39,392 nucleotides of DNA, taken from assembly GCA_900318115.1 (NCBI GenBank), contig ONJJ01000033.1, positions 1 through 39,392 of the forward strand, read 5' to 3'. A model generated the notes under the pieces. The model saw only the letters and a list, made by a program, of their open reading frames with translations. It did no database searches and was not told the origin of the DNA. Numbering within the stretch: position 1 is the first letter of the stretch; each line of letters opens with the position of its first letter. The translations under genes were made by a program, and so were the position numbers. The stretch is from an uncultured Prevotellaceae bacterium (GTDB lineage: Bacteria; Bacteroidota; Bacteroidia; Bacteroidales; Bacteroidaceae). Below, one piece after another: positions 1-39,392 of the stretch.

Positions 1-3
1 GAT

Positions 4-94
4 ATGCTCCGTTTTTCAGGCCGTTTTCACGCCAATTTTCGGCTCAAAAGTGGCTGGATTGAACCGCTCCGACTGGGTGGACATGCTCCGTTTT
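4..94. repeat. Two direct copies of a 12-base motif at the left edge
   Basis: ATGCTCCGTTTT occurs at 4-15 and again at 83-94 in the same orientation, with related GTTTTC stretches nearby. Repeated short motifs near a terminus are known at the ends of some insertion sequences such as the IS21 family. The rest of any such element would lie left of the window, so an element end is only an inference. No reading frame overlaps this stretch. Confidence 0.35.
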
Positions 95-121
95 CGCCAT
101 AAATGTAGTCATTTTCAGATA

Positions 122-146
122 GTTCTAGTCGAACTTCTAGTCGAAG
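122..146 (+). promoter_or_regulatory. Double operator upstream of the XRE regulator
   Basis: Two adjoining 13-base sites share one base (134). Site 1 (122-134) is GTTC-TAGTC-GAAC and site 2 (134-146) is CTTC-TAGTC-GAAG. Both keep the core TAGTC, and the outermost base pair changes together on both arms (G..C to C..G), so each stays a perfect inverted repeat. They end 23 bases before the ATG at 170. This arrangement fits binding by two dimers of the encoded regulator and autoregulation, like the C-boxes of restriction-modification controllers. The binding protein is inferred from position only. Confidence 0.55.
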
Positions 147-169
147 TATAAGGCAAAAATAAGCAAAAT

Positions 170-451
170 ATGATATTTGGAAAGAAAATAAGAGAGCTCA
201 GAGATGAGCAAGGAGTGCTGCAACGACAGTTGGCTGCACTATTAGAGATTGATACACCTATGTTCAGCAAGATAGAGCGAGGTGACAGACGGGCAAAGCG
301 CGAACATGTAATCAAACTTGCAGAATACCTACATCAGGACGAGAAAGAGATGCTGACGTTGTGGTTAGCAGATAAAGTTCTTGATGCTGTAGGCGATGAT
401 GAACTTAGTAATGATGCAATCACTGTCGCCCAAGAACAGATGAAAAAGTGA
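170..451 (+). CDS. Small XRE-family helix-turn-helix regulator
   Basis: The 93-residue protein is almost entirely one Cro/C1-type HTH domain. Residues 6-30 (KIRELRDEQGVLQRQLAALL) form the first helices, and the recognition helix lies around TPMFSKIERGDRRAKREHV (residues 29-47). An acidic, amphipathic C-terminal tail may dimerise. Short proteins of this kind often control restriction-modification modules in Bacteroidota. No methylase or endonuclease gene follows here, so it stands alone. The ATG at 170 is preceded by an A-rich leader and by two operator-like sites at 122-146, which suggests autoregulation. The target genes are unknown. Confidence 0.8.
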   Translation: MIFGKKIRELRDEQGVLQRQLAALLEIDTPMFSKIERGDRRAKREHVIKLAEYLHQDEKEMLTLWLADKVLDAVGDDELSNDAITVAQEQMKK

Positions 452-460
452 TAACAGCAA

Positions 461-499
461 AACGGCAATTTGATGTGTTAACAACTGCAAATTGCCGTT
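461..499 (+). terminator. Perfect 12-bp hairpin after the XRE gene
   Basis: AACGGCAATTTG (461-472) pairs perfectly with CAAATTGCCGTT (488-499) around a 15-base loop, 9 bases after the stop codon. No T-run follows, so it is either a weak intrinsic terminator or an RNA-stabilising hairpin. Confidence 0.5.
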
Positions 500-942
500 C
501 CGTCTCAAAAAGATCTCATTGTAGCCCCTTGAACATCAATTGCCAAAGGTGTTATAGTTTGGGAACATTATGGTATCAGTGCATCAAACACCTACCTGTA
601 ACACATTGATAATCAATAAAAGTAAAATGTGATTTTGGCTCAAACGTGGAGCCAGCTCTGATGCTCGTTCCACACTCCGAAGGCTTTAGCACGTGCCCCT
701 GTTTGTCGCAACGAGCAACGTGATGAAAGCCCCACGCAGATGAATATACTGAACCCTTTGGCCACAAAAGCCAAAAAGGGCTGCTATATAAACATCCCAT
801 GAGGCGTTCCCGTTGCTTTGTTCCTGACAGCAGGTTCGGAATGTGCTAAATTCTCAGAGTGTCAGACTCAAAGCGTTCAGAAAACGCCTTTTATGTATGT
901 ACATCCCACCCTTCCCTGCCTCTCAGAGAGGGGCATTTCTGC
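500..942. other. Gene-poor stretch left of preA, possibly transcribed leftwards
   Basis: No convincing protein gene is seen. A reverse-strand frame at 576-800 (74 codons) has an ATG but no recognisable domain, and its composition (many Cys, His, Trp) is unlike the neighbours. A Bacteroidota-type promoter inside the repeat at 943-1025 points leftwards into this stretch, so an untranslated RNA or a small gene cannot be excluded. Positions 640-770 look like a structured conserved spacer, but I could not assign a family. Confidence 0.3.
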
Positions 943-1025
943 GTGGGACGGTGCAAAGATAAGCACAAATTGCTTTTCTCCCAAATTTTTCGGGAGAAAA
1001 GTGAGGTAAGAGGGAGGAAAGAAGA
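943..1025 (-). repeat. Promoter-bearing repeat, copy A (left of preA)
   Basis: Positions 943-1005 match 2659-2721 at 59 of 63 bases without gaps. The likeness continues to about 1025 after a 2-base indel. Read on the reverse strand it contains TATCTTTG (complement of 954-961) and TTTG (complement of 982-985) exactly 20 bases apart, which is the Bacteroidota promoter pattern, pointing left. A perfect 9-bp inverted repeat, TTTTCTCCC (974-982) and GGGAGAAAA (992-1000), surrounds the -33 box and could be an operator. Confidence 0.7.
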
Positions 1026-1109
1026 TGAATAATATCTTTTCGGGAATGCTCGGAGATGGCGTAAGAGCAATTCAAAAATGAATTTGCTGGAACGCCTTGA
1101 AGGTGGGTG

Positions 1110-2558
1110 CTACTTCTTCTTTCTGATGCGCTTGGTAGTCTCGATGGCTCCGGTGGGGCAGACCAGCCGGCAAAGGTGGCAACCGACACATTTGGTGCCG
1201 ACGATGCGGGGCTGGCGAGTCGCGTAGTCGAAGCTGATAGCTTGGTGACCGCCATCCATGCAGGAGGTGTAGCAGCGTCCGCAACCGATGCAACGCTCAC
1301 GATTGATCTTAGGATAGACGATGGTCTCGCGGTCGAGGTCGGAAGGCAGGACGAAATTGGGCAGTTGCTCACCTACGAGCGTCTGCAACTGCTTGATGCC
1401 ACGTGATGCCATATAATGCTGCAATCCCAGCACCAGGTCATCGATGATGCGATAGCCGTATTCCATCACGGCTGTGCAGACCTGCACGCAGCTGCATCCC
1501 AGCTGGATGAACTCCAGGGCATCGCGCCATGTCTCGATGCCACCGATGCCGCTCAGCCCGACATCTTTCATGATCTTCTCTGAGGCCATCTCATAGATGA
1601 ACCGGAGGGCGATGGGCTTGACGGCACGTCCGGAGTAGCCTGAGATGGTCTGCTTCTCACTGACGGCGGCCTTCGGCGACATGGTGATGCTCTTGATGGT
1701 GTTGATGCTGGAGATGGCATCGGCTCCGCCGAAATAGGCGGACATGGCGGGCTGGATGATCTGCGTGATGTTGGGCGTCATCTTGGCAATAACGGGGATC
1801 TTGACACATCGCTTGACGTAGGATGTGTAGATGGCAACCAGTTCTGGGTTCTGCCCGACGTCGCTGCCCATACCTGTCAGCCTCATCTGCGGGCATGAGA
1901 AATTCAGCTCCACAGCGTCCACGCCAGCAGCCTCGGCCATCTTTGCCAGCTCTATCCATTGCTCCTCGGTCTGTCCCATGATGGATGCCACGACGACCTT
2001 GGAGGGGTAGTCCTGCTTCAGCCGGCGCAGGATATCGAAGTCCATATCGACGGGGTTCTCGCTGAGCTGCTCCATGTTGCGGAATCCGGAGAACGAGGGA
2101 CCGTTCTTCACGGCATCGAAGCGGGGTGACACCTCCCGGATCTCCTGCATACAGATGGTCTTGTAGAAAACGCCTGCCCAACCGGCATCGAAGGCGCGAG
2201 CTACCATCTCGTAGTTAGTGCAGACGGCGGAGGAGGCCAGGAAGAAGGGGTTCTCGCAGTGCTTGCCACAGAAGTCGATGGCGAGGGAGGGAAGTTCCTG
2301 ACATGTGGCATCCTCGGCGGCGGGCACGGAACGGAGCAATTCTGCAATCCTGATAGGACGGTCGTAGTGGATGCAAGCAGCCTCGGCCTGCTTTAACTCC
2401 TGGTCAGTACAATCTGCGACCCAACGTGCTGCCAACGACTCGTTTCCGAAGCGGATGGCACGGATGGCACGGGCGGGGTCGCCGTTCTTGCAGACTTGGC
2501 TGCAGGGAGCGTCGGCACAGAGCAGACAGCGCGCAGCCTCTTCATGAATGTGTATCAT
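1110..2558 (-). CDS. preA: PreA-type dihydropyrimidine dehydrogenase subunit with a PreT-like N-terminal iron-sulfur segment
   Basis: The 482-residue protein has three parts. Residues 1-80 resemble the N-terminal iron-sulfur segment of PreT/GltD (C11-x2-C14-x4-C19-x3-C23). Residues about 90-400 are the dihydroorotate-dehydrogenase-like FMN barrel (VELNFSCPQM, AKMTPNIT, SGIGGIETW). The tail holds two 4Fe-4S ferredoxin motifs (CIGCGRCYTSC about 423-433 and CVGCHLCRLVC about 457-467). The family reduces uracil or thymine with NAD(P)H in the cytoplasm, normally with PreT supplying the FAD/NAD domain. No preT is adjacent. E. coli PreA is about 411 residues, so the extra N-terminus is the oddity. 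It is transcribed from the promoter at 2670-2701 with a leader of roughly 100 bases. Function as a pyrimidine reductase is likely but not certain. Confidence 0.85.
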   Translation of the reverse strand: MIHIHEEAARCLLCADAPCSQVCKNGDPARAIRAIRFGNESLAARWVADCTDQELKQAEAACIHYDRPIRIAELLRSVPAAEDATCQELPSLAIDFCGKHCENPFFLASSAVCTNYEMVARAFDAGWAGVFYKTICMQEIREVSPRFDAVKNGPSFSGFRNMEQLSENPVDMDFDILRRLKQDYPSKVVVASIMGQTEEQWIELAKMAEAAGVDAVELNFSCPQMRLTGMGSDVGQNPELVAIYTSYVKRCVKIPVIAKMTPNITQIIQPAMSAYFGGADAISSINTIKSITMSPKAAVSEKQTISGYSGRAVKPIALRFIYEMASEKIMKDVGLSGIGGIETWRDALEFIQLGCSCVQVCTAVMEYGYRIIDDLVLGLQHYMASRGIKQLQTLVGEQLPNFVLPSDLDRETIVYPKINRERCIGCGRCYTSCMDGGHQAISFDYATRQPRIVGTKCVGCHLCRLVCPTGAIETTKRIRKKK

Positions 2559-2658
2559 AACGTTAGCGGTTTGTGTGGTTATACCAGAAAGTTAGTTATG
2601 GAGCTGATAGATCTCGGTCCACCGTTTTTTTGAGGGCATCAGACTGCAGAATCTTTTG

Positions 2659-2739
2659 GTGGGACGCTGCAAAGATAAGCACAAATCGCTTTCCTCCCAA
2701 ATTTTTGGGGAGAAAAGTGAGAAATGAGCGGAAAGAAGA
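2659..2739 (-). repeat. Promoter-bearing repeat, copy B (preA promoter)
   Basis: This is the second copy of the repeat at 943-1025, in the same orientation, with four substitutions over the ungapped 63 bases. Here the inverted repeat around the -33 box is imperfect (TTTCCTCCC at 2690-2698 against GGGAGAAAA at 2708-2716). Confidence 0.7.
2670..2701 (-). promoter_or_regulatory. preA promoter (reverse strand)
   Basis: On the reverse strand, TTTG (complement of 2698-2701) lies 20 bases upstream of TATCTTTG (complement of 2670-2677). This fits the known Bacteroidota -33/-7 consensus. Transcription would start near 2662, about 104 bases before the preA ATG. Confidence 0.75.
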
Positions 2740-2951
2740 CTAAAAAGATTCTCTGCAGGAAACATAGCGAAAGATTCGGGCGGCCTCCGAAATCATTTTA
2801 TGCACTGATTTCGCATGGCTTTGCGGGTTGTCCCCACCCCACAGGGGGCAAGTGGGAATTTGTGGGCTTCAGATGCCTGAGAAACCCATACAGAGCAGCT
2901 GGTTTTCTGCCAAAAGAGTATCAAAAAGCTTCATTACATAGAATATTTTTC

Positions 2952-2991
2952 CCGAGAGGGGTGAGTTTCTCGGATTTTATGCTTACCTTTG
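2952..2991 (+). promoter_or_regulatory. Candidate promoter and operator upstream of the wzi-like gene
   Basis: TACCTTTG at 2984-2991 fits the Bacteroidota -7 box. A clear TTTG -33 box is not seen. A 6-bp inverted repeat, CCGAGA (2952-2957) and TCTCGG (2968-2973), sits where a -33 box would be. Transcription would begin near 3000, about 125 bases before the ATG at 3125. The 212 bases to the left (2740-2951) show only a short unlikely reading frame and no recognisable feature. Confidence 0.5.
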
Positions 2992-3124
2992 CCACGTCAA
3001 AGAAGATTTTACTTGTCATGAAATCCAGCACTTGAGTAGGTGAATCTTCCGTCATGGCATCATCCTGACCGGCTTTTCAGCCGTCCAGGGTCTATAATAT
3101 AAAATGTATCAAACTGACGCGTTC

Positions 3125-4657
3125 ATGATTCATCGGTTTCTCATTCTCCTGTCCGTACTCCTCTCTTATGCCGCGATAACCAAGGCTCAGGACAGCTGTC
3201 GGACGGAAATCACCTGCGACCTCAGCACGGAGGCTGCTGTCGGCAGCGGCGACTTCACAGCCTATCAGCTGGTCACGAATCGCCACCACGTGCTTTCGAC
3301 CCGCTCCAACACGGCCTACTTACGAGGCGCTGTCAACATCCGCCACGCGTTCACGGACGACCTATCGCTCTCCGGATGCGTCGATGCCATCGGCTCCATC
3401 CATGCCGACCACAAGTTTTATCTGCAGCAGTGCTATGCCAACCTCTCCTTCAAGAAATTCTTCCTTGAATTTGGCGCGCGGGAACATGCTGCGGTGGTGC
3501 GCAACGACTTGCTCTCAATAGGCTCGTTCACCAAGGGCACCAATGCCAAGCCCTTCGCCCAGTTGCATATCGGCACCAACGGTTTCTGGGACGTCCCTTT
3601 CACCAGGAAGTGGATTCAGGTGGATTTCGATGGCGGCTACGGACGTTTCTTGGATGGTCATTATCGCGAAGACGCTTTCTTCCGGGGCGCTACGCCCGAA
3701 GGTGATAATGTGAACAAACATTATGCCACGGGTATCTACATGCATCAGAAACATCTGTACATCCGGACGAATCCCCAAAAACTGTTCTTTGGCATGGTGG
3801 GTATTGAACACGTGGCACAGTTCGGTGGAACGAAGTATATGTACGTCAGGAATGCTGACGGTACGCTGACGCTTCAGCCCAAATCGAAGTCGGTGGGTCT
3901 GAAGGATATATGGGGCGTTTTCCTCTGCCGTGGCGACCAAAACTATTTCGAAAACAACGCGATGGAAGACTGGGTCTACGGCAATCACGTGGGGGTCATG
4001 ACGGCTCAAATAGGCTGGAATATCAATAGCGGCCATCAGCTGAAGGCCTACCTTGACAACCCCTTCGAGGATGGCTCTGGTATTCGTAAGGGTAATGGCT
4101 GGGACGGTCTCTGGGGGCTGGAATATAAGAACCAATCGGAAGGACGTCAGTTCGTGCGTGGAGTCGTGGCCGAATATTTTCAAAGCACCAATCAGTCTGG
4201 CCCCCTGCATTGGGACAGTAACGACTATCCGGAGCCGGCGCGGAGCCAGATTACGGACTTTGTCGTGGGTGCTGACAATTACTACAACCATAGTTTCTAC
4301 AACAGCTACACACACTATGGTATGACGCCCGGCATCGCACTGATTACTTCACCTATTTATAATAAGGACGGTTTCACACAATTCCGCGACAACCGCGTCA
4401 GAGCATGGCATCTGGGTGTCAGCGGTGAGATCAACGGACGCCTGAGCTATCTCGTAAAAGGTTCCTATCGGGAAGGCCGGGGAACCTACGCCGTGCCGTT
4501 GCCGCAGAAACAGCATTCGCTGGATGTCATGATTCAGGGCAACTACAGCCTGGGACCCTGGCAGTTCAGCGCTGCCTTCGCCTTCGACAAGGGTAACATC
4601 TACGGCGATTGCTATACGTTCAACATCAAAATTGGCTATCATGGCAAGATTCTGTAA
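3125..4657 (+). CDS. Wzi-like capsule assembly outer-membrane beta-barrel protein
   Basis: The 510-residue protein begins with a signal peptide (MIHRFLILLSVLLSYAAITKA, then QDS). The rest is a long run of alternating amphipathic strands rich in aromatic and glycine residues, ending in a strand-like NIKIGYHGKIL. Size and patterning match the Cap_assem_Wzi family, outer-membrane barrels that bind or organise surface polysaccharide. The ATG at 3125 is preferred over the one at 3104 because the signal peptide then starts with a short basic n-region. It overlaps the next lipoprotein gene by 17 bases, so the two are probably co-translated. Family assignment rests on the overall pattern rather than on a catalytic motif. 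Confidence 0.7.
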   Translation: MIHRFLILLSVLLSYAAITKAQDSCRTEITCDLSTEAAVGSGDFTAYQLVTNRHHVLSTRSNTAYLRGAVNIRHAFTDDLSLSGCVDAIGSIHADHKFYLQQCYANLSFKKFFLEFGAREHAAVVRNDLLSIGSFTKGTNAKPFAQLHIGTNGFWDVPFTRKWIQVDFDGGYGRFLDGHYREDAFFRGATPEGDNVNKHYATGIYMHQKHLYIRTNPQKLFFGMVGIEHVAQFGGTKYMYVRNADGTLTLQPKSKSVGLKDIWGVFLCRGDQNYFENNAMEDWVYGNHVGVMTAQIGWNINSGHQLKAYLDNPFEDGSGIRKGNGWDGLWGLEYKNQSEGRQFVRGVVAEYFQSTNQSGPLHWDSNDYPEPARSQITDFVVGADNYYNHSFYNSYTHYGMTPGIALITSPIYNKDGFTQFRDNRVRAWHLGVSGEINGRLSYLVKGSYREGRGTYAVPLPQKQHSLDVMIQGNYSLGPWQFSAAFAFDKGNIYGDCYTFNIKIGYHGKIL

Positions 4658-5024
4658 ATACATCGTTCTCCTGGCATCCGCCGTCTTCCTTCTCACCTCC
4701 TGCCAGGAAGGGGGCGAGGCCGGCAGCCTGTTCGGTCAGTGGCGGCTGATGGATGCCGACGGCAAATATGTCAGCTTCTCTGGCTCTGTCTGCCTGTTCC
4801 GGAATGCCGGAAGAAGAGAGGTAAACGGGCAGTTCCGGCACTCCGGCGACAGCCTTTTCATCCAGTGCGTCTCTGTCAGGCAGGACCCTGCAGACACCCT
4901 CCTCGTGGAAAACGATTTCGGCTTCAGCCCATTTACCGACATACGGCTGAAAATTGACCGGCTGGATGGCGACAATCTGGTGGTGAGCAGGGGCGACCGG
5001 AAATGGAGCTTCTGCCTCTACTGA
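4641..5024 (+). CDS. Small lipocalin-like lipoprotein
   Basis: The 127-residue product starts MARFCKYIVLLASAVFLLTSC, a lipoprotein signal with the lipid-bearing Cys at residue 21. The mature part has a GxW start (LFGQWRLMDADGKYVSF) and repeated short strands ending in KWSFCLY, as in the small lipocalin-like lipoproteins of Bacteroidales. It starts inside the 3' end of the wzi-like gene. The in-frame TTG at 4632 is less likely than the ATG at 4641. It may anchor in the outer membrane next to the barrel; the ligand is unknown. Confidence 0.65.
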   Translation: MARFCKYIVLLASAVFLLTSCQEGGEAGSLFGQWRLMDADGKYVSFSGSVCLFRNAGRREVNGQFRHSGDSLFIQCVSVRQDPADTLLVENDFGFSPFTDIRLKIDRLDGDNLVVSRGDRKWSFCLY

Positions 5025-5150
5025 CAGTTCGACTGCACGGAAGCGGGTTCTTTTTCCGGCACCGCTTTCGTCCGCAGAAAGCCAATTTTGCCGTATTCCG
5101 GCGACAAATATGAGAAAAAAAGCGCGGACTTCACACATTTTAGCACAATT

Positions 5151-5184
5151 CTTGCACAGCTTTCGTTCTTTTGACCTACATTTG
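5151..5184 (+). promoter_or_regulatory. Promoter for the Ala-rich lipoprotein gene
   Basis: TACATTTG (5177-5184) is a good -7 box. CTTG at 5151-5154 is a weaker -33 candidate 22 bases upstream. The predicted leader to the ATG at 5266 is about 75 bases and becomes A-rich just before the start. Confidence 0.55.
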
Positions 5185-5265
5185 CCCCGGTTTTCGCCAC
5201 AATGGCGAATCCGTCGAGATAGTAAACGAATAGTTTTATCAACCATTAAAAAAAGAAAAAGCAAA

Positions 5266-5925
5266 ATGAAAAAGATTATGACCCTCGTGATTGCAGCAGC
5301 TGCAATCAGCCTCGCATCCTGCGGCGGCAAGACCAATTCCAACACAGCTGAACTCGACAGCCTCACCACCGAGACCGTGGCCGAAGAGGAAGTCGCTCCC
5401 GCAGAGCAGGCTGGACAGGTGGTTGCTCTTCTGCAGGAACAGATTAAGAACGCCGACCCCGAGCAGATCAAGGCTATCGGCGCTCAGGTGGCCGAGAAGG
5501 TGGCCGAGTTCCTCGCCAAGGGCGATGAGGCTGCTGCCAAGACTTACACCGAGACCATCAACAAGTTCATCGCCGAGAATGCAGAGAAGCTGAAGGCCAT
5601 CGGTGCCAGCACCACCATCAGCGAGGCTCTCTCCAACGTAGAGAACCTGCCCTCCAGCCTGCTGGAGGCTGCTACGAGCGCTGCCAATGGCGTGGCTGCT
5701 ACTGCTACCGAGCAGGGCGAGGCTGCACAGCAGGCCGTGGACGCTGCCAAGGCTGCCGTGGAGGCTGCTCCCGAAGCTGTCAAGGAAGCTGCAAAGGAAG
5801 CTGTAGATGCTGCCAAGGCTAAGGGCGAAGAGGCTGCCGCTGCTGCCCAGCAGAAAGCCCAGGAGCAGGCCAACAAGGCTATTGACGACGCTGCTGCCGC
5901 TGCCAAGAAGAAACTCGGTCTCTAA
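5266..5925 (+). CDS. Alanine-rich helical lipoprotein
   Basis: The 219-residue product has a lipoprotein signal (MKKIMTLVIAAAAISLASC, Cys19). The mature chain opens with an acidic linker (residues about 28-47), then a predicted helical domain (about 48-140). It ends with an Ala/Lys/Glu-rich stretch (about 141-216) of repeated AA..AVDAAKAAVE-type units, like LEA or apolipoprotein-type amphipathic helices. It is probably a periplasmic lipid-anchored stalk or stress-type protein; no enzyme motif is seen. Upstream ATGs (5110) are rejected because the promoter at 5177-5184 lies inside that longer frame. The DUF3467 gene starts 24 bases after its stop. Confidence 0.7.
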   Translation: MKKIMTLVIAAAAISLASCGGKTNSNTAELDSLTTETVAEEEVAPAEQAGQVVALLQEQIKNADPEQIKAIGAQVAEKVAEFLAKGDEAAAKTYTETINKFIAENAEKLKAIGASTTISEALSNVENLPSSLLEAATSAANGVAATATEQGEAAQQAVDAAKAAVEAAPEAVKEAAKEAVDAAKAKGEEAAAAAQQKAQEQANKAIDDAAAAAKKKLGL

Positions 5926-5949
5926 TCTCTATTGAAAGGATACTGCACT

Positions 5950-6273
5950 ATGGCTAACAACAACGAACAACAGAAACAAGGGCAGGTTCAGGTGAACATG
6001 ACCCCGGAAGTGGAGAAGGGCGTTTACTCCAACCTGGCTATCATGGGTTTCACACCCACCGAATTCATCATGGACTTTGTGTTCCATCACCCTGGAATGC
6101 CCCGTGCCAATGTGCAGAGCCGTGTGGTGATGTCCCCTGTGCAGGCCAAACGCCTCATGCGCCTGCTGGAGCAGAATATGGCCAACTACGAGAAGAGTTT
6201 TGGCGCCATCAAGCTCCCGGAGGATTCTTCGCCAACACAAAACGGACCCATCTCCCCCTTCAAGATTAACTGA
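5950..6273 (+). CDS. DUF3467-family protein
   Basis: The 107-residue protein carries the DUF3467 pattern: QVQVNMTPEVEKGVYSNLA, then FTPTEFIMDFVFHHPGMPRANVQSRVVMSPVQAKRLMRLLEQN. The family is common in Bacteroidota and of unknown function, with a small cytoplasmic fold. The ATG at 5950 follows GAAAGGA (5934-5940); the upstream TTG at 5932 is rejected. It is probably co-transcribed with the Ala-rich lipoprotein and ends at a strong terminator (6296-6331). Confidence 0.75.
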   Translation: MANNNEQQKQGQVQVNMTPEVEKGVYSNLAIMGFTPTEFIMDFVFHHPGMPRANVQSRVVMSPVQAKRLMRLLEQNMANYEKSFGAIKLPEDSSPTQNGPISPFKIN

Positions 6274-6295
6274 TCGGGAATGACCATCCAAAGTA

Positions 6296-6331
6296 CAGCC
6301 GCCTGCTCAATCTCGTGCAGGCGGCTGTTTT
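6296..6331 (+). terminator. Intrinsic terminator after the DUF3467 gene
   Basis: CAGCCGCCTG (6296-6305) pairs perfectly with CAGGCGGCTG (6318-6327) around a 12-base loop, followed by TTTT (6328-6331). Confidence 0.85.
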
Positions 6332-6383
6332 GCGTCAGACAGGCGGCTGGTCAGAGCCATGCAGGCGACTGTAAGACGCGGAG
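6296..6383 (+). repeat. Degenerate 22-base-period repeat
   Basis: CAGGCGGCTG recurs at 6318 and 6340, and as CAGGCGACTG at 6362, exactly 22 bases apart. The reverse-complement arm CAGCCGCCTG begins one period earlier, at 6296. The 12 bases between the units are not conserved. Because 22 is not a multiple of three, the pattern is not a protein repeat. The first two units form the terminator stem. Confidence 0.6.
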
Positions 6384-6424
6384 CAGCTACCGGCAAAAAG
6401 GGGGCAAAAGGCCTCGCGCGCGTA

Positions 6425-6540
6425 CCTTATTATATATAAGGGGCTGAAGAGTTAGCACAGGAGCATGGGTAAAGGATCGGTGGATGAAGCGTTCATGTCC
6501 TTTGCCCAAAGGACAATATTACGCTGATGAGTGCTTTTTT
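6425..6540 (+). other. Hairpin-rich spacer, possible small RNA or terminator
   Basis: CCTTAT (6425-6430) pairs with ATAAGG (6436-6441). Further on, AGCGT (6488-6492) pairs with ACGCT (6521-6525), enclosing a perfect 8-bp stem TGTCCTTT (6496-6503) and AAAGGACA (6508-6515). Six T residues follow at 6535-6540. This could be the 3' end of a short untranslated RNA or a second terminator insulating the ribosomal operon. No reading frame is present. Confidence 0.4.
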
Positions 6541-6598
6541 GAGACGTTAATTCTGTTAAATCATCTTAAAAAATAAAGAAAATGCAGTGATTTTGCAC

Positions 6599-6686
6599 CT
6601 CCGAGGCGATTTTGAGACCCTCGGAGCATTGTACTTTGCAGATTTTTATGTACTTTTGCAGCCCGAATGGGCATAGTATGCCCGTT
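6599..6686 (+). promoter_or_regulatory. Promoter region and first hairpin of the ribosomal superoperon
   Basis: TACTTTTG at 6651-6658 matches the -7 box; transcription would start near 6665. A near copy, GTACTTTGCA, lies at 6631-6640. The -33 box is unclear. Just upstream is a perfect 8-bp inverted repeat, CTCCGAGG (6599-6606) and CCTCGGAG (6619-6626), a possible operator. The predicted RNA begins with a hairpin, GGGCATA (6669-6675) and TATGCCC (6677-6683), extendable by three pairs, then an A-rich leader to rpsL. Confidence 0.6.
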
Positions 6687-6743
6687 TGCAACGTATTAAG
6701 ATACAAAAATATACAATATATAATAACAAAAAAACAAAAAACT

Positions 6744-7127
6744 ATGCCAACAATCCAACAACTCGTGCGGAAAGGCCGCAAGGTGCTTGTGGACAAGAGC
6801 AAGAGCCCCGCGCTGGACAACTGTCCCCAGCGTCGTGGTGTTTGCGTTCGCGTGTACACAACCACTCCTAAGAAGCCTAACTCCGCCATGCGTAAGGTAG
6901 CGCGTGTGCGCCTTACGAACACGAAAGAAGTCAACAGCTACATCCCCGGAGAGGGTCACAACCTGCAGGAGCACAGCATCGTGCTGGTCCGCGGCGGCCG
7001 TGTAAAGGATCTCCCCGGTGTACGTTACCACATCGTCCGCGGCACTCTGGACACCGCCGGCGTGGCCAATCGCACTCAGCGCCGCTCGAAGTACGGTGCC
7101 AAGCGCCCGAAGGCTGCTAAGAAGTAA
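6744..7127 (+). CDS. rpsL: 30S ribosomal protein S12
   Basis: The 127-residue protein is S12, part of the decoding centre. Clear family segments are [11 protein letters not shown] at the start, [19 protein letters not shown] and [28 protein letters not shown]. The lysines whose changes give streptomycin resistance (in KKPNSA and RVKDLPG) are wild type. The ATG at 6744 is chosen because the longer frame upstream runs through the promoter. It is the first gene of the superoperon, followed by a 138-base structured spacer before rpsG. Confidence 0.98.
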
Positions 7128-7166
7128 GCTATTCAGAACAAAGAACAAACAGTTTTGTGTTGTAGA

Positions 7167-7218
7167 AACGCGGTTGAGTAAATGCTGCAGAGCTCCTCGG
7201 GACGAGGACAGCGGCGTT
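7167..7218 (+). ncRNA. Candidate structured RNA element in the rpsL-rpsG spacer
   Basis: Three nested stems can form: AACGC (7167-7171) with GCGTT (7214-7218), GCTG (7184-7187) with CAGC (7209-7212), and TCCTC (7194-7198) with GAGGA (7204-7208) around GGGAC. In E. coli the rpsL-rpsG spacer is where S7 binds its own mRNA. Here the location is the same, but homology of the fold is not shown. Confidence 0.45.
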
Positions 7219-7265
7219 GAAGAACAGACGAATACAGCCAAACAAATTTAAAATCACACAAAACA

Positions 7266-7742
7266 ATGCGCAAAGCAAAACCAAAGAAAAGACAAGTCCT
7301 TCCCGATCCCGTATTCGGCGACGTGAAGGTGTCGAAGTTCGTCAACCACTTGATGTATGACGGCAAGAAGAGCATCTCCTATCGTATTTTCTACGATGCA
7401 CTGGAGATCGTGAAGAACAAGATGCAGGCTGAGGAGAAGACTCCCCTCGAGATTTGGAAGGAAGCTCTCCAGAAGGTCACTCCCCAAGTTGAGGTCAAGA
7501 GCCGCCGTATCGGTGGCGCTACGTTCCAGGTGCCGACGGAAATCCGTCCCAGCCGTAAGGAAAGCGTCAGCATGAAGAATATGATCGCATTCGCACGCAA
7601 GCGTGGCGGCAAGACTATGGCCGACAAGCTCGCTGCTGAGATCATGGATGCCTACAATGAGCAGGGTGGTGCCTTCAAGCGTAAGGAGGATATGCACCGT
7701 ATGGCAGAGGCTAACCGTGCGTTCGCACACTTCCGCTTCTAA
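7266..7742 (+). CDS. rpsG: 30S ribosomal protein S7
   Basis: The 158-residue protein nucleates folding of the 3' major domain of 16S rRNA. Recognisable segments are [50 protein letters not shown] and the C-terminal [21 protein letters not shown]. Its length is usual for the family. A 138-base folded spacer precedes it and fusA follows after 40 bases. Confidence 0.98.
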
Positions 7743-7782
7743 GCCCAAGGACAAAGATTAATTTCACGATAACACGAATCGA

Positions 7783-9900
7783 ATGGCAAAACAAGATTTG
7801 CATCTGACCCGCAACATCGGCATCATGGCTCACATCGATGCCGGTAAGACGACTACGTCTGAACGTATCCTGTTCTATACGGGCCTGACACATAAAATCG
7901 GTGAGGTGCATGACGGCGCTGCTACCATGGACTGGATGGCCCAGGAGCAGGAGCGCGGCATCACCATTACCTCTGCTGCAACCACCACATTCTGGAATTG
8001 GAGCGGCAACAAGTATAAAATCAATCTGATCGACACTCCGGGACACGTGGACTTCACCGCTGAGGTGGAACGTTCTCTGCGCGTGCTCGACGGCGCTGTG
8101 GCTGCTTACTGTGCAGTCGGCGGCGTGGAACCCCAGTCCGAGACGGTGTGGCGCCAGGCTGACAAATACAATGTGCCTCGTATCGGATATGTGAACAAGA
8201 TGGACCGCAGCGGTGCCAACTTCTTTGAAGTGGTACGCCAGATGAAGGACGTGCTCGGAGCCAACCCCGTGCCCGTCGTCATCCCCATCGGCGCAGAAGA
8301 GAGCTTCAAGGGTGTCGTGGACCTCATCAAGATGAAGGCTATCCTCTGGCACGACGAGACCATGGGCGCAGAGTACAGCGTCGAGGACATCCCCGCTAAC
8401 CTCGTGGACGAGGCTCAGGAATGGCGCGACAAGATGCTGGAAACCGTGGCCGAGTATGATGAGAAGCTGATGGAGAAGTTCTTCGACGATCCCAGCAGCA
8501 TCACCGAAGAGGAGATCCTGGCTGGTCTGCGTGCTGCCACCGTATCCATGGAGATTACTCCCATGCTGTGCGGTTCCTCGTTCAAGAACAAGGGTGTGCA
8601 GACGCTGCTCGACTATGTCTGCGCATTCCTGCCCAGCCCGCTGGATACTCCCAACGTGGTAGGCACGAACCCCGACACTGGCGAGGAAGAAGATCGCAAG
8701 CCCAGCGAGGACGACAAGACCAGTGCTCTGGCATTCAAGATTGCAACTGACCCGTACGTCGGCCGCCTGACCTTCATCCGCGTGTATTCCGGTAAGGTCG
8801 AAGCAGGTTCCTATATCTATAACACCCGCTCGGGTAAGAAGGAGCGCGTGAGCCGTCTGTTCCAGATGCACAGCAACCACCAGAATCCCGTGGAAGTCAT
8901 CAGCGCCGGTGATATCGGTGCTGGCGTAGGCTTCAAGGATATCCGCACGGGCGACACCCTCTGCGACGAGGACGCTCCCATCGTGCTGGAGTCCATGGAC
9001 TTCCCCGATCCCGTGATCGGTATCGCCGTGGAGCCCAAGACCCAGAAGGACCTCGACAAGCTCAGCAATGGCCTGGCCAAGCTGGCAGAGGAAGATCCCA
9101 CGTTCACCGTCCGTACCGACGAGCAGAGCGGCCAGACCGTCATCAGCGGTATGGGTGAGCTCCACCTCGACATCATCATTGACCGCCTGAAGCGTGAGTT
9201 CAAGGTCGAGTGCAACCAGGGTAAGCCTCAGGTGAACTACAAGGAAGCCATCACGAAGACTGTGAACCTCCGCGAGGTTTATAAGAAGCAGTCCGGTGGA
9301 CGCGGTAAGTTCGCCGACATCATCGTGAACGTAGGTCCCGTGGACGACGACTTCGAAGGCACAGGCCTGCAGTTCATCAACAGCGTCACGGGTGGTAACA
9401 TTCCCAAGGAGTTCATCCCCTCCGTTCAGAAGGGCTTCGAAAGCGCCATGAAGAATGGTGTGCTCGGCGGCTTCCCGATGGACAGCCTGAAGGTCGAACT
9501 CCTCGACGGCTCGTTCCACCCCGTGGACTCCGACCAGCTCTCCTTCGAGATTGCTGCCATTCAGGCATACAAGAACGCTTGCGCCCAGGCCAAGCCCGTG
9601 CTGATGGAGCCCATCATGAAGCTGGAAGTCGTCACCCCCGAAGAATCCATGGGTGACGTCATCGGCGACCTCAACAAGCGTCGTGGACAGGTCGAGGGTA
9701 TGGACACCAGCCGTAGCGGCGCCCGTATCGTCAAGGCAATGGTGCCTCTGGGCGAGATGTTCGGCTACGTGACGGCACTCCGCACCATCACCTCCGGCCG
9801 CGCCACCAGCAGCATGACCTACGATCACCATGCACCCGTCTCCAGCAGCATTGCCAAGGCTGTGCTCGAGGAAGTCAAGGGTCGTGTGGACCTGGTCTAA
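7783..9900 (+). CDS. fusA: Elongation factor G
   Basis: The 705-residue translational GTPase drives ribosome translocation and, with RRF, recycling. G1 is [15 protein letters not shown] (from residue 16), switch I ends [12 protein letters not shown]3 is DTPGHVDFT and G4 is NKMD. Domains II-V follow, with the domain IV segment ending before [17 protein letters not shown]. Length is typical. The start at 7783 follows an A-rich stretch. There is no tuf gene downstream; a GC-rich hairpin (9921-9950) and then rpsJ follow. Confidence 0.98.
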
Positions 9901-9920
9901 AAACAGAAACTGAGGCAGGG

Positions 9921-9950
9921 GGCTGCCGAGCAAATGACTCTTCGGCAGCC
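9921..9950 (+). terminator. Strong hairpin between fusA and rpsJ
   Basis: GGCTGCCGA (9921-9929) pairs with TCGGCAGCC (9942-9950) around a 12-base loop. No T-run follows directly (GCCCACC comes next). It may act as a partial terminator, an RNA-processing site or a 3'-end stabiliser that sets str-part against S10-part mRNA levels. Confidence 0.5.
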
Positions 9951-10002
9951 GCCCACCTTAAAATAAAGTAATTCGTAAATTCTTAAATTGTAAATCAAAA
10001 GC

Positions 10003-10308
10003 ATGAGTCAAAAAATCCGAATCAAGCTGAAGTCCTACGACCACAACCTCGTGGACAAGTCCGCAGAGAAGATCGTGAAGACTGTGAAAGCCACTGGCGC
10101 CATCGTGAGCGGGCCCATTCCTCTCCCCACCCACAAGCGCATCTTCACCGTCAACCGCTCCACCTTCGTCAACAAGAAGGCTCGCGAGCAATTCCAGCTC
10201 AGCAGCTACAAGCGCCTTATCGACATCTACAGCAGCACGGCACAGACCGTGGACGCTCTGATGAAGCTTGAGTTGCCCACTGGAGTGGAAGTAGAGATCA
10301 AAGTCTAA
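10003..10308 (+). CDS. rpsJ: 30S ribosomal protein S10
   Basis: The 101-residue protein is S10 of the 30S head, also known as NusE in antitermination complexes. Motifs are [40 protein letters not shown] and a C-terminal [17 protein letters not shown]. It begins after an A/T-rich leader and leads the S10 gene order. The 71-base spacer to rplC holds four CTATAG boxes. Confidence 0.98.
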
Positions 10309-10314
10309 TTCATT

Positions 10315-10347
10315 CTATAGAGCCTATAGCGACTATAGTATCTATAG
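10315..10347. repeat. Four CTATAG boxes at 9-base steps
   Basis: The palindromic hexamer CTATAG occurs at 10315, 10324, 10333 and 10342, exactly 9 bases apart, with variable triplets between (AGC, CGA, TAT). It lies wholly between the rpsJ stop and the rplC start. Function is unknown; possibilities are a protein-binding array, alternative short hairpins between boxes, or a slippage-prone tandem repeat. Confidence 0.85.
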
Positions 10348-10379
10348 TACATCATTCAATTATTAATCAAAGTACTGAA

Positions 10380-10997
10380 ATGCCAGGATTATTAGGAAAG
10401 AAAATCGGAATGACTTCCGTGTTCAGTGCCGACGGTAAGAACGTACCGTGCACTGTTATCGAATTAGGTCCTTGCGTAGTTACCCAGATCAAGAGCGTAG
10501 AGAAGGACGGCTATGCTGCCGTTCAGCTCGGTTTCGAGGAGGCAAAGGAGAAGAACACTTCCAAGCCCATGCTCGGCCACTTCGCCAAGAGCGGTACTAC
10601 TCCCAAGCGCCACTTGGCCGAGTTCACAGGTTTCGAAGGCGAAATCAATCTCGGTGACACCATCACCGTTGACCTCTTCGCTGACACAGCTTACGTCGAT
10701 GTCATCGGCACCAGCAAGGGCCGTGGCTTCCAGGGCGTCATGAAGCGCCATGGATTTGGCGGCGTCGGCCAGACCACCCATGGTCAGGACGACCGTGCCC
10801 GCAAGCCGGGTTCTATCGGCGCCTGCTCGTACCCCGCCAAGGTATTCAAGGGCCTCCGCATGGGCGGCCAGATGGGCTCTGAGCGTGTCACTACGCACAA
10901 CCTGCAAGTGTTAAAGGTTATCCCCGAGCACAATCTGCTCCTCATCAAGGGCAGCATTCCCGGGTTTAAAGGTTCAATCGTAAGCGTTATTAAGTAA
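10380..10997 (+). CDS. rplC: 50S ribosomal protein L3
   Basis: The 205-residue protein is L3, which reaches toward the peptidyl-transferase centre. It opens [15 protein letters not shown] and carries the signature [23 protein letters not shown] and the [23 protein letters not shown] loop. Its length is usual. It starts after an A/T-rich spacer and the CTATAG array; rplD follows after one base. Confidence 0.98.
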
Positions 10998-10998
10998 G

Positions 10999-11628
10999 AT
11001 GGAAGTAAGTGTATTGAATATCCAGGGTCAGGAAACCGGCCGCAAGGTCGTCCTGAACGATGCAGTCTACGGCATTGAGCCCAATGACCATGCAATTTAT
11101 CTCGATGTCCGCCTCTTCCTCGCAAACCAGCGCCAGGGCACAGCCAAGTCCAAGGAGCGTTCTGAGATCAGCGGTTCCACCCGCAAGCTCGGTCGCCAGA
11201 AGGGCGGCGGCGGCGCACGTCGTGGTGATATCAACTCCCCCGTCCTCGTGGGTGGTGCACGCGTGTTCGGTCCCAAGCCCCGCGACTATGGTTTCAAGCT
11301 CAATCAGAAGGTCCGTCGTCTGGCCCGCAAGAGCGCCCTGGCCTACAAGGCTCAGGAGAATGCTATTGTGGTCGTTGAGGACTTCACTTTTGACGCTCCG
11401 AAGACCAAAAGCTTCATCGAAGTTATAAAAAATCTTAAAGTTGACGGCAAAAAGGCACTCTTTGTTTTGCCAGGTGCAGATAAAGTCGTATATTTGTCCG
11501 CTCGAAACCTCGAGAAGGTCAATGTTATGGCCGCTTCTGCGCTGAACACCTACAAGGTGCTTGACGCAGATGTGCTTGTGCTGACAGAAGGAGCACTCAC
11601 CGTCGTTGACCAAAATCTTAACAAGTAA
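10999..11628 (+). CDS. rplD: 50S ribosomal protein L4
   Basis: The 209-residue protein is L4, whose loop lines the exit tunnel. Seen are the N-terminal [19 protein letters not shown], the tunnel loop [18 protein letters not shown], and a C-terminal [19 protein letters not shown]. In E. coli L4 represses the S10 operon. Here no matching leader was recognised before rpsJ, and the CTATAG array is the only oddity nearby. Confidence 0.98.
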
Positions 11629-11643
11629 AGGGCTACAACAACT

Positions 11644-11934
11644 ATGGGATACATCATTAAACCCCTCGTCACTGAGAAGATGACGAACATCACCGAGAAG
11701 CAGAACAAGTTCGGCTTCATCGTGCGTCCTGAAGCTAACAAGATCGAGATCAAGAAGGAAGTTGAGGCCCTCTACAATGTGACCGTGGTTGACGTCTCTA
11801 CCTGCCGCTATGCCGGCAAGAACAAGAGCCGCTACACCAAGGCTGGCCTGATCAAGGGTCGCACCAATGCCTACAAGAAGGCTATCGTCACTCTGAAGGA
11901 GGGCGAGACTATCGATTTCTACAGTAACATCTAA
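11644..11934 (+). CDS. rplW: 50S ribosomal protein L23
   Basis: The 96-residue protein is L23, at the tunnel exit, where trigger factor and SRP dock. [25 protein letters not shown] and the basic [27 protein letters not shown] segment are typical. Gap to rplD is 15 bases and to rplB 8 bases. Confidence 0.97.
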
Positions 11935-11942
11935 AAAGAACA

Positions 11943-12770
11943 ATGGCAGTACGTAAATTAAAGCCCACAACACCGGGCCAGAGACACAAGATTATAGGTA
12001 CCTTCGAAGAGATTACTGCTGCGGTACCTGAGAAATCTCTCGTCTACGGCAAGCGCTCCACTGGCGGCCGTAACAATGTCGGTAAGATGACCGTCCGCTA
12101 CATGGGTGGCGGCCACAAGCAGAAATTCCGCTTTATCGACTTCAAGCGAGAGAAGGATGGTGTTCCCGCAGTCGTGAAGACCATTGAGTACGATCCGAAC
12201 CGTTCGGCTCGCATCGCTCTGCTCTTCTACGCTGACGGCGAAAAACGTTATATTATTGCTCCCAACGGGCTGCAGGTCGGTCAGACGCTGATGTCTGGTC
12301 CCGAGGCCGCTCCTGAAGTAGGCAATGCACTTCCCCTGCAGAACATCCCCGTTGGTACCGTTATCCACAACATCGAGCTTCGTCCCGGCCAGGGTGCACT
12401 CCTCGTGCGTTCCGCCGGTAACTTCGCTCAGCTCACTTCCCGCGAAGGACGCTACTGCGTCATCAAGCTCCCCTCGGGCGAGACCCGCAAGATCCTCAGC
12501 GCATGCAAGGCTACCGTCGGCAGCGTCGGCAACAGCGACCATGCACTCGAAGCTTCCGGTAAGGCTGGACGCAGCCGTTGGCTCGGACGTCGTCCCCACA
12601 ACCGTGGTGTCGTCATGAACCCCCACGATCACCCGATGGGCGGTGGTGAAGGTCGTCAGAGCGGTGGACATCCGCGTTCGCGTAAGGGCCTGTATGCTAA
12701 GGGTCTCAAGACGCGCGCTCCGAAGAAGCAGTCCAACAAGTATATCATTGAAAGAGCCAACAAGAAGTAA
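11943..12770 (+). CDS. rplB: 50S ribosomal protein L2
   Basis: The 275-residue protein is L2, needed for subunit joining and peptidyl-transferase activity. Family segments are [49 protein letters not shown] and the conserved catalytic-centre loop [17 protein letters not shown]. Its length matches the family. The A-rich leader AAAAAGAACA replaces a Shine-Dalgarno site. Confidence 0.98.
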
Positions 12771-12795
12771 TCACAGTTAAACTCGAAGTAATATT

Positions 12796-13065
12796 ATGAG
12801 TCGTTCACTTAAAAAAGGTCCATACATCGCAGTAAGCCTTGAGAAGAAGGTTCTCGCCATGAACGAGAGCGGCAAGAAGAACGTCGTGAAGACTTGGGCT
12901 CGCGCTTCAATGATCAGCCCCGACTTCGTCGGCCACACGATTGCTGTCCACAACGGTAACAAGTTCATCCCTGTGTATGTCACTGAAAACATGGTCGGTC
13001 ACAAGCTTGGTGAGTTCGCACCCACCCGCAAGTTCGGCGGTCATGCTGGTCAGAAGAAGAAATAA
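12796..13065 (+). CDS. rpsS: 30S ribosomal protein S19
   Basis: The 89-residue protein is S19 of the 30S head. It opens [19 protein letters not shown] and ends with the signature [19 protein letters not shown]. Length is normal, with a 25-base gap after rplB. Confidence 0.98.
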
Positions 13066-13112
13066 GCAGGACCTAAGGATTCAATAACCGAACAATTAGA
13101 GTAAATAATATA

Positions 13113-13511
13113 ATGGGAAAAAGAAAAAGACTTGCAGCTGAAGCAAGAAAGGCTGCACAGAAGACCCAGTACTTTGCCAAGGCCAAAAGCGTGCCATCCT
13201 CTCCACGGAAGATGCGTTATGTGGTGGATTTGATCCGCGGCATGGAGGTTAACCGCGCTCTGGCTACACTGCGCTTCAACAAGAAGGCTGCCGCTCAGGA
13301 CGTAGAGAAACTGCTCCGCTCGGCTGTCGCCAACTGGGAACAGAAGAACGATCGCAAGGCCGAAGATGGCGAACTGATCGTCTCGAGAGTATTCGTCGAC
13401 GAAGGAGCTACGCTCAAGCGCATGCGCCCCGCACCTCAGGGCCGCGGCTACCGCATCCGCAAGCGCAGCAATCACGTCACCTTGTTTGTTGACACTAAAA
13501 CTAAAGATTAA
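13113..13511 (+). CDS. rplV: 50S ribosomal protein L22
   Basis: The 132-residue protein is L22, which lines the exit tunnel. [22 protein letters not shown] and the C-terminal hairpin [33 protein letters not shown] are characteristic. The N-terminus is a basic extension ([19 protein letters not shown]) longer than in E. coli L22 (110 residues). rpsC follows after 11 bases. Confidence 0.97.
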
Positions 13512-13522
13512 TCGAAAGAACT

Positions 13523-14257
13523 ATGGGACAAAAAGTTAACCCTATCAGCAATCGTCTCGGAATTATCCGCGGTTGGGATTCCAATTGGTTTGGTGGCAAG
13601 AACTTCGGTGACTCCATCCTCGAGGATAGCAAGATCCGCAAGTACCTCATGGTTCGTCTTGGCGACGCAAGCATCGCTCGCATCGTCATCGAGCGTACTC
13701 TCAAGCTCGTGACCATCACCGTGTGCACCTCGCGCCCCGGTCTGATCATCGGCAAGGGCGGTGAAAAGGTTGACGCTCTGAAGAAGGAGCTCAAGAAGAT
13801 CACCGATAAGGATATCCAGATCAACATTTATGAGATTAAGAAGCCGGACCTCGATGCAAACATCGTAGGCGCCAATATCGCAAAGCAGGTTGAGGGCAAG
13901 ATCGCCTACCGCCGTGCCATCAAGATGGCTATTCAGAATGCCATGCGTGCTGGTGCTGAAGGCATCAAGGTGCTCATCTCCGGCCGTCTGAACGGCGCAG
14001 AAATCGCCCGTTCCGAGATGTTCAAGGAAGGCCGCACTCCCCTGCACACGTTCCGCGCAGACATCGACTACTGCCAGACTGAGGCCCTCACGAAGGTCGG
14101 TCTGCTCGGTATCAAGGTGTGGATCTGCCGTGGTGAGGTCTATGGCAAGAAGGATCTGGCTCCTAACTTCGCTCAGCAGAAGGAAACCGGACGCTTCAGC
14201 GGTAACGACCGTGGTGGCCGTCGTGGTCCCCGCCGTCCGCGCAACAACAATCGTTAA
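13523..14257 (+). CDS. rpsC: 30S ribosomal protein S3
   Basis: The 244-residue protein is S3, at the mRNA entry channel. It opens [20 protein letters not shown], contains the KH-domain loop [20 protein letters not shown] and the C-terminal domain with [30 protein letters not shown]. It ends in a basic Arg/Asn-rich tail. Confidence 0.98.
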
Positions 14258-14282
14258 ACAATCAGAAAGAACGTAATAAGTT

Positions 14283-14708
14283 ATGTTACAGCCGAAAAGA
14301 ACAAAATACAGAAGACCGCAAAAAGGTCGTTGCAAGGGCAACGCCCAGCGCGGCAACCAGCTTGCTTTCGGATCGTTCGGTATCAAGAGCCTCGACACGC
14401 ACTGGATCACAGGTCGCCAGATTGAGGCTGCCCGTGTTGCCGTGACTCGTTACATGCAGCGCGAAGGTCAGGTCTGGATTCGCATCTTCCCGGACAAGCC
14501 CATCACCAAGAAGCCTGCCGACGTACGTATGGGTAAAGGTAAGGGTGACCCCGTGGGATACGTGTTCCCCATCACGCCCGGTCGAATCATTTTCGAAGTT
14601 GAGGGCGTGCCCTATGAGACAGCAAAAGAAGCACTGCGCCTTGCTGCACAGAAGCTTCCCGTTACAACAAAGTTCATCGTTAGACGAGATTACGACAAAA
14701 ACGCTTGA
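14283..14708 (+). CDS. rplP: 50S ribosomal protein L16
   Basis: The 141-residue protein is L16, at the A-site side of the large subunit. [44 protein letters not shown] and [16 protein letters not shown] are diagnostic. The rpmC ATG lies two bases after its stop, suggesting coupled translation. Confidence 0.98.
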
Positions 14709-14710
14709 TT

Positions 14711-14905
14711 ATGAAGACTGCAGAAGTAAGAGCCCTCTCCGTTGAGGAGCTCGCCGAGAAAATCGAAACGGCCAAGGCACAGTACAACCAGATGCTGCTC
14801 AACCATGCCGTGTCTCCCCTGGAGAATCCTTCGGAAATCAAGAAGGCACGTCGCGATATCGCTCGCATGATGACCATCCTGACGGAGAAGAAAAACGCTA
14901 ATTAA
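14711..14905 (+). CDS. rpmC: 50S ribosomal protein L29
   Basis: The 64-residue, two-helix protein is L29, next to L23 at the tunnel exit. MKTAEVRALSVEELAEKIETAK and the basic KARRDIARMMTILTEKK helix fit the family. The ATG at 14711 is chosen; the in-frame TTG at 14705 overlaps the rplP stop and gives no extra conserved sequence. Confidence 0.95.
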   Translation: MKTAEVRALSVEELAEKIETAKAQYNQMLLNHAVSPLENPSEIKKARRDIARMMTILTEKKNAN

Positions 14906-14920
14906 TAATGGTCTTAGACA

Positions 14921-15178
14921 ATGGAAGCTAGAAACTTAAGAAAGACAAGAACTGGTGTCGTCGTCAGCGACAAGATGGATAAGACCATTGTAGTGGCTGC
15001 CAAATATAAGGAAAGACACCCCATCTATGGTAAGTTCGTCCAGAAGACGAAGAAATACCACGCTCATGATGAGAAGAACGACTGCCACAAGGGTGACACC
15101 GTTCTGATTATGGAAACCCGCCCCCTGAGCAAGACCAAGAGGTGGAGAGTAGTAGAAATCGTAGAAAGAGCTAAGTAA
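14921..15178 (+). CDS. rpsQ: 30S ribosomal protein S17
   Basis: The 85-residue OB-fold protein is S17, an early 16S binder. [24 protein letters not shown], then the [24 protein letters not shown] signature, are clear. rplN follows after two bases. Confidence 0.97.
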
Positions 15179-15180
15179 TT

Positions 15181-15546
15181 ATGATACAGGCAGAATCTAG
15201 ATTAGTTGTTGCAGACAACAGTGGCGCCAAGGAGTGCCTCTGCATCCGTGTTCTTGGTGGTACCAAGCGCCGCTATGCAACAGTGGGGGATGTTATCGTC
15301 GTCTCTGTGAAGAGCGTCATTCCCTCGAGTGAAATTAAAAAGGGTGCTGTGTCGAAGGCTTTGATCGTCCGCACAAACAAGGAAGTCCGTCGTGCCGATG
15401 GCTCCTATATCCGTTTCGACGACAACGCTTGCGTACTGTTGAACAATGCTGGTGAACTTCGCGGTAGCCGTATCTTCGGTCCTGTGGCCCGTGAGCTGCG
15501 CGCTGCCAATATGAAGGTTGTGTCACTCGCACCCGAGGTACTTTAA
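15181..15546 (+). CDS. rplN: 50S ribosomal protein L14
   Basis: The 121-residue protein is L14, at the subunit interface. [27 protein letters not shown] and the C-terminal [27 protein letters not shown] match the family end to end. Confidence 0.98.
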
Positions 15547-15571
15547 TCATCTTTAAAGATTCAAAACAGTA

Positions 15572-15892
15572 ATGGCTAAGTTACATATTAAGAAAGGTGA
15601 CACCGTCATGGTTCTGGCTGGCAACAGCAAGGGCCAGACCGGCACCGTCCTGCGCGTGCTCGTCAAGGAGCAGAAGGCTATCGTGGAAGGCCTGAACATG
15701 GTCTCCAAGAGCCAGAAGCCCAGCGCCAAGAACCCTCAGGGTGGCATCGTGAAGCAGGAAGCCCCCATCCACATCTCCAACCTGAATGTGGTGGACCCCA
15801 AGTCCGGAAAGGCTACCCGCATTGGTCGTAAGTTGAACGCAGACGGCAAGCTTGTCCGTTATGCAAAAAAGTCAGGAGAGGAGATTAAGTAA
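15572..15892 (+). CDS. rplX: 50S ribosomal protein L24
   Basis: The 106-residue protein is L24, an assembly initiator with a KOW motif ([21 protein letters not shown], residues about 7-27). The C-terminal [25 protein letters not shown] is typical. Its TAA stop overlaps the rplE ATG by one base (TAATG), a sign of translational coupling. Confidence 0.97.
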
Positions 15893-16446
15893 TGGCAAAT
15901 ACCGCAAAACTCAAGCAGGAGTATACCGAGCGTATCGCTCCCGCACTCAAGGAAAAGTTCGGCTACACATCCGCTATGCAGATCCCCGTCCTGAAGAAGA
16001 TTGTCATCAATCAGGGCCTGGGTATCGCCACCGCCGACAAGAAGATTATCGAAGTCGCTATCAACGAGCTCACCGCCATCACCGGCCAGAAGGCTGTCGC
16101 CACCGTCTCCAAGAAGGACGTGGCCAACTTCAAGCTGCGTAAGAAGATGCCCATCGGCGTCATGGTCACTCTCCGTCGCGAGCGTATGTACGAGTTCCTC
16201 GAGAAGCTCGTGAAGGTCGCCCTGCCCCGTATCCGTGACTTCAAGGGTATTGAGAGTAAGCTCGACGGCCGTGGCAACTACACCCTCGGCATCCAGGAGC
16301 AGATCATCTTCCCTGAGATCAATATTGATGCCATCGACCGCATTGTCGGTATGAACATCACTTTCGTGACCACTGCACAGACCGACGAGGAAGGCTTCGC
16401 TCTCCTCAAGGAGTTCGGCCTGCCCTTCAAGAACGCTAAAGACTAA
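15892..16446 (+). CDS. rplE: 50S ribosomal protein L5
   Basis: The 184-residue protein is L5, which binds 5S rRNA. Segments [45 protein letters not shown] and the [24 protein letters not shown] region fit the family. Its start overlaps the rplX stop; rpsN follows after 6 bases. Confidence 0.98.
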
Positions 16447-16452
16447 GAGAAT

Positions 16453-16752
16453 ATGGCAAAAGAATCTATGAAGGCCCGCGAGGTCAAGCGCGCCAAGCTC
16501 GTTGCCAAGTATGCCGCCAAGCGTGCTGCCCTGAAGAAGATTGTCAACACGGGTGATCCCGTGGAGGCTTTCGAGGCTGCACAGAAGCTGCAGAAGATCC
16601 CCCGCAATGCCAACCCCATCCGCCTGCACAACCGCTGCAAGATCACGGGTCGTCCGAAGGGTTACATCCGTCAGTTCGGACTCTCCCGTATCCAGTTCCG
16701 CGAGATGGCCAGCCAGGGACTCATCCCCGGCGTGAAGAAGGCAAGCTGGTAA
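16453..16752 (+). CDS. rpsN: 30S ribosomal protein S14 (zinc-free type)
   Basis: The 99-residue protein is the longer, zinc-independent S14. It lacks the paired CxxC motifs of the 61-residue zinc form but keeps [41 protein letters not shown] at its C-terminus (quoted by its key parts NRCKITGRP and GVKKASW). With the zinc-free L36 in the same operon it lowers the ribosome's need for zinc. Confidence 0.96.
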
Positions 16753-16798
16753 ACGCGCATCAAGGAAAGCTACCCAAGTTACTTTATGTTTAATATTG

Positions 16799-16813
16799 TC
16801 GGCACAGTGCCGA
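16799..16813 (+). other. Short hairpin before rpsH
   Basis: TCGGCAC (16799-16805) and GTGCCGA (16807-16813) form a perfect inverted repeat in the 83-base rpsN-rpsH spacer. The effective loop would be ACAGT. It could be a weak processing or regulatory hairpin; no T-run follows. Confidence 0.35.
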
Positions 16814-16835
16814 TTAATTAAATCAATTCAAACAA

Positions 16836-17231
16836 ATGACAGATCCTATTGCAGACTATCTGACACGGCTCCGCAACGCCATCATGGCAAAACACCGCGT
16901 GGTGGAGGTTCCCGCGTCGAATCTGAAGAAGGAGATCACCAAGATCCTCTTCGAGAAGGGTTACATCCTGAACTACAAGTTTGTCGAGGATGGCCCTCAG
17001 GGCACCATCAAGATTGCCCTGAAGTACGATGCTGTTAACAAGGTTAACGCCATCAAGAAACTTATCCGCATCTCCCGTCCCGGTATGCGTAAGTACACCG
17101 GTTACAAGGACATGCCCCGTGTTATTAACGGACTGGGTGTTGCCATCATCTCCACGTCCAAAGGTGTAATGACAAACAAGGAAGCTGCCGAGCAGAAGAT
17201 CGGTGGTGAAGTACTTTGCTACGTTTATTAA
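16836..17231 (+). CDS. rpsH: 30S ribosomal protein S8
   Basis: The 131-residue protein is S8, a primary 16S binder and in E. coli the spc-operon repressor. It starts MTDPIADYLTRLRNAIMAKHRVVEVPAS and ends with the GLGVAIISTSKGVMTNKEAAEQKIGGEVLCYVY signature (key part STSKGVMT). The 83-base gap upstream is the largest in this part of the operon. Confidence 0.97.
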   Translation: MTDPIADYLTRLRNAIMAKHRVVEVPASNLKKEITKILFEKGYILNYKFVEDGPQGTIKIALKYDAVNKVNAIKKLIRISRPGMRKYTGYKDMPRVINGLGVAIISTSKGVMTNKEAAEQKIGGEVLCYVY

Positions 17232-17236
17232 TTAAT

Positions 17237-17242
17237 AGGAGG
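17237..17242 (+). promoter_or_regulatory. Canonical Shine-Dalgarno site before rplF
   Basis: AGGAGG lies 7 bases before the rplF ATG. This is unusual here: most neighbours have A-rich leaders without such a motif, as is typical of Bacteroidota. Confidence 0.7.
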
Positions 17243-17249
17243 ACTTAAC

Positions 17250-17831
17250 ATGTCAAGAATCGGTAAATTGCCCATAAACATCCCTGCAGGTGTTGAGATT
17301 TCCGTTAACGGCAACGTCGTTACCGTTAAGGGTAAGGAGGGTGTTTTAACCCAAGAGGTTAATCCTTCCATTAAAGTGAACTTTGACAAAGAAAAGGCTG
17401 AGGTGACGTTTGATATCGACGAGGCCTACGACCCCGAGAACATCACCTTGAAGCAGAAGCAGGCTTTCCACGGTCTGTACCGTTCGCTCATCCACAACAT
17501 GGTTGTCGGCGTCAGCGAGGGTTACACGAAGGAGCTGGAGCTTGTCGGTGTCGGCTATCGCGTGAGCAACAAGGGCAACCTTCTGGAGTTCGCTCTCGGC
17601 TACACCCACCCCATCTATTTCATGCTTCCCCAGGAGATTAAAGTTGAGACCAAGGCAGAACGTAACCAGAACCCGCAGATTATCCTGAAGTCCTGCGACA
17701 AGCAGCTTCTGGGTCAGATCTGTGCAAAGATCCGCACCTTCCGCAAGCCCGAGCCTTACAAGGGCAAGGGTATCCTGTTCAAGGGTGAGCAGATCCGCCG
17801 CAAGTCTGGTAAGTCCGCCGGTGCTAAGTAA
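17250..17831 (+). CDS. rplF: 50S ribosomal protein L6
   Basis: The 193-residue protein is L6, near the factor-binding site. MSRIGKLPINIPAGVEISVNGN, the VGVGYRVSNKGNLLEFALGYTHP repeat and the C-terminal FRKPEPYKGKGILFKGEQIRRKSGKSAGAK (key parts PEPYKGKGI and RRKSGKS) are clear. It is somewhat longer than E. coli L6. It has a full AGGAGG 7 bases before its ATG. Confidence 0.98.
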   Translation: MSRIGKLPINIPAGVEISVNGNVVTVKGKEGVLTQEVNPSIKVNFDKEKAEVTFDIDEAYDPENITLKQKQAFHGLYRSLIHNMVVGVSEGYTKELELVGVGYRVSNKGNLLEFALGYTHPIYFMLPQEIKVETKAERNQNPQIILKSCDKQLLGQICAKIRTFRKPEPYKGKGILFKGEQIRRKSGKSAGAK

Positions 17832-17853
17832 GTAACTCTAAAATAGCGTAATC

Positions 17854-18195
17854 ATGACAACGAAAATAGAAAGACGAATCAAGATTAAGTATAGAGTTCG
17901 CAACAAGATCTCCGGAACTGCTGAGCGTCCCCGCATGTCGGTTTTCCGCAGCAACAAGCAGATCTACGTTCAGGTTATCAACGACCTCACCGGCACCACT
18001 CTCTGTGCCGCTTCCTCCCTCGGAATGGAAGCATGCCCCAAGAAGGAGCAGGCTGCCAAGGTCGGTGAACTCATTGCAAAGAAAGCCCTGGAAGCTGGTA
18101 TCACCACGGTGGTCTTCGACCGCAACGGTTACCTCTACCATGGTCGTGTGAAAGAAGTTGCAGATGCAGCACGTAAAGGTGGACTTAAATTCTAA
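17854..18195 (+). CDS. rplR: 50S ribosomal protein L18
   Basis: The 113-residue protein is L18, the 5S rRNA partner of L5. [35 protein letters not shown] (key part RPRMSVFRS) and the C-terminal [26 protein letters not shown] (key part YHGRVK) fit the family. rpsE follows after 6 bases. Confidence 0.97.
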
Positions 18196-18201
18196 ATCAT
18201 T

Positions 18202-18714
18202 ATGGCAATCAAGAATGTAAAGATCAATAGCGATGTAGAATTGAAGGATCGCCTCGTAGCCATCAACCGTGTCACCAAGGTGACAAAGGGTGGTCGCACC
18301 TTCACATTCGCAGCAATCGTAGTAGTCGGCGACGGCAAGGGAATCATCGGTTATGGCCTCGGCAAGGCCGGTGAGGTCACCGCCGCTATCGCCAAGGGTG
18401 TGGAGGCTGCCAAGAAGAATCTTGTGCAGATTCCCGTCCTCAACGGTACAGTGCCTCACGAGCAGGCTGCCAAGTTCGGCGGTGCCGAGGTACTCATCAT
18501 GCCCGCCAGCACCGGTACCGGTGTGGTGGCCGGTGGCGCTATGCGTGCCGTTCTCGAGAGTGTTGGTATCACTGACTGTCTGGCCAAGTCCAAGGGTTCC
18601 TCTAACCCCCACAACCTGGTGAAGGCTACCATCGCAGCCCTCGCTGAGATGCGCGACGCCCGCCAGGTGGCTCAGAACCGTGGCATCAGTGTAGAAAAAG
18701 TTTTCAGAGGTTAA
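18202..18714 (+). CDS. rpsE: 30S ribosomal protein S5
   Basis: The 170-residue protein is S5, of the decoding region. [19 protein letters not shown], then [21 protein letters not shown] and the C-terminal fold with [20 protein letters not shown] are diagnostic. rpmD starts 18 bases after its stop. Confidence 0.98.
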
Positions 18715-18716
18715 CG

Positions 18717-18724
18717 AAGGAGGT
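18717..18724 (+). promoter_or_regulatory. Canonical Shine-Dalgarno site before rpmD
   Basis: AAGGAGGT lies 8 bases before the rpmD ATG at 18733. With the rplF site it is one of only two full anti-Shine-Dalgarno matches noticed in the superoperon. Confidence 0.7.
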
Positions 18725-18732
18725 TCAAGACT

Positions 18733-18909
18733 ATGGCAACTATCAAAGTGAAGCAAATCAAGAGCCGCATCGGCGCCCCCAAGAATCAGAAGCGCACACT
18801 CGACGCTATGGGGCTGAGAAAGTTGAATCACGTCGTGGAACTGGAGGACACTCCCTCCGTCCGCGGTCAGATTCAGACCGTACACCATTTGGTGAAGGTC
18901 CTGGACTAA
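18733..18909 (+). CDS. rpmD: 50S ribosomal protein L30
   Basis: This 58-codon gene reads MATIKVKQIKSRIGAPKNQK, then an RTLDAMGLRKLNHVVELEDT middle and ends QIQTVHHLVKVLD. The IGxPxxQxxTLxxLGLxKxxxxV pattern is the L30 signature. It fills the expected slot between rpsE and rplO. It is preceded by AAGGAGGT. Confidence 0.97.
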   Translation: MATIKVKQIKSRIGAPKNQKRTLDAMGLRKLNHVVELEDTPSVRGQIQTVHHLVKVLD

Positions 18910-18970
18910 TCACATTCAGTTTTCTCTCTCAAAACATTAAACTCTTAACCCTTTTAACCGACACACGATT

Positions 18971-19414
18971 ATGAAATTGAATACATTGAAACCCGCAGCA
19001 GGCGCAACTAAGACTCGCAAGAGAATTGGTCGCGGTCCCGGTTCTGGTCTCGGTGGTACTTCCACCCGTGGCCACAAGGGTGCCAAGGCTCGTTCGGGTT
19101 ATAAGAAGAAGATTGGTTTCGAAGGCGGTCAGATGCCTCTGCAGCGTCGTCTGCCCAAGTTCGGCTTCAAGAACATCAACCGCAAGGAGTATCAGCCCGT
19201 GAACCTGGCTCAGCTGCAGAAGCTGGCAGAGCAGGGCATGGAGAAGATCGGACTTGCAGAACTCGTCGCCGCTGGTCTGGCCAAGGCTGGCCAGCTGGTG
19301 AAGGTTCTCGGCAACGGTCAGCTCACTGCCAAGGTTGAGGTCGAGGCCAATGGCTTCTCGAAGACCGCAGAGGCTGCCATCACGGCTGCCGGCGGAAGCG
19401 CAAAAACCATCTAA
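18971..19414 (+). CDS. rplO: 50S ribosomal protein L15
   Basis: The 147-residue protein is L15. The Gly/Arg-rich start KTRKRIGRGPGSGLGGTSTRGHKG and GFEGGQMPLQRRLPKFGFKN are typical, with a C-terminal domain ending NGFSKTAEAAITAAGGSAKTI. secY follows after 12 bases. Confidence 0.97.
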   Translation: MKLNTLKPAAGATKTRKRIGRGPGSGLGGTSTRGHKGAKARSGYKKKIGFEGGQMPLQRRLPKFGFKNINRKEYQPVNLAQLQKLAEQGMEKIGLAELVAAGLAKAGQLVKVLGNGQLTAKVEVEANGFSKTAEAAITAAGGSAKTI

Positions 19415-19426
19415 GATTAAAGACTT

Positions 19427-20773
19427 ATGAAAAAGTTTTTTGCAACACTGAAGAACATCTGGATGATAGAGGACCTTCGCATGAAGATCCTCTTCACCGT
19501 GGCTTTTGCGGCTATCTACCGCTTCGGCTCCTTCGTGGTGCTTCCCGGCATCAACCCCAGCCAGCTCGTTGCCCTGCGCGAGCAAACCAGTGAGGGTCTG
19601 ATGAGCCTCCTGAACATGTTCTCTGGAGGTGCATTCTCCAACGCTTCCATCTTTGCGCTGGGAATCATGCCCTACATCACGGCGTCCATCGTCATCCAGC
19701 TCCTGGCTGTTGCTGTGCCTTACTTCCAGAAGATGCAGCGCGAGGGCGAGAGCGGTCGTCGGAAGATTAATCAGTACACACGTTACCTGACCATTTTCAT
19801 CCTGCTCTTCCAGGGTCCTGGTTACCTCGTTAACCTCCGTCACATGTCTGGCGGTGCCCTGAGTCCTGCCTTGGACTGGACTTGGTTCATGATTTCCTCC
19901 ACCGTCATCCTCGCCGCTGGCAGTATGTTCATTCTGTGGCTGGGCGAACGCATCACGGACAAGGGTATCGGTAACGGTGTCTCGATGATCATTATGCTGG
20001 GTATCATTGCCCGTCTGCCGCAGGCCTTCGGTCAGGAGGCTGTCAGCCGTCTGAATAACCTCAACGGTGGCGGTCTGGTTATGTTCCTGGTCGAGCTCGT
20101 CATCCTGTTCTTAGCCGTCCTGGCCGCTATCATGCTGACTCAGGGAACCCGCAAGGTGCCCGTGCAGTATGCCAAGCGCGTTGTCGGCGGTGGCCAGCAG
20201 ATTGGCGGTGCCCGTCAGTACATTCCCCTGAAGCTGTTTGCTGCCAATGTGATGCCTATCATCTTTGCTCAGGCTATCATGTTCCTCCCCATCACGCTCT
20301 ACGGAGCTCTGAGCGATGGACAGAACCCCTCGGCACTGATGATTGCGCTGTCCGACCACACCAGCTGGGCCTATAACCTGGCCTTCGCTGCGCTCATCAT
20401 CATCTTCACGTATCTCTACACGGCCATCACGATGAACCCCGTTCAGATGGCAGAGGACATGAAGCGCAACAACGGATTCATCCCCGGTGTGCGTCCGGGC
20501 AAGGACACAGCAGACTACATCGATAATGTGATGTCTCACATCATGTTGCCCGGTTCTCTCTTCCTGGCATTCATTGCCTGTATGCCTGCTTTCGCCGGCC
20601 TGCTGAATGTCCAGCCAGAGTTTGCTCAGTTCTTCGGCGGCACCTCGCTGCTCATCCTCGTGGGCGTAGTCCTCGACACGTTGCAGCAGATTGAGAGCCA
20701 CCTGCTCATGCGCCACTACGATGGCCTCCTTGAGTCGGGTCGTATCCATGGCCGTGGAATGAATGCCTACTAA
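19427..20773 (+). CDS. secY: Preprotein translocase subunit SecY
   Basis: The 448-residue inner-membrane protein forms the Sec channel with SecE and SecG. About ten hydrophobic segments are seen, the first at residues about 20-42 (ILFTVAFAAIYRFGSFVVLPGI). Family landmarks are FSGGAFSNASIFALGIMPYITASIVIQLL and the cytoplasmic loop QGTRKVPVQYAKRVVGGGQQ. The C-terminal tail IHGRGMNAY is basic. It lies in the standard place after rplO. Confidence 0.97.
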   Translation: MKKFFATLKNIWMIEDLRMKILFTVAFAAIYRFGSFVVLPGINPSQLVALREQTSEGLMSLLNMFSGGAFSNASIFALGIMPYITASIVIQLLAVAVPYFQKMQREGESGRRKINQYTRYLTIFILLFQGPGYLVNLRHMSGGALSPALDWTWFMISSTVILAAGSMFILWLGERITDKGIGNGVSMIIMLGIIARLPQAFGQEAVSRLNNLNGGGLVMFLVELVILFLAVLAAIMLTQGTRKVPVQYAKRVVGGGQQIGGARQYIPLKLFAANVMPIIFAQAIMFLPITLYGALSDGQNPSALMIALSDHTSWAYNLAFAALIIIFTYLYTAITMNPVQMAEDMKRNNGFIPGVRPGKDTADYIDNVMSHIMLPGSLFLAFIACMPAFAGLLNVQPEFAQFFGGTSLLILVGVVLDTLQQIESHLLMRHYDGLLESGRIHGRGMNAY

Positions 20774-20794
20774 ACACAAGCGATCTATCACCTA

Positions 20795-21601
20795 ATGATA
20801 TTTCTAAAGACAGAGGACGAGATTGAGCTGATGCGCGCCGCCAACCAGTTGGTGGCCGCGACGCTCGCCGAGGTTGGCCGCGCCATCCGCCCGGGTGTCA
20901 CCACAGCTCAACTCGACCGTCTTGCCGACGAGTTCATCCGCGACCACGGTGCCGTGCCTACGTTCAAGGGTTTCCCCAATCCCTATGGTGGTCCCTTCCC
21001 CGGCAGCATCTGTGCTTCCGTCAACGAAGTGGTGGTTCACGGAGTTCCGTCGGAGCAGACGGTACTGAAGGATGGCGACATCATTTCAGTGGACTGCGGC
21101 ACACTCCTGAATGGCTACAACGGTGACAGCTGCTACACCTTCCAGGTGGGTGAGGTTGCCGAGGACATCCGTCAGTTGCTGCGCACGACGAAAGAGTCGC
21201 TCTACAAGGGCATCGAGCAGGCTGTGGCAGGCCACCGCATCGGCGACATCGGCTATGCCGTTCAGTCTCACTGCGAGGCTCAGGGCTACGGAGTAGTACG
21301 TGAGTTCGTGGGACATGGCATCGGCCGTGAGATGCACGAGGATCCTCAGGTACCCAACTACGGTCGTCGCGGTCAGGGCAAGCAGATCAAGAACGGTCTG
21401 TGCATCGCCATCGAGCCGATGATCACCATGGGTACTCATGAGGTCTATATGGCAGACGACAAGTGGACGATCTACACCCGCGACCACCGCCCGGCAGCCC
21501 ACTTCGAACACACCATGGCCATCCATCATGGCAAGGCCGACATCCTCTCCTCGTTCGAGGAAATAGAGAAATTGGAAGCGCAACGTAACCAAACATTATA
21601 A
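20795..21601 (+). CDS. map: Methionine aminopeptidase type I
   Basis: The 268-residue enzyme removes the initiator Met from nascent proteins. The five metal ligands of the family are visible: D100 and D111 ([13 protein letters not shown]), H174 (FVGHGIG), E207 (AIEPM) and E238 (FEHTM); H82 in VVVHG is the conserved substrate-side histidine. There is no N-terminal zinc-finger extension. It sits between secY and infA, as in many bacteria. Confidence 0.97.
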
Positions 21602-21623
21602 ACAGATCCAACTGATACGAAGT

Positions 21624-21842
21624 ATGGCAAAGCAATCCGCTATTGAGCAAGATGGGCAGATAATGGAATCCCTCTCCAATGCTATGTTCCGCGTAGAACT
21701 GGAGAACGGGCATCAGATCACCGCCCACATATCTGGCAAGATGAGAATGCATTACATTAAGATTCTTCCTGGCGACAAGGTCAAGGTGGAAATGAGCCCC
21801 TATGACCTGTCCAAGGGACGCATCGTATTCAGATACAAATAA
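21624..21842 (+). CDS. infA: Translation initiation factor IF-1
   Basis: The 72-residue OB-fold protein blocks the A site during initiation. [29 protein letters not shown] and the [23 protein letters not shown] end (key part [10 protein letters not shown]) are diagnostic. rpmJ follows after 13 bases. Confidence 0.97.
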
Positions 21843-21855
21843 ATGAACAAAGAAT

Positions 21856-21972
21856 ATGAAAACAAGAGCCTCTTTGAAAAAGCGCACCCCCGACTGCAAG
21901 ATCGTACGCCGCAAGGGTCGCCTCTATGTGATTAACAAGAAAAACCCTAAGTTCAAAATGCGTCAGGGTTAA
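21856..21972 (+). CDS. rpmJ: 50S ribosomal protein L36 (zinc-free form)
   Basis: The 38-residue product starts [20 protein letters not shown] and ends [11 protein letters not shown]. Only one of the zinc ligands of the Cys-type protein remains (Cys14); the other cysteine positions read Thr and Asn, and the histidine position reads Phe. It is therefore the C-minus form that needs no zinc. It fills the usual slot between infA and rpsM. Confidence 0.96.
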
Positions 21973-22003
21973 TCGTATTGCAATTTAAGAATAAAAATAG
22001 TAT

Positions 22004-22384
22004 ATGGCAATAAGAATTGTTGGTGTTGATTTGCCTCAGAACAAGAGAGGTGAAATCGCTTTGACCTATGTCTTTGGCATTGGTCGCAGTAGCGCAGCAA
22101 AAATCCTCGCCAAGGCCGGTGTCGACAAGGACATCAAGGTCAAGGACTGGACCGACGAGCAGGCCGGTAAGATCCGTGAGGTGATTGCTGCAGAATACAA
22201 GGTCGAAGGTGACCTTCGCACAGAAATCACGATGAACATCAAGCGCCTGATGGATATAGGTTGCTATCGTGGTGTCCGTCATCGTCATGGACTTCCCGTC
22301 CGTGGCCAGAGCACGAAGAACAATGCCCGCACTCGCAAGGGCAAGAAGAAGACCGTTGCAAACAAGAAAAAGGCTACCAAATAA
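22004..22384 (+). CDS. rpsM: 30S ribosomal protein S13
   Basis: The 126-residue protein is S13, of the 30S head and subunit bridge. [27 protein letters not shown] and [31 protein letters not shown] (key part [11 protein letters not shown]) are diagnostic. It ends in a Lys-rich tail and is followed by rpsK after 10 bases. Confidence 0.98.
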
Positions 22385-22394
22385 TCATTAAGAT

Positions 22395-22784
22395 ATGGCA
22401 AAGAAAACAGTCGCAGCTAAGAAAAGAAATGTGAAGGTTGATGCTCTGGGCCAGCTTCATGTGCACAGTTCCTTCAACAATGTCATCGTTTCGCTTGCCA
22501 ACAGCGAGGGTCAGGTGATTTCCTGGTCCAGCGCCGGCAAGATGGGATTCCGCGGTTCCAAGAAGAACACTCCCTATGCCGCCCAGATGGCCGCTCAGGA
22601 TTGCGCCAAGATTGCTTACGACCTCGGCCTCCGCAAGGTGAAGGCCTATGTGAAGGGTCCCGGCAACGGTCGCGAGTCCGCTATCCGTACCATCCATGGT
22701 GCAGGCATTGAGGTAGTAGAAATCATCGACGTTACTCCGCTTCCCTTCAACGGATGTCGTCCTCCGAAGCGTCGCAGAGTCTAA
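22395..22784 (+). CDS. rpsK: 30S ribosomal protein S11
   Basis: The 129-residue protein is S11, of the platform. [38 protein letters not shown] and the C-terminal [18 protein letters not shown] fit the family end to end. The 167-base spacer that follows holds a folded leader before rpsD. Confidence 0.98.
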
Positions 22785-22815
22785 GTCACTGAGAGATCCC
22801 TACAACATCAAAGAA

Positions 22816-22923
22816 GAGCTCGGCGAAGGGTGGGAGCAAAGCGACCTAATTACAAAGGGCACATACATCCTCATCTGTAAGTTAGCGCGGCTGCTAAGGT
22901 CCGCTCCTTTTCCCTCGAAGCTC
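22816..22923 (+). ncRNA. Candidate structured leader upstream of rpsD
   Basis: Six nested helices line up in order: GAGCT (22816-22820) with AGCTC (22919-22923); CG (22824-22825) with CG (22916-22917); AGGG (22827-22830) with CCCT (22912-22915); GGA (22833-22835) with TCC (22905-22907); GCG (22841-22843) with CGC (22902-22904); ACCT (22844-22847) with AGGT (22897-22900). Inside, TTAGC (22882-22886) can pair with GCTAA (22893-22897) and competes at its last base with the long stem. Position before rpsD suggests S4 autoregulation, known in other bacteria through different folds. Confidence 0.6.
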
Positions 22924-22951
22924 GAAACAATTAAAATCTAAAAAAGAAACT

Positions 22952-23557
22952 ATGGCTCGTTATACTGGTCCAAAGTCAAAGATTGCCCGCCGTTTCGGCG
23001 AGGCCATTTTCGGTCCCGACAAGGTTTTGTCCAAGCGTAACTTCCCTCCCGGGCAGCATGGCAACAACCGTCGTCGCAAGACCTCCGAGTACGGCATCAT
23101 GCTTGCTGAGAAGCAGAAGGCCAAATACACCTATGGCGTACTCGAGAAGCAGTTCCGCAACATGTTTGAGAAGGCAGCCCGCACCAATGGTATTACCGGT
23201 GAAATCCTGCTCCAGAATCTGGAGTGCCGCCTGGACAATGTCGTCTTCCGTCTCGGCATTGCTCCCACCCGTGCTGCTGCCCGTCAGCTCGTCAGCCACC
23301 GCCACATCGTCGTCGATGGCAAGGTGGTGAATATCCCCTCCTACAGCGTCAAGCCCGGCCAAATCGTGGGTGTGCGCGAGAAGTCCAAGTCCCTTGAGGT
23401 GATTGCAGCTGCCCTGGCAGGCTTCAACCACAGCAAGTACCCCTGGATTGAATGGGACGAGACTCAGAAAGCCGGCAAGCTCCTGCACAAGCCTGAGCGC
23501 GCAGACATTCCTGAGAATATCAAGGAGCAACTGATTGTTGAACTGTACTCTAAATAA
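22952..23557 (+). CDS. rpsD: 30S ribosomal protein S4
   Basis: The 201-residue protein nucleates the 16S 5' domain. [21 protein letters not shown], the RNA-binding S4 domain [30 protein letters not shown] (key part [10 protein letters not shown]) and the C-terminal [13 protein letters not shown] fit the family. S4 represses ribosomal-protein mRNAs in several bacteria; the folded spacer at 22816-22923 is a natural candidate target. Confidence 0.98.
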
Positions 23558-23566
23558 AAATTGATT

Positions 23567-24559
23567 ATGGCGATATTAGCATTTCAAAGACCTGATAAGG
23601 TGTTAATGGTGGAGGCCGACGACAAATACGGCAAGTTCGAATTTCGTCCGTTGGAGCCCGGCTTCGGTATTACCGTAGGTAATGCTCTTCGCCGTATTCT
23701 GCTTTCTTCCCTGGAGGGTTATGCCATCAATACGGTTCGTATCAATGGCGTAGAACATGAATTTGCATCGGTGCCTGGCGTGAAGGAGGATGTGACGAAC
23801 ATCATCCTGAACCTCAAGCAGGTGCGCTTCAGACAGGTTGTAGAAGAATTTGAGAACGAGAAGGTCAGTGTGACTGTCGAGAACACCACCGAGTTCAAGG
23901 CTGGTGACTTCAACAAGTACCTGACAGGCTTCGAAGTATTGAATCCTGAATTGGTCATCTGCCACCTGGATGCCAAGGCTTCCATGCAGATCGAGATTTC
24001 CATCAACAAGGGTCGCGGCTACGTGCCCTCTGAGGAGAATCGCGAGTTCTGCACGGACGTCAACGTCATCCCCGTGGACTCCATCTACACGCCCATCCGC
24101 AACGTCAAGTACGCTGTGGAGAACTACCGTGTGGAGCAGAAGACCGACTACGAGAAGCTCGTTCTCGAAATCACCACCGATGGTTCTATCCAGCCGAAGG
24201 ATGCTCTCAAAGAGGCAGCCAAGATCCTCATCTACCACTTCATGCTCTTCTCCGACGAGAAGATCACTATCGAGAACTCCGATGCCGAGGGCAACGAAGA
24301 ATTCGATGAGGAGATTCTCCATATGCGTCAACTCCTGAAGACAAAGCTCGTCGACATGGATCTCTCCGTGCGCGCCCTGAATTGCCTGAAGGCCGCTGAC
24401 GTCGAGACTCTGGGTGACCTCGTTCAGTTCAACAAGACTGACCTGCTCAAGTTCCGTAACTTCGGTAAGAAATCGCTCACCGAGCTTGATGATTTGCTCG
24501 AGAGTCTGAATCTATCGTTTGGAACCGACATTTCAAAGTATAAATTAGACAAAGATTAA
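23567..24559 (+). CDS. rpoA: RNA polymerase alpha subunit
   Basis: The 330-residue protein has the N-terminal assembly domain ([24 protein letters not shown]) and, after an acidic linker near residue 235-250, the C-terminal DNA- and activator-binding domain ([20 protein letters not shown], then [20 protein letters not shown]). The ATG at 23567 is preferred to the in-frame TTG at 23561. It lies 9 bases after rpsD. Confidence 0.98.
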
Positions 24560-24567
24560 ATTTTCCT

Positions 24568-25068
24568 ATGAGACACGGAAAGAAATTCAACCACCTGAGC
24601 CGTACTGCATCTCACCGCGATGCCATGCTCTCCAACATGGCCGTCTCGCTGATCATGCACAAAAGAATCACTACGACTCTCGCCAAGGCCAAGGCTCTCA
24701 AGAAGTTTGTCGAGCCCTTGCTGACCAAGGCAAAACAAGATACCACCAACGCGCGTCGCGTTGTCTTCAGCCACCTGCAGAACAAGTTCGCCGTGACCGA
24801 GCTCTTCCAGGTCATCAGCCCGAAGATTGCCGATCGTCCCGGCGGCTACACCCGCATCATCAAGACTGGCTTCCGCCAGGGTGACATGGCTCCCGTCTGC
24901 TTCATCGAACTCGTTGACTTCGATGAGAACATGGCCAAGACACAGAAGAAGGCAACTCGCACACGTCGCAGCCGCAAGTCCAATGCTGCTGCAACCGCTA
25001 CCGAGGCTCCGGCTGCCGCAGAGGCACCCGTAGCAGAGGAAGCACCCGCAGAGGCTCCTGCTGAATAA
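24568..25068 (+). CDS. rplQ: 50S ribosomal protein L17 with an acidic Ala/Pro-rich tail
   Basis: The 166-residue product has the L17 core ([20 protein letters not shown], then [28 protein letters not shown]; key part GGYTRI) in residues 1-120. A basic linker ([12 protein letters not shown]) and an Ala/Glu/Pro-rich tail follow. E. coli L17 has 127 residues, so about 40 residues are extra; such tails are common in Bacteroidota. It is the last gene of the superoperon and is followed by a strong terminator. Confidence 0.97.
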
Positions 25069-25093
25069 TTCTTAATTGCAATACATCAGTGAG

Positions 25094-25121
25094 AAGGGCA
25101 ACCCGTGAGGGCTGCCCTTTT
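25094..25121 (+). terminator. Terminator of the ribosomal superoperon
   Basis: AAGGGCA (25094-25100) pairs with TGCCCTT (25113-25119), enclosing CCC/GGG (25102-25104, 25109-25111) and a GTGA loop. The stem runs into TTTT (25118-25121). It lies 26 bases after the rplQ stop. Confidence 0.85.
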
Positions 25122-25123
25122 CC

Positions 25124-25225
25124 GCCCTGGGCGAGCATGGCGAGAACGGCGTGATGTACTACCTCGCCGACGCCAAGGCCGACTTCTTCAAGATGATGGA
25201 GTTGGTAGAAACGATTAAGTTCTGA
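25124..25225 (+). pseudogene. Possible 3' fragment of a decayed gene
   Basis: Directly after the terminator a frame without a start codon reads ALGEHGENGVMYYLADAKAD and goes on FFKMMELVETIKF, then TGA at 25223-25225. Codon choice (GCC, GAC, AAG, CTC) is like the strongly coding neighbours, and the peptide looks like a real protein end, but the frame is closed upstream by TGA at 25106-25108. I do not recognise the parent family. It may be the leftover of a rearrangement that placed the terminator here. Confidence 0.35.
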
Positions 25226-25285
25226 CACGTAGTCAGCAAACCAATTATTAACTTCTAAAACAAGAATCCACTCCTCTGAAGCATC

Positions 25286-25316
25286 ATCTCCCCTCCCCCA
25301 CTCCGGGAGGGATGAG
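25286..25316. repeat. Short GC-rich inverted repeat
   Basis: A CCCTCCC run and a GGGAGGG run face each other across a short spacer between about 25288 and 25311, just before the small winged-helix gene. The CCCCTCCCC style resembles the repeat inside argF' (37700-37835), but it is much shorter and not the same sequence. Confidence 0.4.
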
Positions 25317-25336
25317 GGGTGGAGCCGTCAACCACA

Positions 25337-25510
25337 ATGAAAGAACAAGTTCTCCAAGCCATGCGCGAGGCAGGCAAACCCGTCTCCGCAGGCGATGTTA
25401 CCAAGGCACTGGGTGCCGACCGCAAGGAAGTCGATAAGGCATTTGCCGAACTGAAGAAGGAGGGCGCCATCGTGTCGCCCGTCCGTTGCAAGTGGGAACC
25501 CGCCAAGTAA
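25337..25510 (+). CDS. Small winged-helix-like DNA-binding protein
   Basis: The 57-residue product reads MKEQVLQAMREAGKPVSAGD, then VTKALGADRKEVDKAFAELKKEGAIVSPVRCKW (key parts ADRKEVDKAF and GAIVSP). The helix pattern and final strand pair fit a minimal winged helix-turn-helix domain, and similar short proteins are widespread in Bacteroidales. It is probably a nucleic-acid-binding protein with no effector domain. The ATG at 25337 is preferred over an earlier in-frame non-ATG codon. It stands alone, 160 bases before the MBL gene. Confidence 0.65.
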   Translation: MKEQVLQAMREAGKPVSAGDVTKALGADRKEVDKAFAELKKEGAIVSPVRCKWEPAK

Positions 25511-25670
25511 CCCTCACACCCAGGCTTCGCTGGTGCCCCACACACGCATCATGCAGCATACCATTTTTTCTTTTCATTTTGTGCCGGGACGGCGTCCAGG
25601 TTACTGAGCGATTAAGCTGAAAGTCACCGCTCTGCCGCCCCCACATCTTTCTATTCTTATCTTATCCGCA

Positions 25671-26612
25671 ATGGAAATCAAAGCCGTTAAATTCCGCCGC
25701 GACGGATTCTACACCCAGCCCTTCGCCTTCGGAGGTGAGGAAGGCATGGAACAGTTCGACAAGAACATCCGCTACCGTGGCAGCCTCCAGAACTACCTCA
25801 TCGACACAGGCAGCGAAGTCATCCTCGTGGACACAGGCCTACCCGCAGGCACGCCCGAAGAGGTGCCCGACGAGAACTCCCTCGCCTTCACCGGCAAGGA
25901 CATCTGCACCTACATGCAGGCCTTCGCCGCCTTAGGCTACAAGCCAGAGCAGGTGACCCGCATCCTGCTCACCCACCGCCATGCCGACCACTCCGGCGAG
26001 CTCCGCTCCTTCCCCAATGCCAAGGTCTATGTGAACCAGGACGAGCTGGGTGCCGACGAGCTCCAGGGTCTGCCCAACCTCGTCCCCGTCAGCTTCACCG
26101 ACGGCGCCTACTACAACTTCCCCGAGAGCCAGCAGATCTGCCCCGGCATCCATCTCATCAAGGCTAAGGGCCACACCCGCGGCAACAGCATCGTCATCGT
26201 GGAGAACGAAGGACTCTTCTACATGCTGCATGGCGACATCACCTACGTCGATGAGGCCCTCTACGAGGACAAGCTCTCCGTGGTCTTCGACGACCTCCCC
26301 GCAGCCCGCCAGACGCAGGACCGCATCCGCGAGTTCGTACGCAACCACCCCACCGTCTATTGCGGCACCCACACCCCGCAGGGCTACGAGAACCTCGAGG
26401 CAAAGCGCGTCATGGACCTCGACCATCCCGTTCCCACGCAGCTCGCCGAAGTCGATTTCTCCGCCCAGGAGGCATCCGGCAAGTACGTATGCTCCATCTG
26501 CGGCTACGTCTATGACCCCGCAGAGCACGACGGCGTAGCCTTCGAGAACCTGCCCGACGACTGGCGCTGCCCGCGCTGCAAGCAGCCCAAGTCGAAGTTC
26601 AACAAGGCCTGA
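25671..26612 (+). CDS. MBL-fold hydrolase with a C-terminal rubredoxin domain
   Basis: The 313-residue protein joins two domains. Residues 1-260 are a metallo-beta-lactamase fold of the lactonase-like type with ligands H102, H104, D106, H107 (THRHADHSG), H168 (KGHTRG), D189 (LHGDITY) and H234 (CGTHT). Residues 272-313 are a complete rubredoxin with C274, C277 ([10 protein letters not shown]) and C300, C303 (CPRC). Flavodiiron proteins, which also pair MBL with rubredoxin, have Glu in HxExDH; here it is HxHxDH, the hydrolytic zinc or di-metal form. The rubredoxin may deliver electrons or sense redox state. Substrate is unknown. The next gene starts 7 bases after its stop. Confidence 0.85.
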
Positions 26613-26619
26613 CACTCCG

Positions 26620-26973
26620 ATGGCACTCATCTTAGGACTCCTCATCCCCCTGCTGGGCACCATGCTCGGCGCCTCCTTTGTCTTTCTGATGAAGGACGCC
26701 ATGTCCGCGCGCCTGCAGAAGACGCTGCTGGGCTTCGCCTCCGGCGTGATGGTAGCCGTGGAGCCCATAGGCGGACTGGCAGTGGTGATGCTCGCCTCAC
26801 TGCTCACGCCCGTGTTGCCCTACATGCTCGCCTTTGCCGCCGGAGCCATGTTCTACGTCGTTGTCGAGGAACTCATCCCCGAAGCCTCCGAGGGCCAGCA
26901 CTCCAACCTCAACACCATCGGTTTCGCCATCGGCTTCGTCCTCATGATGGCACTCGATGTCGTCTTGGGATGA
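26620..26973 (+). pseudogene. ZIP-family metal transporter with the middle deleted
   Basis: The 117-residue frame begins like a bacterial ZIP transporter (MALILGLLIPLLGTMLGASF, ending LLGFASGVMVA near residue 46). It then jumps directly to the C-terminal part (VEPIGGLAVVMLASLL, ... FAAGAMFYVVVEELIPEA, ... GFAIGFVLMMALDVVLG). Full-length relatives are about 260 residues and carry the metal-binding HNxPEG helices between these points; these are missing. The junction is around 26752-26765 and the frame is kept. It is either a natural in-frame deletion that destroys transport or an assembly collapse. It lies between the MBL-rubredoxin gene and a small hypothetical. Confidence 0.65.
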
Positions 26974-26991
26974 CGTCAGCGTTTTAGAGCC

Positions 26992-27240
26992 ATGATCACC
27001 AAAGATGCGATAGAGACCGCCTACAGCTTCCTCCACCAGAAGCGCAACGTCTATGTCCACTCCCGTCTGTCCTGGCAGCAGGACGACATCGAGTGGGCCG
27101 TCTCCTCCTATGCCGACGAGATGAGTCCCGCCCTCTACGGCCTCCTCTCCGGCGGTCGCTCCGACTTCCTCCGCGACCATGCCTGCTTCCTCCAGGACAT
27201 CACCTCTGCCGTCCAGCAGCTCGAACAGATGCTCACCTGA
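26992..27240 (+). CDS. Small conserved hypothetical protein
   Basis: The 82-residue product (MITKDAIETAYSFLHQKRNV, then DDIEWAVSSYADEMSPALYGLL) is predicted all-helical and cytoplasmic, with no motif I can assign. Similar short proteins are found in Bacteroidales. It follows the ZIP remnant by 18 bases and is probably in the same transcript. Confidence 0.6.
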   Translation: MITKDAIETAYSFLHQKRNVYVHSRLSWQQDDIEWAVSSYADEMSPALYGLLSGGRSDFLRDHACFLQDITSAVQQLEQMLT

Positions 27241-27430
27241 CTTATGCCGCCCTCTCCGCACCCCTCGTCTAATTCGTGGTCTTATTTTAGATCGCAGATT
27301 TCGCGGATTTCGCGGCTTTTTCTTTTCCTGTCCGCTTGGCTTATTTTAACCGTGTAATCCGTGGAATCCGTGGTCTTTAAATGATTCCAGATTTAGCGCT
27401 TGCTTATTTCTCTTTGCTGTCTATGCGCGG
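27241..27430. other. Non-coding stretch with short direct repeats
   Basis: No credible gene is present. The stretch shows iterated short words: GATTTCGCG twice in tandem near 27297-27316, and AATCCGTGG twice near 27356-27370. These look like degenerate spacer repeats. A frame at 27381-27593 lacks protein-like composition. Confidence 0.4.
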
Positions 27431-27496
27431 AAGGAGCAGGCTGTGTGCTTTGGAGGAGCTATCTGTGTGGAGCAGAGGAGCTGGCTGTGTGGAAGA
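27431..27496 (+). repeat. Three tandem units of 22 bases
   Basis: AAGGAGCAGGCTGTGTGC (27431), GAGGAGCTATCTGTGTGG (27453) and GAGGAGCTGGCTGTGTGG (27475) start exactly 22 bases apart, each followed by a variable tetramer. The period equals that of the repeat at 6296-6383, though the sequence differs. A 22-base period cannot encode a regular peptide repeat. Confidence 0.65.
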
Positions 27497-27538
27497 GGCG
27501 AGTTGGGAAGGGCCCCCTTGCTACAGCCCGCAGAAAGT

Positions 27539-27710
27539 GATACAGAATACAGAATACAGTTTTCTTGTGAGCAATGCAAAAAGTGGCAATTAAAAATTAC
27601 AATATATACTATTATATATATATAATAGTATATATTGTAAAATTCTTCCACCCATTTTTCAGCACCCAATGTTATAGCTCCTGAGAAAACTGTATTCTGT
27701 ATTCTGTATC
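27539..27710. repeat. 172-base nested inverted repeat with a perfect 44-base palindrome
   Basis: The outer arms are a perfect 27-bp inverted repeat (27539-27565 and 27684-27710) made of tandem ATACAGA heptamers and ending in TTTTCT. The centre, 27597-27640, is a perfect palindrome of 22 + 22 bases, A/T only except for one C or G near each end and in each arm. The DNA between is not symmetric. No reading frame crosses it. It could be a non-autonomous mobile element, a double hairpin RNA or a cruciform-forming site. Confidence 0.85.
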
Positions 27711-27806
27711 CATTTTCCATACGGATAATGTTGACTTGTCAGTCTGGATTAGTGGACTCTTTTCTTTGAGTGGGTTTACATTTTTTCCCGTGAGGTGATG
27801 CCAGGG

Positions 27807-28289
27807 CTATGCTGCAGGTCGGTTCATCAGCAGATAGACAACTGCGGCGATGAGGGCGAGGATGATGACCACAGCCAGAACTCCGAGAATGCATCCCACG
27901 GGTCCGCATCCGGGCTGTTCCTCGTTCTGCTCCTCGGCCTGCGAGGTGGTGTCGTTGGCGTTGGCGGCTTCGGCTTCGGCGATGGCTTCGTCGAGGCTGG
28001 GCACGTCGGTGGCGCCTTTCTTGCCCTTGTTCTTCTTGGAGGCGGTCGCTTTCTTGGCGGCTGCTGCGCCTCCTATGCCGAGCATGGAGAGGAGGTTGAG
28101 TTTCTTCCAGGTGATGAGGCGTTTGCTGTAGCCCACGCCCTTGCCGAGGCTGACGCTGACGTTGACGCCTGTGCTGCCGATGTTCAGGGTCTTGCCCTTG
28201 GGGCCTATGGTGAGGCTGACGCCGCTCTTGCCCACGTTGGCAGTCACGTAGGGGAGGACTTTGATGCGTTTGTTGAATCGTACACCCAT
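27807..28289 (-). CDS. DUF4236 protein with a C-terminal membrane anchor
   Basis: The 160-residue protein opens MGVRFNKRIKVLPYVTANVG, then KSGVSLTIGPKGKTLNIGSTG, the DUF4236 pattern of short glycine-turn strands. A Lys/Ala-rich linker and an acidic Ala/Glu segment (residues about 95-125) follow. The end is one transmembrane helix (VGCILGVLAVVIILALIAAVVYLL). Function of the family is unknown. The ATG at 28289 is preferred to the upstream GTG at 28298. It diverges from the thiamine operon; TATCTTTG (complement of 28382-28389) is its likely -7 box. Confidence 0.75.
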   Translation of the reverse strand: MGVRFNKRIKVLPYVTANVGKSGVSLTIGPKGKTLNIGSTGVNVSVSLGKGVGYSKRLITWKKLNLLSMLGIGGAAAAKKATASKKNKGKKGATDVPSLDEAIAEAEAANANDTTSQAEEQNEEQPGCGPVGCILGVLAVVIILALIAAVVYLLMNRPAA

Positions 28290-28494
28290 GATGAGCACGA
28301 GCTGAGCTCGTAGTTTAGAGGTTAATAGTTTGGTGAGCGCGGTCTGGGAGCCGCGGCGTGGTGAGCGCTGAAACTTTGGCGCAAAGATAGCGAAAAGTTG
28401 GATGAACAGAGCATATAATGAGTAAAATGTGCGAAAAGAGGCGGCTCGCGCTTACATTTTTTGCTTTTCGCTTTTCTCTTTACGCTCTTTTGCG

Positions 28495-28502
28495 TACCTT
28501 TG
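28495..28502 (+). promoter_or_regulatory. Promoter of the thiamine operon
   Basis: TACCTTTG fits the -7 box and lies 8 bases before the riboswitch. The -33 position holds only a T-rich stretch (TTTT at 28472-28475, 19 bases upstream). Transcription would start near 28509, right at the aptamer. Confidence 0.65.
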
Positions 28503-28510
28503 CGGCCGAT

Positions 28511-28595
28511 TTATCAAGGGGTGCCCGCCAATTGGGTCGGGCTGAGATTATACCCTTCAGACCTGATGCGGGTAGTGCCGCCGTAGGAATGATAA
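28511..28595 (+). ncRNA. TPP riboswitch (THI element)
   Basis: The conserved core is plain: GGGGTGC (28518-28524), CTGAGATTATACCC (28542-28555), ACCTGAT (28561-28567), GCGGGTAGTGCC and CGTAGGAA. Stem P1 is TTATCA (28511-28516) with TGATAA (28590-28595). The class binds thiamine pyrophosphate and turns off downstream genes. The genes that follow (receptor, PnuT, TPK) form a thiamine salvage operon, which confirms the identity. Confidence 0.96.
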
Positions 28596-28640
28596 GGTAC
28601 GAAGACTCTCCCCCTTATTTTGTTTCATTATTAAATAAGG
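28592..28640 (+). promoter_or_regulatory. Expression platform of the TPP riboswitch
   Basis: CCTTATTT (28613-28620) can pair with AAATAAGG (28633-28640), a hairpin ending 8 bases before the ATG at 28649. The same CCTTAT (28613-28618) can instead pair with ATAAGG (28592-28597), which is part of the 3' strand of P1. With TPP bound, P1 forms and frees CCTTATTT to mask the initiation region. Without TPP the alternative pairing opens it. This implies control of translation start, with no T-run for termination. Confidence 0.7.
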
Positions 28641-28648
28641 TATCAGAG

Positions 28649-30997
28649 ATGAAAAAGACAATGACTTTCTTGCTGGCTGTGCAATTGGGTGCAGCCTGTG
28701 CCGTCGCGCAGCAGAACCTGACGATGGCAGAAATCGAAGCCGCAGACACCGCCTCCGTGGAGCAACTGCAGGAAATGGTGGTGCGCAGCGTCAGAGCCAC
28801 GAAGAAGACTCCCGTGGCCTTCACTGACATGAGCCGCGAGCAACTGCGCAGCGTGAACTATGGTCAGGACGTGCCCTACCTGCTCTCGCTGACGCCGAGC
28901 ATCACGATGACTTCTGACGCCGGCAACGGCATCGGCTACACCTCGTTGCGCGTCCGCGGCACCGACCCCTCACGCGTGAACATCACCGCCAACGGCATCC
29001 CCCTGAACGATGCAGAGAGCGCCACGGTCTTCTGGGTGAACATGGGCGACTTCGCCAGCAGCGTGCAGTCGATGCAGATTCAGCGCGGAGTGGGCACGAG
29101 CACCAACGGCGCCGGTGCCTTTGGTGCCACGCTGAACATGCTGACAGAGAACATCGGCATGAAACCTTACATCGGCCTCGACGTCAGCGGCGGCTCCTAC
29201 AGCAGCCACAAGGAGACCCTGCGTTTCGGCACAGGTATATTGGCCGACCACTGGGGCCTGCAGGGACGCCTCTCGAACATCGGCTCGAAGGGGTACCTGG
29301 ACCGAGCCTCCACGAAGCTGAACTCCTACTTCCTCCAGGCCGGATGGTTCGGAGCTGACGCCGCCGTGAAGTTCATTACCTGGAACGGCATCGAGGAGAC
29401 CTACCACGCATGGAACTACACCTCGAAGTATGAGCAGAGCCTATATGGCCGCACCTTCAACAGCTGTGGCCTGATGGGCTACGACGAGCAGGGCAACCCC
29501 AACAAATACTATGAGGACCAGACCGACAACTACCACCAGCAGAACTACCAGCTCATCTGGAACCAGCGCTACAGCCGGTTCTTCAACTCCAACGTGGGAC
29601 TCCACTATACCAAGGGCAAGGGCTACTACCAGCAGCTCCAGAGTGCTGCCACACAGATGATGTACGGCACATCGTGGGCCACGTTCGGGCTGAGCACCGA
29701 CCCGACCGTCGTAGCCGACCTGGCCGACCAGCAGAAGATGGACAACGACTTCTTCGGCATGGTGGCATCGGTGACCTACAACAACCAGAAGAACCTGGAA
29801 GTCATCGCCGGAGGCGGCTGGAACCGCTATGTCGGCGACCAGTTCGGGCATATCGTGTGGGCGCAGCCCGGCGTGGTCACCACCGTGCCGGAGCCCGCAG
29901 CACTGACACCGGACTTCGAGTACTACCGCAACCACTCGCGCAAGACGGACTTCAACATCTATGGTAAGGCCAGCTATGAGTTCGTCAGCGGAGTGAACGC
30001 CTACCTGGACTTGCAATACCGCCACATCGGCTACATGCTGCAGGACCCCACGGTCGCCTATGGCGTGAACACGGACAAGAGCTACGTAATTGACAAGAAC
30101 TACAACTTCTTCAACCCGAAATTTGGCATCAACTACGACATCACCGACCGCCACCGCGTCTATGCCTCCTACGGCATCGGGCACAAGGAACCGGTGCGCA
30201 ACAACTTCATGCAGCAGATTGCCAACCCCGACCGCACAGACACCCACGCCAGCGCCGAGCGCCTGAACGACCTCGAGGTAGGCTACAAATTCCAGAGCCC
30301 GCGCTTCTCTGCCGGAGCCAACCTCTACTGGATGAACTACAAGGACCAGCTGGTGCTGACGGGCGAGCTGAACGCCATCGGCGAGGCTCTGACCAAGAAC
30401 CTCGACAAGAGCTACCGCCTGGGCATAGAGCTGGAAGCAGCCTGGAAACCTCTCAACTGGTTCCGGTGGGACGCCAACCTCACCCTCTCGCGCAACCGCG
30501 TAGAGGACATGGTCGTCACCCTCACCGACGGCACCAACGTGAACCTGGGCTCGCAGCCGCTGGCCTTCTCGCCCGGCCTGATCTTCAACAACATCTTCAC
30601 CTTCGACTGGAAAGGCTTGAAAGCCAGCATCCAGAGCCAGTACGTCGGCGACCAGTACCTGACGAACACGGGCTTCGAGGAGATGGAATGCACCGACGCC
30701 GCAGGTCAGACGACCTACGAGACTCTGCTGCTGAAGAAGCACTTCACGACCAACGTGGACCTGAGCTACCAGTTCGCCCTGCCGCGTTTCGGGGTGAAGG
30801 ACATCACCGTGGGGGTGACTCTGTACAATCTTTTCTCCGCCAAGTTCGACAACAACGGCTGGGCAGCTCCCCAACTGGTCAACGACGGCGGCCGCATCAA
30901 GGCCGTCAACGAATGGGACATACGCGACAACGGAGCCGCCGGCTTCGCTCCCTCGGCACCCTTCAACGTGATGGCCCACCTCTCTGTAAATTTCTGA
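28649..30997 (+). CDS. TonB-dependent outer-membrane receptor, probably for thiamine
   Basis: The 782-residue protein has a signal peptide (MKKTMTFLLAVQLGAACAVA), a TonB-box-like QEMVVRSVRATK near residue 42-53, and a plug domain (VPYLLSLTPSITMTSDAGNG, then SLRVRGTDPSRVNITANGIP). A long 22-strand-type barrel follows, ending in the outer-membrane signal HLSVNF. There is no SusC-type carboxypeptidase-like extension. The riboswitch upstream and the pnuT and TPK genes downstream point to thiamine or its precursors as substrate. The start at 28649 is used because the longer frame from 28418 would translate the riboswitch. Confidence 0.9.
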   Translation: MKKTMTFLLAVQLGAACAVAQQNLTMAEIEAADTASVEQLQEMVVRSVRATKKTPVAFTDMSREQLRSVNYGQDVPYLLSLTPSITMTSDAGNGIGYTSLRVRGTDPSRVNITANGIPLNDAESATVFWVNMGDFASSVQSMQIQRGVGTSTNGAGAFGATLNMLTENIGMKPYIGLDVSGGSYSSHKETLRFGTGILADHWGLQGRLSNIGSKGYLDRASTKLNSYFLQAGWFGADAAVKFITWNGIEETYHAWNYTSKYEQSLYGRTFNSCGLMGYDEQGNPNKYYEDQTDNYHQQNYQLIWNQRYSRFFNSNVGLHYTKGKGYYQQLQSAATQMMYGTSWATFGLSTDPTVVADLADQQKMDNDFFGMVASVTYNNQKNLEVIAGGGWNRYVGDQFGHIVWAQPGVVTTVPEPAALTPDFEYYRNHSRKTDFNIYGKASYEFVSGVNAYLDLQYRHIGYMLQDPTVAYGVNTDKSYVIDKNYNFFNPKFGINYDITDRHRVYASYGIGHKEPVRNNFMQQIANPDRTDTHASAERLNDLEVGYKFQSPRFSAGANLYWMNYKDQLVLTGELNAIGEALTKNLDKSYRLGIELEAAWKPLNWFRWDANLTLSRNRVEDMVVTLTDGTNVNLGSQPLAFSPGLIFNNIFTFDWKGLKASIQSQYVGDQYLTNTGFEEMECTDAAGQTTYETLLLKKHFTTNVDLSYQFALPRFGVKDITVGVTLYNLFSAKFDNNGWAAPQLVNDGGRIKAVNEWDIRDNGAAGFAPSAPFNVMAHLSVNF

Positions 30998-31007
30998 GCA
31001 AGAGCGC

Positions 31008-31589
31008 ATGATGGCATTCCTGGAAACTCACTGGCTCGATATCCTGACCACGGTACTCGGTCTCCTGTACATCTGGCTGGAGTACCGCGCCAGCATCGCC
31101 CTCTGGTTCGTGGGCATCGTGATGCCTGCGCTGGACATCTACCTCTACTGGAGCCACGGGCTCTACGGCGACGCCGGCATGGCCGTGTACTACACGCTGG
31201 CGGCCGTCTATGGCTACGTGGTCTGGACTTGGGGCCGGGGACAGCAACAGGAGCGCTCTATCACCCACATGCCTCCGAGGAAGTACCTGCCCACCGCAGT
31301 GTGCTTCCTCGCTGCATGGGCCGCAACCTATTACATATTAATAACATGGACTAACTCCACGGTGCCCGTTCTGGACTCGTTCACCAACGCGCTCTCCTTC
31401 GTCGGTCTCTGGGCCCTGGCGCGTAAGTACATCGAGCAGTGGTTCTTCTGGATCGTGGTGGATGCCGTCTGCTGCGTACTCTATGTGCAGAAGGGCATCC
31501 CCTTCAAGGCCGGGCTCTACGGACTTTACGTCATCATCGCCGTGGCAGGATATTTCAAATGGAAACAACTTTCGAAGCAGCCGTCGTAG
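31008..31589 (+). CDS. pnuT: PnuT-type inner-membrane thiamine transporter (PnuC family)
   Basis: The 193-residue protein has about seven hydrophobic segments and PnuC-family features (FLETHWLDILTTVLGLLYIW, GLYGDAGMAVYYTLAAVYGY, QWFFWIVVDAVCCVLYVQKG). PnuC-type carriers move the unphosphorylated vitamin by facilitated diffusion, which is then trapped by phosphorylation. The TPK gene overlaps its 3' end by 31 bases, which fits metabolic trapping of thiamine. The start is 10 bases after the receptor stop; the ATG at 31011 is an alternative. Confidence 0.88.
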   Translation: MMAFLETHWLDILTTVLGLLYIWLEYRASIALWFVGIVMPALDIYLYWSHGLYGDAGMAVYYTLAAVYGYVVWTWGRGQQQERSITHMPPRKYLPTAVCFLAAWAATYYILITWTNSTVPVLDSFTNALSFVGLWALARKYIEQWFFWIVVDAVCCVLYVQKGIPFKAGLYGLYVIIAVAGYFKWKQLSKQPS

Positions 31590-32191
31590 CCGCCGGCGAT
31601 TTCCCCACACACCCCGTAGCGCTGAGCATCCTCCGCAGCACACCCCACATCGTGGCCTGCGACGGGGCTGTGGGCGATGTGCCGCAGGCTGAGGCCGTGG
31701 TGGGCGACGGCGACAGCGTGCCCACGACCTACCGCCAACGCCTTATCCGGATAGACGAGCAAGAGGACAACGACCTGACGAAGGCCACACGCTACTGCCT
31801 GACCCGCGGCTGGCGTTCCATCGCTTACTTCGGCGCCACAGGCCGTCGCGAGGACCACACGCTGGGCAACATCTCGCTGCTCATGCGCTACTACCGCGAA
31901 TTTGGCATTCAAGGAACGATGTTCACGGACCATGGATTCTTCAGCCCCGTACGCGGGACAAGGACCTTCCCGGCCTTCCCCGGACAGCAGGTGAGCATCT
32001 TCAACTTCGGATGCAAGCACCTGGCTTCCACGGGACTGAAATGGGAGTCCTATGCCTATGAGCAATGGTGGCAGGGCACACTCAACGAATCCCTCGGTGA
32101 ATTCTTTTCCCTCGAGGGCGACGGATATTACCTCGTTTTTCAGACCTACGAAAAGAAGGCTTCTTCCTCGATGGAAGGTTCCGGGAAGTAA
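31559..32191 (+). CDS. Thiamine pyrophosphokinase
   Basis: The 210-residue enzyme makes TPP from thiamine and ATP. The catalytic motifs are VACDGAVGDVPQAEAVVGDGDS (key part GDGDS), DEQEDNDLTKATRYC and FGATGRREDHTLGNISLL. The C-terminal beta-sandwich includes the GLKW segment. The ATG at 31559 overlaps pnuT by 31 bases in another frame. Longer starts would run deep into pnuT. It completes the salvage route receptor, PnuT, TPK and makes the ligand of the riboswitch. Confidence 0.93.
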   Translation: METTFEAAVVAAGDFPTHPVALSILRSTPHIVACDGAVGDVPQAEAVVGDGDSVPTTYRQRLIRIDEQEDNDLTKATRYCLTRGWRSIAYFGATGRREDHTLGNISLLMRYYREFGIQGTMFTDHGFFSPVRGTRTFPAFPGQQVSIFNFGCKHLASTGLKWESYAYEQWWQGTLNESLGEFFSLEGDGYYLVFQTYEKKASSSMEGSGK

Positions 32192-32224
32192 ACTTCCTAA
32201 GAACACATAGCTTCACAAAGAAGC
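32184..32224 (+). terminator. Weak hairpins after the TPK gene
   Basis: GGAAGT (32184-32189) with ACTTCC (32192-32197) and GCTTC (32210-32214) with GAAGC (32220-32224) form two short stems around the stop codon in the 56-base gap between convergent genes. CTTAAAA follows, without a T-run, so termination here is uncertain. Confidence 0.35.
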
Positions 32225-32247
32225 CTTAAAAGACATACGAAGCTACG

Positions 32248-32919
32248 TCAGGAGGCCTTCGGGTGCTTTGGCGCCACATGCTCCTTGTGGTGCTTCGACA
32301 CTTTGCCGCCCACCGTCTTTGCCTTCGGAATAGCTCGCGCACGTAGCGTGGAATCCTCCACCAAGGTAGCTTCCATAGAGTCGCGGTAGGCCTGGACTAC
32401 TGCTGTGCGCGAGAGGCGGTGGCGAGCCCAGTAGATGCTGTCGTCCTGCCAGACGGGGGGGCCTAAATCCACATCCGTGGAATAACCTAAGTCCAGTTCC
32501 GGGCGTTCCGTCGAGGGTTCATATTTATAAGGTATTCGTCCTGCTATATACGGAAAAATCTCTACCTGCTGGAATCCGTGGTGGATGATATCTAATTGGC
32601 GGGCAGCGGCACGCGAGAGGTCGATGACGAACTTACGCGTATAAGGACCCCGATCCGTCACAGTCACCACCACCTCGCGTCCGTTGACGAGGTTGCGAAC
32701 CAGCAACTTGGTACCCAGCGGATAGCGCAGGTGGGCGCACGTCATACTGTCGCGGTGGTACAGTTGTCCGTTGGCCATCTTGCGACCGTGGAAACTGTCG
32801 GCGTAGTACGAGGCGTTACCCTGTTGTGTAAACAGAATTTGCGCTTCGGCGACAGTGACGAAGATAGCGGCTCCGGCGAAGAGCAAAAACGTGCGAAAAA
32901 GTGAGGAAAAGTCTTTCAT
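32248..32919 (-). CDS. rlpA: RlpA-like septal ring lytic transglycosylase
   Basis: The 223-residue protein starts with a signal peptide (MKDFSSLFRTFLLFAGAAIF, then VTVAEA). It has a double-psi beta-barrel domain at residues about 28-125: GNASYYADSFHGRKMANGQL, then TKLLVRNLVNGREVVVTVTDRGPY with the catalytic Asp in DRGPY, and IDLSRAAARQL. RlpA enzymes cleave denuded glycan strands at the septum. There is no SPOR domain; the C-terminus is a basic His/Lys-rich tail. The ATG at 32919 is chosen over those at 32940 and 33012 because it gives a clean signal peptide. Confidence 0.85.
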   Translation of the reverse strand: MKDFSSLFRTFLLFAGAAIFVTVAEAQILFTQQGNASYYADSFHGRKMANGQLYHRDSMTCAHLRYPLGTKLLVRNLVNGREVVVTVTDRGPYTRKFVIDLSRAAARQLDIIHHGFQQVEIFPYIAGRIPYKYEPSTERPELDLGYSTDVDLGPPVWQDDSIYWARHRLSRTAVVQAYRDSMEATLVEDSTLRARAIPKAKTVGGKVSKHHKEHVAPKHPKAS

Positions 32920-32993
32920 AAGCGTCTGAAACGGCGTCATTCGGGCGCAAGGTAGGGATTTTTTTGAACCTGGCCAACTTTTTTTGGTGTTTT

Positions 32994-33027
32994 TTTGTGA
33001 TTGATTGGACAAAAATGCGTAACTTTG
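32994..33027 (+). promoter_or_regulatory. Promoter of the tyrosine-kinase gene
   Basis: TTTG (32994-32997) and TAACTTTG (33020-33027) are 22 bases apart, close to the Bacteroidota -33/-7 consensus. The predicted leader to the ATG at 33085 is about 50 bases. Confidence 0.65.
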
Positions 33028-33084
33028 TCCGCTTTTAATCCGATATGTCTCAATTTATAGACGTTTATCCCCCTGAAAATAGAT

Positions 33085-35499
33085 ATGGAAGATAATCAAA
33101 AAATACAGCAAAGCCAGGAAGTAGATGACATGCTCTCCCTGCGCGATATCCTTGACATTTTCATCTATAACTGGAAATGGTTTGTTCTCTCGGTCATCCT
33201 CTGCCTGATAGCAGGGCGCTTGTATCTGTACACGAAGCCCAATATCTACAAACGCTCCGCTGTCATGCTCGTGAAGGATGACTCCGGTAGCACTCAGTCC
33301 AGTTCCCGTTCCAGGGGCGGCACGGATGCCTTGATGCAGCTCAACGGCGTGATGATGGGAACCAGCGTGAAGAACGAGGTGTATATCCTGCAGAGCCATC
33401 AGCTGATGATTCAGGTGGTGCGCGACCTGCATCTGGATGTGTACTACTCCTACCGCCACCACCTGCAGACGCGCAACCTATATGCCACACGCCCGTTCAC
33501 GGTGCAGTTCGACAGCATCGACGTGGAGACGTTGCGGCCCTACAGCTTCGATGTGGAGATAGATGGAACCCGCGCGCATATCAGCAATTTCATGATGGCG
33601 CCGAAGGATGACGAAGTGGTGCCGGAAGTGGACTTGCTAGTGGAGTTCGGCAAGCCTTTCCGCCTTCCTGCCACGCAGCAGGAGGTGGTGCTGCAGCCCA
33701 ACGAGAAGTTGCTGGACAAGTTCGACGGAGAGACAATCACCGTGGCGCACTACACGGTGGAAGCTGCCGCCAATTCCTATGGAGGCGCTCTCGAAGCCGG
33801 AGAACTGGACAAGCAGAGTACCCTGGTGGGCATCACCTATGCCGACCAGGACATCAAACGGGCGGAGGACATCCTGAATGCCGTGCTCGATGCCTATCGG
33901 CGCAGCATCATCGACGACAAGAACCGTATTGCCGAGAGCACGGCTGCATTCATCGACGAACGCATAGAACTCATCAGCCGAGAACTGAGCAAGGTCGAAG
34001 GAGACCTGGCCAGCTTCAAGCAGAGAAACAGACTCGTGGACGTCAAGACCGACGCCAACCTATACCTCCAGCAGAGCAGCCAGGCTCGCCAGCGCAGTGT
34101 GCTGCTGGAGTCCCAGGTCAGTGTGGTGCAATACCTGCTGGACTACCTGCGGGACAAGTCGCAGGGCAACAACCTGATTCCCTCGCTGGCCGGACTGACC
34201 GATGCCGGCATCCAGGCACAGATATCGCGCTACAACGAGCTGATGCTGGAGCGCAACCGCCTCATCGAGAACACCAGCGAGACCAGTCCGCGCATCAAGC
34301 AGATAGACCAGAACCTGAACCAGATGAGGCTGACCATCATCGCCAGTACCGAGGCTTATCTCTCCTCGCTGAACGTGCAGCTGCGCCGCTCGAAGCAGGA
34401 GGAGAGCGGACTGAGCCAGGCTATCTCATCCGTGCCGGAGAAGGAGAAACAGTCGCTGGACATTTCCCGCCAGCAGGCTATCAAGGAAACCCTCTACACC
34501 TACCTCCTCAACAAGCGCGAGGAGACGGCCCTGCAGCTCGCCATCACGGAGGCTAATATCCGTGTCATCGAGACTCCCTTCGGCAGCAATGCTCCCATCG
34601 CGCCGAGGAAGAAGATCATCCTGCTGGTGGCTCTGCTCATCGGAATCGTGGCCCCCTTCGCCTTCTTCCACATTCGCAACCTGCTGAACATGAGCGTGCG
34701 TGGTCGCAAGGACATCGAGGACTACACGACCATCCCCGTGCTGGGAGAGATTCCCCACCGCAAGGAGGGCATCAGCGACAGCGAAATCCTGGTGGGCGAC
34801 CAGAAGTCGGATTCCATCAACGAGGCTTTCCGTATGTTGCGCTTCAGCCTGAACTTCATCCGAAAGGATGCGCGCGTCATCATGTTCACATCCACCATGC
34901 CTGGCGAGGGAAAGACGTTCATCTCGCGTAACTTTGCCGTCACATTGGGTATGACAGGGAAGAAGGTGGTGCTGGTGGACACGGACATCCGCAAGCGCAC
35001 CCAGAGCAAACTCTCCGGCAGTATCCACCGCGAGGGACTGACCTCCTTCCTCAGTGGTGCTACGGATGATGTGAAAAAACTGATTATCCCTGAGTGTCCA
35101 GAGTATAATGTAGATATGCTGCCTGCCGGCGTAACGCCTCCGAATCCCTCGGAGCTGCTGATGAGCAACCGGCTGGAACTCCTCATCGAAGAGCTGAAGA
35201 AAACGTATGACTACATCGTCGTGGACAATGTGCCGGCACAGGTAGTGGCAGATGCAGGTATCGTCAACCGTGTGGCGGACGTGACGCTCTACGTCATCCG
35301 CGAGGGCAAGATAGACCGACGCTATCTGCCTGAACTCCAGCGCCTCTACGAGGAGAAGAAGTTCAACCACCTCTGCATCATCATCAACGACAGCAAGATG
35401 GAGCAGAAACGCTACGGATACGGCTATGGCTACGGACGCGGATACGGCTATGGCTACGGATACGGATACGGCTATAGCGACAGCGAATCCAAAGGATAG
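33085..35499 (+). CDS. Wzc-type polysaccharide co-polymerase and tyrosine autokinase
   Basis: The 804-residue inner-membrane protein controls exopolysaccharide or capsule chain length. Residues 15-50 hold the Wzz start and first membrane segment (WFVLSVILCLIAGRLYLYT). A coiled-coil periplasmic region follows (about 270-480), then the second membrane segment (about 511-530). The BY-kinase domain has Walker A MPGEGKT (605-611), Walker A' LVDTDIRKR (D632, D634) and Walker B IVVDN (D714). The tail has ten tyrosines in alternating YG units (777-797), the autophosphorylation cluster. No polymerase or glycosyltransferase genes are adjacent; an AraC regulator follows after 32 bases. Confidence 0.92.
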   Translation: MEDNQKIQQSQEVDDMLSLRDILDIFIYNWKWFVLSVILCLIAGRLYLYTKPNIYKRSAVMLVKDDSGSTQSSSRSRGGTDALMQLNGVMMGTSVKNEVYILQSHQLMIQVVRDLHLDVYYSYRHHLQTRNLYATRPFTVQFDSIDVETLRPYSFDVEIDGTRAHISNFMMAPKDDEVVPEVDLLVEFGKPFRLPATQQEVVLQPNEKLLDKFDGETITVAHYTVEAAANSYGGALEAGELDKQSTLVGITYADQDIKRAEDILNAVLDAYRRSIIDDKNRIAESTAAFIDERIELISRELSKVEGDLASFKQRNRLVDVKTDANLYLQQSSQARQRSVLLESQVSVVQYLLDYLRDKSQGNNLIPSLAGLTDAGIQAQISRYNELMLERNRLIENTSETSPRIKQIDQNLNQMRLTIIASTEAYLSSLNVQLRRSKQEESGLSQAISSVPEKEKQSLDISRQQAIKETLYTYLLNKREETALQLAITEANIRVIETPFGSNAPIAPRKKIILLVALLIGIVAPFAFFHIRNLLNMSVRGRKDIEDYTTIPVLGEIPHRKEGISDSEILVGDQKSDSINEAFRMLRFSLNFIRKDARVIMFTSTMPGEGKTFISRNFAVTLGMTGKKVVLVDTDIRKRTQSKLSGSIHREGLTSFLSGATDDVKKLIIPECPEYNVDMLPAGVTPPNPSELLMSNRLELLIEELKKTYDYIVVDNVPAQVVADAGIVNRVADVTLYVIREGKIDRRYLPELQRLYEEKKFNHLCIIINDSKMEQKRYGYGYGYGRGYGYGYGYGYGYSDSESKG

Positions 35500-35531
35500 A
35501 TTTCTTTAACAACAAAATAAAGACCCAGAGC

Positions 35532-36410
35532 ATGGAGAATCTGCCATTTGAGAACATATCCATCGAGGATATCGCCTCTGCCTTCGGCGACACATCGCAG
35601 CTAATGTCGCTGATGGATGTGTGTGGGTTCTTCCTCTGTCAGCACGGTTCGGCTGACGTCAGCCTGAACGGGCAGACGTTCCATATCGAGGCTGGCGACG
35701 TGTACATCTACACCCCCTCCACCTTCGTCAGCGTGCTCAATCGCTCGCGGGACATCGAGGGCATTGCCGTGAAATGCCAGCTGGACTTCGTGCTTCCCAT
35801 GCTGGAGCGAATCGTGAATCCCCGCGACCTCCTTTCCCTGCGCGAAGCACCTTGCTTCCGGCTGCCGGAAGCGCAAAAGAATAGCCTGGAAAGCCTTCTG
35901 GAAGTGCTACGCAATAGGCAGATGATTCTGCGAGACCTGCAGCCAGACTCCACCACCTACAGCATCATGCAACAGCTGGTGCTGGCGCTGGCAGAGGCCG
36001 TGGTGCACGAACTATTGTTCGACTATGCCATCAACAAGCATCTGGTCTCGCAGGCGCAGGATTCCAAGGACCGCATCTTCCAGCTCTTCCTGATGTCGCT
36101 CTTCAAGAACTACAAACGCGAGCGTGAAGTGGCGTTCTATGCCGATGAGCAGTGTCTGAGCCCGCGCTACTTCTCCAGCATCATCAAGGAGAAGACAGGT
36201 CACTCTGCTTCCCAGTGGATTATCCAAATGGTGATCTCGTCGATCAAGCAAGTCTTGCGTACCACGGATTACAGTGTGAAGGAAGTCGCCATGCAGTTCA
36301 ACTTCCCCTCGCAGTCGTTCTTCGGAAAATACTTCAAGCAGTATGTGGGCGTCTCGCCCAAGGAATATCGTTTGCAGGTGCGCAGTCTCGGTCCTTCGCC
36401 CGAAGTATAA
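35532..36410 (+). CDS. AraC-family transcriptional regulator
   Basis: The 292-residue protein has a cupin-like N-terminal sensor region (FFLCQHGSADVSLNGQTFHI, then EAGDVYIYTPSTFVSVL). The C-terminal double HTH domain is at residues about 185-285 (FYADEQCLSPRYFSSIIKEK, then YSVKEVAMQFNFPSQSFFGK and YVGVSPKEYR). It is likely to control transcription in response to a small ligand. The position just downstream of the Wzc-like kinase suggests a role in surface polysaccharide control, which is inference. Confidence 0.88.
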   Translation: MENLPFENISIEDIASAFGDTSQLMSLMDVCGFFLCQHGSADVSLNGQTFHIEAGDVYIYTPSTFVSVLNRSRDIEGIAVKCQLDFVLPMLERIVNPRDLLSLREAPCFRLPEAQKNSLESLLEVLRNRQMILRDLQPDSTTYSIMQQLVLALAEAVVHELLFDYAINKHLVSQAQDSKDRIFQLFLMSLFKNYKREREVAFYADEQCLSPRYFSSIIKEKTGHSASQWIIQMVISSIKQVLRTTDYSVKEVAMQFNFPSQSFFGKYFKQYVGVSPKEYRLQVRSLGPSPEV

Positions 36411-36433
36411 ATCCCCAATAAACCAACAGAACT

Positions 36434-37084
36434 ATGAAAAAGATTACGATTCTGCTCCTTTCCTTAACAGTGGTGTTCAACTCCTGTATCTCCTACGGAG
36501 GCGCTATCACGGGAGGTTCCGTGGCAGGCTCTCTCTTAGGGAGTGCCATTGGAGGTATTCTGGGAGGACCGCGCGGTAGCGATATTGGTACGATTATCGG
36601 CGGACTCGGAGGTATGGCTGCCGGAACGGGCCTGGAAATGATGAGGGCTAAGAAGTACGAGGAGGCACAGATGGGAAACCAACCTCGAGCCGAGAGACAG
36701 ATAAACAGGAGAGAAAAGGACAACCAGGAGCTTGTCTATACCCCGCTCAGCATACACAATCTGCAGCTCATAGACAACAACAATGACCATTCCTTCAACC
36801 GCGGCGAGACCTGCACGCTGGTGTTCGAATTGAGGAACAATGCTCCAGAGAGCGTGAGTGACGTGCAACTGGAAATCAAGGACCTGGACAAGAACAAGCA
36901 TCTCAGCTACTCGACCTTGCCGCTGATAGAGAACATCGCCTCCAAGCAGAAGTTGCGCATCACAGCGTATGTCTATGCCGACGAGAAGTTGAAGGACGGC
37001 ACAGCTCGCTTTGCCATCTTCGGAGCGGTAGGAAACGAAGAGGCCGTGTCACTCATCGAGTTCACGGCCCCAACTAAGAAGTAA
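36434..37084 (+). CDS. Glycine-zipper lipoprotein
   Basis: The 216-residue product has a lipoprotein signal (MKKITILLLSLTVVFNSC, Cys18). Next comes a glycine-zipper region (residues about 23-64: GGSVAGSLLGSAIGGILGG, then SDIGTIIGGLGGMAAGTGLE) able to insert in or pack against membranes. A charged linker and an Ig-like beta domain (TPLSIHNLQLIDNNNDHSFN, then CTLVFELRNNAPESVSDVQL) follow. It is probably an outer-membrane or periplasmic envelope protein. It starts 23 bases after the AraC gene and ends at a terminator. Confidence 0.75.
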   Translation: MKKITILLLSLTVVFNSCISYGGAITGGSVAGSLLGSAIGGILGGPRGSDIGTIIGGLGGMAAGTGLEMMRAKKYEEAQMGNQPRAERQINRREKDNQELVYTPLSIHNLQLIDNNNDHSFNRGETCTLVFELRNNAPESVSDVQLEIKDLDKNKHLSYSTLPLIENIASKQKLRITAYVYADEKLKDGTARFAIFGAVGNEEAVSLIEFTAPTKK

Positions 37085-37108
37085 CATCTTCTATCTGAGG
37101 ATTTATCA

Positions 37109-37141
37109 CCTCCTGGAGTTCTCTTTTCTCCAGGAGGTTTT
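37109..37141 (+). terminator. Intrinsic terminator after the glycine-zipper lipoprotein
   Basis: CCTCCTGGAG (37109-37118) pairs perfectly with CTCCAGGAGG (37128-37137) around a 9-base loop and is followed by TTTT and more T-rich sequence. Confidence 0.88.
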
Positions 37142-37191
37142 CTTTTCCTGCTATAGGTTCTCTTTCCTCTGGAACTTCCTACAGAAATCTG

Positions 37192-38319
37192 TTACAATGC
37201 TTCGAGCATTCTCTTGAGCACCACCTGAGCAGATATCTCGCGGTTGGCTGCTTCGGGGATGACGAGGCTGCGTGGCGATTCGATGACGTCGTCCGTGACA
37301 ATCATGTTTCTTCTTACGGGCAGACAGTGCATGAAATGGGCGTCGTTGGTCACGGCCATCTGACGGGCACTGACGCACCAGTCCATCATCGTATGGTAGT
37401 CGTGCAGCACCTTGCCGTAGTCTTCGGGACGGGTGACGCCCGGGCAGCTCCAGTTCTTGGCATACACAAAGTCGGCACCCTCGAAGGCCTTCATCTGGTC
37501 GTACTCCACACAAGCACCTGCGGCGAACTGCGGGTCGAGCTCGTAGCCCTCGGGGTGCGTGATGACGAAGTCGATGCCAAGTCCCTGTTGGGAAGCGGCC
37601 AGCATCCATTCGGCAAAAGAGTTGGGAACCGCCTGCGGTAAGGCTTTGGGATGTGGTGCCCAGGAGAGGACAACCTTGATGGGCCGACCTGGGCACAGCC
37701 CCCCTCCCCGCATTCCCGAGCAAAGCTCGCCTACCCGTAGGCTTTCCCCCTCAAGGGGGAGAGTAGAATGTATTTGAGAGGGGACCTGATCTTGGAGGTG
37801 ACCTCTCTCCCCCTTTAGGGGGAGCGGGGAGGGGGTCTGCTCCTCAATCGTGATTAGGTCAGCAAACGCCTGCAGGGGATGCACCGTGGCGCTCTCCATG
37901 AAGAAGACGGGACGACCGGAGTAGCGGATGAACTGATTCAGGATTTTCTCCTCATAGTCGTCCTCACGGCTCTCGAAGCGGGCGAACGAGCGCACGCCGA
38001 TGAGGTCGCAGTAGGAGGCCATCACGGGGATGGCTTCCAAGAGGTGCTCGCTCTTGTCGCCGTCCATGACGACGCCGCGCTCGGTCTCCAGCTTCCAGGC
38101 GCCCTGGTTCACGTCGAGCACGATGACGTTCATGCCCAGGTTCATCGCAGCCTTCTGCGTCGAGAGGCGTGTGCGCAGTGAGTTGTTGAAGAAGATGAGC
38201 AGCGCGGTCTTGTTGCGACCGAGGTGCTGCCACTGGTAGCGGTCGCGCTTCACTTCCTGCGCTTCCGCGAGGGCGACGTTCAGGTCGCCAAGGTCTGTAA
38301 CATGTTGAAAAACTTTCAT
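37192..38319 (-). CDS. argF': N-succinylornithine (or N-acetylornithine) carbamoyltransferase with an in-frame repeat insertion
   Basis: The 375-residue enzyme belongs to the argF' class that carbamoylates acylated ornithine in arginine synthesis. The carbamoyl-phosphate loop (SLRTRLSTQ, residues 47-55), HPLQ (147-150), DLGDL start and MHCLPVRRNMIVTDD end are intact. Position 90, reported to decide acetyl (Glu) against succinyl (Pro and others) use, is Ser here (GDKSEH), favouring succinylornithine. Relatives have about 318 residues. The excess is about 47 residues between ITIEE (160) and KVVLSWAPHP (215), where a palindromic repeat (37694-37841) reads through in frame. It follows the TldD-like gene by 6 bases. 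Confidence 0.92.
   Translation of the reverse strand: MKVFQHVTDLGDLNVALAEAQEVKRDRYQWQHLGRNKTALLIFFNNSLRTRLSTQKAAMNLGMNVIVLDVNQGAWKLETERGVVMDGDKSEHLLEAIPVMASYCDLIGVRSFARFESREDDYEEKILNQFIRYSGRPVFFMESATVHPLQAFADLITIEEQTPSPLPLKGERGHLQDQVPSQIHSTLPLEGESLRVGELCSGMRGGGLCPGRPIKVVLSWAPHPKALPQAVPNSFAEWMLAASQQGLGIDFVITHPEGYELDPQFAAGACVEYDQMKAFEGADFVYAKNWSCPGVTRPEDYGKVLHDYHTMMDWCVSARQMAVTNDAHFMHCLPVRRNMIVTDDVIESPRSLVIPEAANREISAQVVLKRMLEAL
37700..37835. mobile_element. Palindrome-rich repeat element inserted in argF'
   Basis: Perfect 12-bp terminal inverted repeats, CCCCCTCCCCGC (37700-37711) and GCGGGGAGGGGG (37824-37835), bound a 136-base element. Inside are four further hairpins: CGAGC/GCTCG (37717-37721, 37725-37729), GCCTAC/GTAGGC (37729-37734, 37737-37742), TCCCCC/GGGGGA (37745-37750, 37755-37760) and CTCCCCC/GGGGGAG (37807-37813, 37818-37824). 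No transposase is encoded, so it is a MITE- or REP-like element. It keeps the argF' frame open. Exact ends and any target duplication are unclear. Confidence 0.8.
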
Positions 38320-38325
38320 ATAATT

Positions 38326-39392
38326 TTATTTTCTATGTAGCGGGAAGGTGAGGGGAATCTTGGCGGGCTGCTCGGGCGTTGTGGTAGGCACTTCCACATC
38401 GTTGAGTAGCATGGCCTTAGGACCTATGATGGAGAAGCGGGCCCCGTTATCCTCGCTGTTGACGACATCTGTCTGCTCGGTGGAGAGGGCGCTGATGTGG
38501 CGCATCATGTTCAGGGTTGGATTGATGTTGGGCTTGCGCAGCGGTTTCTCGCTGCCGTCCTTAACGTTGACGCAATAGAGGGCATCCTTACGCACGATAT
38601 AGGCATGGTCGTAGCCCTCGCGCTGTGCGTCGCGCAGGAGCTTCTTGCGCATCTTCTTGAGCGGTAGGGTCTTGCTGCTCTCTATGCGGATAACGCCGGG
38701 TGCCGTGCTGGCCGCCAAGGCTCCGTTCCATGTGTTGGGATTGTTGAAGCGCAGGTTTCCCGTCGGAGCAGGGGTGCCCAGTGCCGGCGTGGCGCCACAT
38801 AGTTGCCCACGGAAGATGCCGTGTTCCACCAGCGTTACGGCCTGCGGCGCCTGCCCGTTGGCGTCTGCTGTGTAGTAGCCCACAAGCGGCTTGCCTTCCC
38901 ACTGACGCAGCGTCGGGTCTTGGCGAATACTAATCTTCTCGTCCACAATCTTGCGGTCGCGCCTCACAAAGATGCTTCGGTCGCTCTCCGTAAACGGATG
39001 TCGCGCACGGAAAATGTAGTTTCCGGAGCCGGTTAGGTTGTATATTCTCCGGCTGGCGCCGTTCTCCAGAAGCACGGGTCCCACGTAGTAATCCTCGGCT
39101 ATCGAGTCGCGGAGCGTACTGAGCCGGTTGCCTACGTACTGGCGCAGTTGCCGGATAAATTGTGCACTGTCGGCCAATGCTTCGCTGGCTGTACTATATT
39201 TTTTCTCATGCTCGGAATTAACATCCCCTACGTTCGCTTTACGATATAGGTGGAAGTCGAAAACGATGGTTACAACGTCGTCCTGCGGCTGTGCCACGCG
39301 GACGCCCTCGCTCGTCAGGCGGTAGATGTCGGCCTGCCTTAGGGTTATTTCCGCCCGGCTGTCGGTCAGTTCGGGGAACTCGTTGGCGATGA
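38326..39392 (-). CDS. TldD/PmbA-like protein, N-terminal part outside the window
   Basis: The reverse-strand frame stays open to the window edge (it reads IANEFPELTDSRAEITLRQA at the edge), so the gene is cut at its 5' side; 355 codons are seen. The GTG at 39297 is internal, not the start. The stretch EGKPLVGYYTADANGQAPQA and TLVEHGIFRGQLCGATPALG resembles the C-terminal domain of TldD/PmbA metallopeptidases. The metal-binding HExxxH motif is not in the visible part. The argF' ATG lies 6 bases downstream, so the two are probably one transcript. Assignment is moderate. Confidence 0.55.
   Translation of the reverse strand, partial: IANEFPELTDSRAEITLRQADIYRLTSEGVRVAQPQDDVVTIVFDFHLYRKANVGDVNSEHEKKYSTASEALADSAQFIRQLRQYVGNRLSTLRDSIAEDYYVGPVLLENGASRRIYNLTGSGNYIFRARHPFTESDRSIFVRRDRKIVDEKISIRQDPTLRQWEGKPLVGYYTADANGQAPQAVTLVEHGIFRGQLCGATPALGTPAPTGNLRFNNPNTWNGALAASTAPGVIRIESSKTLPLKKMRKKLLRDAQREGYDHAYIVRKDALYCVNVKDGSEKPLRKPNINPTLNMMRHISALSTEQTDVVNSEDNGARFSIIGPKAMLLNDVEVPTTTPEQPAKIPLTFPLHRK

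Follow-up and report, generated by a model that had tools for sequence, protein, structure and literature searches.

Palindromic repeats in frame in argF' and other genes of uncultured gut Bacteroidaceae are probably translated into extra protein

Rickettsia palindromic elements (RPEs) have counterparts in Wolbachia. In Rickettsia itself, RPEs are described as 105–146 bp elements with a long stem-loop and terminal inverted repeats, which lie in frame in 19 protein genes and also in intergenic regions; an RPE-bearing guanylate kinase was reported to be still active with an altered substrate affinity (PMC2229807). REP palindromes are described as paired in inverted orientation and in some cases located within ORFs, and in two Xanthomonas species approximately the same position in recB is described as occupied by different REPs (PMC3733652). 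MITEs are small and have terminal inverted repeats; the accounts given in PMC2229807 and PMC4596501 include in-frame MITE fusions and the BrickBuilt elements of Porphyromonas gingivalis, and PMC4596501 characterizes prokaryotic MITEs as almost exclusively intergenic. For Bacteroidetes, a tyrosine transposase subclass (2.6) is described that is flanked by atypical secondary structures, copies of which occur elsewhere in the genome (PMC6006769).

The element analyzed here was found in a stretch of 39,392 nucleotides from an uncultured Prevotellaceae bacterium (the window). It is located in argF' (37192–38319, minus strand), an ORF of 375 codons that is free of breaks from start to stop, as the initial annotation had stated, and that reads through the palindromic element. 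Judged by its sequence, the gene product is an N-succinylornithine (or N-acetylornithine) carbamoyltransferase, the Bacteroides-type transcarbamylase of arginine synthesis. The NCBIfam model PRK04523.1 matched two stretches of it with 270.7 bits, which is below the cut-off of 288. Pfam assigned the N domain to residues 12–160 and the C domain to residues 239–368. The closest structures are those of the N-succinylornithine transcarbamylase from B. fragilis (PDB 1js1 and 2fg6). By means of phmmer, 1js1 was aligned to residues 1–164 and 212–374 with nothing aligned between them, and a Foldseek search with the AlphaFold model recovered the transcarbamylase fold (1js1, 63% identity, E-value 2.3e-44). 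The host enzyme thus resembles that of B. fragilis, which differs in having a short linker, EEYKKTARPK. Domain matches, PDB alignment and AlphaFold model delimit an N-terminal half (residues 1–160; 37840–38319, minus strand) and a C-terminal half including the stop codon (37192–37695, minus strand). The insert separates the two carbamoyltransferase domains, in agreement with the earlier proposal that it lies between conserved segments. The AlphaFold model has a mean pLDDT of 81.7 and most of the remaining fold is confident; residues 171–207, between a helix (148–161) and a strand (214–222), are the sole stretch with a pLDDT below 50. Because the low values are confined to these residues, the insert is predicted to form a disordered loop.

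The initial annotation had described a palindromic element of 136 bp. The palindromes were confirmed; the size was not, as the best boundaries are 37696–37839, which corresponds to 144 bp. This class A element (minus strand, in frame, 48 codons) consists of two inverted hairpin units that are separated by a spacer (37764–37804, minus strand). On the coding strand, its 5' end is the 16-nt terminal inverted repeat CAGACCCCCTCCCCGC (37824–37839) and its 3' end the 16-nt repeat GCGGGGAGGGGGGCTG (37696–37711); the two are 94% complementary. The inner hairpin arms (37805–37823 and 37745–37763, 19 nt each) are 95% complementary, and each is a palindrome in its own right. The stretch HLQDQVPSQIHSTLPLEGE belongs to the encoded insert. 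A second copy, L034, occupies the same argF' loop in the sister genome G018. It comprises 110–111 bp and is 97% identical to the window element over 98 bases; among 34 codons compared between the two inserts, three have synonymous and two have other changes, numbers that are too small for a contrast of the two types. An additional 33-bp segment of the 3' arm (37712–37744, minus strand, 11 codons) is missing from the G018 argF' copy. It recurs in an equivalent context in a further class A copy, G018:C52, and is therefore a variant of the repeat and not private noise. The best inverted repeat of the linker has 18 pairs, compared to a maximum of 10 in 100 shuffled sequences and of 9 in 16 stretches of the same length from the same gene. 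When the window was scanned in 246 blocks of 160 bases, a single block, which is intergenic, scored higher (20 pairs). The window also contains an intergenic 42-nt inverted repeat of the ATACAGAATACAG type (27534–27715, 86% complementary), possibly from another repeat family, which encloses a perfect AT-rich palindrome of 44 bp (27597–27640).

For a comparison with relatives, the linker was measured from the HPLQAFA motif to the WAPH strand. The sample comprised 98 whole genes among 127 same-genus genomes with a match, within the matches listed; the others are G138 and G074 (contig ends or missed by the motif) and 27 further genomes. Since the match list was ordered by the E-value of an insert-bearing query, window-like genes are favored in this sample. 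Nearly all genomes compared are drafts, including the named members of the genus, which are labeled Bacteroidaceae or Bacteroidales. The linker has 15 residues in 50 of the 98 genes (among them L048, which looks like a leftover and not like the plain type), 14–17 residues in 65, 18–28 in 20, and 36–62 in 13. Among 80 named loci, some of them genus members, 79 could be parsed; 62 of these have 15 residues. A short linker is therefore the common state, and the 62-residue linker of the window is most likely derived. The difference of the latter from the 15-residue type agrees with the 47 or so extra residues estimated initially, and the segment is, as anticipated, not common to all close relatives. 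In nine of the named relatives (L150, L152, L156, L157, L160, L171–L173 and L177), this site is occupied by a linker of 34 residues that is conserved (NPLFGG) and is perhaps an old insertion, now constrained. Two argF' genes are present in the draft G020 (L044/L136 and L137). One is partial, lies at a contig end and has an insert like that of the window; the other is complete and its linker is empty. Contamination may be the cause.

These data invite the reading that the argF' loop is an ordinary hypervariable loop, which grew by slippage and local duplication and received no dispersed element. Simple tandem arrays occur in some linkers (L106, L127), the lengths from 14 to 62 residues form a nearly continuous series, and no palindrome stands out in the two tested relatives with the conserved 34-residue loop. 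Such growth does not, however, account for similar full-length copies at unlinked loci. These are, with the spacer included, 83–88% identical over approximately 110 bases in G018 and 79–88% identical over approximately 120 bases in G023. Local growth is thus contradicted for the class A inserts and possible for shorter linkers; as an explanation of the window insert we regard it as very unlikely.

The prediction that the element would be present elsewhere held true. A search of 20 genomes, in which one palindrome may count several times, by its halves and by each strand, yielded 22 places for the L034 element in the window's own genome and 89 in G018, partial matches included, and none in G025. 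The L036 element was found at 59 places in G023, and the AT-rich L107 element at 27 places in G025 and 66 in G030. With two candidates scored per genome, the L036 element was matched in at least 94 of 399 genomes of the family, representing 13 of 30 genera. An alignment of 14 repeat units did not bring the stems into register. On the element trees, copies within ORFs and other copies are intermixed: the A036 type requires 9 changes between the two states (L261 counted as in-ORF; 13 of 200 shuffles were as low), and the A034 type requires 4 (27 of 200 shuffles as low). As the trees do not set them apart, genes and intergenic gaps seem to be supplied from a common pool of elements, and a separate "coding" lineage was rejected.

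Repeats of unlike families have filled the argF' site itself time and again, and such elements are present in many further genes; neither was part of the initial annotation. Repeat classes were assigned by eye. Class A, with C-rich hairpins and often CAGACCC or AGCCTCACCCC ends, is present in L033–L037, L039, L041, L043 and L053, and in shorter forms in L046, L047, L049, L050, L108 and L114. Class B (GGGGCAAGGAGCAAG) is present in L040 and L042, and L038 contains class B within class A. The AT-rich class C (CAATTCACAATT) is found in L107. The 13 long linkers (36–62 residues) thus contain repeats of at least three unlike families, and all of them are in frame. For 12 of these inserts, no more than 3 of 100 shuffles attained the best inverted repeat, the exception being L043 (10 of 100). 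For the six shorter linkers that were judged to be inserted (23–27 residues), the score was reached by 7, 7, 10, 11, 19 and 70 of 100 shuffles and is not above background. Other genomes, each assembled on its own, have different inserts at this site; a mis-assembly of a single genome is therefore unlikely.

A careful DNA tree of the argF' flanks requires at least 10 changes for the 13 long inserts and at least 14 for all 19, and other argF' trees gave 10–11 and 13–15 changes, respectively; these counts rest on the tree of one gene and could be inflated by transfer or recombination. The empty L051, for example, is placed amid the inserted L046, L049 and L050. A single ancient insertion into argF', which later diverged or was overwritten through exchange between copies, would agree with the linkers of L045 and L048 (from G011 and G010), which resemble the joined ends of an element that has been lost, and the occurrence of the window's 33-bp variant in another copy would fit such exchange. 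Against this stands the finding that short EEHKxxARPK-type linkers are scattered among the filled ones in the tree. Moreover, the AU test rejects an origin of the 13 inserts in one clade (p = 2e-44), and the three classes are unlike in sequence. One ancient insertion is therefore improbable.

In-frame copies were also found in conserved protein genes other than argF', in addition to copies between genes. In G018, all six near-full-length copies among the matches listed (at least 110 of 123 bases) are in frame inside genes, namely argF' and L309–L313, whose products contain OEP, AAA helicase, GH106, SSF/NANM and amidohydrolase domains. In G023, 10 of 20 regions have an in-frame copy, CTP synthase (PyrG) being among the hosts. 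Further hosts are a UvrD-like helicase, a polysaccharide deacetylase and an arabinofuranosidase. The window's own genome has in-frame copies in FecR-like, SprA-like, sigma-54 regulator and DsbD-like genes. Within the sigma-54 regulator, the element lies between the receiver (14–129) and the AAA domain (174–334), and in the DsbD-like protein between DsbD_N (33–140) and DsbD_TM (257–468). The same genome encodes an ORF of 274 residues with no Pfam match (L021:1083–1904, contig C16), which contains three tandem units of approximately 132 bp with a class A hairpin. In-frame elements were also seen in L234, L245 and L244, whose ORFs read like release factor 3, FeoB and asparagine synthase (named by reading), and a 943-residue ORF of G082 that reads like beta-galactosidase (L226:2–2830) contains several element-like stretches.

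Three genes were examined because element copies had turned up there. CarA has two loops with differing repeats; parsing succeeded at 18 of 30 loci for one loop and at 29 of 30 for the other. The carA loci L349 and L357 (G082 and G047) carry two or three element-like stretches in frame, and the repeats in each loop differ across species. A fusion of carA and carB via the element was considered and dropped; the carA ORF extends over at least 900 codons in many relatives. In PyrG, the element is located at residue ~458, inside the GATase match (336–594); among 18 parsed genomes, the loop is plain in 10 and longer in 8, with at least three different fillings. The dihydroorotase-like gene was parsed at 12 of 12 loci and its loop varies widely.

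The reading frame was scored at 47 places in 40 regions of G018 and G023. The element was in frame at 15 places, had a coding sequence on one side at 19, and was flanked by the same frame with a stop at 6; the remainder comprised different frames or strands (5), neither (1) and an edge (1). Ten of the out-of-frame or stopped places were inspected and are consistent with positions between genes. With argF' copies included, 19 of 33 places were in frame at loci of the L034 element, 21 of 39 at loci of the L036 element, and 4 of 38 for class C; these calls, like those at the 47 places and those for the two-arm copies below, were made with a home-made codon score trained on the analyzed loci, and the region set of G018 and G023 overlaps the element-loci set and likewise includes argF' copies. 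Initial scoring placed 31 of 53 two-arm copies in ORFs; the number is 30 after removal of L261, which has a stop just outside the element. Two-arm copies with longer spacers also occur outside ORFs in G018 (L314, L323). The length of the copy is a multiple of three in 24 of 31 copies in ORFs and in 12 of 22 elsewhere (p = 0.13), or in 24 of 30 versus 12 of 23 after moving L261 (p = 0.04). For the A036 type alone, which was picked afterwards, the values are 16 of 17 and 8 of 17 (p = 0.007). Length modulo three was set aside as proof of selection for frame, as the pooled result is fragile and changes with one correction. Of the 17 in-ORF copies of the A036 type (L261 left out), 16 are read in the SLT/GLT frame, a preference that spacers purged of stop codons could explain.

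RNA folding of 37696–37842 gave -84.4 kcal/mol, compared to -61.5 kcal/mol (sd 4.3) for shuffled sequences (z = -5.4); the values are -84.2 kcal/mol and z = -9.3 for the L034 element of G018, and z = -10.6 for the L036 element. An mRNA hairpin of -84 kcal/mol should hinder ribosomes or attract RNase III, and its tolerance in argF' is therefore surprising. Elements that are bypassed by ribosomes are known elsewhere. The stability of these hairpins and the sharp ends of the elements would fit a removal of the segment before or during protein synthesis, either as a self-removing RNA or by ribosome bypass of the strong hairpin. A removed or skipped segment would need neither the reading frame nor freedom from stop codons, and this argues against removal. 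At 98 of 103 parsed argF' loci, a single ORF contains both motifs; of the other five, four are fragments at contig ends, from two genomes, and L075 escaped the motif. At none of the 103 are the two halves in different ORFs. The other in-frame host ORFs have no stop in the element, and Rfam returned no family at its threshold over 36900–39392. We consider removal or bypass highly improbable. The initial annotation had likewise rated a spliced or processed mRNA as less likely, and this assessment is sustained: none of the genes examined has its halves in different frames or a stop in the insert.

By far the most probable explanation is that the window insert is a copy of a dispersed palindromic family, which inserts at many places, and that selection keeps in-frame copies in tolerant loops, where they would be translated as disordered loops. 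According to this proposal, bipartite palindromic repeats (two inverted hairpin units and a spacer, mostly ~105–156 bp), which belong to at least three unlike families, insert at various sites in the genome. A copy that lands in frame and free of stops in an extendable loop would be kept and translated; copies that land otherwise within genes would be lost. The interdomain loop of argF' would then be such a tolerant place, which was filled independently several times in this genus. One could go further and assume that loops of conserved enzymes are a main living space of the elements: unlike palindrome families would preferentially enter translated surface loops, or be kept there for a benefit, and the mRNA hairpin would tune the synthesis of arginine and pyrimidine enzymes (argF', CarA, CTP synthase, dihydroorotase-like gene). 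We regard this extension as unlikely.

The moving agent is presumably an enzyme. None of six loci with a full-length Y1_Tnp gene has a match to the A034, A036 or C107 element within ~1.5 kb, and a weak element match lies beside 2 of 16 partial Y1_Tnp loci. A Y1_Tnp match is absent from 9 of the 20 genomes, which are incomplete, including the copy-rich G023 (59 element matches) and G011. REPs with a RAYT were rejected as candidates: no copy adjoins a full-length Y1_Tnp gene, and hairpins were sought, too, at three loci of the own genome. The units have no GTAG/CGTC tag at their foot; their ends, determined by eye, are (C)AGACCCC or AGCCTCACCCC. The best repeats flanking the elements do not exceed in length those of a swapped-flank control (52 places, none a recent insertion with an exact empty site). 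Membership in the REPs or MITEs is not established, because no such tag, adjoining Y1 transposase or target duplication was found. Y1 transposases may still be the movers, as the Bacteroidetes subclass is described as using atypical structures (PMC6006769).

If this interpretation holds, repetitive DNA has probably been turned into extra protein in uncultured gut bacteria, a statement that rests on genome sequences. Within the sample, gut Bacteroidaceae carry 30 full two-arm copies of protein-coding palindromes in ORFs. That the same loops have been filled anew with unlike repeats in different species would constitute a natural replicate experiment on the conversion of repeat DNA into protein, on loop tolerance and on the passage of ribosomes through hairpins of approximately -84 kcal/mol. 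It also bears on how rumen and gut genomes are annotated and how the structures of their proteins are predicted.

Among the known systems, the RPEs are similar in that they are palindromic hairpin elements of comparable size (the window element falls within ~100–150 bp) with terminal inverted repeats, and occur in frame in genes as well as between them. The comparison with RPEs made at the outset stands as an analogy, by description and not by sequence. The differences are the phylum and the occupation of the same loop by unlike repeat families in many species. With intragenic GTAG/CGTC REPs and REPINs, the elements share two inverted palindromic units with a spacer, the location within ORFs and the presence of unlike repeats at one site; in contrast, they end with (C)AGACCCC or AGCCTCACCCC, adjoin no full-length Y1 gene, and show a larger recurrence with at least 10 changes in one genus. 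The structures linked to transposase subclass 2.6 belong to the same phylum, whereas adjacency to transposase genes was not found for the elements analyzed here. Small size and terminal inverted repeats are shared with MITEs, and the host of BrickBuilt is of the same phylum; unlike MITEs, class A is often intragenic, and there is no excess of target duplication. No paper on in-frame palindromes in Bacteroidota was found in the literature searched, most subscription journals being outside its reach. A protein-coding palindrome is thus a kind of element already known from Rickettsia and from intragenic REPs; what may be new is that it occurs in this phylum and in this number of genes, and that unlike families have filled the same loops again and again.
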